DNA from: Centipeda infelix ATCC 43532 | GTDB lineage: Bacteria > Bacillota > Negativicutes > Selenomonadales > Selenomonadaceae | DNA: 64,000 nucleotides | Direction of reading: 5' to 3' | Assembly (NCBI RefSeq): GCF_000234095.1 | Contig: NZ_JH376797.1 | Span: forward strand, 322,493-386,492 | The notes under the pieces: model-generated | Database searches by the model: none | What the model saw: only the letters and a program-made list of their open reading frames with translations | What the model was told of the DNA's origin: nothing | Part shown: positions 1 through 64,000 of the stretch, piece after piece | Position numbering within the stretch: the stretch's first letter is position 1 | How the letters are laid out: the number at the start of each line of letters is the position of its first letter | Made by a program: the position numbers and the translations under genes

Positions 1-26
1 ACTTTCACTTCAGTTTGATTTTTCAT
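1..26 (-). CDS. Start of a leftward gene cut by the window edge
   Basis: The minus strand reads ATG at 26-24 and then MKNQTEVK before the window ends. An AGGAGG-type ribosome site lies a few bases upstream of the ATG, and a good promoter precedes it. Only eight residues are visible, so no family can be named. Its position outside the repressor and protease genes is where a prophage carries its integrase or another lysogeny gene, but that is inference. Confidence 0.6.
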
Positions 27-46
27 AACACAACCTCCTTTCTTGT

Positions 47-75
47 ATTATATACGGAAATTCGTGAAATGTGAA
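47..75 (-). promoter_or_regulatory. Promoter for the leftward gene at the left edge
   Basis: On the minus strand, TTCACA (+ strand 70-75) and TATAAT (47-52) are separated by exactly 17 bases, and both lie just upstream of the ribosome site and start at 26. The spacer holds TTTCACGAATTTCCGTA, an imperfect dyad that could be an operator. Confidence 0.7.
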
Positions 76-123
76 CCTTATTTTATTGTCTGTGTACAAT
101 TGACTGCCTCTGAGCGGCCTTTT

Positions 124-525
124 TTATGTTCTCCATCCCTCCGAGAGGAACTGGCTCACATAATATTCGTCCAGATTGTAGCGGTAGGCCATCAGATATG
201 TTGCAAACTCATCTGCCTCTCGCTCAATACGCGTATTGGAGTATGAGACGTTTCGCATCGAGAAGGCGGTATATCTTCCATGGCATACGATGTGCCCGAG
301 CTCGTGACAAAGGACAGCCGCTTGCTGCCATTCAGGGAGATTCTTGTTGATTGCGATTGTCCTGCGCCGCAGTGTTCGTTTCCAGAAGCCGTTGACCGTT
401 GACGGGAGGTCGAGGAAATAGACGCTGCAGTTCAGTTCCTTTGCAATTCGGTACGGGTCTGATGTATCGTGTCGAGCTACTAGATTTCTGACGCGTAAAG
501 GGATATTCAGAGACACTGACAGCAC
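124..525 (-). CDS. ImmA/IrrE-family metallopeptidase
   Basis: A 133-residue protein with the zinc-protease motif HELGH at residues 74-78 and a downstream READEFA helix that would supply the third zinc ligand. This is the layout of the ImmA/IrrE (DUF955) family. Members such as ImmA of ICEBs1 cleave the neighbouring XRE repressor after DNA damage and so induce the element. Here the gene lies immediately downstream of the repressor, on the same strand with a 23-base gap, so the two are probably co-transcribed. The inference is that this protease inactivates the repressor at 549-983. The family assignment is firm; the substrate is deduced from context. Confidence 0.88.
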   Translation of the reverse strand: MLSVSLNIPLRVRNLVARHDTSDPYRIAKELNCSVYFLDLPSTVNGFWKRTLRRRTIAINKNLPEWQQAAVLCHELGHIVCHGRYTAFSMRNVSYSNTRIEREADEFATYLMAYRYNLDEYYVSQFLSEGWRT

Positions 526-548
526 CTCCCTACATTTCTCTCTTTCCC

Positions 549-983
549 TTATTTCTTGCGTTTGTTTTTCTCTTTGACATCCCAGAAGATGAGTTCGAGT
601 GCCTTTTTTACCTTTTCTTTGTCCTCTCCGTTGAGGACAACACCGTTGTATGTGAGGTTATCGTCATCGAGAACCGCCTCAAGCTGGCGGCGCGTACGTG
701 CGTCGATCTTTTTCCCCGTGGGGGACACGTCGGGCAGATCGTCGGATGCGGGGGCGGAGGATTGCACAGGAGATCGTGGATCGTCATTAACTCCCATTAA
801 GTAGCTTGGGGATACATTCAGTGCCTGCGCTATCTTAAATATATTCCGCTGTTTTGGTTCATAGTTACCCGATAAATATTCACTGATTGAAGCCTTGCTT
901 ATGCCCGTCCGCTCATGAAGCTCGACTGCTTTCATGTTTGCAGAATCCATTGACGCGCGTAGACGTTCTGAAAACGTACCCAT
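549..983 (-). CDS. XRE-family phage repressor (CI-like)
   Basis: A 144-residue protein starting MGTFSERL. The N-terminal ~65 residues form an XRE helix-turn-helix (recognition helix near SKASISEYLSG), and an Ala/Ser/Pro-rich linker leads to a charged C-terminal tail ending in KEKNKRKK. The C-terminus lacks a recognisable LexA-like Ser/Lys peptidase. That fits induction by the separate ImmA-like protease next door rather than by self-cleavage. I chose the ATG at 983 because AAGGAGG precedes it; the longer reading frame upstream includes the promoter. It faces away from the Cro-like gene at 1157. Confidence 0.88.
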   Translation of the reverse strand: MGTFSERLRASMDSANMKAVELHERTGISKASISEYLSGNYEPKQRNIFKIAQALNVSPSYLMGVNDDPRSPVQSSAPASDDLPDVSPTGKKIDARTRRQLEAVLDDDNLTYNGVVLNGEDKEKVKKALELIFWDVKEKNKRKK

Positions 984-1004
984 ATGGACAACCTCCTTGA
1001 TGTG

Positions 1005-1033
1005 ATTATATAGCAGAAATTCGGAAAACACAA
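1005..1033 (-). promoter_or_regulatory. Repressor promoter
   Basis: Minus-strand TATAAT (+ 1005-1010) with TTGTGT (1028-1033) 17 bases upstream, ahead of the repressor start at 983. The operator copy at 1020-1033 covers the -35 box and part of the spacer, so the repressor probably controls its own synthesis. Confidence 0.65.
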
Positions 1034-1134
1034 CTAAAAATACCGTTTTTAAGAAAAAAGTTCGGAAAACTTGAAAAAAGATATTGCAATAATTTCGTGA
1101 AGGTGGTATTCTATCTTTAGTTAAGAAAACCGAA
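1020..1134. promoter_or_regulatory. Lysogeny-switch operators, three copies
   Basis: Three related 14-base elements share an AAAA core flanked by half sites: TTCGGAAAACACAA (1020-1033), TTCGGAAAACTTGA (1061-1074) and TTAAGAAAACCGAA (1121-1134). A fourth copy at 1368-1381 is a perfect dyad, which fixes the consensus as TTCGG-AAAA-CCGAA. The copies lie between and across the two divergent promoters of the repressor and the Cro-like gene. That is the expected arrangement for repressor and Cro binding sites. Confidence 0.7.
1084..1112 (+). promoter_or_regulatory. Rightward early promoter candidate
   Basis: TTGCAA (1084-1089) and TATTCT (1107-1112) with a 17-base spacer lie upstream of the DUF739 gene. 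The pair sits between the operator copies at 1061 and 1121, so a bound repressor would block it. Confidence 0.5.
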
Positions 1135-1156
1135 TAATGGAGGCGAGGTGAAATTG

Positions 1157-1384
1157 GTGAGTTTTTCTTACGATAAGCTGCGGGGGAAAATCAGGGAGGT
1201 ATTTGGCACTCAAGACCGATTTGCTGAGGCACTTGGTATGTCAAAGTCTACGCTGAGCCAGAAGCTCAATAACAGCTCGGAGTTCACGCAACAGGAAATG
1301 ATGGACTCGATGAGGCTGTTGAAACAAAGCCTTACGCAACTCGATGAATATTTTTTTACCCCAGAGGTTCGGAAAACCGAATAA
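1157..1384 (+). CDS. DUF739-family Cro-like DNA-binding protein
   Basis: About 75 residues with FSYDKLRGKI, FGTQDRFAEALGMSKSTLSQ and a FTQQEM segment, which is the pattern of DUF739 phage proteins. They have a short helix-turn-helix and occupy the cro position. It is transcribed away from the repressor. Two GTG codons compete as start: 1148 and 1157. GAGGTGA at 1145-1151 places 1157 at a better spacing, so I chose it. The last operator-like dyad (1368-1381) overlaps the stop codon, so binding there could affect read-through into the genes that follow. The role as a Cro-type antirepressor of lysogeny is inferred from family and position. Confidence 0.8.
   Translation: MSFSYDKLRGKIREVFGTQDRFAEALGMSKSTLSQKLNNSSEFTQQEMMDSMRLLKQSLTQLDEYFFTPEVRKTE
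1368..1381. promoter_or_regulatory. Fourth, perfectly symmetric operator
   Basis: TTCGG-AAAA-CCGAA, a perfect dyad at the 3' end of the Cro-like gene, whose last two codons and stop it spans. It is the best-preserved copy of the element found at 1020, 1061 and 1121. Confidence 0.7.
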
Positions 1385-1410
1385 CAGTAACCGCGAGAGG
1401 AGGTGAGTGG

Positions 1411-1569
1411 ATGGAGGTCATCATCAAAGGCGAGGCAAAAGAAATCGCCGCCCTGCTACTGGAGATAGAGGGGCGGCGAACGTTGACCAAAGAGGAGGAC
1501 GTTGATGTTGTGGTTCAGTCTTTCGTGAGTGCTTTGCAGAGCACGCGGAACATGAACTCTCTGTTGTAA
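1411..1569 (+). CDS. Small phage protein, unknown
   Basis: A 52-residue protein beginning MEVIIKGEAKEIAALLLEIE. GAGAGGAGGTGAGTGG directly precedes the ATG, the same leader that precedes the genes at 1841 and 2291. It is mostly charged and helical, with no cysteine motif or membrane segment. Short proteins with an MEV-I-KGEAKEIAALLL start occur in early arms of Firmicute phages, but I know no function. Its 3' end overlaps the 3' end of the leftward gene 1515-1736 by 55 bases, so the two transcripts are complementary there. Confidence 0.6.
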   Translation: MEVIIKGEAKEIAALLLEIEGRRTLTKEEDVDVVVQSFVSALQSTRNMNSLL

Positions 1570-1736
1570 TCCATTGTGGCACGGATCGCGAGAGCTACGA
1601 GTTTTTCGGCATCAGTACCTTCCGGAAGTTTTGCTGTTACTTCGTCGAGCGAGACTTTTAATCTGCTTTCGAGGTCATCTTGAAGCATTTCGGACGGAAC
1701 GGATTCGAAAATGCTAACCAGTTCTTCTTTCGTCAT
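1515..1736 (-). CDS. Small leftward accessory protein, unknown
   Basis: A 73-residue acidic protein beginning MTKEELVSIFESVPSEM, predicted all-helical, with no recognised domain. AGGAGGTGGTTTAG precedes the ATG, and a TTGTTG/TATAAT promoter lies upstream at 1761-1789. It runs against the rightward early genes and overlaps the end of the 1411-1569 gene. Having its own promoter, it could be expressed in the lysogen when the early operon is off. Confidence 0.65.
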   Translation of the reverse strand: MTKEELVSIFESVPSEMLQDDLESRLKVSLDEVTAKLPEGTDAEKLVALAIRATMDYNREFMFRVLCKALTKD

Positions 1737-1760
1737 CTAAACCACCTCCTTTCCGCGCTG

Positions 1761-1789
1761 ATTATAGCACGGCGGGGAGGGAGCAACAA
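1761..1789 (-). promoter_or_regulatory. Promoter for the leftward gene 1515-1736
   Basis: Minus-strand TATAAT (+ 1761-1766) and TTGTTG (1784-1789), spacer 17. The surrounding 1741-1796 segment is closely similar to 2221-2277. Confidence 0.6.
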
Positions 1790-1840
1790 CCCCGAGCGTG
1801 GAGACAGACGGAATCCGCGCAACAGAGAGGAGGTGAGGGG

Positions 1841-2044
1841 ATGACAAAAGAGGATATGGATTTGGCGGTCAAGGAGATTCACGAATATCTCCTTGATAAG
1901 GGGGCTTTGTATTGGCAAGCGAAATGGGTTTTGCGGATACTGAATCAAGAGTATGAGAAAAAAGGCTGCCAACTTCTTGACCTAATGGAGATTAAGGAGT
2001 TGGCAGAGGTAAAAAAAGAGCGTGGGAAAGAGCGACTATTTTAG
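1841..2044 (+). CDS. Small early phage protein, unknown
   Basis: A 67-residue Lys/Glu-rich protein, MTKEDMDLAVKEIHEYLLDK onward, with a GALYWQAKWVLRIL segment in the middle. AGAGAGGAGGTGAGGGG precedes the ATG. No family is recognised. It lies in the accessory arm between two leftward small genes, and its stop overlaps the stop of the gene at 2041-2217 by four bases. Confidence 0.65.
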   Translation: MTKEDMDLAVKEIHEYLLDKGALYWQAKWVLRILNQEYEKKGCQLLDLMEIKELAEVKKERGKERLF

Positions 2045-2217
2045 TCGCGCGGAAGAACATCATCGGCAGCGTCGAACAGGTCTGTCATGATGTTGTGGAG
2101 ATTGTGAATCATATCGGGATAGGACATTGCAGACAGGTCATGTTTAGCGGCAAGAACCTCTACTGCAAGCGTCGGAATCATATCCTTCACAGTCTCGATC
2201 GTTTGATTTGTAGCCAT
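2041..2217 (-). CDS. Small leftward accessory protein, unknown
   Basis: A 58-residue protein beginning MATNQTIETVKDMIPTLAVE and ending DDVLPRD. It is acidic and helical, with no cysteine and no recognised domain. AAAGGAGGTGCTAAT precedes the ATG, and a TATACT promoter follows the same design as that of the gene at 1515-1736. The sequence itself is not related to that neighbour, although their promoter regions are. Confidence 0.65.
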   Translation of the reverse strand: MATNQTIETVKDMIPTLAVEVLAAKHDLSAMSYPDMIHNLHNIMTDLFDAADDVLPRD

Positions 2218-2240
2218 ATTAGCACCTCCTTTCCGTGTTC

Positions 2241-2270
2241 AGTATACCACGGTGGGGAGGAGCACAACAA
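2241..2270 (-). promoter_or_regulatory. Promoter for the leftward gene 2041-2217
   Basis: Minus-strand TATACT (+ 2241-2246), with TTGTTG (2265-2270) at 18 bases. It lies in the copy of the duplicated divergent segment at 2221-2277. Confidence 0.5.
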
Positions 2271-2290
2271 CCGCGAGAGGAGGTGAGGGG

Positions 2291-2509
2291 ATGGCAAAAG
2301 AAAAGCCCCTGCACGAGCAGGGGACTATGGGTGATCGCCAACCAATCTATCTGGCAGTCAATATTCAATTCCCTGAGCAGGTGAGCTTTTATCGGGATGT
2401 TCGTGCATTGTTCCTGGGTTTTGTCATGATGCTTGGCGAGATGCTAAAAACAATCCGGTTATCCTACTATCCATATTTGGAGAAACTTCGTATTCGACGA
2501 AAGCGGTGA
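2291..2509 (+). CDS. Small phage protein with a hydrophobic stretch
   Basis: A 72-residue protein starting MAKEKPLHEQGTMGDRQPIY at 2291, where GAGAGGAGGTGAGGGG gives the ribosome site; the open frame extends further upstream without a better start. Residues near VRALFLGFVMMLGEMLKTI are hydrophobic enough for an amphipathic or single membrane helix, and the C-terminus is basic (LRIRRKR). Function unknown. Confidence 0.6.
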   Translation: MAKEKPLHEQGTMGDRQPIYLAVNIQFPEQVSFYRDVRALFLGFVMMLGEMLKTIRLSYYPYLEKLRIRRKR

Positions 2510-2547
2510 CGCTGATAGGAAACAGAGATCTCGAAAGGAGAAAACCA

Positions 2548-3111
2548 ATGAGCAACAACCAGAAACACCCGCGTTGCCATGCCCGCACCGTCGCTGAGAT
2601 CGTGCAGGACATCCGCATCACCGCAGCCGCACTCCGTGAAATCTTTGGCATCGAGCGTCATGTCGCAATCAACAAGGCGGTCTGCCTCGCAGAGGAGGCC
2701 TACGGACTTGAGATGTCTGCGATCAAGCCGGTTGTCTATGGACCCGTGAAAGGAGTCAAGCACATGGAAAAGTCACGTTTTGAGGTCTACCTGCATAGTG
2801 TCCTAACAGAGGCTCAGATCGGGCTCCTGAAGGAATCTCTGCTTGCAGGTCGGCGGATTTACTTCTACGGCGCGGAGGGGACAGGGAAGTCGATGCTGTG
2901 CAGCATTCTCCGTCATAACGGGTTCGATGGAGTATTTGAGCCGGGTTCAGTCGTGATAGGCGGATCTGATGATCCAATCGGTCCATTTACTCTCCCGAAG
3001 AATCCGCGCGGAGTTGTCCTTCTGGAACTCTACGGATTGAAAAAGCACCTCGATCTGACCGAGGTGCTTGGATTCAGCCGCAGCGATATTGTTGCATGGC
3101 TCACGGCTTGA
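2548..3111 (+). CDS. Small P-loop protein with two possible starts
   Basis: A 187-residue protein from the ATG at 2548, preceded by CGAAAGGAGAAAACCA. A Walker A motif GAEGTGKS lies at residues 108-115 after a short hydrophobic strand (RRIYFY). A later segment, RGVVLLELYG, could be a Walker B-like strand. The protein is shorter than a normal AAA+ domain. An internal ATG at 2764 has its own AAAGGAGT site and would give only the P-loop half, so the first ~70 residues may be a separately evolved domain or the gene may make two products. The substrate is unknown, and no family is recognised beyond the P-loop. Confidence 0.65.
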   Translation: MSNNQKHPRCHARTVAEIVQDIRITAAALREIFGIERHVAINKAVCLAEEAYGLEMSAIKPVVYGPVKGVKHMEKSRFEVYLHSVLTEAQIGLLKESLLAGRRIYFYGAEGTGKSMLCSILRHNGFDGVFEPGSVVIGGSDDPIGPFTLPKNPRGVVLLELYGLKKHLDLTEVLGFSRSDIVAWLTA

Positions 3112-3385
3112 GTACGTTCGGGACGCGTGCATTGAAGTACCAGTTTGGCTCTGATTCATCGGTGCGCTTCCTTTTGAAACCAGCGGCAACCATCGCCTCA
3201 GAGAAACATTCACTGGTGACGTGCTGATCTGGGAATCCTTGAGTACTCACGAAATGCTGTTTCAGTCCGTACGCCGAGTGCCGGCGGTTATACCCGGACT
3301 GCACTTTGAAGTTAAGGGCAATGTAGTCAAGAAGTGCGTCCTGCATATCGGTTGACAGATCAGCAAAATGGTCAACATTTGGCAT
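3101..3385 (-). CDS. Leftward conserved phage protein, unknown
   Basis: A 94-residue protein containing LSTDMQDALLDYIALNF, a RRHSAYGLKQHF segment and a C-terminal SEPNWYFNA. I recognise this layout from hypothetical proteins scattered through Firmicute prophages, which usually end in a similar NW-F motif; no role is known. GAAGGGAGATGACGAT precedes the ATG, and a TATACT box lies upstream. It is convergent with the P-loop gene and overlaps its end by 11 bases. Confidence 0.7.
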   Translation of the reverse strand: MPNVDHFADLSTDMQDALLDYIALNFKVQSGYNRRHSAYGLKQHFVSTQGFPDQHVTSECFSEAMVAAGFKRKRTDESEPNWYFNARVPNVLKP

Positions 3386-3408
3386 ATCGTCATCTCCCTT
3401 CTGTGCTC

Positions 3409-3437
3409 AGTATAGCATATCAGTGGGAGGAGAAGAA
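3409..3437 (-). promoter_or_regulatory. Possible promoter for the leftward gene 3101-3385
   Basis: Minus-strand TATACT (+ 3409-3414) with a weak TTCTTC (3432-3437) 17 bases upstream. The local sequence resembles the divergent segments at 1741 and 2221. Confidence 0.4.
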
Positions 3438-3440
3438 AAG

Positions 3441-3704
3441 GTGATTCGTGTGATTGACAATAAATTTTCTGCGATTCTTGGCAGCAGGCTCATCAAGATC
3501 AGCCAAGTGGCACGGGACACAGGAATCTCACGCACGACACTCACGAACATCTACTACAAGCGCAGCACGTACATCACGTTCACCGTACTGAACAAGCTGT
3601 GCAGCTACCTTGAGTGCGGCGTGGATGACCTGTTTCTGTATGTCGCTGACAGCGATGCATACCGAAAGGAGGGATGCTGCATCAGTAAATCATCAGACGG
3701 TTGA
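3441..3704 (+). CDS. XRE-family helix-turn-helix protein (YozG-like)
   Basis: About 87 residues: VIRVIDNKFSAILGSRLIKI, then QVARDTGISRTTLTNIYYKR as helix-turn-helix and FTVLNKLCSYLECGVDDLFLYV. This is the compact Cro/C1-type repressor found in many phages and mobile elements. GGGAGGAGAAGAAAAG upstream supports GTG at 3441; another GTG at 3450 is possible. It is a second DNA-binding regulator in addition to the CI and Cro-like pair, and may control the replication operon that follows. Confidence 0.75.
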   Translation: MIRVIDNKFSAILGSRLIKISQVARDTGISRTTLTNIYYKRSTYITFTVLNKLCSYLECGVDDLFLYVADSDAYRKEGCCISKSSDG

Positions 3705-3730
3705 GTATGATGTGAGGCTAAGGAGGTGCA

Positions 3731-4042
3731 ATGATGGACAGTGCAGCAATGGAGTCCATCATCGCCAGTGCGATCGAGCGCGCAAGCAGATCGGTCGCTG
3801 TTGTGAGGGAGCGTCAAACACCAGACGAGCTCCTCACGGTCGTAGAGGTCGCCGAGGTACTCGGTGTTGGAAAGAACTACGCGAACATGCTGGTACAGTC
3901 TGGTATTATCCGGGGCATCAAGCTGAACGGCATGAAGGTACGCCGGCGTGAGCTTGAGCGCTGGATGGCTGCAATGGACGGGATGGACTTGGAGGATCCT
4001 CGGAATCCCGTCCCGATCGGGAGAAGGGAGGCGGTCGCATGA
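3731..4042 (+). CDS. Excisionase-family helix-turn-helix protein
   Basis: A 103-residue protein. Residues ~32-80 form a winged-helix excisionase/MerR-like domain (LLTVVEVAEVLGVGKNYANM, then a basic KVRRRELERWMA helix). CTAAGGAGGTGCA precedes the ATG at 3731; a second ATG follows immediately. Such proteins act as excisionases or transcription regulators. Since the integrase is not in view, which of the two applies is open. It overlaps the LysM gene by four bases. Confidence 0.72.
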   Translation: MMDSAAMESIIASAIERASRSVAVVRERQTPDELLTVVEVAEVLGVGKNYANMLVQSGIIRGIKLNGMKVRRRELERWMAAMDGMDLEDPRNPVPIGRREAVA

Positions 4043-4350
4043 CCGCGCAAAAAGTTATCGTTGGGTGCTGCATCGCAGGGGCGGCGATCCTCTGCTCTGG
4101 CGCGGTCAATCCATGGGAGGACGGCAAGAACGCCGTCCTCGTTGAGGAGGTCTACACGGTCAAGAGCGGCGATACGCTCTGGAATATCGCCGAGGAGTAT
4201 CTCCAGAAGAACACCGGTACTCGGAGGTATATCTTAGAGTACAAGAGCGGTATCGAACAAAACAATCCGTGGCTGCTTGAGCGGCACGGGATGATCTATC
4301 CCGGGGACAAACTGACGCTGACCTACTGGGTGAAAGGAGATACGCAATGA
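4039..4350 (+). CDS. LysM-domain protein with N-terminal hydrophobic helix
   Basis: A 103-residue protein. Residues ~5-22 (KVIVGCCIAGAAILCSGAV) resemble a signal or anchor segment. Residues ~38-98 hold one LysM fold with YTVKSGDTLWNIAEEYL and the closing PGDKLTLTYWV. LysM binds N-acetylglucosamine in peptidoglycan. Its place among early genes rather than lysis genes suggests a lysogen-expressed or early envelope role, but that is not proved. It overlaps both neighbours by four bases, so translation is coupled. Confidence 0.8.
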   Translation: MTAQKVIVGCCIAGAAILCSGAVNPWEDGKNAVLVEEVYTVKSGDTLWNIAEEYLQKNTGTRRYILEYKSGIEQNNPWLLERHGMIYPGDKLTLTYWVKGDTQ

Positions 4351-4535
4351 GAAGTGAGTGGAAAATCTCAAGTATGTACCTCGGCGGCAAGAAGGTGTAT
4401 CAGGTCTACCGTATCAAGGATATGCGTGTTGTTGATCACAGCGGCAACCGCGAATACGCAGGTGGTCTGCTGCACGATGAGCGTGAGGCGATGGCACACG
4501 CAGAGAAGCTGAACAAGGAGGCGCACGATGTCTAA
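4347..4535 (+). CDS. Small phage protein, paralogue of the next gene
   Basis: A 62-residue protein with KKVYQVYRIKDMRVVDHSGN, then REYAGGLLHDEREAMAHAEKLN. The following gene shows the same plan (YRVVRLID, then KEYAGSYIKKSEANAEAKRLN). The conserved EYAG followed by a helix with A-AE-LN points to gene duplication. No function is known. Confidence 0.7.
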   Translation: MRSEWKISSMYLGGKKVYQVYRIKDMRVVDHSGNREYAGGLLHDEREAMAHAEKLNKEAHDV

Positions 4536-4719
4536 GTGGTATGTGGAATATTACTTTCACCACGGGGGAAGCGGCTCAACGCGTCGGTATCGAGTTGTCC
4601 GACTGATCGACCCCGCTAAACCGGATAGCTATGAAAACAAAGAATACGCAGGTAGCTACATCAAAAAGAGTGAGGCGAATGCAGAAGCAAAGCGCTTGAA
4701 CAGCGAAGGAACGCCATGA
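4528..4719 (+). CDS. Small phage protein, paralogue of the previous gene
   Basis: A 63-residue protein, MSKWYVEYYFHHGGSGSTRR onward, sharing the EYAG plus terminal helix plan with the gene at 4347. It overlaps that gene by eight bases and the next start by four bases. Both look like one-domain alpha/beta proteins. No function is known. Confidence 0.7.
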   Translation: MSKWYVEYYFHHGGSGSTRRYRVVRLIDPAKPDSYENKEYAGSYIKKSEANAEAKRLNSEGTP

Positions 4720-4946
4720 ACCGCCGAGGACGCGGGTGTCTCACCTGCACGGCAGCAGTATGCGACGGGTGTCCGGGTGTTCCGCGTACACGGGAGGAGA
4801 CGGCAATGCGCCGCAGCGCAGAGCTGCCGCGCCGAAATGTACACACAAAAAAGGCGCCCAGACCGGTAGCCGCCAGTCTGAGCACCATAGGAAAAAAGAT
4901 ATTCTGTGCTTATTGTAGCACGCCAACAGGAGGTAATGCAATGTGA
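4716..4946 (+). CDS. Small cysteine-containing basic protein, weak call
   Basis: The open frame from ATG 4716 overlaps the preceding stop and encodes 76 residues, with cysteines near the start (CLTCTAAVCDGC) and one CAYC near the end. A second in-frame ATG at 4806 has a better ribosome site (GGGAGGAGACGGCA) and would give 46 basic residues. Which start is used, and whether the frame is a gene at all, is uncertain. It fills an otherwise empty 220-base gap, and its stop overlaps the next gene's start. Confidence 0.45.
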   Translation: MNRRGRGCLTCTAAVCDGCPGVPRTREETAMRRSAELPRRNVHTKKAPRPVAASLSTIGKKIFCAYCSTPTGGNAM

Positions 4947-5167
4947 AGATCAAACAGATTCTGCGTCAGTATCGTCGGGATTTTTGGGCAATTTTTCGCT
5001 GTGAGGCCTGCGGGCACGAATGTGAGGAGCGGGGCTATGACGATGCCAATTTCCACGTGAATGTTATTCCCGATATGAAGTGCCCACAGTGCGGAAAGAC
5101 GGAGCGGGAGATCGATCCAAACTACCGTCCGCTCAGCACGAAGTATCCCGAGGGAATGCTGTTGTGA
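4943..5167 (+). CDS. Small zinc-ribbon protein
   Basis: A 74-residue protein starting at GTG 4943 behind AGGAGGTAATGCAAT. Two CxxC knuckles (FRCEACGHE and KCPQCGK, about 25 residues apart) form a zinc ribbon. A Tyr/Arg-rich N-terminus could contact nucleic acid. Similar free zinc-ribbon proteins occur in phage early regions, but no partner is known. Confidence 0.65.
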   Translation: MKIKQILRQYRRDFWAIFRCEACGHECEERGYDDANFHVNVIPDMKCPQCGKTEREIDPNYRPLSTKYPEGMLL

Positions 5168-5182
5168 GATAGGAGATACAAC

Positions 5183-5677
5183 ATGACAATCAACATTAAC
5201 ATCACTGGTATGGATCTCGCGGCAGCAGGTAAGGAGGGCATAACCGCCCTCGTGAATGCCTGCACGGCATTCGCCGGCGCATCGCTCGGCACGGAGATCG
5301 AGATGTCGGACAAGCCGCACAAGATGACGTCGGGCGACGGCATCGTCGTGCCGGAGAAGGTGTATGCGGACGAGCCGATTCCGGCAAAGGCAGAACAGGC
5401 GGCACCTGCACCGATTGCTCCGCCGGCTGCCTCGGAGACCATGGTACCTGCTATGCCTGTCACCCCCACGACACCTGCACCGATTCCGACAGCCGCCGCG
5501 CCGACGTATACAGTTGAGGAGCTACAGACGGCATGTGCGCCGCTGATGGACGCGAACCGCATGGCAGATCTGCAGCAGGTTCTCACGAAGTTCGGCGCGA
5601 CATCGCTGCCGGATGTTCCAAAAGAGCAGTACGGTGCACTCGCCGCCGATCTGCGTGCATTGGGGGCGCGTCTTTGA
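5183..5677 (+). CDS. Phage early protein with Pro/Ala linker, unknown
   Basis: A 164-residue protein with an N-terminal domain (MTININITGMDLAAAGKEGI), a long Pro/Ala/Thr-rich linker at ~75-115, and a C-terminal helical domain containing LQTACAPLMDANRMADLQQV and ending LRALGARL. The same C-terminal pattern occurs in hypothetical proteins placed before DUF2800 in Firmicute phages. The linker suggests two tethered domains, one perhaps binding a partner in the recombination module downstream. The stop overlaps the next start. Confidence 0.65.
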   Translation: MTININITGMDLAAAGKEGITALVNACTAFAGASLGTEIEMSDKPHKMTSGDGIVVPEKVYADEPIPAKAEQAAPAPIAPPAASETMVPAMPVTPTTPAPIPTAAAPTYTVEELQTACAPLMDANRMADLQQVLTKFGATSLPDVPKEQYGALAADLRALGARL

Positions 5678-6831
5678 TGGCCGCCGCACACGCACTTCTC
5701 AGCGCGTCGAGCGCACACCGCTGGCTCGTATGCACCGCCGCCCCGAAGCTTGAGGCTGAGTTCCCCGACACGACGAGCACCTACGCTAAGGAGGGTACGC
5801 TCGCACACGAGATCTGTGAGCTGAAGCTGACGAAGTACATCACAACAATGCCGCGTGGGACGTATACGAAGAAGCTCAACGTGCTCAAGAAGCACGAGCT
5901 CTATGACCCCGAGATGGACGAGACGACGGACACCTACCTTGACTACGTGAAACGTACGGCACTCGGTTATGCAGTGCCGCCGAGCATTCAGATCGAGCGG
6001 CGTGTGAACTTTAGCGACTACGCCCCCGACGGTTTCGGCACGGCGGACTGCCTCCTGCTTGCAGGAGATACACTGCACGTCATTGACTATAAGCATGGCA
6101 AGGGCGTTGTCGTCGATGCGGATCACAATCCGCAGATGATGCTCTACGCACTCGGGGCGATACACGACTTCGCCCTGATCTATCGCTTCAAGATTGTCAA
6201 AATGGCGATCGTGCAGCCACGCGTCGGCAGTATCAGCGAGTTCACCTGCACGGCGGACGAACTCCTGCACTGGGGTGAGACGGTCGTGAAGGTCAAAGCG
6301 GCGGAGGCTCTGGGAGAATCCCCCGTCTTTGCAGCGGGCGAGCACTGCCGTTTCTGTCGAGCAAAGCAGCAATGCAAGGCGCGCTGTGAGTACTACGATG
6401 CGGCACTGAATACAATTCCCCTGCACAGAGATCCGAGACTAATTACACTAGAGGATTTGGGGTCCTACCTCAAGAGTGCTGGAGAACTCAAGAAATGGGC
6501 AGAGGATCTCCAAGAATACGCCCTCAGCGAGTGCCTTGCCGGGAGCAACGTCCCCGGCTGGAAAGCTGTGGAGGGACGCGGCAGCCGATCCTTTACGGAT
6601 ATGGATGAAGCCTTCGCCATCCTCGAGAAGGACGGCATCGAAGAATGCCTGCTCTGGGAGCGCAAGCCGCTGACACTCGCGCAGGTGGAGAAGACGGTCG
6701 GCAAGAAGCGTTTCGCGGAACTTGTCGGCACGATGGTGGTCAAAACTCCGGGCAAGCCAACGCTCGCCCCGGAGTCTGATAAACGTCCTGCGGTCACGAA
6801 CGTGCCGCAGGCAGCAGATGTGTTTTCATAA
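5677..6831 (+). CDS. DUF2800 family, PD-(D/E)XK nuclease-like
   Basis: A 384-residue protein beginning MAAAHALLSASSAHRWLVC. The body carries ERRVNFSDYAPDGFGTADCL and HVIDYKHGKG, matching the D...E/DxK core of PD-(D/E)XK exonucleases. A four-cysteine cluster (HCRFCRAKQQCKARC) follows, like the Fe-S staple of AddB/Cas4-type nucleases. DUF2800 genes lie beside DUF2815 and a family A polymerase in many Firmicute phages and are thought to act in recombination-dependent replication. ATG 5677 overlaps the preceding TGA, so translation is coupled. The nuclease role is inferred from motifs. Confidence 0.85.
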   Translation: MAAAHALLSASSAHRWLVCTAAPKLEAEFPDTTSTYAKEGTLAHEICELKLTKYITTMPRGTYTKKLNVLKKHELYDPEMDETTDTYLDYVKRTALGYAVPPSIQIERRVNFSDYAPDGFGTADCLLLAGDTLHVIDYKHGKGVVVDADHNPQMMLYALGAIHDFALIYRFKIVKMAIVQPRVGSISEFTCTADELLHWGETVVKVKAAEALGESPVFAAGEHCRFCRAKQQCKARCEYYDAALNTIPLHRDPRLITLEDLGSYLKSAGELKKWAEDLQEYALSECLAGSNVPGWKAVEGRGSRSFTDMDEAFAILEKDGIEECLLWERKPLTLAQVEKTVGKKRFAELVGTMVVKTPGKPTLAPESDKRPAVTNVPQAADVFS

Positions 6832-6853
6832 GGAACAAAAGGAGAAAAAGAAC

Positions 6854-7531
6854 ATGAGTTACCAAACACGACCCTCGGATGTACTGCTGCGGAACGTGCG
6901 TCTCTCGTACGTCCGGTTTGACAAGGCGGTCTCGCGCAACCCCGGGCAGGAGAAGAAGTACAGCTGCACGATCCTCGTACCGAAGACGGATCTGGCGCAG
7001 AAGCAGGCGATCGATAGCGCCATTGAGGCCGCAATCGCCATCGGCCGTGAGAAGTACGGCAACGCCGTTCCCCCGAAGCCCAAGACAGTAATCTGGGACG
7101 GCGACGGCTACACGCAGTCTGGCAAAGAGTTTGGCCCCGAGGCAAAGGGGCACTGGGTGTTCACCGCGGGTCTTGCAGAGGCACGCGGTCCTGTGCAGGT
7201 GGTTGACCTGAGCCGCAACCCGATCCTCAATCAGAGTGAGATCTACAGCGGGATGTACGCCAACGTCCTCGTCAATTTCTACTTCTACAAGAATGAATCC
7301 GTCGGCGTCGGCGCTGGGCTCGGCCCCGTGCAGAAGGTCGCGGATGGTGAGCCTCTGGGCGGTGTCCTTCCCTCGGCGGATGATGTGTTTGGTGCGCCGG
7401 ACGTCGCAGCTCCAATCGGGCAGACATACGCGGCAGGGGCTCCGCCGTACGCGCAGCCGAGCGTACCGCCCAGTGTCGCCTCGGCGGCGATGCAGCCGCA
7501 GGTTAACCCACTGACCGGCGCTCCGATGTAA
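6854..7531 (+). CDS. DUF2815 family, single-stranded DNA-binding-like
   Basis: A 225-residue protein. It starts MSYQTRPSDVLLRNVRLSYV and has a central beta-rich domain (KKYSCTILVPKTD ... SGMYANVLVNFYFYKN). A low-complexity Gly/Ala/Pro tail begins about residue 165. DUF2815 proteins adopt an OB-like fold and act as phage ssDNA-binding or annealing partners of DUF2800; the flexible tail resembles that of SSB proteins. AAAGGAGAAAAAGAAC precedes the ATG. Between this gene and the polymerase lies a GC hairpin with a T run. Confidence 0.85.
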   Translation: MSYQTRPSDVLLRNVRLSYVRFDKAVSRNPGQEKKYSCTILVPKTDLAQKQAIDSAIEAAIAIGREKYGNAVPPKPKTVIWDGDGYTQSGKEFGPEAKGHWVFTAGLAEARGPVQVVDLSRNPILNQSEIYSGMYANVLVNFYFYKNESVGVGAGLGPVQKVADGEPLGGVLPSADDVFGAPDVAAPIGQTYAAGAPPYAQPSVPPSVASAAMQPQVNPLTGAPM

Positions 7532-7550
7532 CCCAAAGATCTGTAGAACG

Positions 7551-7571
7551 AGGGGGCAGCCGCCCCCTTTT
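7551..7571 (+). terminator. GC hairpin with T run inside the early operon
   Basis: AGGGGGC (7551-7557), loop AGCC, GCCCCCT (7562-7568), followed by TTTT. The stem is perfect but the T run is short, so it may be a partial terminator lowering polymerase expression relative to DUF2815. Confidence 0.6.
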
Positions 7572-7583
7572 GAGGACTTATTT

Positions 7584-9551
7584 ATGCGACATCTATCCAT
7601 TGATCTTGAAACCTACAGCGAAAACGACATTAAGCTGGGCATCGCGAAATACGTGGAATGCCCGAACTTCAAAATCCTATTATTCGCATACGCGTGGGAC
7701 TTCGGCGAGGTACACGTTGTCGATCTTGCCCGTGGGGAGGAAGTTCCCGCCGACGTGATCGACGCGCTCACAAATCCAGAGGTCACGAAGCACGCATTCA
7801 ACGCGGCGTTTGAGCTGCACTGTCTGCACCGCAGCGGTATACTGACTCCTTACAGGCAATGGGCGTGCACGCAGCTCCACGGCCTCTATCTCGGTTATCC
7901 CAAAAGCCTTGACGGCATCGGCAAGGCTCTCGGGCTACCGCAGGACAAGAAAAAGAGTGCGAGCGGTAAAGCCCTCATCCGTTACTTTTGTCTGCCGTGC
8001 AAACCGACGAAGCGCAACGGGGGCAGGACGCGCAATCTGCCGGAGCACGATCCCGACAAGTGGGAGGCGTTCAAGGCGTACAACGCGCAGGATGTTGTGA
8101 CAGAGATGGAGGTCTGCCGCCGTCTTGCGGCGTTCCCCGTTCCCGGCGCGCTGCAAGCGGAGTGGGTGACTGACCAGAAGATCAACCGGCACGGGGTTCT
8201 CCTTGACCTGGATCTCGTACGCGGTGCACTCCAAATCGACGCCGACGAAAAGCAGCATCTTATGCAGGAAGCCGCAGCGATCACGGGGCTTGACAACCCC
8301 AACAGCCGCGATCAGCTGCTCAAATGGCTCAACGACAACACGAACGTCGAGATGGAGAAGCTGACGAAGGAGAGCGTCGCCGAGGCACTCGAGGTCGCTG
8401 ACGATACTGCTGCGAAGGTGCTGGATATCCGCAGACGGCTCTCAAAGACCTCTGTCAAAAAGTACGAGATGATGAAAAATGCTGCAGCCAACACCGACAA
8501 CCGTGTGCGCGGTGTGCTCCAATTCTACGGCGCGAATCGTACCGGCAGATGGGCGGGGCGACTCATCCAGGGGCAGAACCTGCCGCGCAACTATTTGAGG
8601 AACCTCGACCTTGCCCGTGATCTCGTACGACGGGGGAATCGGGAAGCGGTCGCACTTCTCTTCGGCGATGTAGGTGATACGCTCTCACAGCTCATCCGCA
8701 CGGCGATTATCGCACCCGAGGGGAAACTGCTCTGCATTTCGGACTTCTCCGCGATCGAGGCGCGTGTGCTTGCATGGCTCGCGGGGGAGAAGTGGGTGCT
8801 TGAGGCGTTTGATCGGGGAGAGGACATCTACTGCGCGACCGCATCCGGTATGTTCCACGTCCCCGTCGAAAAACACGGCGCGAACAGTCACCTGCGCCAG
8901 AAGGGAAAGATCGCAGTGCTTGCAAGCGGGTATCAAGGCGGTCCGAACGCGCTCATCAGCATGGGTGCTCTCAAGATGGGGCTCACCGAGGAGGAGCTGC
9001 CCGACATCGTCAGCCGCTGGCGCAAGGCGAACCCTCGCATCGTGGATTTCTGGCAGAAGGTCGAGAACGCCGCACTCTATGTGATGAACACGGCGCGTCC
9101 CGTCGGTCTTGACCACGGTATTCTTTTCGCACGCGAGAGCAACCCCGCCGATGGAAGCGACTTTCTCACGATTACGCTGCCATCGGGGCGAAAGCTCTTT
9201 TACCCAAGCCCGCATCTTGCGGTCAATGCCTTCGAGCGGCAGGCGCTCCATTACCGTACGCAGGTCGGCGCGAACTGGGGCACAAACAGTACCTACGGCG
9301 GCAAACTCACGGAGAATATCACGCAGGCAGTCGCACGCGACTGCCTCGCTGCGGCGATCACGCGCCTCACGGAGGCGGGCTATCCTATTGTCATGCACGT
9401 CCATGATGAGGTCGTGATCGAGATCGACGAACTGAATCCGGAGGAAACGCTCGCAGCGGTCAATGCCATCATGGCCGAGCCGTTGCAGTGGGCGCTAGGA
9501 CTGCACCTGACCGCTGCGGGATTCACCAGCAAATACTACATGAAGGACTGA
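7584..9551 (+). CDS. Phage family A DNA polymerase with 3'-5' exonuclease
   Basis: A 655-residue protein. The exonuclease motif I SIDLETYS is at residues 5-12. The polymerase half has motif A DFSAIEARVLAWLAGE at ~387, a motif B region around KGKIAVLASGYQGG, and motif C HDEVVIE at 607-613. The 5'-3' nuclease of bacterial Pol I is absent, as usual in phage enzymes of this type. It copies phage DNA with the primase-helicase encoded next. The start at 7584 has only a weak GAGG upstream, and the hairpin at 7551 precedes it. Confidence 0.93.
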   Translation: MRHLSIDLETYSENDIKLGIAKYVECPNFKILLFAYAWDFGEVHVVDLARGEEVPADVIDALTNPEVTKHAFNAAFELHCLHRSGILTPYRQWACTQLHGLYLGYPKSLDGIGKALGLPQDKKKSASGKALIRYFCLPCKPTKRNGGRTRNLPEHDPDKWEAFKAYNAQDVVTEMEVCRRLAAFPVPGALQAEWVTDQKINRHGVLLDLDLVRGALQIDADEKQHLMQEAAAITGLDNPNSRDQLLKWLNDNTNVEMEKLTKESVAEALEVADDTAAKVLDIRRRLSKTSVKKYEMMKNAAANTDNRVRGVLQFYGANRTGRWAGRLIQGQNLPRNYLRNLDLARDLVRRGNREAVALLFGDVGDTLSQLIRTAIIAPEGKLLCISDFSAIEARVLAWLAGEKWVLEAFDRGEDIYCATASGMFHVPVEKHGANSHLRQKGKIAVLASGYQGGPNALISMGALKMGLTEEELPDIVSRWRKANPRIVDFWQKVENAALYVMNTARPVGLDHGILFARESNPADGSDFLTITLPSGRKLFYPSPHLAVNAFERQALHYRTQVGANWGTNSTYGGKLTENITQAVARDCLAAAITRLTEAGYPIVMHVHDEVVIEIDELNPEETLAAVNAIMAEPLQWALGLHLTAAGFTSKYYMKD

Positions 9552-9564
9552 GGGAGGCGATGAT

Positions 9565-12000
9565 TTGCAAAACGATCGCATCACACATATCAGCGTCGGA
9601 CGAAGTCGTACCTCGAAAGAGTGGCAGCGCACCGAGTATCTCTGGAGCGAATTTGTCGAACGGCTCCGCACACCTGCGCGAACGGATGAAACCGTTGAGC
9701 AGTACCACGCTCTACCAAAGAAGGAGCAGGGCAGGCTAAAGGATGTTGGCGGCTTTGTCGGCGGTACGCTCAAAGGTCTCCAGCGTAAGGCAGCGAACGT
9801 CGAGAGCCGTGATCTCATCACGCTAGACCTCGATGCAATCGCGCCCGGAGAGACCGACGCAATCATTCGCCGCATCGCAGGCCTCGGCGTCGCGTACGCC
9901 GTCTATAGTACGCGCAGCCATACCGAGCATCATCCGCGTCTTCGTGCGATCTTCCCGACGGATCGGAGCGTCACAGCGGACGAATACGAGCCGATCGCGC
10001 GCAAGATTGCAAGCCTCATCGGAATTGATCTTTGCGATCCGACGACGTTTGAGGCGAGCCGCCTCATGTTCTGGCCAAGCTGCAGCAAGGACGCCATCTA
10101 TGTGTTCTCGTATGAGGACAAGCCGTTTCTTTCATCGGACGGGATTCTCAGCACGTACGAGGACTGGCACGATGTGCGGACATGGCCGCAGGTGCCGGGT
10201 GCAAACGAGGCGAAGGAGCGGCTGGCACTCTCCAAGCAGTCGGATCCGACGAAGAAAACGGGCATCGTCGGCGCGTTCTGCCGTACCTATGACATTCTCG
10301 GCGCAATCGAGAATTATATCCCACACGCCTACGAACCGACGGACAGTAGTGACCGACTGACGTTCGCGATGGGATCCACGGTCGCAGGTGCGGTGCTCTA
10401 TGACGATAACAAGTTCCTCTATTCGCATCATGCGACGGATCCATGCAGCGGTCAGCTGGTCAACGCGTTTGATCTCATCCGCCTGCATAAGTTCGCAGAG
10501 CTGGATGAGCCTGCGAAGGAGGGAACGCCAAACAACCGGCTGCCGTCGTTCCTTGCGATGCAGAAGGAGGCACTCGCAGATGCAGCCGTCGCCACGGAGC
10601 TGCAAACGGAACGCGCCGCACAGGCGGCGGACGTGTTCGGGATGGCAGAGCCTTCGGAGCACACGGAAACGGGCGGCGGGGTGGAGAATCCTGCAGTCGA
10701 TGTGAACTGGATGCGCACAGCAGGAATCCAGTTCAGCGACACGGGGAAGCCGAAAAAGACAATGGACAACATAGTGCGGATTCTTCGGAACGATCCGCTG
10801 CTGAAAGGTAGGATCGCCGTCGAAAAGTTCTCCCTGCGGATGCTTGTCTTTGGTACACTGCCATGGAACCCGTCAGACAAACAGCGCGTGTGGTCGGATC
10901 ACGACGACGCGGGCGTGCAGTGGTATCTGGAATACCGTTTCGATATCACCGGCAAGGATAAGATTCTCAGCGCAGTTCAACTTGCTGCCGAGCAGAATGG
11001 ATTCAACGCCGTAACGCAGTACCTTGAGGGGCTGACGTGGGACGGTGCTGCGCGTCTGGATACCCTCTTTCACGATTATCTGGGTGCCGTGGATGAACCC
11101 TATACGCGAGCCGTCTGCCGTAAATCGTTCGTTGCCGCTGTCGCGCGAGCGATGCACCCCGGATGCAAGTATGACTATGTACCCGTTCTCATCGGGCGGC
11201 AGGGGCTTGGCAAGAGCACACTTCTTGCGAAGATGGCAAAGGAATGGTTCAGTGACAGTTTTTCCTCCTTCGACGGCAAGGATGCGCTCGAAGGGATTCA
11301 AGGAAAGTTGCTGATCGAGCTTGCCGAGATGACGGGCTACACGCGGTCAGAGGAGAATATGATCAAGCAGTTCCTCTCACGCACAAGCGATTTCTTCCGT
11401 ATGCCGTTCGGGCGCAGAGCAGCCGAATTTCCCCGTCAATGCGTTTTCTTTGGGTCAAGCAACGATCACGAGTTCCTAAAGGATTCGACTGGAAATCGCC
11501 GCTTTTGGCCGGTGGACGTTGGAAAGTGCCCGGTGCAAAAGAGCATCTGGGAGGATCTGCCGCATGAGGTTGACCAGATCTGGGCGGAAGCTGTGGCAAG
11601 ATTTAGGCAGGGCGAGGCGCTCTATCTGGACGATCAGGAAGTCATTCAGGCGGCATTAGACAACCAAAGCGGGCACCGAGAAGTCAATATCAGGGAAGGC
11701 CTGATTGCCGAGTTCATCACGCGCCCCATTCCAACGAACTGGAACATGATGAAGCTGCCCGAGCGAAAAATCTTCTGGAGCGGCGTCATGGAGGATCGCG
11801 GTGACCTCATCCCGCGCGATCGGGTCTGTGCGCTTGAGATCTGGTGCGAGTGCTTCGACGGCGAGCCGAAGTTCATGCGGCGTGGCGATGCGAAGGAGAT
11901 CAACAAGATCCTAGAAAACCTTCCGGGCGTTATCCGCGACGATGCCACAAGGCGATTCGGGTACTGCGGCGTGCAGCGCGGATTCCATATCATAAACTGA
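9565..12000 (+). CDS. Phage primase-helicase, virulence-associated E/D5 type
   Basis: An 811-residue protein starting at TTG 9565 behind AGGGAGG. The N-terminal ~250 residues look like an archaeo-eukaryotic primase: LDLDAI places a DxD at 88-90, and YSTRSH gives the catalytic His at ~119. The C-terminal half is a VirE/superfamily 3-like ATPase with Walker A GRQGLGKST at ~544-552 and LLIELAEM as Walker B-like strand. Together they prime and unwind phage DNA for the polymerase just upstream. The primase call rests on motif order, the helicase call on the family. It is followed by an origin-like gap. Confidence 0.9.
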   Translation: MQNDRITHISVGRSRTSKEWQRTEYLWSEFVERLRTPARTDETVEQYHALPKKEQGRLKDVGGFVGGTLKGLQRKAANVESRDLITLDLDAIAPGETDAIIRRIAGLGVAYAVYSTRSHTEHHPRLRAIFPTDRSVTADEYEPIARKIASLIGIDLCDPTTFEASRLMFWPSCSKDAIYVFSYEDKPFLSSDGILSTYEDWHDVRTWPQVPGANEAKERLALSKQSDPTKKTGIVGAFCRTYDILGAIENYIPHAYEPTDSSDRLTFAMGSTVAGAVLYDDNKFLYSHHATDPCSGQLVNAFDLIRLHKFAELDEPAKEGTPNNRLPSFLAMQKEALADAAVATELQTERAAQAADVFGMAEPSEHTETGGGVENPAVDVNWMRTAGIQFSDTGKPKKTMDNIVRILRNDPLLKGRIAVEKFSLRMLVFGTLPWNPSDKQRVWSDHDDAGVQWYLEYRFDITGKDKILSAVQLAAEQNGFNAVTQYLEGLTWDGAARLDTLFHDYLGAVDEPYTRAVCRKSFVAAVARAMHPGCKYDYVPVLIGRQGLGKSTLLAKMAKEWFSDSFSSFDGKDALEGIQGKLLIELAEMTGYTRSEENMIKQFLSRTSDFFRMPFGRRAAEFPRQCVFFGSSNDHEFLKDSTGNRRFWPVDVGKCPVQKSIWEDLPHEVDQIWAEAVARFRQGEALYLDDQEVIQAALDNQSGHREVNIREGLIAEFITRPIPTNWNMMKLPERKIFWSGVMEDRGDLIPRDRVCALEIWCECFDGEPKFMRRGDAKEINKILENLPGVIRDDATRRFGYCGVQRGFHIIN

Positions 12001-12252
12001 ACAGATGTAACACAATAAGAGTACGCCGTAACAATGAAGGTTTTTTATGTTTCTTCATTTTTGTTGTTACGCTTGTAAATTACGCGCTAAACCCTTATAT
12101 CTCTAAGGATTATACATATTATGTAACATGTAACTTATATTTATATAAATATATAAATTAGGGGATTAGGGGGCATTACACATAGCCTACACCGCCTAAT
12201 TTATATATCTATATGTGCGTGTGTGACATTGTTACACGGAAAGGAGCTCGGG
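12001..12252. other. AT-rich, repeat-bearing gap: candidate replication origin
   Basis: This 250-base gap holds no gene. It contains TGTAAC at 12006-12011, 12122-12127 and 12129-12134, and GTTAC in the opposite sense at 12066-12070 and 12231-12235. AATGAAG/CTTCATT form a hairpin near 12033-12058. ATATATAAATTAGG (12149-12162) is repeated perfectly inverted at 12195-12208, with a 32-base loop. The middle is almost pure A+T. Its position between the primase-helicase and nuclease/helicase genes fits an origin. No search or experiment supports this yet. Confidence 0.5.
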
Positions 12253-12579
12253 ATGAAAGAACGAGATATCGAAGTGCTGCTGCGCGATGGCGTCAAGCAG
12301 TTGGGCGGCAAAGCCTATAAATGGACATCGCCGGGGAATGCAGGTGTGCCCGACCGCATCGTTATTCTTCCGGGAGGGCGGATTGTATTCGTGGAACTGA
12401 AGCAGGAATGTGGGCGTCTGACACGGCTGCAGAAGGTGCAGCAGGAACAGCTGACCCGCCTCAAGGTGCCTGTGGCGACGCTGTACGGCATCGCAGACGT
12501 ACGCAAGTTTTTGGACTGGGCAAAGGAGCACAGCACGTATGATCTTCAAAGCACATCCGTACCAAAAGTACTGCATTGA
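12253..12579 (+). CDS. VRR-NUC domain nuclease
   Basis: A 108-residue protein. Residues ~20-65 carry the VRR-NUC pattern GNAGVPDRIVILPGGRIVFV followed by ELKQECGRLT. The D in PDR and the ExK in VELK match the PD-(D/E)XK catalytic triad. Such single-domain nucleases, often beside an SNF2 helicase in phages, act on branched or flapped DNA. AAAGGAGCTCGGG precedes the ATG at 12253. Its end overlaps the helicase start by 41 bases, a strong sign that they work together. Confidence 0.9.
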   Translation: MKERDIEVLLRDGVKQLGGKAYKWTSPGNAGVPDRIVILPGGRIVFVELKQECGRLTRLQKVQQEQLTRLKVPVATLYGIADVRKFLDWAKEHSTYDLQSTSVPKVLH

Positions 12580-13918
12580 TCGGCTCATCGTTGATCCGCG
12601 CGTTGCTCTCTTTCTGGACATGGGGCTTGGTAAGACGATCATCACGCTGTCGGCGATCTATCACCTGAAATACGCACGGTTCGCCGTCCGTAAGGTGCTT
12701 ATCATTGCGCCGAAGAAGGTCGCGGAGGCGACGTGGCAGCGCGAGGCGGCAAAATGGGACGGGGTGCACATCCTCCGAATGCAGATGGTTCTCGGCACAC
12801 AAGCACGGCGGTTGCGGGCGCTGAATACGCCCGCCGACATTTACATCATCAATCGCGAAAACGTGTCGTGGCTCGTGGAGCATTACCGAAATGACTGGCC
12901 GTTTGACATGGTGGTCGTCGACGAATCCAGCAGCTTCAAGAATCCGCGTGCCAAACGATTCAAGGCGTTGTCGTACATGTATCCGCACATCAAGCGGATG
13001 GTGCTTCTCACGGGGACGCCAAGCCCGAACGGGATCATCGACCTTTGGAGTCAGATCTATCTTCTGGATCGGGGCGAGCGTCTCGGCAGCACGTTTTCAG
13101 GCTTTCGTAATCGGTATTTCACACCCGGGGAGCGGTCGCGTGACATTATCTATACCTACGACCCGAAAGATGGTGCAGAGGACGCTATTATGAGCGCCAT
13201 CGGCGACATCGCAGTGAGTATGAAGGCGGCGGACTATCTGCAGCTGCCGCCCGTGGTCGAGGATACGATCCCCGTCGTACTGGATGTAAAGGCGCGCAAG
13301 GCGTACGACACGATGGAGCGGACGATGGTGCTGGAACTCCTGCAGAGCGGCGAGCAGATCACGGCGGCGAGTGCTGCGGCACTCTCGAACAAGCTGCAGC
13401 AGCTTGCCAACGGGGCGGTCTACAACGAGGAGCACAAGTCTCATGCGGTGCATGACTGCAAGATTGAGGCGTTCATGGAGCTGATTGAGCAGTTGGGCGG
13501 GAAATCTGCGCTGGTCTTTTACAACTTTCAGCACGATCTTGCGCGGCTTCTCGAAGTACTGCGTCAAACGAAGCTGCGCGTGCGCATCCTGCGCGGAGCA
13601 GAGGATGAGCTGGCGTGGAATCGGGGCGAGGTGGATATTCTCCTTGCGCATCCTGCGAGTGCCGCCTACGGGCTGAACCTGCAGGACGGGGGCAGCCATG
13701 TCGTCTGGTACGGGTTGAACTGGAGCCTTGAACTGTATCAGCAGGCAAATAAGCGTCTGCATCGGCAGGGACAGACCCGGACGGTTATCGTGCACCATCT
13801 CGTCTGCGTGGATACGCGCGATGAGGACATCCTGCGTGCGATCGGCATGAAGGAGCGGGCGCAGGAGTTCGTTCTTGAGAGCCTCAAGGCTCGCATCGAT
13901 AAGTACAGAGTACACTGA
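12539..13918 (+). CDS. SNF2-type DEAD/DEAH helicase
   Basis: A 459-residue protein. Motif I DMGLGKT is at 27-33, motif II VVVDESS has its Asp at 128, motif III is LTGTPSPN, and motif VI QANKRLHRQGQTR lies near the C-terminus. This is the short SNF2 translocase common in Firmicute phages, encoded with VRR-NUC. It probably remodels or unwinds recombination and replication intermediates for the nuclease. Confidence 0.92.
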   Translation: MIFKAHPYQKYCIDRLIVDPRVALFLDMGLGKTIITLSAIYHLKYARFAVRKVLIIAPKKVAEATWQREAAKWDGVHILRMQMVLGTQARRLRALNTPADIYIINRENVSWLVEHYRNDWPFDMVVVDESSSFKNPRAKRFKALSYMYPHIKRMVLLTGTPSPNGIIDLWSQIYLLDRGERLGSTFSGFRNRYFTPGERSRDIIYTYDPKDGAEDAIMSAIGDIAVSMKAADYLQLPPVVEDTIPVVLDVKARKAYDTMERTMVLELLQSGEQITAASAAALSNKLQQLANGAVYNEEHKSHAVHDCKIEAFMELIEQLGGKSALVFYNFQHDLARLLEVLRQTKLRVRILRGAEDELAWNRGEVDILLAHPASAAYGLNLQDGGSHVVWYGLNWSLELYQQANKRLHRQGQTRTVIVHHLVCVDTRDEDILRAIGMKERAQEFVLESLKARIDKYRVH

Positions 13919-13931
13919 GGAGGACTACGAA

Positions 13932-14558
13932 ATGCTGATTTTCATGAAGAATGCCAAGAAGTTTTTGGATCTGAAAAGCGATAACGAAAAATTTCACGCA
14001 CTGCATTATACGGACTGTCGTGTGTATGCCTCGAATCCGTACATGATGGTCTGGATTGACGGAGCCTTCGGCAAGGGGGGAGCCTATGATTTTTTGACGG
14101 GGGCGGAACTTGACGCAGAAATGCCGGATTTTGCGAAGGTGATTCCTCCGGTTAAAGATACCTCGGCCTATGCCATCTATTCGGCGGCAGAAATTGAGGA
14201 GCTGCATACGTTTCTCAAAGGGGTGGTCGCTATGTCTGCAAAGAGAAAGGATCCGCTGTCTGTGCAGCTGGAGTGGGAGCCTGTGATTATGGCGTTCAAA
14301 GTACGCGAGCCGAAGCTGCAGGTACAGTATGATGCGGCATCGTATGCGAAGAACCATCCGCACGATGAACACGAAAAGGCTTGTGCCAACGTTAAGTTCC
14401 TTGCCGATATCGTCGGTTACTTCGCACAGCGCAAGACGGAGGTACGTATGTATGCACCGCTTCGCGTATCGCTGCAGACACCTATTCTCTTTACTGCGGA
14501 GGGAACAGGAGCAGTATTGAGTCAGCGGCGTGATATGACGATTTATAAGCGTGATTAG
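13932..14558 (+). CDS. Unknown replication-operon protein, possibly clamp-like
   Basis: A 208-residue protein starting MLIFMKNAKKFLDLKSDNEK, preceded by GAGGAGGACTACGA. No motif is decisive. Alternating beta strands and a final segment with YAPLRVSLQTPILFTAEG resemble the last strands of sliding-clamp subunits, and the gene lies in the replication operon of a phage that encodes its own polymerase. I treat the clamp idea as a hypothesis. It could equally be an unrelated beta-rich accessory protein. Confidence 0.55.
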   Translation: MLIFMKNAKKFLDLKSDNEKFHALHYTDCRVYASNPYMMVWIDGAFGKGGAYDFLTGAELDAEMPDFAKVIPPVKDTSAYAIYSAAEIEELHTFLKGVVAMSAKRKDPLSVQLEWEPVIMAFKVREPKLQVQYDAASYAKNHPHDEHEKACANVKFLADIVGYFAQRKTEVRMYAPLRVSLQTPILFTAEGTGAVLSQRRDMTIYKRD

Positions 14559-14570
14559 GGAGGGTGAAAA

Positions 14571-14846
14571 ATGGCAGATCAGAAATATCCGCAGAGTGCG
14601 GAGTCGAATGAATACAGATACATTGATTTTGAGTGGTTGGATGAGATTGCCACGGGACTGACAGCGGGCGCGGAGAAGCATCCTGGCGAAACATGGCACG
14701 ATATCCCTGCGAAGGAGCACGCTGCACGGGCTCTGCGGCATCTCTCGATGTGGCTTGCTGGCGATCGGAGTGACAGACATATCATCAACGCGAGTATGCG
14801 CTGCATGATGGCGCGGGCGATGGAGCGTGAGGGAGGAAAAGAATGA
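14571..14846 (+). CDS. dATP/dGTP diphosphohydrolase-like protein (DUF5664)
   Basis: A 91-residue protein. FEWLDEIATGLTAGAEKHPG, then a HAARALRHLSMWLAGDRSD helix, matches the all-alpha DUF5664 nucleotide pyrophosphohydrolase-like domain, which carries conserved Glu, His and Arg residues. In phages these proteins adjust the dNTP pool or remove modified nucleotides. AGGGAGGGTGAAAA precedes the ATG. The stop overlaps the DUF1492 start. Confidence 0.75.
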   Translation: MADQKYPQSAESNEYRYIDFEWLDEIATGLTAGAEKHPGETWHDIPAKEHAARALRHLSMWLAGDRSDRHIINASMRCMMARAMEREGGKE

Positions 14847-15253
14847 CGGCGAAAGAATATCTGAGACATATCCGCGATGCAGAGAGTGATCTGCGGAGTG
14901 CAGAGGCGGATTACCAACGCGCACGAGATGATGTTATGAATCTCAAGGCGATTGAATACGACAAGGACAAGGTCAGCAACTCACACATCGGTGATCTTTC
15001 GGATGCGATCGCAGCACTTGAGAAATACGCTGAGCGGGTCAACGCGAAATGGGATGAGCTGATTGCCATGCGCGAGGAGGCGAAGGAGAGGATTGGAGAG
15101 ATCGCAGACGGACGCTACCGTGAGGTGCTGATGCGGCGATATATCTGGGGTGAATCATGGGAGTACATTGCGGTAGGGATGGGATATAGCTTTCGGCAGG
15201 TAACACGATTGCACGGAGGTGCATTGCGGGCGATTGCGGAAAAGATGTCCTAG
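14843..15253 (+). CDS. DUF1492 late-gene transcription regulator (RinA/ArpU-like)
   Basis: A 136-residue protein. Residues 1-75 are a coiled-coil-like helical region with DAESDLRSAEADYQRARDDV. Residues ~85-135 form a sigma-70 region 4-like helix-turn-helix (LMRRYIWGESWEYIAVGMGY and the following helix). Proteins of this group close the early operon and activate late transcription in Firmicute phages. The tandem ATGTCCT repeats and extended -10 that start at its last codons are the likely target. Confidence 0.85.
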   Translation: MTAKEYLRHIRDAESDLRSAEADYQRARDDVMNLKAIEYDKDKVSNSHIGDLSDAIAALEKYAERVNAKWDELIAMREEAKERIGEIADGRYREVLMRRYIWGESWEYIAVGMGYSFRQVTRLHGGALRAIAEKMS

Positions 15254-15280
15254 AATGTCCTATACGACCTGTGATATAGT
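15245..15280 (+). promoter_or_regulatory. Candidate late promoter with tandem activator repeats
   Basis: ATGTCCT at 15245-15251 is repeated exactly ten bases later at 15255-15261. TGATATAGT (15272-15280) is an extended -10 with no good -35 box, as expected for an activator-dependent promoter. The repeats occupy the -35 zone. The DUF1492 protein encoded immediately upstream is the natural candidate activator of the late genes. Confidence 0.55.
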
Positions 15281-15318
15281 ATAACCTGGCAAGAGAAGAT
15301 GCTGAGGCGGATTCTCGG

Positions 15319-15347
15319 AGGGCACAGCTGCGGCAGTGCTCTTTTTT
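15319..15347 (+). terminator. Rho-independent terminator at the end of the early operon
   Basis: AGGGCAC / GTGCTCT stem (15319-15325 with 15336-15342, one G-T pair), ten-base loop, then TTTTT. It lies downstream of the candidate late promoter, so late transcription would have to read through or be antiterminated. Confidence 0.6.
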
Positions 15348-15378
15348 GTTGCAGAGGAGGCGGATATGTGGACAATAT

Positions 15379-15401
15379 GAAAAACCCGCCGTGTGGCGGG
15401 T
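15379..15401 (-). terminator. Terminator of the leftward hicA-hicB pair
   Basis: On the minus strand ACCCGCC, loop ACAC, GGCGGGT, followed by TTTT, lies just after the HicB stop. On the plus strand it follows the early terminator, so the two face each other. Confidence 0.8.
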
Positions 15402-15409
15402 AGTGCGTC

Positions 15410-15829
15410 TTATGCAAGAGATATTTTTTTCTCGTAAAGAGCGGTGAGTGCGTCTTGCAAGACTTTTGAGATGTTGAGTTGCTCGGCTTCGGCGAAGGTG
15501 TTGAGCCATGCGGGGATCGTGAGATTCTTACGAACGGATTTGCTGCCGTACTTTGCGGCGTATGCGTCCATGTCGAGAGAAAGCAGGGAGACAAAGCCCT
15601 CGCCAATCTCTGGATCCGGGTGAATGTCCTTGATGTTGCTTGCGGGCGGGACTTCGTTGCCGTCCTCAAGTTCACCGAGGATCCACCCCGAGGCGGCATC
15701 CTCTCCCATAGCAATTGCATTCGTAAGGCTATCCCCTTCGCTGATACAGCCGGGCAAATCGGGGACAACGACGGTAAAGCCGGGGTTCACTTCACAAGGA
15801 TAAAATACGGCGGGATATACGAGGTTCAT
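15410..15829 (-). CDS. hicB: HicB-family antitoxin
   Basis: A 139-residue protein. The N-terminal half is the degenerate RNase H-like HicB fold (YPAVFYPCEVNPGFTVVVPD, then LPGCISEGDSLTNAI). The C-terminal half (SVRKNLTIPAWLNTFAEAEQ) is a ribbon-helix-helix-type DNA-binding tail. It neutralises HicA and normally represses the operon. AAGGAGGCTTTTAT precedes the ATG, and it follows hicA with a 27-base gap. It lies opposite to all surrounding phage genes, so it is probably a lysogeny-expressed cargo pair. Confidence 0.9.
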   Translation of the reverse strand: MNLVYPAVFYPCEVNPGFTVVVPDLPGCISEGDSLTNAIAMGEDAASGWILGELEDGNEVPPASNIKDIHPDPEIGEGFVSLLSLDMDAYAAKYGSKSVRKNLTIPAWLNTFAEAEQLNISKVLQDALTALYEKKISLA

Positions 15830-15856
15830 ATAAAAGCCTCCTTTCGGAGACGGGCT

Positions 15857-16039
15857 TTATTTTAAGCCCGTCATCCGCAAGACAGATTTGACAGTTTTCG
15901 GGTCGAGGTCGCCGGGATGATTCGGTATCGTGACTTTCCCTTTCTTCTCTCTATGCTTGTAGTGCATATGCGAGCCGTTGGAGCTGTCGAGATACCAACC
16001 GTCCTTCTTGATGATGCGTTCAAGTTCCTTGAATCTCAT
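15857..16039 (-). CDS. hicA: HicA-family mRNA interferase toxin
   Basis: A 60-residue protein with a double-stranded-RNA-binding-like fold: FKELERIIKKDGWYLDSSNG, then SHMHYKH. GSH at residues 22-24 places the catalytic His at 24, and TIPNHPGDLDPKTVKSVLR closes the fold. HicA cleaves mRNA when HicB is lost. AAGGAGGGAACACG supports the ATG at 16039; the open frame extends upstream over the promoter and should not be used. Toxin first, antitoxin second is the usual hicAB order. Confidence 0.92.
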   Translation of the reverse strand: MRFKELERIIKKDGWYLDSSNGSHMHYKHREKKGKVTIPNHPGDLDPKTVKSVLRMTGLK

Positions 16040-16061
16040 CGTGTTCCCTCCTTCTGACTGT

Positions 16062-16090
16062 ATTATACGCATTATACGCATAAAGGTCAA
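16062..16090 (-). promoter_or_regulatory. hicAB promoter with tandem -10-like repeat
   Basis: Minus-strand TTGACC (+ 16085-16090) and TATAAT (16062-16067), spacer 17. A second TATAAT at 16071-16076 makes two direct copies of TATAATGCG-like sequence nine bases apart. They may be alternative -10 boxes or a HicB operator. Confidence 0.7.
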
Positions 16091-16143
16091 CATGTTTTTG
16101 AAATATTTCTTTTGGAAAGACAAACTATTTCGTGGGGGATATT

Positions 16144-16563
16144 ATGCTGAATCGAATCTGTGATATTTGCGGACGGACGGTGGTACAGGGGCGGAGTTGT
16201 CCATGTCAAGCACAACGGCATCGCACCTATGACCGTGAGCGGCGGGACAAGAACAAAGCTGCGTTCTACCACGGGAAAGCATGGCAAAGAACCGCCAAGG
16301 CGGCGCGCATACGCGCCCGCTATGCGGATGAAGTCATATATGCAGAGACAGGGCGCATTGTTCCGGGCGCAGTCGTCCACCACATCGAGCCGATCGGGGA
16401 AAATCCTGCGCGTAAATTGGACATGGATAATCTTATTTTTGTATCGGCGCGGACGCATAAAGAGATTCATGACGCCTATCAAAAGAATCCGCGTGCAAAG
16501 CGTGCAATGCAGGAAAAGCTCGCGGCAATCCGCAGGAAAATAGATGGGGCGGGGGAGGGGTAA
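16144..16563 (+). CDS. HNH endonuclease
   Basis: A 139-residue protein with a Cys knuckle at the N-terminus (CDICGR, then SCPCQ) and the HNH core VVHHIEPIGENPARKLDMDN, which gives the paired His and the metal-binding Asn. Small HNH proteins sit directly upstream of the terminase genes in HK97-type phages and are needed for DNA packaging with the terminase. The start at 16144 follows GGGGGA; GTG at 16132 is less likely. Confidence 0.9.
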   Translation: MLNRICDICGRTVVQGRSCPCQAQRHRTYDRERRDKNKAAFYHGKAWQRTAKAARIRARYADEVIYAETGRIVPGAVVHHIEPIGENPARKLDMDNLIFVSARTHKEIHDAYQKNPRAKRAMQEKLAAIRRKIDGAGEG

Positions 16564-16682
16564 AAAAGTTTGGAGCAGGAAATATAAAACCGCGTCCGGT
16601 CTTTTTTCTTGGAAAAATGCCAGAAATGAAATTTTTAGGGACGATTGAAATAATACAGAACAATAAGAGAGGAGGGGCAGCG

Positions 16683-17153
16683 ATGGCGGGACGACCGCGC
16701 AAGGCAGTCGGTGTTTCCAAAGGGAAAATCGGCAAAGAGAAGCAACTGAATCGAAAGGTACAAGAATCGAAGATCAAGGTTGACCGCCTCCAACTCGAGG
16801 AGGGCGCACCGGATTGGCTCTCGCCCGATGCGGCTGAGGAGTATATGCGCATTGTCCATGAGGCGGGCAAGATCGATCTGCTTGATAACATCGACCGTGC
16901 GTTCCTTGCCATCTACGCAGATAATTATGACCGCTATACGAAAGCAAGTGCCGCGCTGCAAAAGGAGGGGTTGACTGTGATGACGGAGGACGGCGAGTTC
17001 CCGTCTCTGTACATCAAGATTGCAAACGACGCGGCGACGCAGATTCATCGATGTTCGACGAAGCTGGGACTTGCGGCGACCGACCGTCTGAAGCTCATTG
17101 TGCCGACGGCAACGGATGATAAGCCGAAAAACAAATTCTTGAAATTTCTGTAG
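16683..17153 (+). CDS. terS: Terminase small subunit, P27 family
   Basis: A 156-residue protein starting MAGRPRKAVGVSKGKIGKEK, a basic N-terminus typical of P27-type small terminases. It is followed by PDWLSPDAAEEYMRIVHEAG and a helical region with YDRYTKASAALQKEG. The protein recognises phage DNA and recruits the large subunit. AGAGAGGAGGGGCAGC precedes the ATG. The stop is separated by only eleven bases from the small ORF that overlaps the large subunit. Confidence 0.9.
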   Translation: MAGRPRKAVGVSKGKIGKEKQLNRKVQESKIKVDRLQLEEGAPDWLSPDAAEEYMRIVHEAGKIDLLDNIDRAFLAIYADNYDRYTKASAALQKEGLTVMTEDGEFPSLYIKIANDAATQIHRCSTKLGLAATDRLKLIVPTATDDKPKNKFLKFL

Positions 17154-17164
17154 GAGGATGCGAC

Positions 17165-17215
17165 ATGGAGAAAAAGAGGCGACGTTCCCCGCCCATACAC
17201 GGGGACGGGCAGTGA
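17165..17215 (+). CDS. 16-codon ORF overlapping the terminase start, possible leader
   Basis: AGGAGG at 17153-17158, seven bases ahead of ATG 17165, opens MEKKRRRSPPIHGDGQ and a TGA at 17213. The stop overlaps a GTG at 17212 (GTGA) that is in frame with the terminase. This is the geometry of translational coupling through a short leader peptide. There is no independent evidence that the peptide is made. Confidence 0.4.
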   Translation: MEKKRRRSPPIHGDGQ

Positions 17216-18957
17216 CTGACAGGACAACGGCGTATGCGCGGCGGATTGTCGACGGGAAAAAGATATGCGGTTGGACGGAGTATCAGGCGTGCAAACGCCA
17301 CCTTGACGATATGGCGGATAAGGATTTTCCCTATATCTTTGATGTGAAGGCGGCGGAATATCACATCGACCTCGCCAATCAACTCACCATCGGCGAAGGA
17401 CGGACGACGGCACGCCTGACAACGCGCGGATTTCAGAACTTCATCATCGGGAGTTTGTTTGGCTGGCGCAGGAAAAGATCAGTCCTGCGCCGCTTCCGTG
17501 AGGGCTATATTCAACTCGCACGGCAAAACGGGAAGTCGTTTCTCGCCGGGGAGATGTGCAATGACTTTGCAACGTTTGCGGGCTATCAGCACGGGCGCAT
17601 CTACTGCACGGCGACGAAACAAAAACAGGCGAATATAGTATGGGAGGAGGTCGTTAAATTTATATCCTCCGACCCTGATCTCGCAGAACTGTACAAGGTG
17701 CGTGAGTATGACCACACCATCCGCTCCCTTGTCACAAATACGACCATAGAAGCCATTGGCAGAGACACAAAGTCCGCCGATGGCTTCCGCTCTATTCTGG
17801 CAATCGTGGATGAATACCATGCGCACCCGACTGACCAGATGTATAAACTCATGCTGGATGGTCAGATTGCCGTGGACAATGCGCTCACGCTTGCCATAAC
17901 AACGGCGGGCTTTAACCTGAACGCACCGTGCTATGAGCAGTATCAATTCTGCAAAAAGATACTATCGGGAAACGTTCGCAAGGATTCGCTCTTCATTTTC
18001 ATCACGGAGATGGATGAGGATGATGATATATGGGAGCCGAAGAACTGGGCAAAGGCGAATCCGCTGAACCTATGGAATCCCGATGATACGCTCAATGATG
18101 AGATGATTGCCCGTATGGCGGAGAAGGCAATCGACGCACGCGAGAAGCAGGGGAACGACCTTGTGAACTTCCAGACCAAAACACTGAATCGTTGGGTGGA
18201 GTACACTGGCGGCGGACTTCTTGACCTTGCGGCGTGGCGTTCGTGCGCGTCGGATGAGACGCTTGCGGATATGCGCGGGCGTTCGTGCTATCTCGGCATT
18301 GACCTTTCAAGCGGCGGTGATCTCACCAGTATCGCACTGCTCTTCCCAGGTGAAGATGAGGAAGTTTATCTATGGTCGCACAGTTATCTGCCGGAGCTGC
18401 GTCTTGCCGAACATATCCGAACGGATGACGCTCCCTATGGTGTATGGAAAGATGCGGGACTGCTCACGCTCACGAGTGGTATCTATGGTGTCAAGACAGA
18501 TTACAAATACATCATCGCCGACCTTGTGCGCATCATCGAGGCGTATGAGATCGAGATTATCGGTTGTGGCTACGACAGTCACAATGCGAGCGCATTCCTG
18601 TCCGACCTGGAGGCGGTTCTTCCCTGTGACCTCACCGAGATCAAACAGTCCGCGCGTGCACTGAACGACGCAACGAAGGATTTTCAGTTGTCCGTGAAGG
18701 CGGGTAAGGTGCGCTATGACCGTCAAAACGCACTGCTCACATGGAGCATGGTGAATGCAGTCATATCCGCGCCGAACTCGTTCGGTGAGATCAAGATTGA
18801 CAAGATGACGCAGACGAATCGGATTGATCCGTGTGATGCTGTCATGGACGCATGGGCGGTGTATTTTCACGGACACAACAACGCTGTTGTGGATGCGGAG
18901 GAGGCACTGTCTATCTGGTTGGAAGTAACAGCAGGGGGAGGTGAAGAAAAGAGTTGA
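17212..18957 (+). CDS. terL: Terminase large subunit
   Basis: 581 residues from GTG 17212. The ATPase half has Walker A RQNGKS at 104-109 and Walker B IVDEYH with Asp 200-Glu 201. The nuclease half begins with YLGIDLSSGGDL, supplying the first metal-binding Asp, and has a later GCGYDSHNA. This is the motor that packages DNA and cuts it. An in-frame ATG at 17158 would add 18 residues, but it overlaps the AGGAGG itself. I therefore prefer the GTG, fed by the overlapping 16-codon ORF. The end overlaps the portal start. Confidence 0.93.
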   Translation: MTDRTTAYARRIVDGKKICGWTEYQACKRHLDDMADKDFPYIFDVKAAEYHIDLANQLTIGEGRTTARLTTRGFQNFIIGSLFGWRRKRSVLRRFREGYIQLARQNGKSFLAGEMCNDFATFAGYQHGRIYCTATKQKQANIVWEEVVKFISSDPDLAELYKVREYDHTIRSLVTNTTIEAIGRDTKSADGFRSILAIVDEYHAHPTDQMYKLMLDGQIAVDNALTLAITTAGFNLNAPCYEQYQFCKKILSGNVRKDSLFIFITEMDEDDDIWEPKNWAKANPLNLWNPDDTLNDEMIARMAEKAIDAREKQGNDLVNFQTKTLNRWVEYTGGGLLDLAAWRSCASDETLADMRGRSCYLGIDLSSGGDLTSIALLFPGEDEEVYLWSHSYLPELRLAEHIRTDDAPYGVWKDAGLLTLTSGIYGVKTDYKYIIADLVRIIEAYEIEIIGCGYDSHNASAFLSDLEAVLPCDLTEIKQSARALNDATKDFQLSVKAGKVRYDRQNALLTWSMVNAVISAPNSFGEIKIDKMTQTNRIDPCDAVMDAWAVYFHGHNNAVVDAEEALSIWLEVTAGGGEEKS

Positions 18958-20183
18958 AAATCATGGACAATGTCAAGCGGCTCTTTCGCAATGAGGCAGA
19001 GGGCGGTGTGACGCTTGCGGATATGCACGATTTTTTCTTTCGCGGAGGCAGTGCGGGGGATGGTCCCGACCTCTCGGAGATCACCTATTTTACCTGCCTC
19101 AAAACGCTTGGCGAATCCATCGGGAAAATGCCTGTCTACCTCATGGACAGCAATAAAGAGCGCGTCACGGGGCACGAGACGGCACGTCTCTTGAGTGTGC
19201 AGCCGAACAGCATCATGACGCCACTCCAATTTTTCACAACGCTTGAATATCACCGCAACCACTACGGGAACGCCTATGTGCTGATTGAACGTGACCGTGC
19301 CCGCCTCAAGAATCTGCATATCCTGCATCCGCAGCGCGTGCAGGTGTGGGTGAACAATACGGACACCTACACTGACCGCCGCTATTTCTACCGATACGCC
19401 GACAACCAAACGGGAAAGGAATACTGGATTTCGCCCGATGATATGCTTCACCTAAGGGCGTGGGTTACGGATGATACGGGGCTTGTCGGAAAGTCTGTGC
19501 GGCAGATACTCGCCGAGAATATGGCTGGAAACAAAGCCTCGCAGAAGTTTTTGAGCGACCTCTACCGCAAAGGCCTCACGGCGAATGCGGTTGTGAAATA
19601 TGTCGGCGACCTAAAAAAACAGGGACAGGACGCGATGCTCAAACGCCTTGACGAACAGGCACGTGACAATTCGCGGCGGCTCATCACACTGCCCATTGGG
19701 GCGGACATCCAGACGCTTGACCTAAAACTCACAGATTCGCAGTTTTACGAACTGAAACGCTATTCCGCGCTGCAGGTCGCGGCTGCGTTTGGTGTCAACC
19801 CCGATCATCTGAATGACTATACGAAGTCCAGCTACAACAACAGTGCCATGCAGAACCTTCAATTCTACGTGAATACCCTGCTCTATAATGTCTCGCTCTA
19901 TGAACAGGAGATGAACCGCAAGCTCCTCACGGAAACTGAGCAGATGGCGGGGAAGGGCTTCAAGTTCAATGTATGGGTGATTCTGCGCGGTGACCCGTCG
20001 CAGCAGGCAGACATTCTACAAAAAATGGTACAGTCGGCAATCTACAGCCCGAACGAGGCGCGCGCCAAGCTCGACAGTCCGCCGTGCGCGGGCGGTGATG
20101 TGCATATGGTGAACGGCTCGTATGTGAAGCTGGAGGATATCGGAAAGGCATACGCTGGGAGAGGAGGTGATACACATGATTGA
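18954..20183 (+). CDS. Phage portal protein, HK97 type
   Basis: A 409-residue protein. Early residues LFRNEAEGGVTLADMHDF, then YFTCLKTLGESIGKMPVYLM and the FFTTLEYHRNHYGNAYVLIE segment, are classic HK97-like portal features. Later come a HLRAW segment and the GVNPDHLNDY loop. Twelve copies form the channel through which DNA enters and leaves the head. TTG 18954 overlaps the terminase stop; ATG 18963 is the alternative start. GGGGGAGGTGAAG upstream fits the TTG better. Confidence 0.92.
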   Translation: MKIMDNVKRLFRNEAEGGVTLADMHDFFFRGGSAGDGPDLSEITYFTCLKTLGESIGKMPVYLMDSNKERVTGHETARLLSVQPNSIMTPLQFFTTLEYHRNHYGNAYVLIERDRARLKNLHILHPQRVQVWVNNTDTYTDRRYFYRYADNQTGKEYWISPDDMLHLRAWVTDDTGLVGKSVRQILAENMAGNKASQKFLSDLYRKGLTANAVVKYVGDLKKQGQDAMLKRLDEQARDNSRRLITLPIGADIQTLDLKLTDSQFYELKRYSALQVAAAFGVNPDHLNDYTKSSYNNSAMQNLQFYVNTLLYNVSLYEQEMNRKLLTETEQMAGKGFKFNVWVILRGDPSQQADILQKMVQSAIYSPNEARAKLDSPPCAGGDVHMVNGSYVKLEDIGKAYAGRGGDTHD

Positions 20184-20934
20184 AATACGAAACGAGACGG
20201 CGGAGAGTGCAGAACTCTACATTTCAGGCAATATCATCGACGATGACACTGGTGGGCTGATTGATGCGTGGTATGAGAATAGCACGGGCTATCAATGGCC
20301 GGATAAAATCCGGCAGCAGCTTGACAGCCTGCGTGGGAAAGACCTCACGATCTATATCAATTCGGATGGCGGGAGCGTACCGGCGGGTGTTGCCATGGCA
20401 AACATGATTGAACGACATGACGGCCGTACAACGGCAATCGTAGACGGATGGTGCTGCTCGATTGCAACGCAGATATTCTTTGCGGCGGATGTGCGCAGGA
20501 TACCGGCAAACGCCTATTTGATGATTCATAAACCCGCCGTCTATGGCGCGGCCGGCAATGCGGATGATCTGCGCCGCGAAGCCGATGTTCTGGATACGAT
20601 TCAGCAGGGACTTGAAGCGACCTATCGGAAGGCTGCGCATGAGGAGGTGACCGATGCGGACATTCACGCGATGGTCAATGAGGAGACGTGGCTGACAGGG
20701 GAACAGGCGGCGGAGTTTTTTCATGTAGATGTGCTGGAATCCGCGCGCATGGCGGCATGCGTCGGCAGCGTGAAATTCATGAAGGATGTTCCCGCCGATG
20801 TGCGTCTTGTTGAGCATAAAGAGGACGCTGCCAAAGAGCAGCAGGATGAGAAAAAATGCTGCCAAAAGGCAGCGCAGGTAAGCAAGGCACGGGTGGCAAT
20901 CGCCCTTGCCCTCGCGAAAGGAGCGACAATCTAA
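20176..20934 (+). CDS. Head maturation protease, ClpP-like (S14)
   Basis: A 252-residue protein with the ClpP fold. INSDGGSVPAGVAMANMI forms the oxyanion region, WCCSIAT places the nucleophile at Ser95, and LMIHKP places the active His at 118. A lysine-rich tail follows. In this phage type it digests the capsid scaffold domain during head maturation. The start is ATG 20176 behind GAGGAGGTGATAC. The TAA overlaps the capsid gene's ATG, so the two are translated together. Confidence 0.92.
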   Translation: MIEIRNETAESAELYISGNIIDDDTGGLIDAWYENSTGYQWPDKIRQQLDSLRGKDLTIYINSDGGSVPAGVAMANMIERHDGRTTAIVDGWCCSIATQIFFAADVRRIPANAYLMIHKPAVYGAAGNADDLRREADVLDTIQQGLEATYRKAAHEEVTDADIHAMVNEETWLTGEQAAEFFHVDVLESARMAACVGSVKFMKDVPADVRLVEHKEDAAKEQQDEKKCCQKAAQVSKARVAIALALAKGATI

Positions 20935-22061
20935 TGAAAAAGTCGGATGAACTCAAGAAGATCGTGGACGAACTGCGCCGTGAGGTCGAAAACCTCCAGC
21001 AGGAGGAACGCTATGAGGAGGCGGCCAAGCAGGCGAAGGAGCTGACGAACGCCGTTCATCAGTATGAGGCGGCGGTCGCTATGGAGACTGCACAGCGTGC
21101 GGACTTTGTAGGGAGTGCCGCGCCAATTCAAACAGCCCCTGTGAGTGATGCGGTCATGCGCAACCGTGTTTTTAACAAGCTCGTTCTGGGGCGTACATTG
21201 GACGAACAGGATCTTGAATTTGTGAATCAGATTGGCTCGCCGGGCATGGTTGAAGGGACGCCGGGCAAGGGCGGCTACCTCGTACCTGAGGAGCAGATGA
21301 CGCAGATTCGCGAATATCGCAAGGCGTACACCGCGCTGAAGGATTTTGCGCATGTGCAGCAGGCAGGCAGCACGTCGGGCAAAATGCCGACGCTCGGCGA
21401 TGAGACCGGAAAGCTCGTTGCGTTTGAGGAGCTGAACAGCATCCAGCAGTCGGACTTTGACTTCGGGCAGCTGAAGTACGAGATCAAGGACTATGGCGAT
21501 ATCATCCCCGTGTCGAATCAGCTGCTTGACGATGCCGATGTGAATATCACGGGAATCATCGGTCAGCGTTTCGCACGCAAGGCGGTCAACACCGAAAACG
21601 ATGAGATCCTGAAGCTCCTCAAGAAGCTCACTGCGGAGGCGGTGACGGACGCGAAGGGCTTCATGAAGGTGCTCAATGTGAGCCTTGACCCCGCCTACTA
21701 TGCGAACGCGCGCATCCTGACGAATCAGGACGGCTTCCAGTGGCTCTCCGAACTCGAGGACGCGCAGAAGCGACCTTTGCTTGTGCCCGATGTTGCCGCG
21801 CCCGACACCTACCGTTTCCGTGGTAAGGAGATCATCGTCGTATCGAACGGGACACTTCCGACGCCGGCGAAGAAGGTGCCGTTCTACATCGGTAGCTTTG
21901 CGGACTATGTCGCATTCTTTGAGCGCGCGGGCGTTGAGATTGCCGTTTCGCAGGACTTCCTTTTCGACAAGTATGCAACCGCTCTGCGCTGCGTGGAGCG
22001 TTTCGGCGTTGTTGCAGATGATAAGGACGCCGTGAAGCTGGCACAGGTGACATTGGCGTAA
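20934..22061 (+). CDS. Major capsid protein, HK97 fold
   Basis: A 375-residue protein. The first ~65 residues are a charged coiled coil (ELKKIVDELRREVENLQQEE), the delta domain that acts as scaffold and is removed by the protease upstream. The rest is the HK97-fold shell protein, with GGYLVPEEQMTQIREYRKAY and a typical C-terminal VEIAVSQDFLFDKYATALRC. The cleavage point probably lies shortly before RNRVFNKLVLGR, but I cannot fix it. The start overlaps the protease stop. Confidence 0.94.
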   Translation: MKKSDELKKIVDELRREVENLQQEERYEEAAKQAKELTNAVHQYEAAVAMETAQRADFVGSAAPIQTAPVSDAVMRNRVFNKLVLGRTLDEQDLEFVNQIGSPGMVEGTPGKGGYLVPEEQMTQIREYRKAYTALKDFAHVQQAGSTSGKMPTLGDETGKLVAFEELNSIQQSDFDFGQLKYEIKDYGDIIPVSNQLLDDADVNITGIIGQRFARKAVNTENDEILKLLKKLTAEAVTDAKGFMKVLNVSLDPAYYANARILTNQDGFQWLSELEDAQKRPLLVPDVAAPDTYRFRGKEIIVVSNGTLPTPAKKVPFYIGSFADYVAFFERAGVEIAVSQDFLFDKYATALRCVERFGVVADDKDAVKLAQVTLA

Positions 22062-22076
22062 GGAAGGAGGTACGTC

Positions 22077-22376
22077 ATGGCGGTGACGCTTGAGCAGGTC
22101 AAGACGTACCTGCGCGTTGACCTTGACATTGAAGATGACCTCATCAAGTACTGTATGCAGGGCGCGGAGTCGTACCTTGTGAATGCGATTGACAATTTCA
22201 CGAAAAATTGCAAGCACGAGGACTTCGCGGCGTCGGCGGACATCCTGCGCCTTGCGGTCATCGCTGAGATGTACGTCCATCGCGACAGCCTCGACGAGAA
22301 GACGCAGGAGTTCCCGTATTTCATTCGTTCGATGATAACGCAGCTACAGAACTATGTTCCGGAAGGTGCGCCATGA
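22077..22376 (+). CDS. Head-tail connector, gp6-like
   Basis: A 99-residue all-helical protein. MAVTLEQVKTYLRVDLDIED with an EDDLIKYCMQGAESYL helix is the typical opening of phage gp6-like (HK97 gp6 / SPP1 gp15) connectors, which form a ring below the portal. GGAAGGAGGTACGTC precedes the ATG. It overlaps the next gene by four bases. Confidence 0.87.
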   Translation: MAVTLEQVKTYLRVDLDIEDDLIKYCMQGAESYLVNAIDNFTKNCKHEDFAASADILRLAVIAEMYVHRDSLDEKTQEFPYFIRSMITQLQNYVPEGAP

Positions 22377-22696
22377 TTCGCGCGGCGCGCCTGCGTCATC
22401 GAATCGAGATCCTGCGTCCCTCATATGGGGAGGATGTAGGATTCGGCGGGTTGGAGGGGTATGCGTCCGAGGGCATGGCTTGGGCGGAGTTCCTGCGCCC
22501 ACGTTTCACACAATCGGATGCGATGGGAAGCGGAGTCGCGACTGAGATCACACAGGGCATACGGATCCGACCTCGTCCCATTGAAAAGGGGTGGAAAGTC
22601 CGGCGCGGCGATGAGGAATTCCATGTTCTCCATGTCGATGACAGTACGGCGGGTGAGATTATCCTGACAACGAAAGGAGTTGACCCGGGTGGCTAA
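22373..22696 (+). CDS. Head closure / head-tail adaptor protein
   Basis: A 107-residue beta-rich protein. RLRHRIEILRPSYGEDVGFG near the start and WKVRRGDEEFHVLHVDD near the end match the SPP1 gp16-type head-completion family. It closes the portal after packaging and joins head to tail. It lies between the gp6-like connector and the HK97 gp10-like gene, the normal order. Confidence 0.85.
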   Translation: MIRAARLRHRIEILRPSYGEDVGFGGLEGYASEGMAWAEFLRPRFTQSDAMGSGVATEITQGIRIRPRPIEKGWKVRRGDEEFHVLHVDDSTAGEIILTTKGVDPGG

Positions 22697-23132
22697 GTCT
22701 ATCAAGATTTTTGCGAACATCAGAGAAGAAGCATTTCGTGCGATGGTGGACGTACAGAAATACGATGAAAAGACGCAAAAGGAGATTCGACAGGCGACGC
22801 GGGACGGTGTTGCAGCTGTCCATGCCGCCGCCGTGCGTACCGCCCCAATTCGGGCGACGGGTAATTTGCGTAAGGGCATTGAGCAGGAGTTCGACGAAAA
22901 AACGTGTTCGGGCAAAGTTCGTGCAACCGCGCCACATTCTCATCTTGTGGAATTTGGCACGCGTGAGCGCGTTACGGCTCCCATTCGTAAAAAGGCGCTG
23001 AAAATTGGTGAGGGATTTGTGCGTGGGTGGACGTTTACCGGGAAAATGCCAAAGAAACCGTTTATGCGCCCGGCCATTGAAAAAGAACGTCCCAACATCG
23101 AGGCGCGCATAGAAAAGGCGGTGAAGCCGTGA
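22689..23132 (+). CDS. HK97 gp10-like tail-joining protein
   Basis: A 147-residue protein. VHAAAVRTAPIRATGNLRKG followed by HLVEFGTRERV is the HK97-gp10 family signature. It belongs to the head-tail connection or tail completion group. I use GTG 22689 because AAAGGAG lies nine bases upstream; an open frame from TTG 22680 would leave the ribosome site too close. Confidence 0.85.
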   Translation: MAKSIKIFANIREEAFRAMVDVQKYDEKTQKEIRQATRDGVAAVHAAAVRTAPIRATGNLRKGIEQEFDEKTCSGKVRATAPHSHLVEFGTRERVTAPIRKKALKIGEGFVRGWTFTGKMPKKPFMRPAIEKERPNIEARIEKAVKP

Positions 23133-23536
23133 GGGTCATACGGGAAGTCCCTATGGTCGCACTCCACACGGCACTCGTGAAACTCCTCAAGGCGGGGCAA
23201 ACCTGCCCCGTACACGGGGAAGTCCCATCGAAAGCGGCGCGCCCGTATATCACCGTCGGAGACGCGACATTTAAGCCCGTCGGCACAAAAGAGTGCCTGA
23301 TATGGCGGGTGACGACGAACGTAGAAGTCTGGGCGGCGCGTGAGCAACGACGACAGCTCAACGAGGTCATGAATGACATCTCGACGCTTGTCACGGAATA
23401 TTGGAACAAACTCACAGTCGATGGCTTTTACGTCATGGACTGCGACATTGATTTTCTTGAAACATTCGAGGAAAACGGCGGCGGCTATCATGGGATTGTT
23501 ACCGTCGTGACAGATTTACAGAAACAGGAGGAATAA
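23129..23536 (+). CDS. Tail terminator / DUF3168-like tail completion protein
   Basis: A 135-residue protein. ALHTALVKLLKAGQTCPVHG opens the usual helix. TNVEVWAAREQRRQLNEVMN and a terminal GIVTVVTDLQKQ follow the DUF3168/TTP order. Such proteins cap the tail tube and set its final length. The GTG start overlaps the previous stop; an ATG at 23153 is also possible. Family assignment rests on both pattern and position. Confidence 0.75.
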   Translation: MRVIREVPMVALHTALVKLLKAGQTCPVHGEVPSKAARPYITVGDATFKPVGTKECLIWRVTTNVEVWAAREQRRQLNEVMNDISTLVTEYWNKLTVDGFYVMDCDIDFLETFEENGGGYHGIVTVVTDLQKQEE

Positions 23537-23538
23537 AC

Positions 23539-24027
23539 ATGTTGACAGACCAGGAACTCAAGAAGCTCCCCGATAACCCGTCCAAGGCGACGGCATCGCC
23601 GGGGAAAGACACACTGCTCTACATCAACAAAGGGAAAGAGAATGCTCCCGCATGGGTGCTCGTCGGAGGGCAGCGCAATACGCCGCTCTCGCGTAAGGCG
23701 AACACGCTGGACGCCTCCCATAAGGCGTCAGGCGGATGGGGTGCAAATATGCCGGGGCTGAAATCGTGGTCGATTGAGTACAGCGGACTTGTCATTATGA
23801 CTGATGAGGGGCTGCAGATTCTTGATTATTGCTTCACCGAAAGCAAGCAGGCCCACGTCAAGATCGAATATCCCGATAAGAAGTATCGCACCGGATGGGC
23901 GTTCATCACGGACTACAACGAGGACAATGCACATGACGGCATTTCGACCGTCAAGGTGACACTGCAGGGGAACGGTCCGATCAGTGAGCTCAAGAGCGAT
24001 GCGGTTACCCCACCGTCGGGACCTTGA
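23539..24027 (+). CDS. Major tail tube protein, TP901-1 type
   Basis: A 162-residue protein with the tube-protein pattern KDTLLYINKGKENAPAWVLV near the start, SWSIEYSGLVIMTDEGLQIL in the middle, and a beta-rich IEYPDKKYRTGWAFITDY segment. It polymerises to form the non-contractile tail tube. It stands between the terminator and the tail chaperone pair, as expected in a siphovirus. Confidence 0.9.
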   Translation: MLTDQELKKLPDNPSKATASPGKDTLLYINKGKENAPAWVLVGGQRNTPLSRKANTLDASHKASGGWGANMPGLKSWSIEYSGLVIMTDEGLQILDYCFTESKQAHVKIEYPDKKYRTGWAFITDYNEDNAHDGISTVKVTLQGNGPISELKSDAVTPPSGP

Positions 24028-24042
24028 TGGGAGGATTAAAGC

Positions 24043-24396
24043 ATGAAGAAAACGGTAGTGGTGGCGGCGGCGGGGAAGACGTGGGAACTTTGTTTCACGA
24101 TCCGTTCCCTTGCCGCATTTGAACGAAAGATCGGAAAGTCGATAATTTCGATCGTTGCGGGCGGCGTTGTCCACATGATTGAGCAAATGAATATTGACGC
24201 CACCGTTGCGGGGCTACGCTGTGCGCTTTCCATCTCGGAAGATGAGGCGTATGACCTCATTGATGAGATTTGTTCCGGTGGAGGGAACTTGGATTACATC
24301 AACGGGTGTATCATTAACGCCATCCTCGCGACGGGGCTTTTTGGTCAGGATAAGGAAGATACGGAGACGGAGGATGAAGACGCGGGAAAGCAGTAA
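24043..24396 (+). CDS. Tail assembly chaperone, G-type
   Basis: A 117-residue protein, MKKTVVVAAAGKTWELCFTI onward, with an acidic Glu/Asp-rich end (EDTETEDEDAGKQ). It lies between tail tube and tape measure, like lambda gpG. The G GGA AAG sequence four codons before its stop is the same slippery heptamer used by lambda G-GT, so part of the product should be extended into the frame that follows. Both forms help fold the tail tube around the tape measure. Confidence 0.88.
   Translation: MKKTVVVAAAGKTWELCFTIRSLAAFERKIGKSIISIVAGGVVHMIEQMNIDATVAGLRCALSISEDEAYDLIDEICSGGGNLDYINGCIINAILATGLFGQDKEDTETEDEDAGKQ
24384..24390 (+). other. Programmed -1 frameshift site
   Basis: The heptamer G GGA AAG stands in the zero frame of the chaperone gene. 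After a -1 slip, reading continues GCA GTA AGC TCT TTC GGT GAG TGG and stays open to 24704, while the zero frame stops at 24396. Confidence 0.85.
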
Positions 24397-24704
24397 GCTC
24401 TTTCGGTGAGTGGGTGGAGGCGGCGGAGGAAATTGCCTACGCCGAACTCACCTTAAAGCCGAAAGAGTTTGAGGAATTGCAGCCGCGCGAGTTCTATGCC
24501 CTCATACGAGGGTGGAAGCGGCGCGAAAAGGCACGGGACTATAAGAAAGCATATTTCGTTTCGTGGCTGATTGCACCTCATGTGAAAGAACCAATCAATG
24601 CGGAAAAGATCGCGGAACCACTTTGGCAGACTCCGGCAGATGTGCAAAAAAAGGCGGAAGAAGACCGCCGTATCCTATATGAGGAGTTCGGATTGACAGA
24701 ATGA
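24391..24704 (+). CDS. T-domain of the tail chaperone, made by -1 frameshift
   Basis: This frame encodes about 104 residues (AVSSFGEWVEAAEEIAYAEL, then a KRREKARDYKKAYFVSWLIA helix). An open frame starts at GTG 24414, but no ribosome site precedes it, whereas the slippery site upstream is canonical. The natural reading is a GT-type fusion from 24043 through the shift to 24704. In lambda the T domain contacts the tail tube while G binds the tape measure. The frame ends 16 bases before the tape measure gene. Confidence 0.85.
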
Positions 24705-24720
24705 TGGAAAGGAGGTAGCG

Positions 24721-27700
24721 ATGGCAACAATATCGGAGATGGTGATAAAGATCGGCGCGGATGCGTCGGGATTGAGCGCGGGTCTCAACAAGGCGCAGCA
24801 GGACATCAATAAGACGTTCTCTGTGAATCCTGTCAATGAGTTCTCCGATGCACTCACGGGAACGACGGGGAAAGTAGATAAGCTCATCGGCTCGTTCTCC
24901 TCGCTGGCGAAAATCGCGGCGACGGGATTTGGGCTATCCAGCCTTATATCGGGTGCGGTGGAGGCGGGCGAAGCCGCCTATCAGCTCGCGAATCGTCTGC
25001 AAATATCCTATGCCGAAGCTGGGAAGTTTTCGCGTATTCTAAAGCTCACGGGCGGGGATGCAGACACATGCGGCGCGGCGTTTATGCGTCTGGACAAGAC
25101 GCTCATGTCGGACGGTGAGGCAGGCGAGCGTGCACGCGCAATGCTGGATGCGGTCGGTGTTTCCCTCACAGACAGCGCGGGAAAGATTCTGCCGCTCAAC
25201 GAACAGCTGAAGAACCTGTCGGAGGGCTATAAGAAAGCAGTCGAGGCGGGATACGGGCAAGAGTTCATTATGAACACGCTCGGCGTCCGCGGCATGGCAC
25301 TCACAAAAACCCTGCAAAACTACACAGAGGCAGCGAATAACGCTGCAAAAATCAAGAGCATCGGGCTTGACCCCGAGGAAATGCACCGTATCAGCCAACA
25401 GCTGAAACTCGTCGAAATGCAGGCAGGACAGCTCAAGAACGTCGGCGGTGCGGTCATTGCCCCGATTGCTGCCGATGTATTCCCTCCCATTATCGAGGGG
25501 CTCGCGACGACGGCGAAATTCGTTGCCGAAAACAAGAAAGAGCTGAAAGACCTCGCGAAGACGGGGCTGGAAGTTGTCGCAGTCTATAAGACAATGCAGG
25601 CGGCGGCAAAGATCAGCGCGGGTGTATCGGGTGCATGGAAGGCAGCACAGGCTGCGCAGATGGCGCAGAATGCGCCGCAAGCGGATCCGGCCGCACTCAC
25701 AGCGGCACAAGAAAAAAGCATTGCACGCCGTATGCGGCGAATTGACCAGCTCACCGAAAAAGAGATCAAGGCGATGGAAAAAACCGTTGCGAAGATGGCT
25801 CTCTCGGAAGAGGAAAAAGTACGCCTTGCTACAGAGTCGGCAATGCGCATTGAGCAGGCGGCTGCACAACGTGCAGCGCAGGAACAACTGTACATGGCTG
25901 AGATGTACGGGAAGATCAACCTGCAAGCCGCGCAGAGTGCTGAAGCGCAGATTGCGGCGATGCAGACCGTACGTGCCGAATCGGCGGGGACGGCGGCACA
26001 GGTCATAGGGAACAACGTACGGGTTACTGAAAGTACGGGGGGCATTGTCGGAGCAAATGAGGCGGTCATCGCATCGGAACGCGCAAAGGGCGCGGCGGCA
26101 ATGGCTGCGGGGGCACAGAGCATTTCTGCAAGCGAAGCAGCAGCGGCGGCGGCACGTATGCAGGCGGGAGCGGTGGAAACGGTCGCGGCAGCAAATGCGG
26201 CGGCTGGGGCATCTGCCGTAAGCGCAGGAGCGACAACCGTCACAGCAATGGGAACAGCTACGCGCATGGTACGCGGTGCGGCGTCAGCAGTGTTTGCACT
26301 CGCGGGCGGGTGGCTGGGTGTTGCGGCGGCAATTGGATACGCTGCCTATAAGCTCTGGGAGTATAACAAAGAGCAGAAGGCAACGCGTGAAAAAAACACG
26401 TACGAGGTCAACGGGCAAAAGTATCTGGAGCGAAACGGTACATTCTATCGACTGGAACAGGATGTTGACCCAATCGCTATTGCAAATGGAAATATGATGG
26501 GCTCCATGACGCGTGAATATGAGGTGGAGGAGACCGATGCGGCGACGCTGGAAGATCTCAATTCCGCGTGGTTTGAGCGGCACAAAGACGATGAGGACTA
26601 TCTTTTAGAGCTGCAAAAGGAGGCGGCAGAAAAACAGAACGAGGCGGCTGATTTAGCGCTAAAAGCCGCTATGGAAGAACTGGACAACATGAAAAGCGAT
26701 AAGGGTGAAAAACACACCCTGCCAAAAGAAGATACCGTCAAGACTTACGAAATCGAAGTGCAAATAGGGGAAGAGGTCTTGGACGAAGCCCGCGCCCGTA
26801 TTGGTACAGAATATCTATTAGGTGGACTTGGCGACGATGGAGGCGGGCTTGCAACGGATTGCGGCAAGCTCGTTCTGGACGCCTTCACAGCGGCGGGCGT
26901 TGCTTTTGAGAACAGATATGTCCCCGACATGATCGAAGAGGCAAAGCGGAAAGGCGCATGGCATGCAGCGGGCGACGGTTACGTGCCGCAAGCAGGAGAC
27001 GCCGCCGTCGTGCTGGGAGATGAGCACATTGTTGTATCGAACGGAAAGGGCGGATACGTCGGTGCGAACAGCAGCACGGGTGTTATTGAGAAAAACAGCG
27101 TTGAAGCAGATTTCGGGAAGGTGACCGGATACATCTCTGTTGCTGAACTCACGGGCGGCGCGACGGTCAGAAAAACCGTCGGCGAGAGCGACAAGGCAGC
27201 ACAGGAGGCAATCAAGAAGCTCAATCAGGCGAAGACACAAGCAACACGGCTCTTTCAGACAATGGAGAGCGAGATCACGAGTGAGACGAAAACCGCATAT
27301 GAGGCAGGCATGGCAAAACTTGCTGAGAACGTCCGCGCCAAACAGCAGGAGATCAACAAGATTGCACAGGCTGGCGTAGATACGACCGTGCTGCAGGCTG
27401 AGCTTGCGGAATACGAACATGTTCTTACGGAAAAGATTGTCAATCAGCAGAAAGAGGCGCTGGCAGAGGTACAACGCGAGGAGCAGAAAATCACCGCCGA
27501 GATGGCGGGGGACTATGCGGCACTTGCAGAAGCTCAATATCAGGAGACCATCGCACGCATTGAAAAGGAGCGCAAGGAAAAGTACAAAGCAATTGCTACC
27601 GACAAAAACATCTATGAGGAAGAACTAGCCCTCAATAAATGGTACAATGCCGAAATGCTCAGCGCTGCCAAGACGCGGGAAGATGCTTTACGCGAGGTCA

Positions 27701-28458
27701 ACAAGCGGCGCTTGCAGGACATGCAGGACAAAGGAAATATCATCGGCATAAAGAGCTACCTCACCGAAAACGGAGATCGACAACAGCAGGATCTCGACCT
27801 CGCGGGGCAGTCTGAGCTTGCAAAAGCCTACGTCAAAATTTGGAATGATGCACATAAGAGCGTTTCCGGTTACCTCGCCGATGCGGCCGAAAATGTATAT
27901 GGAACATTGTCGGACTCCTTGACGGATTTTATCAAGGGGACGAAATCCGCGCAGGATGTATTCCGAGACTTCGGGAACAGCGTGCTCTCCATGATGGCGC
28001 GGATTGCGGCGCAACGTTTTGCCGCGAACATCATGAACGGGCTCTTTGGAAATATGTTCGGCGGCGGGAAAACAGGAATGTCGGCATCGACCGCCTACAC
28101 ATTTCCTACGGGGGTGACGCCTGTTCATGCGCCGACATATACGCTCCCGAGCATCCGTGCGTTTGCAAAGGGCGGCATTGTCACTGCGCCGACACTTGGA
28201 CTAATCGGCGAGGGCGGCGACCGTGAAGCAGTTATCCCACTCAACGAGCGCAACCTGAGTGCGCTTGCAGGTGGACAAGGAAAAGGAGCCAACGTCGTAG
28301 TCAACATTACAAATCGTTCGGAAAGCAAGGTGCGGGTCGAGAATAATCGCTATGATGCTTCTTTGAACCGTATGATTTTAGACATTGTAGTGGATGGAGC
28401 CAATCGCAACGTTGGAGGCTTCGGCACAAACTTACGAACTGCGTTGGGAGGCGGCTAA
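24721..28458 (+). CDS. Tail tape measure protein with embedded NlpC/P60-like domain
   Basis: A 1245-residue protein. The start MATISEMVIKIGADASGLSA is typical, and a large Ala-rich helical middle reaches ~residue 540. A hydrophobic stretch lies near ~520-545 (AVFALAGGWLGVAAAIGYAA). Residues ~685-805 hold a peptidoglycan-hydrolase-like domain: TDCGKLVLDAF puts a Cys at 714 and DEHIVVSNG a His at 769. Further coiled coils follow. The last ~150 residues contain the usual GGIVTAPTLGLIGEGGDREA signature. The protein sets tail length and crosses the cell wall during DNA entry. The hydrolase would open the wall. Confidence 0.93.
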   Translation: MATISEMVIKIGADASGLSAGLNKAQQDINKTFSVNPVNEFSDALTGTTGKVDKLIGSFSSLAKIAATGFGLSSLISGAVEAGEAAYQLANRLQISYAEAGKFSRILKLTGGDADTCGAAFMRLDKTLMSDGEAGERARAMLDAVGVSLTDSAGKILPLNEQLKNLSEGYKKAVEAGYGQEFIMNTLGVRGMALTKTLQNYTEAANNAAKIKSIGLDPEEMHRISQQLKLVEMQAGQLKNVGGAVIAPIAADVFPPIIEGLATTAKFVAENKKELKDLAKTGLEVVAVYKTMQAAAKISAGVSGAWKAAQAAQMAQNAPQADPAALTAAQEKSIARRMRRIDQLTEKEIKAMEKTVAKMALSEEEKVRLATESAMRIEQAAAQRAAQEQLYMAEMYGKINLQAAQSAEAQIAAMQTVRAESAGTAAQVIGNNVRVTESTGGIVGANEAVIASERAKGAAAMAAGAQSISASEAAAAAARMQAGAVETVAAANAAAGASAVSAGATTVTAMGTATRMVRGAASAVFALAGGWLGVAAAIGYAAYKLWEYNKEQKATREKNTYEVNGQKYLERNGTFYRLEQDVDPIAIANGNMMGSMTREYEVEETDAATLEDLNSAWFERHKDDEDYLLELQKEAAEKQNEAADLALKAAMEELDNMKSDKGEKHTLPKEDTVKTYEIEVQIGEEVLDEARARIGTEYLLGGLGDDGGGLATDCGKLVLDAFTAAGVAFENRYVPDMIEEAKRKGAWHAAGDGYVPQAGDAAVVLGDEHIVVSNGKGGYVGANSSTGVIEKNSVEADFGKVTGYISVAELTGGATVRKTVGESDKAAQEAIKKLNQAKTQATRLFQTMESEITSETKTAYEAGMAKLAENVRAKQQEINKIAQAGVDTTVLQAELAEYEHVLTEKIVNQQKEALAEVQREEQKITAEMAGDYAALAEAQYQETIARIEKERKEKYKAIATDKNIYEEELALNKWYNAEMLSAAKTREDALREVNKRRLQDMQDKGNIIGIKSYLTENGDRQQQDLDLAGQSELAKAYVKIWNDAHKSVSGYLADAAENVYGTLSDSLTDFIKGTKSAQDVFRDFGNSVLSMMARIAAQRFAANIMNGLFGNMFGGGKTGMSASTAYTFPTGVTPVHAPTYTLPSIRAFAKGGIVTAPTLGLIGEGGDREAVIPLNERNLSALAGGQGKGANVVVNITNRSESKVRVENNRYDASLNRMILDIVVDGANRNVGGFGTNLRTALGGG

Positions 28459-28824
28459 ATGGCGGACGCAATCAAATTCCCTGACATCGGTCATCCGTGC
28501 CTTCCTACATCGTCCGGAAGCGGGAGCTCCCATACGGTGAATGTGCAGGATAGCACGATCAGCACAACAAGTGACGCGAACTACAAGCACACACGTCCGC
28601 GCACAACGCGCATGATTCGGACATGGACGTTTGCATGGAACGGCGTTCCCGAGGTCCTGATGAAAAAGCTGTTGGCATTTTATCGTCAGGTTGGAACCTT
28701 TCAGGCATTCTCCTTCACAGACTGGAATATGGGAGAAACGCATACCGTACGATTTGCGGAGGCTCTTTCCTATCAATTCAATTATCCGGGCTATAGCTTT
28801 ACATTGAAATTCGAGGAGGTGTGA
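28459..28824 (+). CDS. Minor tail protein, lambda M-like
   Basis: A 121-residue beta-rich protein with RMIRTWTFAWNGVPEVLMKK and TFQAFSFTDWNMGETHTVRF, ending SFTLKFEEV. The region between tape measure and an L-like gene is the M position of lambda-type tails, and the fold pattern fits a distal tail ring protein. It is assigned mainly by position and overall resemblance. Confidence 0.7.
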   Translation: MADAIKFPDIGHPCLPTSSGSGSSHTVNVQDSTISTTSDANYKHTRPRTTRMIRTWTFAWNGVPEVLMKKLLAFYRQVGTFQAFSFTDWNMGETHTVRFAEALSYQFNYPGYSFTLKFEEV

Positions 28825-28827
28825 CAG

Positions 28828-29415
28828 ATGAATCATTTTTCCAAGATCGCGACGCTTGAAAAAAACAAACTTTCGACGGATGCGCCGTTTTTGATTTTGG
28901 TACAAGTGAATCATACGGCGCTCATCGAACCGATTTATCTCGTGCGCAACACCGAGGATGTTGTTTGGAAGGGGAAGACGTGGACGGCATTCCCAATGGA
29001 GCTGGATAACTACGAAGAAGATGGGAAGACATTGCCGTCTCTGAATCTGAAAATCAGCTCGGGCGGCGGGCTGCTCACAACATACTTACAAAAGTACGAC
29101 GGACTCGTAGACGCAAGGGCGAGCCTCTACATTGTGAATGCAAAGCTCTTGGATGTTCCGGAGCCTGAAATGGAGCTTGCCTTTATTGTTAATTCTGCAA
29201 ACTATGACGAACAATGGATTTCTTTCACACTGGGGGCATCTCCGGAGATTGCGGATAGATTTCCGGCGTGGCGTTATCTTACGGATTTTTGCCCGTTTGT
29301 TTGCGGTGATATTCGATGCGGCTATCTGGGTGCGAAGCAGTGCAGGAATAACCTGGAATCCTGCCTTATCCCGGAACGATTCGGAGGAGAGCCGGGTATT
29401 CAAGAAGGGAGGTGA
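28828..29415 (+). CDS. Minor tail protein, lambda L-like, with Fe-S cysteines
   Basis: A 195-residue protein. The N-terminal two thirds are beta-rich (LILVQVNHTALIEPIYLVRN). The C-terminus carries CPFVCGDIRCGYLGAKQC, then LESCLIPERFGGEPG. This pattern of cysteines followed by a RFGG loop matches the iron-sulfur domain of lambda gpL. The protein forms part of the tip ring between tape measure and J. AGGAGGTGTGACAG precedes the ATG. Confidence 0.85.
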   Translation: MNHFSKIATLEKNKLSTDAPFLILVQVNHTALIEPIYLVRNTEDVVWKGKTWTAFPMELDNYEEDGKTLPSLNLKISSGGGLLTTYLQKYDGLVDARASLYIVNAKLLDVPEPEMELAFIVNSANYDEQWISFTLGASPEIADRFPAWRYLTDFCPFVCGDIRCGYLGAKQCRNNLESCLIPERFGGEPGIQEGR

Positions 29416-29419
29416 TTAC

Positions 29420-29809
29420 ATGAAATACGATGATCTGATTGGAACACCGTTCATCGATGGCGGGCGCGACAAAGAAACAGGGCTTGACTGTTGGGGGCTG
29501 GCGCGCGAGATGTTCCGGCGTCAGGGCATTGACGTGCCGGACTATCACATCAGCGCCATGCGTACGGCAGAGATTGCACAAGAAATGAACGCAGAGGAAA
29601 TGGACTGGCTGCGTCTGGATGAGCCGGAAGAAGGCTGCCTTGTCCTGCTGCGCCTTGATGCTGGAGTCTGGGCGAATCATGTGGGCATCTGTCTTGGTGA
29701 TGGGAGATTCATTCACGCGTACAGTTCGGCGGGAACGTGCATTGACCGCTTGGCACGATGGCGGTCGCGGATTGTCGGATTCTACAGACCAAAGGAGGCG
29801 AGACGATGA
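29420..29809 (+). CDS. Tail assembly NlpC/P60 protein, lambda K-like
   Basis: A 129-residue NlpC/P60 peptidase. GLDCWGLAREMFRRQG places the active Cys at 24, and WANHVGICLGDGRFIHAY gives the active His. It lacks the N-terminal JAB domain of lambda gpK. It may digest peptidoglycan during entry or process tail parts. GGGAGGTGATTAC precedes ATG 29420. It overlaps the J gene by four bases. This makes two NlpC-like domains in one tail module. Confidence 0.9.
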   Translation: MKYDDLIGTPFIDGGRDKETGLDCWGLAREMFRRQGIDVPDYHISAMRTAEIAQEMNAEEMDWLRLDEPEEGCLVLLRLDAGVWANHVGICLGDGRFIHAYSSAGTCIDRLARWRSRIVGFYRPKEARR

Positions 29810-32800
29810 TACAGATTGTGATGGTGGAAAATCCCTTCGAGATGAAAAAGGAAATCCACTCCGGATGCTACAATCAGGGGAACGTCTGCGCCTACGTGGA
29901 TCCGACGGCGAAGGATATATACCTAAACGGTGTATTGGTCGAAGACGTGGAGCATACATATCCACAAGACGGCGCGCAGCTCATTGTCATGCCGCACATC
30001 GAGGGCGGCGGATTGAAAAAAGTGTTGGGATTCGTGGCGATGATCGCCTTGACCATGTATGCGGGGAGTATTGCGGGCGGTCTTTGGAGAGGCGCGCTTG
30101 GGAGTGCGTTTGCAGGCGGTACGGTTGGAGCGACACTGGCATCCGGCGCGGTCATGTTTCTTGGTGGTAAAATCATCAACTCTATCTTCCCGCAACAAAC
30201 ACCGAATATGAGCTGGATGAGCGAGCAGGAAACGAGCCGTTCCTATGGCTGGGATATTCCTACACCGACAGCGATGGCGGGGCAAGTCGTAGGAGAGACC
30301 TACGGCGAATGTCTGCCCGCGCCGCAGCTTTTGGAGGCGCACGTCGAGACCATCGGAGATAAGCAATATTTAAACCTGCTCTACTCTGGCGGCTACGGTC
30401 CCGTCGACTCCATCGACAACATACGCATTGATTATACGGATATCAGCGTTTTTAGCGGTGTGGAGCTCGAGACGCGCCTTGGCACGAATGACCAAACGCC
30501 AATTTCGTTTTTCAAGAATACACCGCTCGATCAGTCCGTCGGCGTGGAGCTTGTGAAAGGATCCTCGGTCGTTCGAACGAGCAACAGTAAGAGAGCCTCC
30601 AAACTTGAGGTTACGCTTGAATGGCCGGGCGGCTTGTACCACATCAACGATGAGGGCGGGTATGAAAACGCAACAGTCAAATTCATACTGAAGTACCGCC
30701 GGGGCAAAGATGATGCGTGGCATAATTTCAAACATCAAGGAAACACAGAATCTGAGTATAGTGTGACGATGGCGACGGCGGACGCCGTGCGCAGGACTTT
30801 TTCTGTAGAAGGATTGGAGCCGGGGCAATACGATGTGCAGGTCACGCTGACAGAACGTCCGACAACGACACGATATCAGACGATGACACAATGGACGATC
30901 ATGACATCCTACACAGACGGCGTATACAGCCGCCCGAACAAGGTGCTTGTCGGGCTGCGGATTCTTGCGACCAATCAGCTTTCGAGCGGGATTCCATCGG
31001 TCAACTGGCGTCAGAAAAGAAAGACGGTGCATGTATGGGATCCTGTTGCAGGAGAATATGTCGAAAAGGCAGCGGATAATCCGATCTGGGCGGCGTATGA
31101 CATCCTGCACCATTGCCGCAAGTTGAAAAACATCCATACGGGCATGTATGAATTCGTCGCCGATGGTGTCGCAAAAGAATCTTTAGGCGCATACTGGGAG
31201 GAATGGGTATCGGCTGCAGCCTATGCGGATGAAGAAATCCTTAATCAGGACGGGGAAAAAGAGCCGCGCTTCCGCTTTGACGCCATCTTCGATACCGCGC
31301 AAAAACGCATGACCGCTGCACAGAAGGCGGCGAACATCGGTCATGCCGTCATTATCCCGCACGGTCGGAACTATGGCGTTGTCGTAGATCGTCCCGGTAC
31401 AATGACACAGATTTTCGGTGAGGGCCGGACGACCGTCTCGACCGTCAAGGGATCCTTTTCCTCGAAGGAGGATAGAGCGAGGGCAATTGAAGTCACCTAT
31501 AACGATGGGGAGAACGACTTCAAGAATACGGTCATGACGATACGCTCGCCGAACTACAACAAGGACAGCGCATGGACGGACAATACAGCGCCGCTTTCGC
31601 TCTTTGGTGTCAGGCGACGCTCGCAGGCGTATCGCGAAGCTATTACAGCGCTTGCGACCAATGAGCGGCAAGTGCAGACCGTCACACTCTCGGCGGATAT
31701 TGACGCAATCGTCGCCGAATACGGGGACATTGTCGGATTCAACCATGCTGTCAGCCGCATCGGCATCGCGTCCGGGCGCATCGTCACGGCAACGAAATCG
31801 ACAGTCACGCTGGACAGGGAGGTGGAAATCAGCGCCGCGAAGACGTATGAGCTATACATCCAGACGGCAGCCGACACGCTCATCAAGCGCAAGATTGCAG
31901 CCCGTGACTACAAAGGCGACACACTGCTCCTAGAAACGCCGTTTGACGATGACCGGATCCCGGAGCTGCATGACAACTACGCATTTGGCGAGACGAACAA
32001 GGCGGTCAAGCCGTTCCGCATCGTCGGCGCGGCACGGAACGGCGACATGCTCGTAGACCTGACGCTTGCCGAATACGATGAGGCGATGTATGCGACGGAA
32101 CTTGACTATGCCAAATATCCCGAAGTGGACTATACGGATACATCCGAAACAGCGAACGTTCTGACCGTTGTTGCGACGGAGAGAAGCTACGAGGCAGGCG
32201 ACGCCGCCGTTGTAGATGTTTTTGTCAAATGGACGATGAGTAAGTCCGGAAGAAGTCCAGACGGTTACATCGTTGAGCTTTCCGGGCGAAGCGGTGACTA
32301 TAGCGACCAAAACCGCACGGAAAAGACAAGCTACACATTTCACAACGTCAAGCAGGGCGAGACGTACGACATTACGGTAAAATGCGTGTTTGGTGAAATC
32401 ACCATAGGTGGCGCGGCAACCATGCTCAAGGTCAGCGCCGGCACGAAAGCGCCGACGGTAAAGCCGGACGCGCCGCAGAAGCTAAATGTCGTCATGGGAC
32501 GGACGGTCAAAGTATTTTGGAACGAAGTGACCAATACACATATCGCTTGCTACGAACTGAGGACAAATGCAGACAAGGGGAAGACCGAAGGACTGCTGCT
32601 GCAAACGAAAGACATACAAGCGTCCGTTGAGTTGAAAAATCGAAAAGGGACGCTCTACCTGTTTGCCAAAAACCGTATAGGTCAATACAGCGACCCTGCA
32701 AAGATTGATTATGAAAAGACCGTGCCGCGCGCGCCGAAATGGCTGAATGTTGCGGGTAAGATGGGTGCCGTTGCCATTACAACAGAAGCCGTCCCGAACG

Positions 32801-33672
32801 ATTGCATCGGCGTGGTTGCGAAACTCAAAGGCGTGAGCACGCCGGAGAGGACCGTCAAGTCGGAATCGCCGGACATGCTGATCGCGGCGGAAGCGGACAT
32901 CTATGCCGTGAAAGTTGCCTTTTATGATCAATTCGGTGAGGGCGCGGAATCCGCACAGCAAGACGTGGCAGTCAAAGCAAAGATTGACAAGGCAGACATC
33001 GAGAACCTTTCCATCGTCTCGGCTGATCTCGATGCGGTACTTGCGAAGCAGCTGCAGGACATGCAGACGGACGCGGCATCTGCCAAACAGACAGCAGGTG
33101 AGGCAAAGACAACGGCGAATAGCGCCAACACAGCGGCGGGTGCAGCGCAGACCACCGCGAATGCGGCGAACACAAAGGGCGATAACGCCATCAAATCCGC
33201 GAACGACGCGAAGAATACCGCTGCTGCTGCACAGAAAACGGCGAATGATGTAGTCGTACGTGTCAAGGCGACGCAGGACAGTGTCACCTCCATCGTCGCC
33301 AAGCTCTCTGGCAACCCGCAGACATCGGGATACAGTGCCATCACGCAGATCTATAGCGGACTGCAACTCAAGGTGGACAAGAACGGTGTCGTCTCAGCGA
33401 TCAACGTCGCGCCGGGCGGTGTGCGCATCGACGGGAAAGTCCTGCACGTCACCGGCGCGACACAATTTGACAACAATATCATAGCGAATCGTATGATACA
33501 GGCGAGGGCAATCACAGCGGATAAGCTCAATGTCGGCAGTCTGTCGGCGATATCGGCAGACATCGGATTGTTACGAACGCGTACAAGCGGTGAACGTGTC
33601 GAGATGGAGAACAACCAGATACGTGTGTACGATGCAAATAATAAACTGCGTGTGCGAATGGGGGTATGGTGA
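29806..33672 (+). CDS. Central tail tip protein, lambda I/J-like
   Basis: A 1288-residue protein. The first ~70 residues (MIQIVMVENPFEMKKEIHSG) resemble gpI-type tail assembly proteins, and residues ~65-130 are Gly/Ala-rich hydrophobic, possibly membrane-active. The rest has the J order: GYGPVDSIDNIRIDYTD, then FDAIFDTAQKRMTAAQKAAN, then fibronectin-III-like repeats at ~800-1060. A Thr/Ala/Asn heptad-like region (~1095-1160) precedes the C-terminal tip. It forms the hub to which receptor-binding proteins attach. The I-J fusion is notable. AAAGGAGGCGAGACG precedes the ATG. Confidence 0.9.
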   Translation: MIQIVMVENPFEMKKEIHSGCYNQGNVCAYVDPTAKDIYLNGVLVEDVEHTYPQDGAQLIVMPHIEGGGLKKVLGFVAMIALTMYAGSIAGGLWRGALGSAFAGGTVGATLASGAVMFLGGKIINSIFPQQTPNMSWMSEQETSRSYGWDIPTPTAMAGQVVGETYGECLPAPQLLEAHVETIGDKQYLNLLYSGGYGPVDSIDNIRIDYTDISVFSGVELETRLGTNDQTPISFFKNTPLDQSVGVELVKGSSVVRTSNSKRASKLEVTLEWPGGLYHINDEGGYENATVKFILKYRRGKDDAWHNFKHQGNTESEYSVTMATADAVRRTFSVEGLEPGQYDVQVTLTERPTTTRYQTMTQWTIMTSYTDGVYSRPNKVLVGLRILATNQLSSGIPSVNWRQKRKTVHVWDPVAGEYVEKAADNPIWAAYDILHHCRKLKNIHTGMYEFVADGVAKESLGAYWEEWVSAAAYADEEILNQDGEKEPRFRFDAIFDTAQKRMTAAQKAANIGHAVIIPHGRNYGVVVDRPGTMTQIFGEGRTTVSTVKGSFSSKEDRARAIEVTYNDGENDFKNTVMTIRSPNYNKDSAWTDNTAPLSLFGVRRRSQAYREAITALATNERQVQTVTLSADIDAIVAEYGDIVGFNHAVSRIGIASGRIVTATKSTVTLDREVEISAAKTYELYIQTAADTLIKRKIAARDYKGDTLLLETPFDDDRIPELHDNYAFGETNKAVKPFRIVGAARNGDMLVDLTLAEYDEAMYATELDYAKYPEVDYTDTSETANVLTVVATERSYEAGDAAVVDVFVKWTMSKSGRSPDGYIVELSGRSGDYSDQNRTEKTSYTFHNVKQGETYDITVKCVFGEITIGGAATMLKVSAGTKAPTVKPDAPQKLNVVMGRTVKVFWNEVTNTHIACYELRTNADKGKTEGLLLQTKDIQASVELKNRKGTLYLFAKNRIGQYSDPAKIDYEKTVPRAPKWLNVAGKMGAVAITTEAVPNDCIGVVAKLKGVSTPERTVKSESPDMLIAAEADIYAVKVAFYDQFGEGAESAQQDVAVKAKIDKADIENLSIVSADLDAVLAKQLQDMQTDAASAKQTAGEAKTTANSANTAAGAAQTTANAANTKGDNAIKSANDAKNTAAAAQKTANDVVVRVKATQDSVTSIVAKLSGNPQTSGYSAITQIYSGLQLKVDKNGVVSAINVAPGGVRIDGKVLHVTGATQFDNNIIANRMIQARAITADKLNVGSLSAISADIGLLRTRTSGERVEMENNQIRVYDANNKLRVRMGVW

Positions 33673-33950
33673 TGGGCGTAGGACTGCAGGTGTTTGGGGA
33701 GAGTGGTGAGATAAAGCTCGACCTTACCAAACGACTGCCAAAGATTATTGGCACAAAAGAAATAACAGGGAGCGGGGAAATTCGATTTGATCAGTATCCA
33801 GGCATGAAGCCTTGGTATTTAACAGGCGGAAGACTTGATGCTGCTGAGGAGGGAAAGACGCCATTTTTGAAAATTGATAACATAAATCGGCGCATTATCT
33901 GGGGCGATCTTGGTAATAAAACGCGAAGCATCCTTTACGGAGTATATTGA
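33672..33950 (+). CDS. Small tail-tip-associated protein, unknown
   Basis: A 92-residue beta-rich protein from ATG 33672, which overlaps the J stop; ATG 33666 is two codons earlier. GVGLQVFGESGEIKLDLTKR and a terminal RSILYGVY segment suggest a small beta sandwich. Its place between the tip hub and the next tail gene suggests a tip or receptor-side part. The composition is more AT-rich than the genes before it. Confidence 0.7.
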   Translation: MGVGLQVFGESGEIKLDLTKRLPKIIGTKEITGSGEIRFDQYPGMKPWYLTGGRLDAAEEGKTPFLKIDNINRRIIWGDLGNKTRSILYGVY

Positions 33951-33951
33951 T

Positions 33952-34692
33952 ATGGCGAAATACTTTGAAGCAGTCAATCCGAACAACGAGTCCATTGTGA
34001 TCGATGATACATTTATGTGTCTGGAGCTTCGCGGCGTTTTTCCGCTTTCGGATTTTCGCCGATATCCAGGAGACACATATCACAATCCCTATTATGAACA
34101 AAAGCATAACCTAGGAGGGGACATTCTTTGGGGATTTGGCTTGAATGGGCTTGCGGGGAAATCATTTTGCCCAGAGATTATGCCATATTTAGGCAGCGTG
34201 TCCGTCTATTTTCGCAATCCAAACGCAGGAAATTTTCACAAAGATAAAATTCTACGGGACGATATTACCACATCAGCAAAACTATATGCATTTTCTCTGG
34301 ACGCGCGATCCCCAACAGAACATATGGCAGGCCTGGAGGTTTATAATGATCTCGGGGAAGTCGTATATTCATCTGCCTACGGGCATTTGCATGTGTTAGC
34401 GTGTGGCTGCGAAAATGAGGTTACTATTTCTCATAACGGATCACCTGTAGTGTTTGTTTTGGGGAAAGATATCTCGTATGACTACCACGTATCCCACAAA
34501 AAGGGCATTGTCGGCGCAGAGTATGCAATGTATCCACAAATTACTGTGGGAGATAATAGTGTCTCGATCAAAAAAATCACAAAAATGATCGCATATGCCG
34601 GCAGTATAAATGATGTTAAGAAAGACCCGAAGTATAAACACTATCGGGGTTCATGGCTTGCTTTTGGATGGCTAGTCGGTGAGGTTATCTAA
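33952..34692 (+). CDS. Tail protein, possible receptor-binding, unknown family
   Basis: A 246-residue protein starting MAKYFEAVNPNNESIVIDDT, beta-rich and Tyr/Asn-rich, ending RGSWLAFGWLVGEVI. ACGGAGTATATTGAT precedes the ATG. The K-YFEA-N-NNE opening is common in proteins placed after J in phages of Gram-negative hosts. The base composition is visibly more AT-rich than neighbouring genes, as often seen in exchanged receptor modules. Function is inferred from position. Confidence 0.7.
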   Translation: MAKYFEAVNPNNESIVIDDTFMCLELRGVFPLSDFRRYPGDTYHNPYYEQKHNLGGDILWGFGLNGLAGKSFCPEIMPYLGSVSVYFRNPNAGNFHKDKILRDDITTSAKLYAFSLDARSPTEHMAGLEVYNDLGEVVYSSAYGHLHVLACGCENEVTISHNGSPVVFVLGKDISYDYHVSHKKGIVGAEYAMYPQITVGDNSVSIKKITKMIAYAGSINDVKKDPKYKHYRGSWLAFGWLVGEVI

Positions 34693-34706
34693 CATAGGAG
34701 GACAAA

Positions 34707-34913
34707 ATGAAAAAGAAGTACATCGTCAATGGGAAGATCACCTACCCACAGGGGGACAGCACTCTCACGAACTTCACATTCACAAACGTGGAGACGGGCG
34801 AGATGTTCAGCCTTGCGACAACAGATCAGACGGAGGCGGACGAAATCACCTACGGCGATCACGTTGTCATCGAGGTGAAGAAGGATCCTGACCCGCCGAA
34901 GGTGCGGGAGTAG
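34707..34913 (+). CDS. Small acidic phage protein, unknown
   Basis: A 68-residue protein, MKKKYIVNGKITYPQGDSTL, followed by TNFTFTNVETGEM and HVVIEVKKDPDPPKVRE. ATAGGAGGACAAA precedes the ATG. It looks like a compact beta protein between receptor-side genes and the lysis genes. No family is recognised. Confidence 0.65.
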   Translation: MKKKYIVNGKITYPQGDSTLTNFTFTNVETGEMFSLATTDQTEADEITYGDHVVIEVKKDPDPPKVRE

Positions 34914-34926
34914 TAGCGGTCAAAGA

Positions 34927-34954
34927 GGCGTGCATCATACGGTGTACGCCTTTT
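34927..34954 (+). terminator. Hairpin between tail and lysis genes
   Basis: GGCGTGCA (34927-34934) and TGTACGCC (34943-34950) pair with one G-T, followed by TTTT. It may be a weak terminator or a spacer that lowers lysis gene expression. Confidence 0.45.
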
Positions 34955-34977
34955 GCATGTCTGGAAAGGATGAGCCT

Positions 34978-35229
34978 ATGGCAAGAGGAGAACTATTCGC
35001 CGAACTTGAGGGAATCAAGGCGCAGATCAAGGCACTCGCGGAGAGTCTGCCGATGGGGCGCGACCAACTCTATGCGATCAACGAGCGTATCGCCCGCCTC
35101 GAGGAAAGCACCAAATCCGCACATCATCGTCTGGATGAATTCAAGCATGACGTGTGCTGGACAATCGGTGTATCGACAACCATTGTCGGTATGTTCGCGA
35201 GCGTCTTGACGTGGGCGCTTGGGAGGTGA
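34978..35229 (+). CDS. XhlA-like lysis accessory protein
   Basis: An 83-residue protein. Residues 1-57 are a charged coiled coil (LFAELEGIKAQIKALAESLP). The C-terminus ends in one membrane segment (TIGVSTTIVGMFASVLTWAL). This is the plan of XhlA/hemolysin-type proteins found before phage holins or amidases. AAAGGATGAGCCT precedes the ATG at 34978. Confidence 0.75.
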   Translation: MARGELFAELEGIKAQIKALAESLPMGRDQLYAINERIARLEESTKSAHHRLDEFKHDVCWTIGVSTTIVGMFASVLTWALGR

Positions 35230-35234
35230 GCAAC

Positions 35235-35402
35235 GTGAAACAGGAGCGGCTTCCTCCGGTCGATTGGATGGTCGGGACAGGACTTGTCATCGTGGCAGTC
35301 CTGTCCGTTTTTTATGGGACGCCCGAGCTTTCGAGCAACGTCACATCGGGACTGATCGGATTTCTCGGGCGGTCGGTAATCAGTAAGAAAGGAGCAAGAT
35401 AA
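35235..35402 (+). CDS. Small membrane protein, holin candidate
   Basis: A 55-residue protein starting at GTG 35235 behind GGGAGGTGAGCAAC. It has one clear hydrophobic helix (MVGTGLVIVAVLSVFYG) followed by a second, weaker apolar stretch and a basic end (SKKGAR). It lies directly before the amidase, where a holin or holin partner is expected. The sequence alone does not name a holin family. Confidence 0.6.
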   Translation: MKQERLPPVDWMVGTGLVIVAVLSVFYGTPELSSNVTSGLIGFLGRSVISKKGAR

Positions 35403-36041
35403 ATGGCACATGTACTTCATCCGTCGCAGATGCGGCGCGTATCGCCCGCAGAACTTGAGAGCCTCGCCATGTACTACCGTGAAGCAATCGCCGACGCAGC
35501 GCGGAAACAGGGGCGTGAGACGAAATTGTACCTTCACTGGTCTGCCGGACACTACGGGCAGTTTTGGGATGATTATCACGTCCAGATCGACAGGGACGGC
35601 GAGATCTACGTCATCGCTGATGGGGAACTGGATGACATTCTGGCGGCAACCTACTGCCGCAACAGCGGCAGTGTAAGCATCTGCCTCCTTGGCTGTGTGG
35701 GAGCAACAACCAACAACCTCGGACAGGAGTCGCCAACGCCGCTGCAGATCGAGGGTATGGCAAAGGCAGTCGCGGCACTCTGTAACGGTCTCTGGCTGAC
35801 CATCGACAAGCAGCGTGTACTCACGCACGGTGAGGCGGCGGACAATGAGGATGGCATCTGCCCGCACGACCCGTACGGCCCAAAGTCGACGTGTGAGCGT
35901 TGGGATCTCGAATACCTCGGTACGATGGAGAGCCCAAAATACCACCCGTGGGCAGAGGACGGCGGACGCGGCGGTGACGTGCTGCGTGGAAAAGCTAATT
36001 GGTACCGTAAGTATTGGCAGGAGAGCGGCGGCACGCCGTGA
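35403..36041 (+). CDS. Endolysin, N-acetylmuramoyl-L-alanine amidase
   Basis: A 212-residue protein with the amidase_2/PGRP pattern: LYLHWSAGHYGQF supplies the first zinc His (45), DDYHVQID follows, and VLTHGEAAD with a nearby HDPYGPKSTCERWDLE supplies the remaining ligands. It cuts the stem peptide from N-acetylmuramic acid. No signal peptide or membrane anchor is visible, so it should need a holin to reach the wall. It begins next to the small membrane protein. Confidence 0.9.
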   Translation: MAHVLHPSQMRRVSPAELESLAMYYREAIADAARKQGRETKLYLHWSAGHYGQFWDDYHVQIDRDGEIYVIADGELDDILAATYCRNSGSVSICLLGCVGATTNNLGQESPTPLQIEGMAKAVAALCNGLWLTIDKQRVLTHGEAADNEDGICPHDPYGPKSTCERWDLEYLGTMESPKYHPWAEDGGRGGDVLRGKANWYRKYWQESGGTP

Positions 36042-36055
36042 AAGGAGATTACATC

Positions 36056-36346
36056 ATGAGCAAGTGGACAGACATCCGTGACAACATCGTCAAGGAACTC
36101 AACGTCGAGCAGGTAACGGAGGAGGCCAAGCAGCGGATCACACGCGCTATCCTCGCCGAGGGCTTGCCGCTGATCGAGCAGAGCGTCGATAAGTTCGTAG
36201 CGCAGATCAAGGAGCAGGCAAAGGATGAGCACGGCTGGTGCTACTGGCGCGATGCGGTCGTCCTGCCCGCAGTCATGCAGGGCTCTGTGTGGCTTATCAA
36301 GATGGTGCTTGATAAGTCGCTGGCACCGACGGTCAAGACTGTGTGA
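36056..36346 (+). CDS. Last phage gene, unknown
   Basis: A 96-residue protein starting MSKWTDIRDNIVKELNVEQV. It has a helical middle and a weakly apolar C-terminus (VVLPAVMQGSVWLIKMVLDK). GTGAAAGGAGATTACATC precedes the ATG. It sits between the endolysin and the prophage-end terminator, so a lysis-associated role is possible, but no lipobox or spanin pattern is present. Confidence 0.65.
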   Translation: MSKWTDIRDNIVKELNVEQVTEEAKQRITRAILAEGLPLIEQSVDKFVAQIKEQAKDEHGWCYWRDAVVLPAVMQGSVWLIKMVLDKSLAPTVKTV

Positions 36347-36370
36347 GACAATAACATAGAGGTGTTCACT

Positions 36371-36405
36371 GCCCCGGAGCTACGGCTCTGGGGCTTATTT
36401 TTGTT
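36371..36405 (+). terminator. Strong terminator ending the late operon
   Basis: GCCCCGGAGC (36371-36380), loop TACG, GCTCTGGGGC (36385-36394), then TTATTTTTG. Ten-base stem with one mismatch or wobble. Confidence 0.88.
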
Positions 36406-36443
36406 GTCTCCCTTTTTGCATTCTCGTCTCCCATTTGTCTCCC
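36404..36443. repeat. GTCTCCC direct repeats, candidate attR region
   Basis: GTCTCCC occurs at 36406-36412, 36426-36432 and 36437-36443; two copies extend to TTGTCTCCC. They lie exactly between the last phage terminator and the host gene rbgA. Direct repeats of this kind often flank the core of tyrosine-integrase attachment sites. The left end is outside the window, so the duplication cannot be confirmed. Confidence 0.5.
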
Positions 36444-36569
36444 GTTTATGGGTTTTTATCTTAAAATATGATATAGTATTGATAATGATGGATTATGATT
36501 TTCTCGTGCTATACATATCCGTATGCTGATAAACTCCAGTAAAATCAACATCTGAGAGGAATACACATA

Positions 36570-37472
36570 ATGATTGATAATGACAACGTAATCGACATCC
36601 CGAGCCTGCAATGGTACCCGGGGCATATGCGGAAGGCAGAGCGGCTGGTTAAGGAGAATCTGAAGCTGGTAGATGTGGTCGTCGAACTGCTTGATGCGCG
36701 GATTCCGATGAGCTCGGCGAATCCCGTGCTGCGCGAAATTGTCGGTGATAAACCGCGCGTTATTGTACTCAATAAGGCAGATCTTGCGGATGAGGCGGCG
36801 ACACGTGCATGGGTGAAATACTTCGCTGCAGGAGGGATTTCGGCGGTTCCAGTGGATGCGGTCAAAGGACGCGGTGTCAAGGAGCTCGTACAGGCGATTG
36901 CAAAATGTGCAAAACCGAAAACGGACAAGCTCGTTCAGCATGGGGCGAAGGCGCGTGCTGCACGCTGCATGATTCTCGGCATTCCGAACGTGGGAAAATC
37001 ATCGCTCATCAACCGACTGTCAGGTGGGGCAAAGACGAAGGTGGAGAATCGTCCCGGCGTCACTCGTGCAAAACAGTGGATTCGTCTCGGTGCACAGCTG
37101 GAACTGCTCGATATGCCGGGGATACTCTGGCCGAAGTTCGAGGATCGGCAGGCTGCACTTCACCTTGCCTTCACGGGGGCAATCAACGACAATGTCTACG
37201 ATGTGGCGAGCGTTGTTCTCCTTCTTCTCGATACGCTTCGCACAAAGTATCCTGTCTACCTCAAGGATCGCTATCGACTGGAGGGGGAGGTTCCAAGCGG
37301 CGTAGAGCTGCTTGAGGAAATCGGACGAAAACGCGGCTGTCTGCGTGCGGGCGGCAGGGTCGATGATGAGAAGGCACAGCAGATTGTATTGACAGATTTT
37401 CGTTGCGGGCGACTCGGGTGCGTTACACTGGATGCGCTTCCGTCCAAAGATTCCGCAGAGGACACGCGGTAA
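36570..37472 (+). CDS. rbgA: Ribosome biogenesis GTPase RbgA (YlqF)
   Basis: A 300-residue circularly permuted GTPase. G4 (NKAD) lies near residue 68, G1 GIPNVGKSS at 137-145, and G3 DMPG after it. The WYPGHMRKAERL start is typical of YlqF. It assembles the 50S subunit. CTGAGAGGAATACACATA precedes the ATG. The gene follows the prophage end. Because the late terminator lies upstream, a host promoter should be present in 36444-36569, but I found no convincing -35/-10 pair there. Confidence 0.94.
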   Translation: MIDNDNVIDIPSLQWYPGHMRKAERLVKENLKLVDVVVELLDARIPMSSANPVLREIVGDKPRVIVLNKADLADEAATRAWVKYFAAGGISAVPVDAVKGRGVKELVQAIAKCAKPKTDKLVQHGAKARAARCMILGIPNVGKSSLINRLSGGAKTKVENRPGVTRAKQWIRLGAQLELLDMPGILWPKFEDRQAALHLAFTGAINDNVYDVASVVLLLLDTLRTKYPVYLKDRYRLEGEVPSGVELLEEIGRKRGCLRAGGRVDDEKAQQIVLTDFRCGRLGCVTLDALPSKDSAEDTR

Positions 37473-37477
37473 AGGAA

Positions 37478-38242
37478 ATGACAAATTTGACGATAAAAGA
37501 AATAGAGAACATATTTCTTCATGGCGATGTGACAGATGACTTGATTGAATCCTGTCGAAGGGATGCAAGGAAATCTGTGCAGACCATTCTGCGCCGCTAC
37601 GAGCGTACACAACGGGAGCGGGAGCGTCTTGATGCGATGTATGTATATGAGCGTGCCGCCGTCGCGGCGGGGCACACGCTTGTTGCAGGTGTGGATGAGG
37701 CGGGGCGCGGCCCTCTTGCGGGTCCTGTGGCCGTTGCCGCTGTCATCCTGCCGCATGAGGCACATCTGCCCCGGATCAATGACTCTAAAAAGCTGTCCCC
37801 CGCCGTGCGCGAAGAACTCTTTGCACAGATTTCCGATATTGCCATATCCTATCATGTTGCACTGATCGATGCGGATACCATCGATTGCATGAACATTCTT
37901 CAGGCGACGAGGATGGGGATGTACGAGGCAATCGCAGCCCTCACGCCCGCCCCCGATGAGGTCTTGATCGATGCCGTGCAGCTGCCGAAACTCTCTATGC
38001 CGTCGCAGTCCATCATCAAGGGGGATGCAAAGTCAGCGTCGATTGCTGCAGCATCGATTTTGGCGAAGGTGACACGCGATCGACTGATGGACGAGTACGA
38101 CTTCACATATCCGAATTACGGCTTTGCAAAGCATAAGGGGTATGGGACACGTGAACATGTCGAGGCGATCCGAACATACGGTGTATGTCCTCTTCACCGC
38201 AAATCCTTTGAGCCGATCCGCTCCATACTGAACAATATATAA
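37478..38242 (+). CDS. rnhB: Ribonuclease HII
   Basis: A 254-residue protein. GVDEAGRGPLAGP (Asp73, Glu74) is the type 2 RNase H active-site motif; NDSKKLSP and, later, IDAVQLPKL supply the other acidic residues. It removes RNA from RNA-DNA hybrids and misincorporated ribonucleotides. It directly follows rbgA, the order found in Bacillus and relatives. The ATG at 37478 has AAAGGA too close for a good ribosome site; TTG 37487 is the alternative start. Confidence 0.94.
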   Translation: MTNLTIKEIENIFLHGDVTDDLIESCRRDARKSVQTILRRYERTQRERERLDAMYVYERAAVAAGHTLVAGVDEAGRGPLAGPVAVAAVILPHEAHLPRINDSKKLSPAVREELFAQISDIAISYHVALIDADTIDCMNILQATRMGMYEAIAALTPAPDEVLIDAVQLPKLSMPSQSIIKGDAKSASIAAASILAKVTRDRLMDEYDFTYPNYGFAKHKGYGTREHVEAIRTYGVCPLHRKSFEPIRSILNNI

Positions 38243-38253
38243 CAGAAAAGGCT

Positions 38254-40398
38254 GTGAATACCGTGTCGATGGAAGCAAATACTACAACAGCATCTCCCGT
38301 CATTCCTGCCGCCTCGCAGATCTCGCAGGGGAGAACGACTGAGAGCGTACAAAACCGCGGAGATCAGGGCGATTCGTCCGCCGCATTCAGTCAACGCACG
38401 AATGTCTCGATTGAAACAGCCATCGACCACATGGCAGATGTCCTATCGAAGATCAACGGACGCCAGCAGACGAATGTTCAGCAGATGCCGCAGGAGCTCA
38501 AGGAAGTTATCCAGAATATGATTCGGCAGTCCTTTTCCCTTGAGACAACCCTTGGTCAGGGACTTGGAAGCACAGCAGCCAGTCAGCGCTTTTCGACCGA
38601 TCAGCTGACAACACTCTCCCGTATGCTCAATCAGCTCGGGACGATGTCCGAGGAAGGCAGTGCACCACAGGTGAGTGATGATCTTGCATCCCTCCTCACG
38701 GGTCTGAAGACGGCTCTTTCCAAGGAGGCGGGTGGAACATTTGAACCGATCATGCTGACAAAGGCGGCGTTTCAGCTGCTCGATACGGGGAATGCGGAAC
38801 TTCTTCCAAAAGATTTGCAGACATTTCTCGCCCAACTGAACGCCCAAGGATCTGCTTCCGCCTCCGGCAATGCGGGGGCGAATTCGCTGACCTTCCTGAA
38901 TCAGCTGGTTCAGCTCCTGATGCCGCGTGGTACGGAAAATACAGCACAGCAAATGCCGCAACCTACAGCGGTGCAGGAGGGTATGGCACAGCCCACAGCG
39001 CAAAATTCAGCCGGAGGGCAAGAGGGACGCACGTCTTCGTCAACGCCAAATACATCATCTGCTGTGCCCGAAGAGACAACACCTGAACAGCAAATGCTCC
39101 GCACACAGACCCCTGTATCGACAACGAATGCAGGGGCAAAAGAGAGCACCACAGCGACACAGCGGCAACCAGCTGGTATGCCGCTGGAAAATACAGGAAA
39201 AGCCCCGCAGCCCCCTGCACAAACGAACTCCTCCACGCCGCAGAGCACACCCCCCGCTGCAAATGAGGTGGGAATTGCACAGAAAGCCGCAGCCGGCGAA
39301 GCACCTCAAGGGATAAATGCCCCCGAACGTGTGCAAACTCCTGCTCCTTCCACAGGAAACACACAAAACGCAGCACAGAACGCAAAGGAAACGACAATGC
39401 CTCTGCCACGACAAGGCGAGTCACAAACTCCTGTGGAAAACAGACCTGCTCCAGACACCGGCACAAAAACGCCAACCAACACAGAGGCACAGACACAGGC
39501 TGCGAAGTCAAATCCGCAAGGGGAGACCGCCGCACAGTCCGTACGTCCGCAGGGAGGACAAGCAGCAGAACTGCCAACTGCCCCAAATACTCCTGCACAC
39601 AGTGCAGCGCAAATGAAGACCCCTGAGATGCAGAGTACGATTCCGCGATTCTTCACGCAGACGATGGAGAATACGCCGCAGACGATGAACGTCCTGCGGA
39701 ATCTTGCACAGACGCTGCTGCAGAACGAGAATTTGAGCCAGAAGGAGGCTCTGCTGCTGCAAAACTTTGTCAGTGGTCGCGGTCAAACACTGAGTGAGGG
39801 AGATGCAAAGCAACTGCAGCAGCTCATTCAGCTGACCCAGCAGAACATTCCCGGTACGGTTCGTCAGGCGGCGTTTGAGCAGCAGATGCCGGATCTTCCA
39901 CGCCTTTGGGCGTTTATGCAGATGGCAGATATCGTAAAGACACGCAAAATGACAGCGGAGCAGTACAAGCGTGCAGGCAGGGATGTCGCGGCTCTTGCAC
40001 TCACCATGCGCAACGCGCTTGAGGGTGAGAATGCTGCGCCGCAGCCTGGACAGCGCTCGATGAACTTTGTCATGCCGCTCTTTATGGGAGCGTCCGAATA
40101 TCCCGCCTATATCCATGTTTACGATGAGACAAAAAAAGACGAGGAGACAGATCTCATAAAAAAGGAGACATGGCTTCGCATCTGTGTGCTCACGGACAAC
40201 ATTGGAACGGTGGAGCTCATCAACCGTATCTACGAGGAGAATCATGTGGATATGCGGCTCTATTTCTCGGATGCTGATGCCGCGTGGGAGTTCCGTCATG
40301 TACTCGACGAGATACGAGAGTCGGCAGACGGAACATCGCTTGTCATCGAGGGCATCCAGATCGGGGCAATCGGCGAGCGTCGTTTCTTCACAAATTGA
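38254..40398 (+). CDS. FliK-like, Gln/Thr/Pro-rich protein (YlqG position)
   Basis: A 714-residue protein from GTG 38254. Residues ~220-470 are very rich in Gln, Thr, Pro and Ala, and look disordered. The final ~120 residues (VMPLFMGASEYPAYIHVYDE ... GAIGERRFFTN) form the globular end seen in FliK/YlqG-type proteins. FliK measures flagellar hook length; here no flagellar gene is near. In Bacillus ylqG occupies the same place after rnhB, and the next gene is the FlhB-C-like ylqH. The function outside the flagellum is unknown. Confidence 0.75.
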   Translation: MNTVSMEANTTTASPVIPAASQISQGRTTESVQNRGDQGDSSAAFSQRTNVSIETAIDHMADVLSKINGRQQTNVQQMPQELKEVIQNMIRQSFSLETTLGQGLGSTAASQRFSTDQLTTLSRMLNQLGTMSEEGSAPQVSDDLASLLTGLKTALSKEAGGTFEPIMLTKAAFQLLDTGNAELLPKDLQTFLAQLNAQGSASASGNAGANSLTFLNQLVQLLMPRGTENTAQQMPQPTAVQEGMAQPTAQNSAGGQEGRTSSSTPNTSSAVPEETTPEQQMLRTQTPVSTTNAGAKESTTATQRQPAGMPLENTGKAPQPPAQTNSSTPQSTPPAANEVGIAQKAAAGEAPQGINAPERVQTPAPSTGNTQNAAQNAKETTMPLPRQGESQTPVENRPAPDTGTKTPTNTEAQTQAAKSNPQGETAAQSVRPQGGQAAELPTAPNTPAHSAAQMKTPEMQSTIPRFFTQTMENTPQTMNVLRNLAQTLLQNENLSQKEALLLQNFVSGRGQTLSEGDAKQLQQLIQLTQQNIPGTVRQAAFEQQMPDLPRLWAFMQMADIVKTRKMTAEQYKRAGRDVAALALTMRNALEGENAAPQPGQRSMNFVMPLFMGASEYPAYIHVYDETKKDEETDLIKKETWLRICVLTDNIGTVELINRIYEENHVDMRLYFSDADAAWEFRHVLDEIRESADGTSLVIEGIQIGAIGERRFFTN

Positions 40399-40489
40399 TA
40401 ACACTGAAAATATTCGTTCTTTCTTGACGTGAAATGAACAGAAAACGTATAATACAGAAGTATGACTAGGGCACAAGGATGGGTGAGAG

Positions 40490-40816
40490 ATGACGGAACA
40501 ATGGGATAAGGACACTTCACCTGTCGAGGATGGGACGGTCGAGCAGGAGGCACGCGCCGTTGCGATCAAATACGATGTCAAGAACGACAAGGCACCGCGC
40601 GTTACGGCGAAAGGACGTTCGCTCGTTGCCGACCGCATATTGGCGGAGGCACGCAAGAATGGTATTCCCGTCTATCAGAACAAGTCCCTCGTCAATATGT
40701 TGATGGCACTTGAGATCGACCGCGAGATTCCGCCAGAACTCTATCGGACGATTGCAGAGGTACTTGCACATGTCTATCGCATCGACCGTCATGCGGGCGA
40801 ACGGAGACCGTCATGA
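40490..40816 (+). CDS. FlhB C-terminal-like protein (YlqH, type III export switch type)
   Basis: A 108-residue protein with AVAIKYDVKNDKAPRVTAKG, then GIPVYQNKSLVNMLMALEID, matching the cytoplasmic domain of FlhB/EscU without the NPTH autocleavage motif and without the membrane part. It stands next to the FliK-like gene, as in Bacillus. The pair may work together, mirroring the FlhB-FliK interaction. Its stop overlaps yraN. Confidence 0.85.
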   Translation: MTEQWDKDTSPVEDGTVEQEARAVAIKYDVKNDKAPRVTAKGRSLVADRILAEARKNGIPVYQNKSLVNMLMALEIDREIPPELYRTIAEVLAHVYRIDRHAGERRPS

Positions 40817-41169
40817 ACAACAAGCACCTCGGTGACCGGGGTGAATCCTGTGCAGAAGAATACTTGCGGCGGCAGGGCTATCGTATTCTCATGCGCAATT
40901 ATCGTACGAAGATCGGCGAGATTGACCTCATTGCGGACGATCACGGCACGCTCGTCTTTATCGAGGTGAAAACGCGCAGCAGTGTGCGCTACGGGGTGCC
41001 TGCCGAAGCCGTGAATTACAAAAAGAGGCAGAAGATCATACAGACGGCATATTGGTATTTATACGAACAGCGCAGGGAAAACACCATCTGCCGCTTTGAT
41101 GTCCTCGAGGTATATGCCATCGGTGACAGTTGGAACGTACATCAGATCAAAGGTGCTTTCGAAACATAA
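40813..41169 (+). CDS. yraN: YraN/UPF0102 endonuclease-like protein
   Basis: A 118-residue protein with the UPF0102 signature: HLGDRGESCAEEYLRRQGYR, then RNYRTKIGEIDLIADDHGTL and VFIEVKTRS. The E...D...ExK arrangement is the PD-(D/E)XK core, so it is probably a DNA or Holliday-junction nuclease, although activity is unproved in this family. A terminator follows at 41179-41215. Confidence 0.9.
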   Translation: MNNKHLGDRGESCAEEYLRRQGYRILMRNYRTKIGEIDLIADDHGTLVFIEVKTRSSVRYGVPAEAVNYKKRQKIIQTAYWYLYEQRRENTICRFDVLEVYAIGDSWNVHQIKGAFET

Positions 41170-41178
41170 TTTTCGTAT

Positions 41179-41215
41179 GATGGCGCAGCTTAGCGGAACT
41201 CGCGTCATCTTTTTT
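41179..41215 (+). terminator. Terminator after yraN
   Basis: GATGGCGC (41179-41186) pairs with GCGTCATC (41202-41209) with one G-T, followed by TTTTTT. Confidence 0.75.
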
Positions 41216-41228
41216 ATTTTTGCAAAAA

Positions 41229-41257
41229 TTGAATCATATCCACGAGTATGGTATAAT
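41229..41257 (+). promoter_or_regulatory. Promoter of the pyrophosphatase gene
   Basis: TTGAAT (41229-41234) and TATAAT (41252-41257), spacer 17, ending 50 bases before the TTG start. Confidence 0.8.
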
Positions 41258-41306
41258 GGAAATCAAAGTATGCGGCATGTGGAGGCCGCGATAGGGAGGT
41301 ATCATT

Positions 41307-42953
41307 TTGAATGTTGCAAAACCGATTTATGTCATCGGGCATCGCAATCCGGATACAGACTCCATCTGTTCCGCAGTCGGATATGCACATCTAAAACAAG
41401 CGATGGGTGTCAATGCCGTTGCTGCACGCGCCGGAAAGTTGAATAAGGAAACGAAGTTTGTCCTTGAGTATTTCCATGTGGAACAGCCACTTCTCATTCC
41501 CGATCTTTACCCACGCGTCAAAGATATTGCGATGGACTGCAAAATTGTCGTTCGTCAGCACGACACACTTCGCAACCTCGGCGAGGTGCTGCGTGAGAAC
41601 GATCTGCGTTCCATCCCTGTGACAGACAGCAAGGGAATTCTTGTCGGCATTGTTTCCGTCAGCGATCTGGCAAAGCGTTATTTCCAGGAGCTCGGCATGA
41701 CGAATCTCTCGGATATGCGCGTCCGCTATCGTGACATCATCCGCGCGACGGACAGCAATGTACTCGTCTCGGGAGAAGAGGGCGAGACAATCAAGGGTCA
41801 GATTCGTATTGCTGCCGGCAGTGTTGAGACGATCCACAAGCTCATCAAGGAAAATGACATCGTTCTTGTCGGCGACCGCCGTACAGAGACGATTCTCGCC
41901 TGCATCCGGCAAGGCATCTCATGTCTCATTATGACAGGAGACGGACGCGTTCCTGCGGAGGCTCTGGAGGAGGCGGAGGCGCGCGGCACCTTTGTCCTGT
42001 CAACGCCATACGATACCTATACAGTGGCGCGTCTCATCAATCAGTGCGTACCGGTTCGGCGTATCATGCACGATAATCCCGTCTGCTTCAAGCCACTCGA
42101 TCTTCTCTCCGACATCAAGGGAACGATGGAGGAGACGAATTTCCGCAACTATCCCGTCCTCGAGAACGGGCGCATTGTCGGTCTTGTCAGCCGTGACCGT
42201 CTCGTTGTCTCAGAGCCGGCGCAGGTCATCCTCGTGGATCACAACGAGCGCAATCAAGCAGTCGAGGGCATCGAGGAAGCGAAAATCGTCGAGATCATCG
42301 ATCACCATCGCTTCGGCGGCATCAGCACGAGCGAGCCAATCTACACGCACGCTGAGCCGGTTGGGTGCACCGCGACCATTGTCTCTAATATGCATTGGCA
42401 GAACGACATCGACATTCCTCCTTCGATTGCAGGTCTTCTACTATCTGCGATCATCTCGGATACCGTGCTCTTCAAGTCACCGACCTGCACGCCGAAGGAT
42501 AAGAAGGCGGCCGAACGCCTTGCGGATATTGCAAATGTTGATCTCAATGCCTATGGCCTTGAGATGCTCAAGGCAGGCTCAAGCATCGGCAATATGTCGC
42601 CGATGGAGATTGTGCGCAACGACCTCAAGGAGTTCACGATTGGAGCATACCGTGTTGTCGTGAGCCAGACCTCCGTCATGGATACAAAGGAAATCATGGC
42701 GAAGGAGGACGAGCTGCTCGCCGCGATGAAGACCATCTGTGATACAGAAGGCTTCGATCTGAGTCTCGTCATGATTACAGACATCCTCGAGGAGGCGACC
42801 TATCTGCTCTTCACGGGGTCGCCACGCACGCTCATCGGTGAGGCGTTCCGCAAGGATACGAGTGGAACTCATCTCTATCTGCCCGGCGTCATGTCGCGCA
42901 AGAAGCAGATCATCCCGCCGCTCTCGGAGGCGGTCAAGCGCATCAAGACGTAA
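41307..42953 (+). CDS. ppaC: Manganese-dependent inorganic pyrophosphatase with CBS and DRTGG domains
   Basis: A 548-residue protein. The DHH core begins with IGHRNPDTDS at 11-19. Two CBS domains (LRSIPVTDSKGILVGIVSVS and FRNYPVLENGRIVGLVSRD) enclose a DRTGG-type region. The DHH motif EIIDHHRFGG is at 332-334, and a DHHA2 domain ends the protein. It splits pyrophosphate; the CBS pair binds adenine nucleotides and regulates the enzyme in Clostridia and relatives. It starts at TTG 41307 behind AGGGAGGT. Confidence 0.93.
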   Translation: MNVAKPIYVIGHRNPDTDSICSAVGYAHLKQAMGVNAVAARAGKLNKETKFVLEYFHVEQPLLIPDLYPRVKDIAMDCKIVVRQHDTLRNLGEVLRENDLRSIPVTDSKGILVGIVSVSDLAKRYFQELGMTNLSDMRVRYRDIIRATDSNVLVSGEEGETIKGQIRIAAGSVETIHKLIKENDIVLVGDRRTETILACIRQGISCLIMTGDGRVPAEALEEAEARGTFVLSTPYDTYTVARLINQCVPVRRIMHDNPVCFKPLDLLSDIKGTMEETNFRNYPVLENGRIVGLVSRDRLVVSEPAQVILVDHNERNQAVEGIEEAKIVEIIDHHRFGGISTSEPIYTHAEPVGCTATIVSNMHWQNDIDIPPSIAGLLLSAIISDTVLFKSPTCTPKDKKAAERLADIANVDLNAYGLEMLKAGSSIGNMSPMEIVRNDLKEFTIGAYRVVVSQTSVMDTKEIMAKEDELLAAMKTICDTEGFDLSLVMITDILEEATYLLFTGSPRTLIGEAFRKDTSGTHLYLPGVMSRKKQIIPPLSEAVKRIKT

Positions 42954-42979
42954 GGTGCATCCGATATAATAACGGCAGG

Positions 42980-43015
42980 GGCGGAGTTTGCCATAGCGGC
43001 GGCCCCGCCTTTCTT
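42980..43015 (+). terminator. Possible terminator after the pyrophosphatase
   Basis: GGCGG (42980-42984) and CCGCC (43005-43009) with an inner GCC/GGC pairing, followed by a broken T run. It is weak in structure. Confidence 0.4.
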
Positions 43016-43032
43016 CATTGGAAGGAGTTTTC

Positions 43033-47302
<4,270 letters not shown>

Positions 47303-47329
47303 AGGATAATCATGAGATGAGGGGATGTC

Positions 47330-48475
47330 ATGCGGTTCATCCATACGGCAGACTGGCATTTGGGAAAACTCTTCGGACAGCGGCATATGACAGAGGATCA
47401 GGCGTATGTATTGGAGGAGCTGCTTGCACTGTGCAAGGATGTGCGCCCCGATGCCCTCGTTATTGCAGGTGATGTCTATGACCGCGCCATTCCACCTCCT
47501 GAGGCAGTCGAACTCTTCAACGAAATATTGACACGGCTCGCTGCACAGGGAATCCGCGTGCTCTTTATTGCCGGAAATCATGACAGTGCTGTGCGCCTCG
47601 GCTTTGGCGCACAGCTTCTTCGTGCGTCCGGCATCTATCCGGCGGGTATTGTGCGCGCCGAGGAGCCGCCTGTCATCCTCTCAGATGAACATGGGGAGGT
47701 CTATTTCTCGCTCATCCCCTATGGAGATCCCCCGCATGTACGCGAGGCATTTGCGCTCGATGAAAACGTATCCTTCGATGGTGCGCTTGCCGTACAAATT
47801 GCGGCGGCACGTGCACAGATTCCATCATCGGCTCGCAGTGTGGCAATTGCACACGCCTTTGTCATCGGCGGTCAGACCTCGGAGTCCGAGCACGCGCTCT
47901 CCGTCGGCGGCAGCGATCAGGTCAGCGCGGAGCACTTCACTGCATATTCCTATACGGCACTCGGACATCTCCACGCACCCCAGCGGGCGGGTGCGGAGAA
48001 CGTACGCTACTCCGGCTCATTGCTGAAATACTCCTTTGATGAAGCGCACCAGAAAAAGGGCATCGAGCTCGTCGAACTCGATGCCGTGGGGGCAGCATCT
48101 CACACATTCTACCCGCTGACACCGCGCCATGATGTACGCATTGTACGCGGCATGATGGATGAGATCATGGCGGATACATTCGATCCGCTTCCGCATGATG
48201 ACTATATCTGTGTGGAACTGCTCGATACGGATGCCGTGCTCGCCGCACATGAGAAACTGCGGCGAGTCTATCCGAATCTCTTTACCATCACACGCCCGAA
48301 CATCAACGTCAACCGACTTTCCTCCACCGAGCGCAGCTATGAACGCGGGAAATCCGACCTGCATCTCTTTTCCGATTTCTTTGCGGAAGTGACCGCCGTG
48401 CAGATGACAGAGACAGAACGGGACGAACTCATTCGTATCATTGATTCGATGGAGCAGGGGGAGCGTGCAGAATGA
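47330..48475 (+). CDS. sbcD: Exonuclease subunit SbcD
   Basis: A 381-residue Mre11-type phosphoesterase. FIHTADWHLGK, VIAGDVYDRA, FIAGNHDSAVRLGFG and later GHLHAPQR supply the metal-binding His, Asp and Asn residues. Together with SbcC it cuts hairpins and protein-blocked ends. GATGAGGGGATGTC precedes the ATG. The stop overlaps the sbcC start by four bases. Confidence 0.95.
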   Translation: MRFIHTADWHLGKLFGQRHMTEDQAYVLEELLALCKDVRPDALVIAGDVYDRAIPPPEAVELFNEILTRLAAQGIRVLFIAGNHDSAVRLGFGAQLLRASGIYPAGIVRAEEPPVILSDEHGEVYFSLIPYGDPPHVREAFALDENVSFDGALAVQIAAARAQIPSSARSVAIAHAFVIGGQTSESEHALSVGGSDQVSAEHFTAYSYTALGHLHAPQRAGAENVRYSGSLLKYSFDEAHQKKGIELVELDAVGAASHTFYPLTPRHDVRIVRGMMDEIMADTFDPLPHDDYICVELLDTDAVLAAHEKLRRVYPNLFTITRPNINVNRLSSTERSYERGKSDLHLFSDFFAEVTAVQMTETERDELIRIIDSMEQGERAE

Positions 48476-51400
48476 GACCTCTGAAACTTCGCTTACAGGC
48501 ATTCGGCTCCTATGTCGAGGAGCAGGTACTGGACTTCGAGACGGCACTGGCAAACGCGCCATTTGTTCTCATTCATGGTGCAACGGGGACGGGAAAAACA
48601 ACCATATTGGATGCGATTGTATTTGCACTGTATGGCGAATCCAGCGGCAACATTCGCGAGGGTACAACACTGCGTTCCTCCACCGCCCCCCCGGAGCGGG
48701 TCACGGAAGTAGAGTATGTATTTGCGCTCGGTCGCCGTCGCTTTCGTGTGCTGCGCTCCCCTGCATACGAGCGTATGTCGCGCGGCAAAATGACACGGCG
48801 TGCGGCAACAGGACAGCTCTATCGGCTTCCCGATGAGGGAGAAGATGGGGAGGAGACGCTGCTCGATTCAAATGTGACCGAGGTGTCGAAGCGCATCGGC
48901 CAGCTCATCGGCTTTGATGCAGATCAATTTCGTCAGGTCGTTCTGCTGCCGCAGGGACAGTTTCAGCGTTTTTTGCTTGCCGAGGTCAAGGATCGCAGTG
49001 CCATCATGCAGCGCATTTTTCGCACGGAGCGGTATCAGCGTCTTGAAGAGGCTCTGCTGCAGGAATCCATACGTCTGGAAAATGCGGCAAAAGAGGAACG
49101 CGCTCAAATTGACCAGATGCTGCATACAGAAAATCTGAACACAAGCGATGAACTGCGTGCGCGTATTTCCGAGCTGAAAGAAACAATCGACCGCCATGCC
49201 GAAGAGCTCAAGAATTTTGAGACGCGTCAAAAGGAAGCGCGTCATGCGCGTGAGCTCGGTGCGTCGGCAGAACAAAAATTACAGGAGCTTGCAGCTGCAC
49301 AGAAACACCTCGCAGAAAAACAGGCGCAGGAAGAGGATGTGCGGGATTTTCGCATGCGTTTGGAGCGTGCACAACGCGCCCATCCTGTCCTCTATGCGGA
49401 ACGCGAAGCAATACAGGCAGAGGAGCTGAAAAAGCGTCGGACGGATGAGTTCAATGCGGCAGATGCCCGTTTTATCGCTGCAAAAACAGCATATCAAACA
49501 GCGCAGAAAGCACGGAAAGCGGCAGAGGAACGAGAGCCAGAACGCACGAAGAAGGTACAGCGGATGCAGCAGCTTGCGGAATACGCAGAGCGTGCAGCAC
49601 AGCTCCAAGGATGTCGGAAAATCGTAGAGGAACTTCGCGCCTCCAATGCACGCGCCGAAGAGACGGCAAAAAGCAACGCGCACACAATCGAGAATCTGCG
49701 TACGGAGCAAGCCGAGAATGCGGAGCGCATCGCTGCACTTGAAAAAATTTTGGCGACACGCGAAGCCTTTCAGCACGAGCAAGATCTCCTGAAACGCTGT
49801 CAGAATACCACTGCTCGCATTGCAGAATGGAATGCGCAAATAGCGGAACTGGGAAAAGGGGAAGAAGCGGCACGGCAGACATGGCAGACTGCCGCCGAGA
49901 CATTGACCGCCGCAAAGACGAAGCTGCGGCAGATGCAGACGCTCTATAACCTCGGCAGTGCCGCACGTCTCGCCGAGATGCTTGCGGATGGCACACCCTG
50001 TCCCGTCTGCGGCTCACTTTCACACCCAACCCCCGCCATCCACACGGAAGATATCCCATCCGAGCAGGTCTTGGAGGAGTGCACAAAATCCGTCGATATT
50101 GCAGAGAAGTCCGTGCAGGAATCCGCCCGCAAACTGGAAGATGCCAAAGCGGCTCATGCGAACGCATTGCAGAGCTGTACCCGTGAACAGGAGCTTCTGC
50201 GCGAGTATCTTCCCTCCGATACATTGGAAGAGCTTTCACAGCGCGTTGCACGACGCGATGCGGAATTGAACAACGCCGCACAGGAGCATCAGGAACGTGC
50301 GGCGCAGTGTGCCGCGCAGAAGACACGCCTTGAAAAATTGCTGACGGATCAAGAAAGGCAGGAAGGGGAGGCACAGGAAAAACGTGACCTCCTGCGCGTG
50401 CGCGAGGGAGAGCAGGCTGTGTTGGAGGCACAGCTGCCTGAGGAATACCGTGACCGCGCGCTCCTTGATGCACACATTTCTCGTCTGCAAGAGGAAGTGG
50501 AGCGGGAGAAAAAGGCTTATGCGGATGCGCTTCAAAGAGCAAATGAAACATCCGCAGAATATGCACGCACGGAAAATGGAAAGAATACCGCTCAGCGCAC
50601 TGCAGAAGAAGCATCGCAGAACGCGCAGACGGCACAGACAGCATATGCAGATGCACGTAGATCTGCCGGATTCTCCTCGGAGGAGGAATACCATGCGGCG
50701 GTCGAAGGGAAATGGGCGGAAGACGAATTTCTGAAAAAAGTGCATACGCAGCTGAATAAATATGCCGTTGATCGAAAAGCCGCAGAGGACGTATTTCAAA
50801 AGGCAAAAGATGCCGCTGACGGCTGCGTCGCGCCCGATATGGAAGCACTGAAGGCCGCAGAGGCGTCCGCCGATCAGGCGGTGCAGGAGGCTGCGCAGGA
50901 GCAGGGCAAGCGTACGGAGCGTTGGAATGCGCTGAACCGTATGATGCAGAGCATCGTTGCGCTCGAACAATCCGGCGCAGCGCGTGCACAGCGTTACCGC
51001 ATCATCGGCAAACTCGCCTCTGTTGCGGCGGCAAAAGCACCCTATCAGGTGCATTTTCAGACCTACGTACTGCGCTCAATCCTGAGCGATGTCATCGAGG
51101 CGGCAAATGCACGTCTCATCGTAATGAGCCGTGGACGCTATCGCCTCATCCACGGGGAGGGCGGACACAAAAACAAATGGTGGGGGCTCGAAATTGACGT
51201 ATTCGATGAGTACACGGGGCTGCCGCGCGTCTCACGCACGCTGTCCGGCGGCGAGACCTTCCTCGCGTCCCTTGCACTGGCACTCGGACTGTCGGATGTG
51301 GTGCAGCACTATGCGGGCGGGATGCACCTTGACATGATCTTCATCGACGAGGGGTTTGGTTCGCTCGACAGCGAGACCCTCGACATTGCGATCCGTGCGC

Positions 51401-51552
51401 TGCTTGAGGTACAGCAGGAGGGCGGGCGTCTTGTCGGCATCATCTCCCATGTGGAGGAACTGCGCGCGCGCATTCCCGTCCATCTGGAGGTGTTGCGTAC
51501 GGCAAACGGCAGCAGAGCTCGCTTCACACAGGGCGGCTTGGAGGCATTATGA
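48472..51552 (+). CDS. sbcC: Exonuclease subunit SbcC
   Basis: A 1026-residue SMC-like ATPase. Walker A GATGTGKT is at 36-43. Two long coiled coils surround the zinc hook CPVCG at 510-514. The signature LSGGETFLASLALAL and Walker B MIFIDEGFGSLD form the C-terminal ATPase half. It holds two DNA-bound SbcD units together. The stop overlaps addB by four bases, so translation of the repair block is coupled. Confidence 0.95.
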   Translation: MRPLKLRLQAFGSYVEEQVLDFETALANAPFVLIHGATGTGKTTILDAIVFALYGESSGNIREGTTLRSSTAPPERVTEVEYVFALGRRRFRVLRSPAYERMSRGKMTRRAATGQLYRLPDEGEDGEETLLDSNVTEVSKRIGQLIGFDADQFRQVVLLPQGQFQRFLLAEVKDRSAIMQRIFRTERYQRLEEALLQESIRLENAAKEERAQIDQMLHTENLNTSDELRARISELKETIDRHAEELKNFETRQKEARHARELGASAEQKLQELAAAQKHLAEKQAQEEDVRDFRMRLERAQRAHPVLYAEREAIQAEELKKRRTDEFNAADARFIAAKTAYQTAQKARKAAEEREPERTKKVQRMQQLAEYAERAAQLQGCRKIVEELRASNARAEETAKSNAHTIENLRTEQAENAERIAALEKILATREAFQHEQDLLKRCQNTTARIAEWNAQIAELGKGEEAARQTWQTAAETLTAAKTKLRQMQTLYNLGSAARLAEMLADGTPCPVCGSLSHPTPAIHTEDIPSEQVLEECTKSVDIAEKSVQESARKLEDAKAAHANALQSCTREQELLREYLPSDTLEELSQRVARRDAELNNAAQEHQERAAQCAAQKTRLEKLLTDQERQEGEAQEKRDLLRVREGEQAVLEAQLPEEYRDRALLDAHISRLQEEVEREKKAYADALQRANETSAEYARTENGKNTAQRTAEEASQNAQTAQTAYADARRSAGFSSEEEYHAAVEGKWAEDEFLKKVHTQLNKYAVDRKAAEDVFQKAKDAADGCVAPDMEALKAAEASADQAVQEAAQEQGKRTERWNALNRMMQSIVALEQSGAARAQRYRIIGKLASVAAAKAPYQVHFQTYVLRSILSDVIEAANARLIVMSRGRYRLIHGEGGHKNKWWGLEIDVFDEYTGLPRVSRTLSGGETFLASLALALGLSDVVQHYAGGMHLDMIFIDEGFGSLDSETLDIAIRALLEVQQEGGRLVGIISHVEELRARIPVHLEVLRTANGSRARFTQGGLEAL

Positions 51553-54500
51553 CGGCAAAACTCGAGTTCATCATCGGACGCGCAGGAACTGGCAAGACAC
51601 ACACCTGCCTTGTCGCGATGAGACAGGCACTGGAGCGTGAGCCGCTCGGCAGACAGCGCATCCTCCTCGTTCCGGAGCATATGACCTATGCCGCAGAGCA
51701 CGCACTGGCAAAGACGCTGACGCACAGTGCGGGATTTTTACAGGCCTATGTATTCGGCTTCCGCCGTCTCGCACGGCAGGTACTCCTTGAGACCGGTGGT
51801 GCGCACCTGCCGCGCATCAGCGACATCGGCAGACGCATCCTCCTAAAAGACATCCTGCTCAAGCACGAAAAGGAACTATCGGTCTTTGCACGCTCCGTCG
51901 GCAAGCGCGGATTTACCGAGACATTGGGACATACCATCGCCGAACTCAAGCGTTACCGCCTGAGTACCGATGTCCTCCGTGCTGCCGCCGATGATGATGC
52001 ACATACGCAGGGGCGGCTTTCTCAAAAACTCAGGGAGCTCGCCCTCATCATGGATGATCTCTCGGCACGCATGGAGGGACGGCTGACCGATCAGACCGAT
52101 CGCATGGAGCGCCTTGCCGCCCAGTTGAAGGACGCACCGTTTTTGCGTGGGGCTGAGATCTGGGTGGACGGTTTCGATTTTTTCAATCCGCAGGAAATGG
52201 CAGTTTTCGTGGAACTCTTTCACACTGCGGATACGGTTCATATCAGTCTGACAATGGACGGGCAGCGCGAGGGGAGCCGCGTGCGGGTCAATCTCCCCGA
52301 GAACACAAGGGATACGGGGCTGTTCGCGCGTTCTTATCAGACCATGCAGGCACTGACGAATCTTCTCGTCGAGATGGACCCGACGGCGGCACCGGAAATA
52401 CATCTTACGGAGGAGCAGCAGCGTGCACAAAAACCATCGCTTGCAGCGATTGAACGACATCTGTTCGGACACGCACGTCTTGCTCCCATCGCGGACAATG
52501 CACTCAAGCTCGTCGAAGCCGCAAACCCGCGCCTCGAGGCGGAGGCGGTCGCGTCAGATATACTGCGCTTGGCACGTGAGGAGGGATATCGCTATCGTGA
52601 GATTGCCGTTCTCGTACGCGATATGGATACCTATGCGGATCTCCTGCTGCCGGCATTTGCCGACTGCGGCATCCCATGCCATCTGGATGCAAAGCGTCCG
52701 AGCACCCATCATCCTCTCGCAGAGCTTCTGCGCGCCGCCGCACAGACGGCATGGCGCGGCTGGGGGTACGATACCGTATTCCGTGCCCTGCGCACTGGAT
52801 TTTTTCCTGTTGTGGCAGAGCCAACAGATGATGGTGGCTTTTCCTGCGGCGATTGGCAGGAAGCGGTCGACCGACTGGAAAACTACTGTCTGGCGTTCGG
52901 CATCCGCAGCGAAAATCAGTGGACGGCAACGGAGGACTGGGATTTTGTCCGCCGTACGATCTCGGAGGATGCGCAGGAGACTGAGCAAAATGCCATGCGC
53001 ATTGCCGAGGAGATTGCCCTCGATGACATTCGTCGGCGCATTGCGGCACCGCTCTCACTGCTGACACAGAATCTTCGTCGGGAGGGGGGCTCTGCGCATG
53101 AGCGTGCCCATGCACTCTACAAATTCCTCACCAAACTGGAAGCACCACAGACGCTGGAGATGTGGAGAGCGGAAGCAGATGCCGAAGGGCGTCTTGCGGA
53201 TGCGGCGGCACACCGACAGATCTGGGCTTCCTGCATGACACTCCTGGAGCAGCTGGTCGAGGTCAGCGGCGACGAGAACCTCTCTGCTCGTGACTTTGAG
53301 GAGCTGCTGGAGGACGGTCTGGATGCACTCGAAATTGCTCTGATCCCGCCGGGGCTGGATCATGTCACGATTGCCGCCTTCGATGAGAACAGTCTCGCGG
53401 GCATTCGTGCCGCCTATATTGTCGGTGCAAATGCAGGGACGATGCCGCGTGTGGGGGCACAGCAGGGCGTGCTGTCGGATGCAGATCGCCTTTCCATCCG
53501 CGAGTCGCTCGCACATACGAATCATACGATCTTCGGCGGCGGCCATGAGCAGAGCTTTCTGGAATGCTATCAGCTCTATCGTGGTTTTACCGAGGCACGG
53601 GAGTATCTGTGGGTTTCGTATGCGCTCTCCTCTGCCGATGGAGCGGCACTTGCACCGTCGCCCCTAATCGCTCGTCTGCGTACGATTTGTCCGACGGTGC
53701 TCTCCATCCCGCTTGCCATGGTGGAGCGTACGGATGATCTTGTGCTCTCCGCGCCCCATCCCGTACTCTCATCGCTGGCAGGGGCTCTGCTCGGACAGAA
53801 GGAGCGCGGGAAAATGCTCCCCCTCTGGGGCGATGTCTACAACTGGATGCGCAGCAATGCCGTGATGCATCCGCTGCTTCGTCTAATGGTGCACGGTCTG
53901 GTTTCATCGCAGCGTGAGGAGGAGCAGCTGTCTTTGGCGACGGCAAAGCAGCTGTTTGCGCGTGACGGGCGGATCAGCGGCAGCACAACACGTCTTGAGA
54001 CCTTTCGTCAATGTCCGTTCCGCCACTTTGCAATGTACGGTCTCTGTCTCAAGGAACGCGATGTCTATGAGTTTCAAAGCAATGACTTTGGCACGCTCCT
54101 GCATGAGATCCTGCATGAATACGGTGAATGGGTGCGTACGAAACACGCGAACGACTGGTGCGCGGCAGAGCCGGACAGCGCGGCAAAGATCGATGAGCTG
54201 ATGCACGAGGTCATTCCGCGCATCCGCAGCTCCGTCCTGATGAGCCGCGCCAGCTACCGCCATCGGATCGAACGCATTCGACGCACCGCGCAGCAGGTCA
54301 TCCGTCACCTGACATCGTGGGCAAAGGCATCGTCATTTCATCCGCTTGGATTTGAGATCAGTTTTGGACGTGGCATGGATGATGTCCGCTTGGAGGAGTT
54401 TCAGCTTGCGGGCGGGGCAACACTCTCCCTGCGCGGGCAGATTGATCGCTTTGATGTGACGAAGACGCGTGACTACTACCTCGTCCTCGACTACAAGACG

Positions 54501-55097
54501 GGAGGAACATCCCTGCTCCTGCCCGAGATTCGCCACGGGCTGAAGATGCAGCTGCTGCTCTATCTCTTTGTCATACGCAGTCTCCTCCATGATACAGACA
54601 GTTTTCCGGCGGGGATGCTCTATGCGCCTGTCGTGAATCCCATCATCAAGAGCGATGTGCGTCTGGATGACAGCGACCTTCACAAGATGGTTGCAAAGGA
54701 CATGGTACTCACGGGGATGCTGATCGACGATCCGGAGATCACACAGAGCATTGACGCGATGGGGGAGCATCTCTGCATCACCTTCAACAAGGATAAGAGC
54801 ATCTCCAAGGCATCGGCAAGGCACATTCGTTCACGCGAGGAGTTTGAACAGCTGCTTGCCTATCTGCCACAGTTGATCCGCACGACTGCCGAGGAGATCC
54901 TACGGGGCAATATACAGGTTGCGCCCTATCGTTTTCGGGATCGCAATGCCTGTACCTTCTGTACCTATCGCTCCATCTGCTCGTTCGATCCGGAGCTTGG
55001 GCAGGGGGATCGTTATCGCGATATTGCAGACAATGCACAGGCAGCAATGGAGGAGATTGCACAGATGGTGTGCGGGGAGGTGAAGTCCGATGGCTGA
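51549..55097 (+). CDS. addB: ATP-dependent helicase-nuclease subunit AddB
   Basis: A 1182-residue protein. The Walker A GRAGTGKT is at 10-17. The C-terminal nuclease has LVLDYKTGG, and the iron-sulfur cysteines appear as RQCPFRHFA plus CTFCTYRSIC. With AddA it resects double-strand ends and loads RecA. It overlaps both neighbours. A RecB-type set is absent, as is normal for Firmicutes. Confidence 0.95.
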   Translation: MTAKLEFIIGRAGTGKTHTCLVAMRQALEREPLGRQRILLVPEHMTYAAEHALAKTLTHSAGFLQAYVFGFRRLARQVLLETGGAHLPRISDIGRRILLKDILLKHEKELSVFARSVGKRGFTETLGHTIAELKRYRLSTDVLRAAADDDAHTQGRLSQKLRELALIMDDLSARMEGRLTDQTDRMERLAAQLKDAPFLRGAEIWVDGFDFFNPQEMAVFVELFHTADTVHISLTMDGQREGSRVRVNLPENTRDTGLFARSYQTMQALTNLLVEMDPTAAPEIHLTEEQQRAQKPSLAAIERHLFGHARLAPIADNALKLVEAANPRLEAEAVASDILRLAREEGYRYREIAVLVRDMDTYADLLLPAFADCGIPCHLDAKRPSTHHPLAELLRAAAQTAWRGWGYDTVFRALRTGFFPVVAEPTDDGGFSCGDWQEAVDRLENYCLAFGIRSENQWTATEDWDFVRRTISEDAQETEQNAMRIAEEIALDDIRRRIAAPLSLLTQNLRREGGSAHERAHALYKFLTKLEAPQTLEMWRAEADAEGRLADAAAHRQIWASCMTLLEQLVEVSGDENLSARDFEELLEDGLDALEIALIPPGLDHVTIAAFDENSLAGIRAAYIVGANAGTMPRVGAQQGVLSDADRLSIRESLAHTNHTIFGGGHEQSFLECYQLYRGFTEAREYLWVSYALSSADGAALAPSPLIARLRTICPTVLSIPLAMVERTDDLVLSAPHPVLSSLAGALLGQKERGKMLPLWGDVYNWMRSNAVMHPLLRLMVHGLVSSQREEEQLSLATAKQLFARDGRISGSTTRLETFRQCPFRHFAMYGLCLKERDVYEFQSNDFGTLLHEILHEYGEWVRTKHANDWCAAEPDSAAKIDELMHEVIPRIRSSVLMSRASYRHRIERIRRTAQQVIRHLTSWAKASSFHPLGFEISFGRGMDDVRLEEFQLAGGATLSLRGQIDRFDVTKTRDYYLVLDYKTGGTSLLLPEIRHGLKMQLLLYLFVIRSLLHDTDSFPAGMLYAPVVNPIIKSDVRLDDSDLHKMVAKDMVLTGMLIDDPEITQSIDAMGEHLCITFNKDKSISKASARHIRSREEFEQLLAYLPQLIRTTAEEILRGNIQVAPYRFRDRNACTFCTYRSICSFDPELGQGDRYRDIADNAQAAMEEIAQMVCGEVKSDG

Positions 55098-58000
55098 ACG
55101 GATGCAGTTTACCGCCGATCAAAAAAAGGCGATTGAGACGCGTGGACAGAACATCCTCGTCGCAGCGGCGGCAGGGTCGGGAAAGACACGCGTGCTGGTT
55201 GAGCGCATCATCTCGCAGGTACGTGCGGGAACGCTGTCGCTGGATTGCATCCTCGTCCTCACCTTTACCAAGGCTGCTGCATCGGAGATGCGTGAGCGCA
55301 TTGAGGCAGCACTCAACGCCGAAATTGATGTCATTGTCGAGAACGGCGGGGCACTCGAAGAGGTCGCTGCGCTCGAACGGCAGCGCGTCCTCCTCACGGG
55401 GGCGGACATCTCAACATTCCACTCCTTTTGTCAGCGTCTGATCCAGTCGCACATCGATGCGACGGAGATCCCGCCGACCTTTCGCATTGCAAGCGAGCAG
55501 GAGATTCGGCTGCTGAAAAACGACGTGTTTGAACAGATGATTGAGAGCGAATACGAGAACGCGGCAGTGGGCGACCCCGAGGGCTTTCTTCCCTTTTCCG
55601 ATGCCTATGGAGGCGTGAAGGGGGACGACGAGAAACTGCAGGGAGAAATCCTCGCACTGCACGCCTTTTCGCTCAGTCAGCCCTCGCCCGTGACATGGCT
55701 TGCGGCACAGGGGAACGAGCGCACCGATACGCCGTATTGGGGGCGTGACGGGTTTCAGACCCTTGCGGATGAGCTCGAATACACTCTTTCAGAGGTCTGC
55801 ACGAACTATGCGGCAGCAATCGAGCTTCTCAAGAGCGGCGGCAACGACCTACGCACGGCAGCAGCCAAATGTCTTGAAGCACTTGCGCATAACAAGGGAA
55901 TCTATGAGGATTTGCACGCAGAGCTCAATGGATTTGTGAATGCCAAACAGGACAGCGCATGGGAAGCATTTCTGGCGCAAGCGGCTGCGGCGAAAAAGGC
56001 GAAGAAAAATATACCGCGCAAAGCGGTCGAGGACTGTGATCCCGATGTCGGAGCAAAACTCAAGAAGCTGACGGAAAAGATCCATGCCCCGTGGGATGGC
56101 TGCATTGCGCGTCTGCCCGCGACAGCACAGGAGCTATGCGATACCGAGAATGCTGCAAATGCCGCCATCCGTCAGTACGTTCGCCTGACAACCGCATTTC
56201 ACAATACGTTTCAGCAAAAAAAAATCGAGCGCGGCATCCTGGATTTCAGCGACCTTGAACATACGGCACTCGAACTGCTCTGTCGCGATCCGAAGCAGCT
56301 GCAGGAGGATCCTACCATTGCCGCACCGACGGAGATTGCCGATGAGCTGCGCGCCCATTACGACGCAATCATGGTGGACGAATACCAAGATACAAACGGA
56401 CTGCAGGAGGGGATTCTGCGGCAGATTGCACGCGAAAACAACCGCTTCATTGTCGGTGACGTGAAGCAGAGCATCTATCGGTTTCGCCTTGCCGATCCGT
56501 CGCTCTTTCAGCATACCTACGAGGTATACCGTGGCGACAGCGCAGAGGGCGAACTCGTGACGATGTCCGAGAACTTCCGCAGCCGCGCCGAGGTGCTTGA
56601 GCCCATCAACGAGATCTTCTCACAGATCATGAGCAAAGAAGCGGTCGACATTTCCTATGATGTTCATGCGTGTCTCAATCCGGGACGCGTATTTGCAGAG
56701 CCGACAAAGGGAACGTCACTTGCAGGGCCGCTTGAGATCAACCTCCTACGTGCAGACTATTCCGCTGACGCGGAGGAGCAGGGGGAGGAAGAGCGAAAAG
56801 CATTTGAAATTGAGGCGCATTTTATTGCACGCCGTATTCAGCAACTCAAATCCGAGGGGTACGTTCTGCACAACGGGGATGCCGTCCAAAACAAGGATAT
56901 TGTCATTCTCCTGCGTGGCGCGAAGGAGCGTGCTGGGATTCTGCTCGATGCGCTGCGAAAAGAAAACATCCCCGCATATGCGGACGATACTGCCGGCTAT
57001 TTTGAGGCGAGCGAGATTCGCATGATGCTCTCCCTGCTTGCCGTATTGGACAACGCCCGTCAGGATACGCCGCTTGCCGCCGTACTCGTATCCCCCATGA
57101 TTGGCATGACAATGGAGGACATGGCGGCACTGCGCATACATACACCACTTGGCGGTATCTATGACATCCTAACAGGTGCAGCAGGGGAAGGACTTTCAGA
57201 CAGTCTCATAGAAAAGGCGGCAAATGCACTGGAGCGCATCCGACGTTGGCGGCGCTGTGCCCTGGTGCAGAGCGTTCCCGAACTACTCCGCCTGCTCTAT
57301 CGTGAGACGGGCTACTATGACTACGTCGGTGGACTCCCCGGCGGCATCCTACGACAGGCAAATCTGCGTATGCTCATCGACCGCGCTGCCGATTTCGAGC
57401 GGACAAACGAGCGCGGACTATTTCGCTTTCTGCGTTACATCGATGCACTGAAGCGGCGCAGCACAGATCTCTCTGTTGCGCGTACCCTCGGTGAAAGCGA
57501 GGATGTCGTGCGCATCATGACGATCCACCGCAGCAAGGGGCTGGAGTTTCCCATCGTCTTTCTTGCGAACATCTCAGGTGCATTCAATACGCAGGATACA
57601 AGGGGCGATTTGCTCTACCATGCACACGAGGGCATCGGTCTGCGTGTCTATGAGAACAGCATGACCGGACGGCAGAAATACGATACCATGTCGCGAAGGA
57701 AAATCAAAGCCGTCATTCAACGCGAGACGATGGCAGAGGAGATGCGCATTCTCTACGTCGCCATGACACGCGCACAGGAAAAACTCATCCTGACGGGCAC
57801 GCTGAACATCACGCGTACGGGCAAGGACGCATTGGAGCAGCTCCGCGAGAACTGTCTCAAATATGCACAGACGGAAGACACTGTATTTCCAAAGGAGGCT
57901 ATTCTTGGCGCGAAATGCTATCTCGACTGGATTGCACTTGCCCTGATGCGCCATCCCGACGGAGCTGTCCTCTTCGACGATGTGGACGAGATTGCTCTCC

Positions 58001-58866
58001 GCCCGCCAACCAATGAAAAGGCACGTTTTGATCTACGTCTCCCGCATGAGGATGTGCAAGTTCCGCAGGATCTGTCAGAGGAAAGGGAAGACAACGTCCT
58101 TTCTGCCGTCCGTGCCGATGAACCCCTCCCGGCGGGCAAGGATGCCGACCGTGTCGCGGCGGTTCTGGGCTGGGTCTATGATTTGCGCGGAACAGCGCAG
58201 ATCCACGCAAAGACCAGTGTCACAGAGCTTAAGCGGCAGCAGGCAGCTGAGGAGGAGTCGATCGCTCCATTCCTGCCGGCTGTTGCTGATTCAGTAGATA
58301 CACCCCAAGAATGGGAGGTTCCGCGATTCCTGCGCTCATCGGAACAAGAGCATCTGACACCGATGGAGCGCGGCACGGCAATGCACACCGTCATGCAGCA
58401 GCTCGACCTGTCGGATATCCCAAACATCTCCGCCATTGAGCGTCAGCTCGACCAACTCGTCGAAAAGGGGATTCTCACGGAGGCGGAGCGCGGCATCATC
58501 GATGTCGGGAACATATGGACATTCGTCTCTTCAAAACTGGGGCGGCGGATGCGTGCGGCAAAGGCAGTCTATCGTGAACTCCCCTTTGGACGTCTCCTTC
58601 CGGCACATACCTACTACAAAGAGGCAACGGATGAGGACGATCAGATTTTTTTGCAGGGCATCATCGACGTTCTCTTTGAGGAGGAAAACGGTGACTACAT
58701 CCTGCTCGACTACAAGACCGACCGTAAAATCTCCGCCGCAGCAGCACGAGCCCGCTATCAGTTCCAGATCGACCTCTACTGCGACGCTGTAGAAACCATC
58801 CTTGGCAAGGAGGTCAAAGAGCGTTACTTATTCCTGCTTGATACAGGCAGAGAGGTGAGGCTGTAA
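55090..58866 (+). CDS. addA: ATP-dependent helicase-nuclease subunit AddA
   Basis: A 1258-residue UvrD-type helicase with nuclease. Walker A AAAGSGKT is at 26-33, MVDEYQDT is motif II, VGDVKQSIYRFRLADP motif III, IMTIHRSKGLEFPIVF motif V, and VAMTRAQEKLILTG motif VI. The C-terminal nuclease carries LLDYKTDR. It forms the motor of AddAB. It overlaps addB by eight bases, and the HIT gene follows after 101 bases. Confidence 0.96.
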   Translation: MAERMQFTADQKKAIETRGQNILVAAAAGSGKTRVLVERIISQVRAGTLSLDCILVLTFTKAAASEMRERIEAALNAEIDVIVENGGALEEVAALERQRVLLTGADISTFHSFCQRLIQSHIDATEIPPTFRIASEQEIRLLKNDVFEQMIESEYENAAVGDPEGFLPFSDAYGGVKGDDEKLQGEILALHAFSLSQPSPVTWLAAQGNERTDTPYWGRDGFQTLADELEYTLSEVCTNYAAAIELLKSGGNDLRTAAAKCLEALAHNKGIYEDLHAELNGFVNAKQDSAWEAFLAQAAAAKKAKKNIPRKAVEDCDPDVGAKLKKLTEKIHAPWDGCIARLPATAQELCDTENAANAAIRQYVRLTTAFHNTFQQKKIERGILDFSDLEHTALELLCRDPKQLQEDPTIAAPTEIADELRAHYDAIMVDEYQDTNGLQEGILRQIARENNRFIVGDVKQSIYRFRLADPSLFQHTYEVYRGDSAEGELVTMSENFRSRAEVLEPINEIFSQIMSKEAVDISYDVHACLNPGRVFAEPTKGTSLAGPLEINLLRADYSADAEEQGEEERKAFEIEAHFIARRIQQLKSEGYVLHNGDAVQNKDIVILLRGAKERAGILLDALRKENIPAYADDTAGYFEASEIRMMLSLLAVLDNARQDTPLAAVLVSPMIGMTMEDMAALRIHTPLGGIYDILTGAAGEGLSDSLIEKAANALERIRRWRRCALVQSVPELLRLLYRETGYYDYVGGLPGGILRQANLRMLIDRAADFERTNERGLFRFLRYIDALKRRSTDLSVARTLGESEDVVRIMTIHRSKGLEFPIVFLANISGAFNTQDTRGDLLYHAHEGIGLRVYENSMTGRQKYDTMSRRKIKAVIQRETMAEEMRILYVAMTRAQEKLILTGTLNITRTGKDALEQLRENCLKYAQTEDTVFPKEAILGAKCYLDWIALALMRHPDGAVLFDDVDEIALRPPTNEKARFDLRLPHEDVQVPQDLSEEREDNVLSAVRADEPLPAGKDADRVAAVLGWVYDLRGTAQIHAKTSVTELKRQQAAEEESIAPFLPAVADSVDTPQEWEVPRFLRSSEQEHLTPMERGTAMHTVMQQLDLSDIPNISAIERQLDQLVEKGILTEAERGIIDVGNIWTFVSSKLGRRMRAAKAVYRELPFGRLLPAHTYYKEATDEDDQIFLQGIIDVLFEEENGDYILLDYKTDRKISAAAARARYQFQIDLYCDAVETILGKEVKERYLFLLDTGREVRL

Positions 58867-58967
58867 TAGAACATGTGCGGTAGAGAACGTGTCAGCGCAG
58901 GAGGAAAAGCAAGCAGGAATATATCTCTTCTTCACGAATTAGTAAGTCTTGAAAGGAAGTGAATCAA

Positions 58968-59315
58968 ATGGCAGATTGTATTTTTTGCAAGATTGCTCAT
59001 GGGGAGATTCCCTCGACAAAGGTCTATGAGGACGACACCGTGCTCGCATTTCGTGATCTCGATCCGCAGGCTCCGGAGCACGTTCTCATCATCCCAAAGA
59101 AGCATCTTTCGAGTGTACTGGACTTTGGCGCAGAGGATCGGGAGCTGGCAGCACATATTCTGACCGATGTTGTTCCTGCACTTGCGCGTACGTTGGGTAT
59201 TGACGCGGGCGGTTTTCGTCTCGTGACAAACACAGGAGCGGATGGCGGACAGACGGTCGGACATCTGCATTTTCATCTGCTTGGCGGACGTTCGCTCACA
59301 TGGCCACCGGGCTGA
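58968..59315 (+). CDS. HIT-family nucleotide hydrolase (HinT-like)
   Basis: A 115-residue protein with CIFCKIAHGEIPS at the start and VGHLHFHLLGG at 97-107, in which His99, His101 and His103 form the HIT triad. HinT proteins hydrolyse adenosine phosphoramidates and aminoacyl-AMP. GAAAGGAAGTGAATCAA precedes the ATG. A terminator follows, so this appears to be a single-gene unit or the end of the repair operon. Confidence 0.93.
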   Translation: MADCIFCKIAHGEIPSTKVYEDDTVLAFRDLDPQAPEHVLIIPKKHLSSVLDFGAEDRELAAHILTDVVPALARTLGIDAGGFRLVTNTGADGGQTVGHLHFHLLGGRSLTWPPG

Positions 59316-59338
59316 CAAAAGCATCATATTCCAATTAG

Positions 59339-59383
59339 GGTAGTGTTATGTCACGTTATATTGTGATAAATACTGCCTTTTTT
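59339..59383 (+). terminator. Terminator after the HIT gene
   Basis: Outer stem GGTAGT/ACTGCC (59339-59344 with 59372-59377) and inner TGTCAC/GTGATA with wobble pairs, followed by six Ts. Confidence 0.65.
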
Positions 59384-59462
59384 GTTTAAGTTCCCTCACA
59401 AGCAAACGATATAATTTATATAAGATAGAATAGTTTGTCAATATAGATAGGAGGTGTCAGCG

Positions 59463-59741
59463 ATGGTAGAACGTGTTGAGCGGGTCATGCGAATCAAGCG
59501 CCTCAGGTTCAACAACGACGAGTTGTTCGAGCGGAGAAAAGGCTTTGAAGAGCAGGAGCAGGGAGAGTCGTTTGCTTCTATTTTTGAAGATGAAATAGAG
59601 AAGAAGAAAAAACGTCAATCGGACAATGATTCCTCAAACAGCGCGTATCAGCTTGATGTCGGTCGTCCTACGCAGTCCCTTTTTTATCAGGGAAAAGCTG
59701 ATATTTCAGTGGTGAAGGGAAAGCTGCCCCATGCCGGATGA
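59463..59741 (+). CDS. Small conserved-looking protein, unknown
   Basis: A 92-residue, very charged protein starting MVERVERVMRIKRLRFNNDE. It has a Glu/Lys-rich middle (EDEIEKKKKRQ) and a Ser/Asn tail. AGGAGGTGTCAGCG precedes ATG 59463; an earlier GTG at 59454 overlaps the ribosome site. A TATAAT at 59410-59415 may be part of its promoter. Its 3' end overlaps tadA by 11 bases, suggesting co-expression. No family is recognised. Confidence 0.7.
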   Translation: MVERVERVMRIKRLRFNNDELFERRKGFEEQEQGESFASIFEDEIEKKKKRQSDNDSSNSAYQLDVGRPTQSLFYQGKADISVVKGKLPHAG

Positions 59742-60204
59742 TGTGCATGGAATGCGGCTGGCTCTTGCGGAGGCAGAACGTGCCTATGCACTTGGTGAGG
59801 TTCCCATCGGTGCTGTCATATTGGATGAGACGGGAACCGTCATTGCCAGTGGATATAATCTGCGTGAAACACAGCATGATGCAACGGCACATGCCGAGCT
59901 GCTCGCCATCCAACGTGCCTGTCAGCATCTCGGCCGCTGGCGTCTCACGGGCATGACAATCTATGTAACCATCGAGCCATGTCCGATGTGTGCCGGTGCC
60001 ATCGTCATGAGCCGCATCAGCCGCGTGGTCTATGGAAGTACGGATACAAAGGCGGGAGCCTGCGAGTCACTCTTTAACATCACGGAATGCCCTGCACTGA
60101 ACCATCAGCCCGAAATGCGTTCCGGCGTCTTGGCAGAGGAGTGCTCAGAGATCATCAAGCGTTTTTTTCGCGCACGGCGAAAAAGCAAAGGTGCGCCATC
60201 ATAG
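59731..60204 (+). CDS. tadA: tRNA-specific adenosine deaminase TadA
   Basis: A 157-residue zinc deaminase: HAE at 54-56 and PCPMC with Cys84 and Cys87 hold the zinc, and Glu56 is the proton shuttle. It converts A34 of tRNA-Arg to inosine. The start overlaps the preceding small gene. A strong bidirectional terminator follows at 60234-60270. Confidence 0.95.
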   Translation: MPDDVHGMRLALAEAERAYALGEVPIGAVILDETGTVIASGYNLRETQHDATAHAELLAIQRACQHLGRWRLTGMTIYVTIEPCPMCAGAIVMSRISRVVYGSTDTKAGACESLFNITECPALNHQPEMRSGVLAEECSEIIKRFFRARRKSKGAPS

Positions 60205-60233
60205 ACAAACCGTTCCTCACTTGCTTGCACGAT

Positions 60234-60270
60234 AAAAGCCGTCCACAGCGTTTTGCCGTGGACGGCTTTT
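60234..60270. terminator. Bidirectional terminator between tadA and the lipoprotein gene
   Basis: AAAAGCCGTCCAC (60234-60246) and GTGGACGGCTTTT (60258-60270) form a perfect 13-base stem with A and T runs at each end. It serves both converging genes. Confidence 0.93.
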
Positions 60271-60282
60271 ACATGGGAAAAG

Positions 60283-61191
60283 TTACTTGAGTGCTTCCTG
60301 CAAGGTCTTCATATTATTTTTCATTGTGTCGATATAGGCATTCTTCGCCGCAGGGGTTGCCTCACCAGTCACAACAGGATCGAGTGTATAGATCTTCGCT
60401 CCCGTCTCGCGAGCGATGGTCTCAGCAGCAGCAGGGGAGTACTGGGGCTCCGTAAAGAGAACCTTTGTGGGGAGGGCGTTGACCTGTTCGATGGTCTCCT
60501 GCAGCTCCGTCGGAGTCGGCTCTGTGCCGGGCTCACGCTCCACAACACCGATGATGTTCAGATTGAATTCCTTTGCAAAGTAGGGGAACGCCTCGTGAAA
60601 CGTGACAATGTCCTTGTGCGGAACATTGTCGAGAGCCGCGTGCATTTCACTCTTGAGCGAGGTGAGCTTTTCGATGTATGCGACGGCGTTCTTCTCGTAT
60701 GCCGCAGCATGCGCGGGATCAGCTTCCTTGAGCTGGTCGGCAATGTTCCGTACCTGCGTAATCGCATCCGTAACACTCAGCCAGACGTGGGGATTGTCCC
60801 CCTCCTCGTCATCATGAATGAGTTCGATGCCGCGCGAGGCATCGATGACCTTCAGCTTCTTCTGCTGCTCGGTCACCTTGTCCATGAAGTCCTCCATACC
60901 GGCTCCATTGATGACAAAGGCATCCGCCTTTTCGAGCGTCTTCATATCCTCCGTCATGAGCTGATAGTCATGCAGGCAGCCCGTCTGCGGCTTCGTCATA
61001 TTATATACTTCGACGCCGTCCACACCGTCTGTAATGTTGATTGTCGCAACATACATGGGATAGAACGAGGTAACAATGCGGAACGGCTCTGCCGTTTTCT
61101 TTTCTGCGGGCTTGTCCGCGCCGCCGCAGCCGACAAGGGCAACGGAAAGGACAAGGAGCAGGAGAGATAGAATCTTCGTTGTACTACGCAT
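60283..61191 (-). CDS. Metal ABC transporter substrate-binding lipoprotein (ZnuA-like)
   Basis: A 302-residue lipoprotein: a signal peptide with LVGC lipobox (Cys22), followed by the cluster A-I fold with NGAGMEDFMDKV, NPHVWLSVTDA, TFHEAFPYFAKEF and FTEPQYSP. The His residues of the second and third motifs and the acidic residue of the last are the usual zinc or manganese ligands. No permease or ATPase gene lies next to it, so its partners are elsewhere. TAAGGAGATCTGTTACCC precedes the ATG. Confidence 0.9.
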   Translation of the reverse strand: MRSTTKILSLLLLVLSVALVGCGGADKPAEKKTAEPFRIVTSFYPMYVATINITDGVDGVEVYNMTKPQTGCLHDYQLMTEDMKTLEKADAFVINGAGMEDFMDKVTEQQKKLKVIDASRGIELIHDDEEGDNPHVWLSVTDAITQVRNIADQLKEADPAHAAAYEKNAVAYIEKLTSLKSEMHAALDNVPHKDIVTFHEAFPYFAKEFNLNIIGVVEREPGTEPTPTELQETIEQVNALPTKVLFTEPQYSPAAAETIARETGAKIYTLDPVVTGEATPAAKNAYIDTMKNNMKTLQEALK

Positions 61192-61235
61192 GGGTAACAG
61201 ATCTCCTTAAAGCAGTTGAACATTATGTGAATTTG

Positions 61236-61247
61236 GTGAAATTTCAC
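61236..61247. promoter_or_regulatory. 12-base palindrome in the lipoprotein gene leader
   Basis: GTGAAATTTCAC is a perfect dyad 44 bases upstream of the lipoprotein start, just downstream of its -10 box. A related TGAAAATTTCA lies in the gap towards rpsU. It may bind a metal-dependent repressor such as Zur or Fur, which is inferred only from the gene it precedes. Confidence 0.45.
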
Positions 61248-61254
61248 GAGTAGA

Positions 61255-61284
61255 ATAATACCGCACGTTGAGAGGTAATGTCAA
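61255..61284 (-). promoter_or_regulatory. Lipoprotein gene promoter
   Basis: Minus-strand TTGACA (+ 61279-61284) and TATTAT (61255-61260), spacer 18. Confidence 0.75.
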
Positions 61285-61389
61285 TATAAAATATAAAAAT
61301 TTTTTATTGTTGCATACTATGTATAAATAGATGTTCAAACGAACAGTTGATGATATCCTCAGCTGTTTTGTGAAAATTTCATAACACGA

Positions 61390-61419
61390 TTGACACGGAT
61401 TATCCCTATGGGGTATAAT
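61390..61419 (+). promoter_or_regulatory. rpsU promoter
   Basis: TTGACA (61390-61395) and TATAAT (61414-61419), both consensus, spacer 18. Confidence 0.88.
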
Positions 61420-61476
61420 GTCCTTGCATCATTTATTGGTGCAACATTACTCCGCGCGTGGAGGGAGGGGAAATGC

Positions 61477-61659
61477 ATGGCAAATGAAATCAAGGTCGGC
61501 AAAAATGAGTCGATCGATAGTGCTCTCCGCCGCTTTAAGCGTATGTCACAGAAGGCCGGCACTCTTGCCGAAGTTCGTAAGCGTGAACATTACGAGAAAC
61601 CGAGCGTTCGCCGCAAAAAGAAGTCTGAGGCAGCGCGTAAACGCAAATACAGGGGCTGA
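61477..61659 (+). CDS. rpsU: 30S ribosomal protein S21
   Basis: A 60-residue basic protein: [20 protein letters not shown] followed by a [16 protein letters not shown] tail. It helps 16S rRNA pair with mRNA. GAGGGAGGGGAAATGC precedes the ATG at 61477; the longer open frame upstream includes the promoter and is not used. A terminator separates it from yqeY, though the pair is often co-transcribed. Confidence 0.96.
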
Positions 61660-61669
61660 TTGCAAAGAG

Positions 61670-61701
61670 ACATCCGTGGACGCTGTGCCACGGATGTTTT
61701 T
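61670..61701 (+). terminator. Terminator between rpsU and yqeY
   Basis: ACATCCGTGG (61670-61679), eight-base loop, CCACGGATGT (61688-61697), then TTTT. Read-through would still supply yqeY, which has no clear promoter of its own. Confidence 0.88.
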
Positions 61702-61734
61702 CTATTTTATGTTTTTACGAAAGGATGGACAACA

Positions 61735-62178
61735 ATGTCATTGATGGAAAAACTGACTGCAGATATGAAGGAAGCCATGAAGCAGGGCGAGAAGGAGCGT
61801 CTTTCGGTTATCCGTCTCGTGCGCGGTGCCGTGCGTCAGGCTGAGATCGACGGGAAGAAGACGCTGAGTGACGACGAGATCATCGGTGTGATCACAAAGG
61901 AAGTAAAGATGCGCCGTGACTCCATTGAGGAGTTTGAACGCGGCGGGCGCAGTGATCTGGTTGAGAAGACACAGGCAGAAATTGCGATCCTGATGCCGTA
62001 TCTCCCCGCGCAGCTCAGTCCCGATGAAGTGCGGCAGCTTGTCGAAACTGCCGTTGCCGAGGTCGGCGCAACGACCGCAAAGGATATGGGCAAGGTCATG
62101 GGGGTTCTCATGCCGCGTGTAAAGGGGCGTGCCGACGGAAAACTTGTGAATGAAATTGTCCGCGCTCTCTTGAAATAA
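61735..62178 (+). CDS. yqeY: GatB/YqeY domain protein
   Basis: A 147-residue protein with LMEKLTADMKEAMKQGEKER at the start and VLMPRVKGRADGKLVNEIV at the end, the YqeY pattern shared with the GatB C-terminus. It may bind tRNA or act with amidotransferase. AAAGGATGGACAACA precedes the ATG at 61735. It lies after rpsU, as in many Firmicutes. Confidence 0.93.
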   Translation: MSLMEKLTADMKEAMKQGEKERLSVIRLVRGAVRQAEIDGKKTLSDDEIIGVITKEVKMRRDSIEEFERGGRSDLVEKTQAEIAILMPYLPAQLSPDEVRQLVETAVAEVGATTAKDMGKVMGVLMPRVKGRADGKLVNEIVRALLK

Positions 62179-62198
62179 ATGTTCTGATATCGTAAACT

Positions 62199-62235
62199 CC
62201 CCGTACATTCCTTTTGACAAAGGCGCGGGGATTTT
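62199..62235 (+). terminator. Compound hairpin after yqeY, overlapping the recA promoter
   Basis: CCCCG (62199-62203) pairs with CGGGG (62226-62230), and CCTTT (62210-62214) with AAAGG (62219-62223) inside, followed by ATTTT. The recA -35 box lies within the hairpin. Confidence 0.5.
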
Positions 62236-62243
62236 CGTATAAT
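62214..62243 (+). promoter_or_regulatory. recA promoter
   Basis: TTGACA (62214-62219) and TATAAT (62238-62243), spacer 18. No clear LexA box of the GAAC-N4-GTTC type was found here. Confidence 0.85.
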
Positions 62244-62278
62244 TGGAACGAGAATAACATATTAAAGGAGCGGATGAT

Positions 62279-63412
62279 ATGGCGGAGAAGGACAAGAAGG
62301 ACAGCAAACGCGACAAGCCCATGACGCGCGATGAGGCACTGGAAAACGCGCTCAAGCAGATCGAGAAAAATCATGGCAAGGGCGCGATCATGCGTCTTGG
62401 CGAAGCCAAGGCAAATATGAATATTGAGGTGATATCGACCGGCATCCTGCCGCTCGATATTGCCCTTGGCGTTGGAGGCATCCCGCGCGGCAGAATTATT
62501 GAGGTTTACGGCCCCGAATCCTCCGGTAAGACAACCGTCACCCTCCACATGATTGCAGAGGCACAAAAGGCAGGAGGACTTGCCGCATTTATCGATGCAG
62601 AGCACGCGCTCGATCCGGAGTATGCGCGCAAACTGGGTGTCAACACCGAGGATCTCCTCATTTCCCAGCCGGATACGGGCGAGCAGGCACTTGAGATCGT
62701 GGATGCGCTTGTACACAGCGGTGCCATCGACATCATCGTGGTAGACTCCGTCGCGGCACTCGTTCCAAAGTCTGAGATTGAGGGCGACATGGGATCGTCC
62801 GTCGTCGGTCTCCAGGCACGTCTGATGAGCCAGGCGATGCGCAAACTCACGGGCATCATCAGTAAGACCCGTACCGTTGCCGTCTTCATCAACCAGCTGC
62901 GCGAAAAGATCGGCGTCACCTACGGCAATCCGGAAACGACAACAGGCGGCCGCGCACTGAAATTCTACGCCTCCGTGCGTATTGACGTGCGCCGTGCAGA
63001 CTCCATCAAGCAAGGAACGGAGTCCCTCGGCAACCGTACGCGTGCGAAGATTGTCAAGAACAAGGTCGCACCGCCCTTTAAGACGGCAGAGTTTGACATC
63101 ATCTATGGCGAGGGTGTCTCGCGTCTTGGCAGCATCATCGACATGGCGGTCGATCTGGATCTCATAAACAAAAGCGGCGCATGGTACTCCTATGAGGGAA
63201 CACGTCTCGGGCAGGGTAAGGAAAACGCAAAGGCGACCTTGGAGGAAAAACCGGAACTCATTGCTGAGATTGAAGAAAAGATCCGTACCAAACTCCTCGT
63301 CGAAGGTGTAACCCCGAAAAAGAAGGGCGGATCAAAAAAATCCTCCGCCGATACAGATCAAGAAACATCGGATCTTCCGGAGGAAGAAGCGATGTCGGAG
63401 ACGGATGAATGA
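62279..63412 (+). CDS. recA: Recombinase RecA
   Basis: A 377-residue protein. Walker A GPESSGKT is at 78-85, [13 protein letters not shown] holds the Walker B region, and the [11 protein letters not shown] segment forms loop 2. A Lys/Ser/acidic tail ends the protein. It drives strand exchange and SOS signalling and would trigger the prophage's ImmA-dependent induction indirectly. AAAGGAGCGGATGAT precedes the ATG. It overlaps recX by four bases. Confidence 0.97.
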
Positions 63413-63900
63413 GCGATGCTCACGATACGGGAGTGAAGCGTTCTCGAAAGTCCGCAGATAAAACGGCTCTGATGACGGCAGTTGACTATCTTGCACGGCA
63501 GGCACACAGCGAACAGAAGCTACGTGAAAAACTCACGCGCAAGGGCTTTCCCGAAGAGGAGATCGAGGCCGCCATCACCCGTCTCATCGAGCGTCACTAT
63601 CTTGACGATACGGATCTCTGCACTCAACAGTTCATGTATCTCTACAACGAAAGTCGGTATTCCGTTCGTCAGATCTGTGCGAAGCTCATGCAGCGCGGCT
63701 TCGATCACAACCTTGTATGGAGTGTTGTCCCCGAGGATACCTACGAACGGGAAACAGCAGCTGCCGAGCGCGTGCTTGCAATGAAGTTCAAGCCAACAGA
63801 CAACTATCAAAAGATGATGGCAAATCTCTATCAGAAGGGGTTTTCCGTCGATGTATCACACGCAGCCGTGCGAAATTTTACGGAAGATGCAGAAGATTAG
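63409..63900 (+). CDS. recX: Regulatory protein RecX
   Basis: A 163-residue all-helical protein. [20 protein letters not shown], then [16 protein letters not shown] and [15 protein letters not shown], form the three-helix repeats of RecX. It modulates RecA filaments. The start overlaps the recA stop. Confidence 0.94.
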
Positions 63901-63916
63901 AGAGAAAGGGACATCT

Positions 63917-64000
63917 ATGATGAACAGACCCGAGACCTCGGAAATGATTTTGGTGCTGGACTTCGGTGGACAGTACAACCAGCTCATTGCGCGCCGTGTG
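63917..64000 (+). CDS. guaA: Start of GMP synthase, cut by the window edge
   Basis: 28 residues are visible, with EMILVLDFGGQYNQLIARRV, the first strand and loop of the GuaA glutamine amidotransferase domain. GAGAAAGGGACATCT precedes the ATG at 63917; a second ATG follows immediately. It makes GMP from XMP. Confidence 0.85.
   Translation, partial: MMNRPETSEMILVLDFGGQYNQLIARRV

Follow-up and report, generated by a model that had tools for sequence, protein, structure and literature searches.

A probable iteron-type replication origin directly downstream of a virE/vapE primase-helicase gene in a Centipeda infelix prophage

Introduction

The alpha protein of phage P4 is a primase-helicase initiator with a C-terminal winged-helix domain that binds the origin, and the SaPIs differ among themselves in iteron sequence. 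As described in the sections of the source papers available to us, PICI origins, among them those of SaPIs, are located immediately 3′ of rep, where an AT-rich region is flanked by two sets of iterons (PMC6092414; PMC7581432), and the C-terminus of SaPI Rep recognises this origin, with its short iterons, downstream of the rep gene (PMC7581432). According to the same sections, Cch2 of SCCmec is a D5-type helicase; its C-terminal domain binds a repeat sequence that follows cch2, and its helicase activity depends on the AAGTG iteron (PMC7581432).

For Candidatus Heliusviridae, the available portion of the source paper names genes for DUF2800, DUF2815, DNA polymerase I, a VRR-NUC nuclease and an SNF2 helicase (PMC9226167), and the nine-gene criterion comprises DUF2800, DUF2815, PolA, VRR-NUC, SNF2, TerL, portal, Clp protease and capsid. 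The terms “origin of replication” and “iteron” are absent from the text of that paper as available to us, and no origin description for this phage module was found in searches of an open-licence library or by term in papers on such phages, although one may exist elsewhere.

The subject of this report is an intergenic gap in the window, the 64-kb stretch of DNA that was analysed (64,000 nucleotides). A sequence-only reading had proposed the gap as a phage replication origin between a primase-helicase gene and a nuclease gene, and comparison now supports that proposal through the repeats and layout in relatives, homology to PriRep1 and a PICI-like layout. Judged from sequence comparison, the gap is very probably an iteron-type prophage replication origin served by VirE/VapE, the product of the gene that precedes it.

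The locus and its genes

The 252-bp gap (12001–12252) separates the stop codon of virE/VapE from the start codon (ATG) of a small nuclease gene (Table 1), and both neighbours had been correctly named from the sequence. The genes around the gap are an ordinary phage replication operon, in the order DUF2800 exonuclease, Gp2.5-like ssDNA-binding protein, PolA, VapE primase-helicase, nuclease, SNF2-type helicase and terminase; the terminase large subunit (17158–18957, phrog_9) and a phage polymerase are both encoded in the window. The only Pfam match of the nuclease is borderline (TBD), and the same slot in relatives L043, L047 and L090 is annotated VRR-NUC.

In the region 5533–7531, the DUF2800 ORF (5533–6831) and the ssDNA-binding ORF (TTG at 6722) overlap by 110 bases as listed, and the true start of the latter is probably further in than TTG 6722. 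Outside the phage part, from 36570 to 63412, the window resembles ordinary host chromosome, with genes for a GTPase (YlqF-like by our own reading), RNase HII, a DHH/CBS protein, UvrD/PcrA, an SbcC-like protein, AddB, a ZnuA-like protein and RecA. No tRNA genes were found in the window.

Sequence elements of the gap

The operon has a GC content of 55–64% per 500 bp (5001 to 12000). AT makes up 66% of the gap, and the highest AT content found for any 252-bp stretch belongs to the one starting at 11981. The other stretch of that length in the window with the most AT (61171–61453, 0.68) lies beside the ZnuA-like gene in the host part.

GTAAC/GTTAC starts six times in the gap, at 12007(+), 12028(+), 12066(−), 12123(+), 12130(+) and 12231(−), compared with 0.17 expected from its density over the 64 kb (44 in total), and none of the 252-bp stretches scanned in the window has more. 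The top non-AT 6-mer is GTAACA with five copies (p = 0.013, 300 dinucleotide shuffles), and when the 64 kb was scanned in 1275 overlapping 252-bp windows, some word reached five copies in 7 of them. The inverted repeat, perfect over 14 bp, was equalled in 0 of 200 dinucleotide shuffles (shuffle mean 7.6, p = 0.005) and can be extended to 20 bp at 95%. As single-stranded DNA, 12120–12250 folds more strongly than chance (z = −2.91). Three features that the sequence-only reading had pointed out, namely long A+T runs in a GC-rich operon, TGTAAC/GTTAC motifs in both senses and a 14-base perfect inverted repeat, were all borne out by these measurements.

Table 1. Coordinates of the candidate origin, its elements and the flanking genes in the window
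Feature	Position	Strand	Basis
virE/VapE primase-helicase gene, 811 aa, putative initiator	9565–12000	+	Pfam VapE-like_dom 4.9e-78; phrog_256
C-terminal winged-helix codons (731–811), proposed iteron reader	11755–11997	+	model secondary structure
Proposed replication origin	12001–12252	.	gap sequence and relatives
Upstream iteron array	12006–12070	.	GTAAC 12007(+), 12028(+); GTTAC 12066(−)
Tandem iterons, GTAAC 12123 and 12130 (TGTAACATGTAAC)	12122–12134	+	spacing 7
AT-rich spacer from tandem to inverted iterons, proposed melting/loading core	12135–12230	.	recurring geometry in relatives
Inverted repeat (14-bp perfect), left arm	12149–12162	+	shuffle test; ssDNA fold
Inverted repeat, right arm; overlaps CGCCTAA element 12193–12199	12195–12208	+	shuffle test
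Alternating purine/pyrimidine tract, 16 bases, TATATGTGCGTGTGTG	12210–12225	+	longest such run in gap
Inverted iteron GTTACA, closes spacer	12231–12236	−	word scan
Likely ribosome-binding site AAAGGAG of nuclease gene	12240–12246	+	own reading of sequence
VRR-NUC-type nuclease gene, ATG start	12253–12579	+	phrog_93 endonuclease 5.2e-24

Repeats in related loci

Homologues of virE were gathered from genomes and phage records, and the stretch from virE to the next VRR-NUC-like gene was taken. They occur in 45 of 189 genomes of the family (E ≤ 1e-30) and in 26 of 398 of the phylum (E ≤ 1e-100). The discovery set consisted of 93 VirE loci with a score of at least 350, leaving out L001, L002, L007, L008 and L038 (distant, duplicate or fragment) and L036 (score too low). 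A nuclease gene follows in 85 of these loci, and none was found downstream in the other eight (L014, L024, L059, L072, L074, L083, L085 and L094). Dropping three loci with gaps of 0–12 bp left 82 gaps, the window counted in, and later discovery analyses used 79 loci, minus L086, L095 and L096 (gap >650 bp). The held-out set was 80 viral contigs fetched later with an alignment query (a single-protein query gave only two distant loci), reduced to 73 by the removal of three loci in which no nuclease was found and four with a gap below 100 bp; held-out gaps above 650 bp (L149) were trimmed to 650. In each gap, the non-AT 6-mer with most copies on the two strands was compared with dinucleotide shuffles (p < 0.05).

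A significantly repeated word is present in 71 of the 82 virE–nuclease gaps, in 53 of them above all 300 shuffles, compared with 5/82 equal-length controls at the virE end, 0/82 deeper inside virE and 4/82 after the gap. The fresh viral contigs gave 67 of 73 gaps against 6 of 73 in the virE control, and such a word was present in 3 of the 29 intergenic stretches of 150 bp or longer found elsewhere in these loci. No word passed p < 0.05 in 11/82 discovery and 6/73 held-out gaps. By eye, similar repeats are seen in L059 and L083, two of the loci in which no nuclease was found, and L124, whose gap as called is under 100 bp, carries GGAACA 11 times, so that its short gap is a start-site error. Relatives with the gap include phages of Paenibacillus, Enterococcus, Staphylococcus, Clostridioides, Fusobacterium and Corynebacterium, along with many prophages, and up to 15 copies of a word are found in one gap (L079, L080).

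The words differ by phage, which is what one would expect if they are iterons whose initiator diverges: TGTAACA-like in the window, and GTCAACA, GGAACA, GATACA, GGATAC, GACTAC, GGCAAC and others elsewhere. It had been suggested that related phages be aligned to see if the motifs are kept; the arrangement is kept at the rates given above, but the letters are not.

Some depositor annotations fall within these gaps. Tiny hypothetical genes are annotated in L044 (8527–8616), L045 (8395–8514), L040 (10517–10636) and L046 (8419–8568 and 8629–8730), and, overlapping the repeats, may be annotation artefacts. In Staphylococcus phage QT1 (L047), the depositor placed repeat_region features, with no function named, at 8402–8445, 8546–8562 and 8744–8760, in or beside the gap.

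The arrangement also has exceptions. In six loci the nuclease gene follows virE directly without a gap (L017, L033 and L093 in the discovery set; L153, L154 and L174 in the held-out set), of which L153 and L154 may be one phage type, since their C-terminus and downstream sequence are shared. The pattern is also absent between virE and the nuclease in all four Bacteroidales phages sampled (L093–L096): L093 has no gap, no nuclease was found in L094, and L095 and L096 have long gaps (word p = 0.34 and 0.83). In Bacteroides phage BF486P3 (L093, record L179), the top 6-mer cluster of the 49 kb scanned is ATGGCA, with eight copies, at 30701–31100 within a 1.7-kb intergenic region, and does not stand out with 7- and 8-mers. 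Our guess is that the origin of BF486P3 has been relocated to this place (∼30.7–31.1 kb). Relatives with the same replication genes and no such repeats had been named in advance as a finding that would refute an origin. Most relatives keep the arrangement; the gapless loci and the Bacteroidales phages count against it.

A shared layout

Layout was counted in 110 non-redundant loci (core identity <85%) of the 138 with a significant word, and, as the 110 were drawn only from such loci, the counts do not speak for loci without a word. The recurring order is iterons, an AT-rich spacer of ∼100 bp, one or more inverted iterons and the nuclease gene. Spacing between same-strand neighbouring words peaks at 9 and 12 bp in the relatives. 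The largest inter-iteron interval measures 85–130 bp in 65 of the 110 loci, with inverted flanking words in 61 of the 65, and is shorter or longer in 45. Within those 65 loci the spacer has a mean AT of 0.69, compared with 0.63 upstream. AC/GT is contained in 96% of the top words of the 110 loci, versus 61% of top words from shuffled gaps. That the iterons can be anchored on AC (137/138) is not counted as evidence, since the anchor could be moved at will; the comparison with shuffled gaps is the fair control.

Several further elements recur. CGCCTAA is found in 32/110 gaps (0/110 shuffled) and CGCGCG in 38/110 (∼3 shuffled), the latter, where placed, 20 times in the spacer and four times after it. 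The longest alternating purine/pyrimidine run averages 15.6 in the 110 relatives against 8.9 when shuffled, and exceeds all 19 shuffles in 65/110. A weak signal was seen for CCTTG[AT][AT] 5′ of the tandem iterons (20/110 versus 6.4), a form that the window does not have. No enrichment over shuffled gaps was found in the 110 gaps for TTAG[AG] (61 versus 58.8), GTGCG/CGCAC (30 versus 26.0) or DnaA boxes (3 versus 6.4). Folding as single-stranded DNA is stronger in 109 relatives than in the control (mean z −1.72 versus −0.35; z < −2 in 37% versus 5%), and the longest perfect inverted repeat lies above all 19 shuffles in 23 of 40 sampled relatives. The window fits the common layout, with tandem iterons at 12123/12130(+), a spacer with CGCCTAA and the alternating tract, and the inverted iteron at 12231(−).

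The VirE initiator and its C-terminal domain

An AlphaFold2 model of VirE (mean pLDDT 87) has a pTM of 0.50, which leaves the relative placing of its domains uncertain. The predicted domains are an AEP-like N-terminus (∼4–198), a D5/SF3-like helicase (∼480–705) and a C-terminal winged helix (∼731–811). The closest structure is PriRep1 (PDB 7pds), aligned over 425 residues within 380–811 (Z 34.2, rmsd 3.0), and by sequence 7pds matches residues 392–807 with an E-value of 1.8e-69 and ∼35% identity; structure matches after it score Z 15.9 and lower. The N-terminus aligns over 149 residues within 4–198 with the AEP primase-polymerase S-2L PrimPol (6zp9, Z 10.0). In the model, helices at 756–763 and 773–785 are followed by wing strands at 789–798 and 802–809, and by our own reading the two helices and two-stranded wing of 756–809 would make up a winged-helix pattern.

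Comparison of initiators with different words offers a view of which part of VirE may read the iterons. Three pairs of loci, L018/L019, L013/L048 and the Corynebacterium phages Dina/Stiles (L087/L089), have initiators at least 90% identical over most of their length and different words. VirE of L018 and L019 is 98% identical and their gaps are 87% identical; at several iterons GTCGTG in one is replaced by GTCGGA in the other, the intervening gap is mostly unchanged, and one ACGACA copy is identical in both. In L013/L048 and in Dina/Stiles, part of the spacer is nearly identical and the arrays differ.

Nine different-word and eleven same-word pairs were picked by eye, one of them (L077/L078) including a non-significant word (L078, p = 0.33). 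Differences at VirE 780–811 out of all differences number 9/22 (L018/L019), 18/70 (L013/L048) and 5/573 (L087/L089, where 523 of the 573 fall in an over-long N-terminal frame), then 22/148, 13/168, 16/134, 26/166, 31/185 and 17/190 in the other six different-word pairs. The same-word pairs gave 0/35, 0/41, 4/48, 4/58, 4/90, 2/19, 18/173, 16/206, 2/14, 0/11 and 0/17.

The discovery set, which served to shape the wing test, is one in which identity at 788–811 relative to the core is lower in different-word pairs (p = 3.6e-05; 10 same, 19 different), an effect that can be inflated because same-word pairs are on average closer relatives. The same comparison gave p = 0.00084 for 761–787 and p = 0.0024 for 661–760, with no effect in the N-terminus or helicase. 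The held-out set had the same sign and was not significant (p = 0.097; 10 same, 20 different pairs), and at a core identity of at least 0.75 the sign was reversed (p = 0.69; 7 same, 6 different pairs). Pooled tests, which include the discovery pairs, gave p = 0.00029 (21 and 45 pairs) and, at a core identity of at least 0.8, p = 0.024 (15 and 12 pairs). Nearest-neighbour retrieval, which yields ranks and no p-value, compared 132 windows; the wing took ranks 2, 3, 6 and 2 with held-out loci and 19, 15, 5 and 3 with discovery loci. Windows within 685–726 rank about equal to the wing, and the specificity determinant may thus be wider than the wing. In a windowed partial correlation, 251–270 (0.121) is level with 781–800 (0.120).

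Single-residue tests found no simple residue-to-base code. Of the columns compared with iteron base −1, residue 803 scored highest (z 4.3) and was rejected when it failed among distant pairs (p = 0.097). Of five tests made without correction, 806/−2 (p = 0.008) and 792/−4 (p = 0.023) gave the best values. On the pair and retrieval comparisons it is reasonably likely that the C-terminal domain of VirE is the iteron reader, with the wing as its variable part.

Alternative explanations

The repeats may be read instead as operators, through which a transcription regulator, VirE or another phage protein, would control the nuclease, helicase and late genes from a promoter in the AT-rich part. The gap does interrupt a same-strand operon, short inverted words are typical of operators too, and a transcriptional-regulator-like protein is encoded nearby (14843–15253, phrog_36). 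However, no sigma-70-like promoter was found in the gap, the single one between 11500 and 12700 being at 12615–12642 (1.3 in shuffles), and an initiator is the better fit to as many as 15 copies per gap, to tandem words 9 and 12 bp apart and to inverted words on the two sides of a spacer. We consider operators alone unlikely, and the iteron sites could serve as both operators and origin.

Less likely again is that the gap works by secondary structure, a hairpin or cruciform acting as a terminator, an RNA element or a site of single-strand initiation, with the words secondary. The inverted repeat and folding of the window point in this direction, as do the folding and inverted repeats of the relatives, but part of the folding is explained by inverted iterons and spacer boxes, Rfam, searched at gathering scores, matched nothing in the window, and no terminator-like site was found in the gap. 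A role of the spacer in melting or single-strand priming would be a component of an origin and not a rival to it. That the gap is an AT-rich intergenic stretch without function, its repeats due to chance, is the least probable account and a very improbable one: the 6-mer statistic of the window itself is moderate and its motifs were chosen after reading, but independent relatives show repeat enrichment at the same place and over a similar length.

Proposed mechanism and implications

For an origin served by VirE, the C-terminal winged helix would bind the TGTAACA-like iterons, and the protein would collect at both ends of the ∼100-bp AT-rich spacer, at the tandem iterons and at the inverted iteron. 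The helicase ring would then melt the spacer and load, perhaps as two opposed hexamers, after which the N-terminal AEP-like domain would prime and the phage PolA would extend. As each lineage has its own iteron word, each origin would be fired by its own initiator and no other. We tentatively suggest that the origin may be modular, with a core (AT-rich spacer, CGCCTAA box and alternating tract) that is retained while iterons and initiator wing change in concert, even one iteron at a time with the backbone nearly unaltered; co-resident prophages and satellites would in that case be unable to fire each other’s origins. The gap marks where a widespread phage module probably starts replication, and would extend the SaPI/PICI type of origin to full phages. 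The natural word-switch pairs make origin specificity, prophage replication incompatibility and satellite–phage competition testable.

Comparison with known systems

Of the Heliusviridae genes, six were looked at in the window phage, and DUF2800, the Gp2.5-like ssDNA-binding protein (PF10991, which we take to be DUF2815), PolA, the nuclease, SNF2 and TerL are present. Judged from the replication genes and TerL, and from the partial description available, the window phage appears to carry the Candidatus Heliusviridae gene module. A like gap, with nine copies of AGGAAC, is found in Evtepia phage NatCom_42594 (Ca. Heliusvirales).

Among initiators, PriRep1 (7pds, “Similar to D. nodosus vapE”, solved with dsDNA), which presumably comes from a SaPI, is homologous over the VirE helicase and C-terminal domain, although the 7pds chain spans only the part matching VirE 380–811. 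The SaPI5 primase-helicase (7ola, 7om0) has the helicase fold in common with VirE (Z 13.1 over 284 and 321 residues) and is a distant relative at most, given an identity of 9–11% (7ola 11%) and an rmsd above 6. The origin layout of P4 differs from that of the virE–nuclease gap. The Cch2 system, set beside VirE by its description in the available sections of the source, differs in having three iterons and separate polymerase proteins (PMC7581432).

A close likeness is to the SaPI/PICI Rep–ori arrangement. The candidate origin of the window likewise lies immediately 3′ of the initiator gene (at 12001, after the virE stop), its two iteron sets (12123/12130(+) and 12231(−)) flank an AT-rich region (12135–12230), and VirE is a vapE-like primase-helicase related to PriRep1. 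In contrast to a PICI, which is a satellite, the window phage has its own PolA and terminase; because the terminase large subunit and a phage polymerase are encoded, the element is not a PICI and only the type of origin would be common to both. By analogy, then, the gap looks like a SaPI/PICI-type origin, here in a full-size temperate phage.
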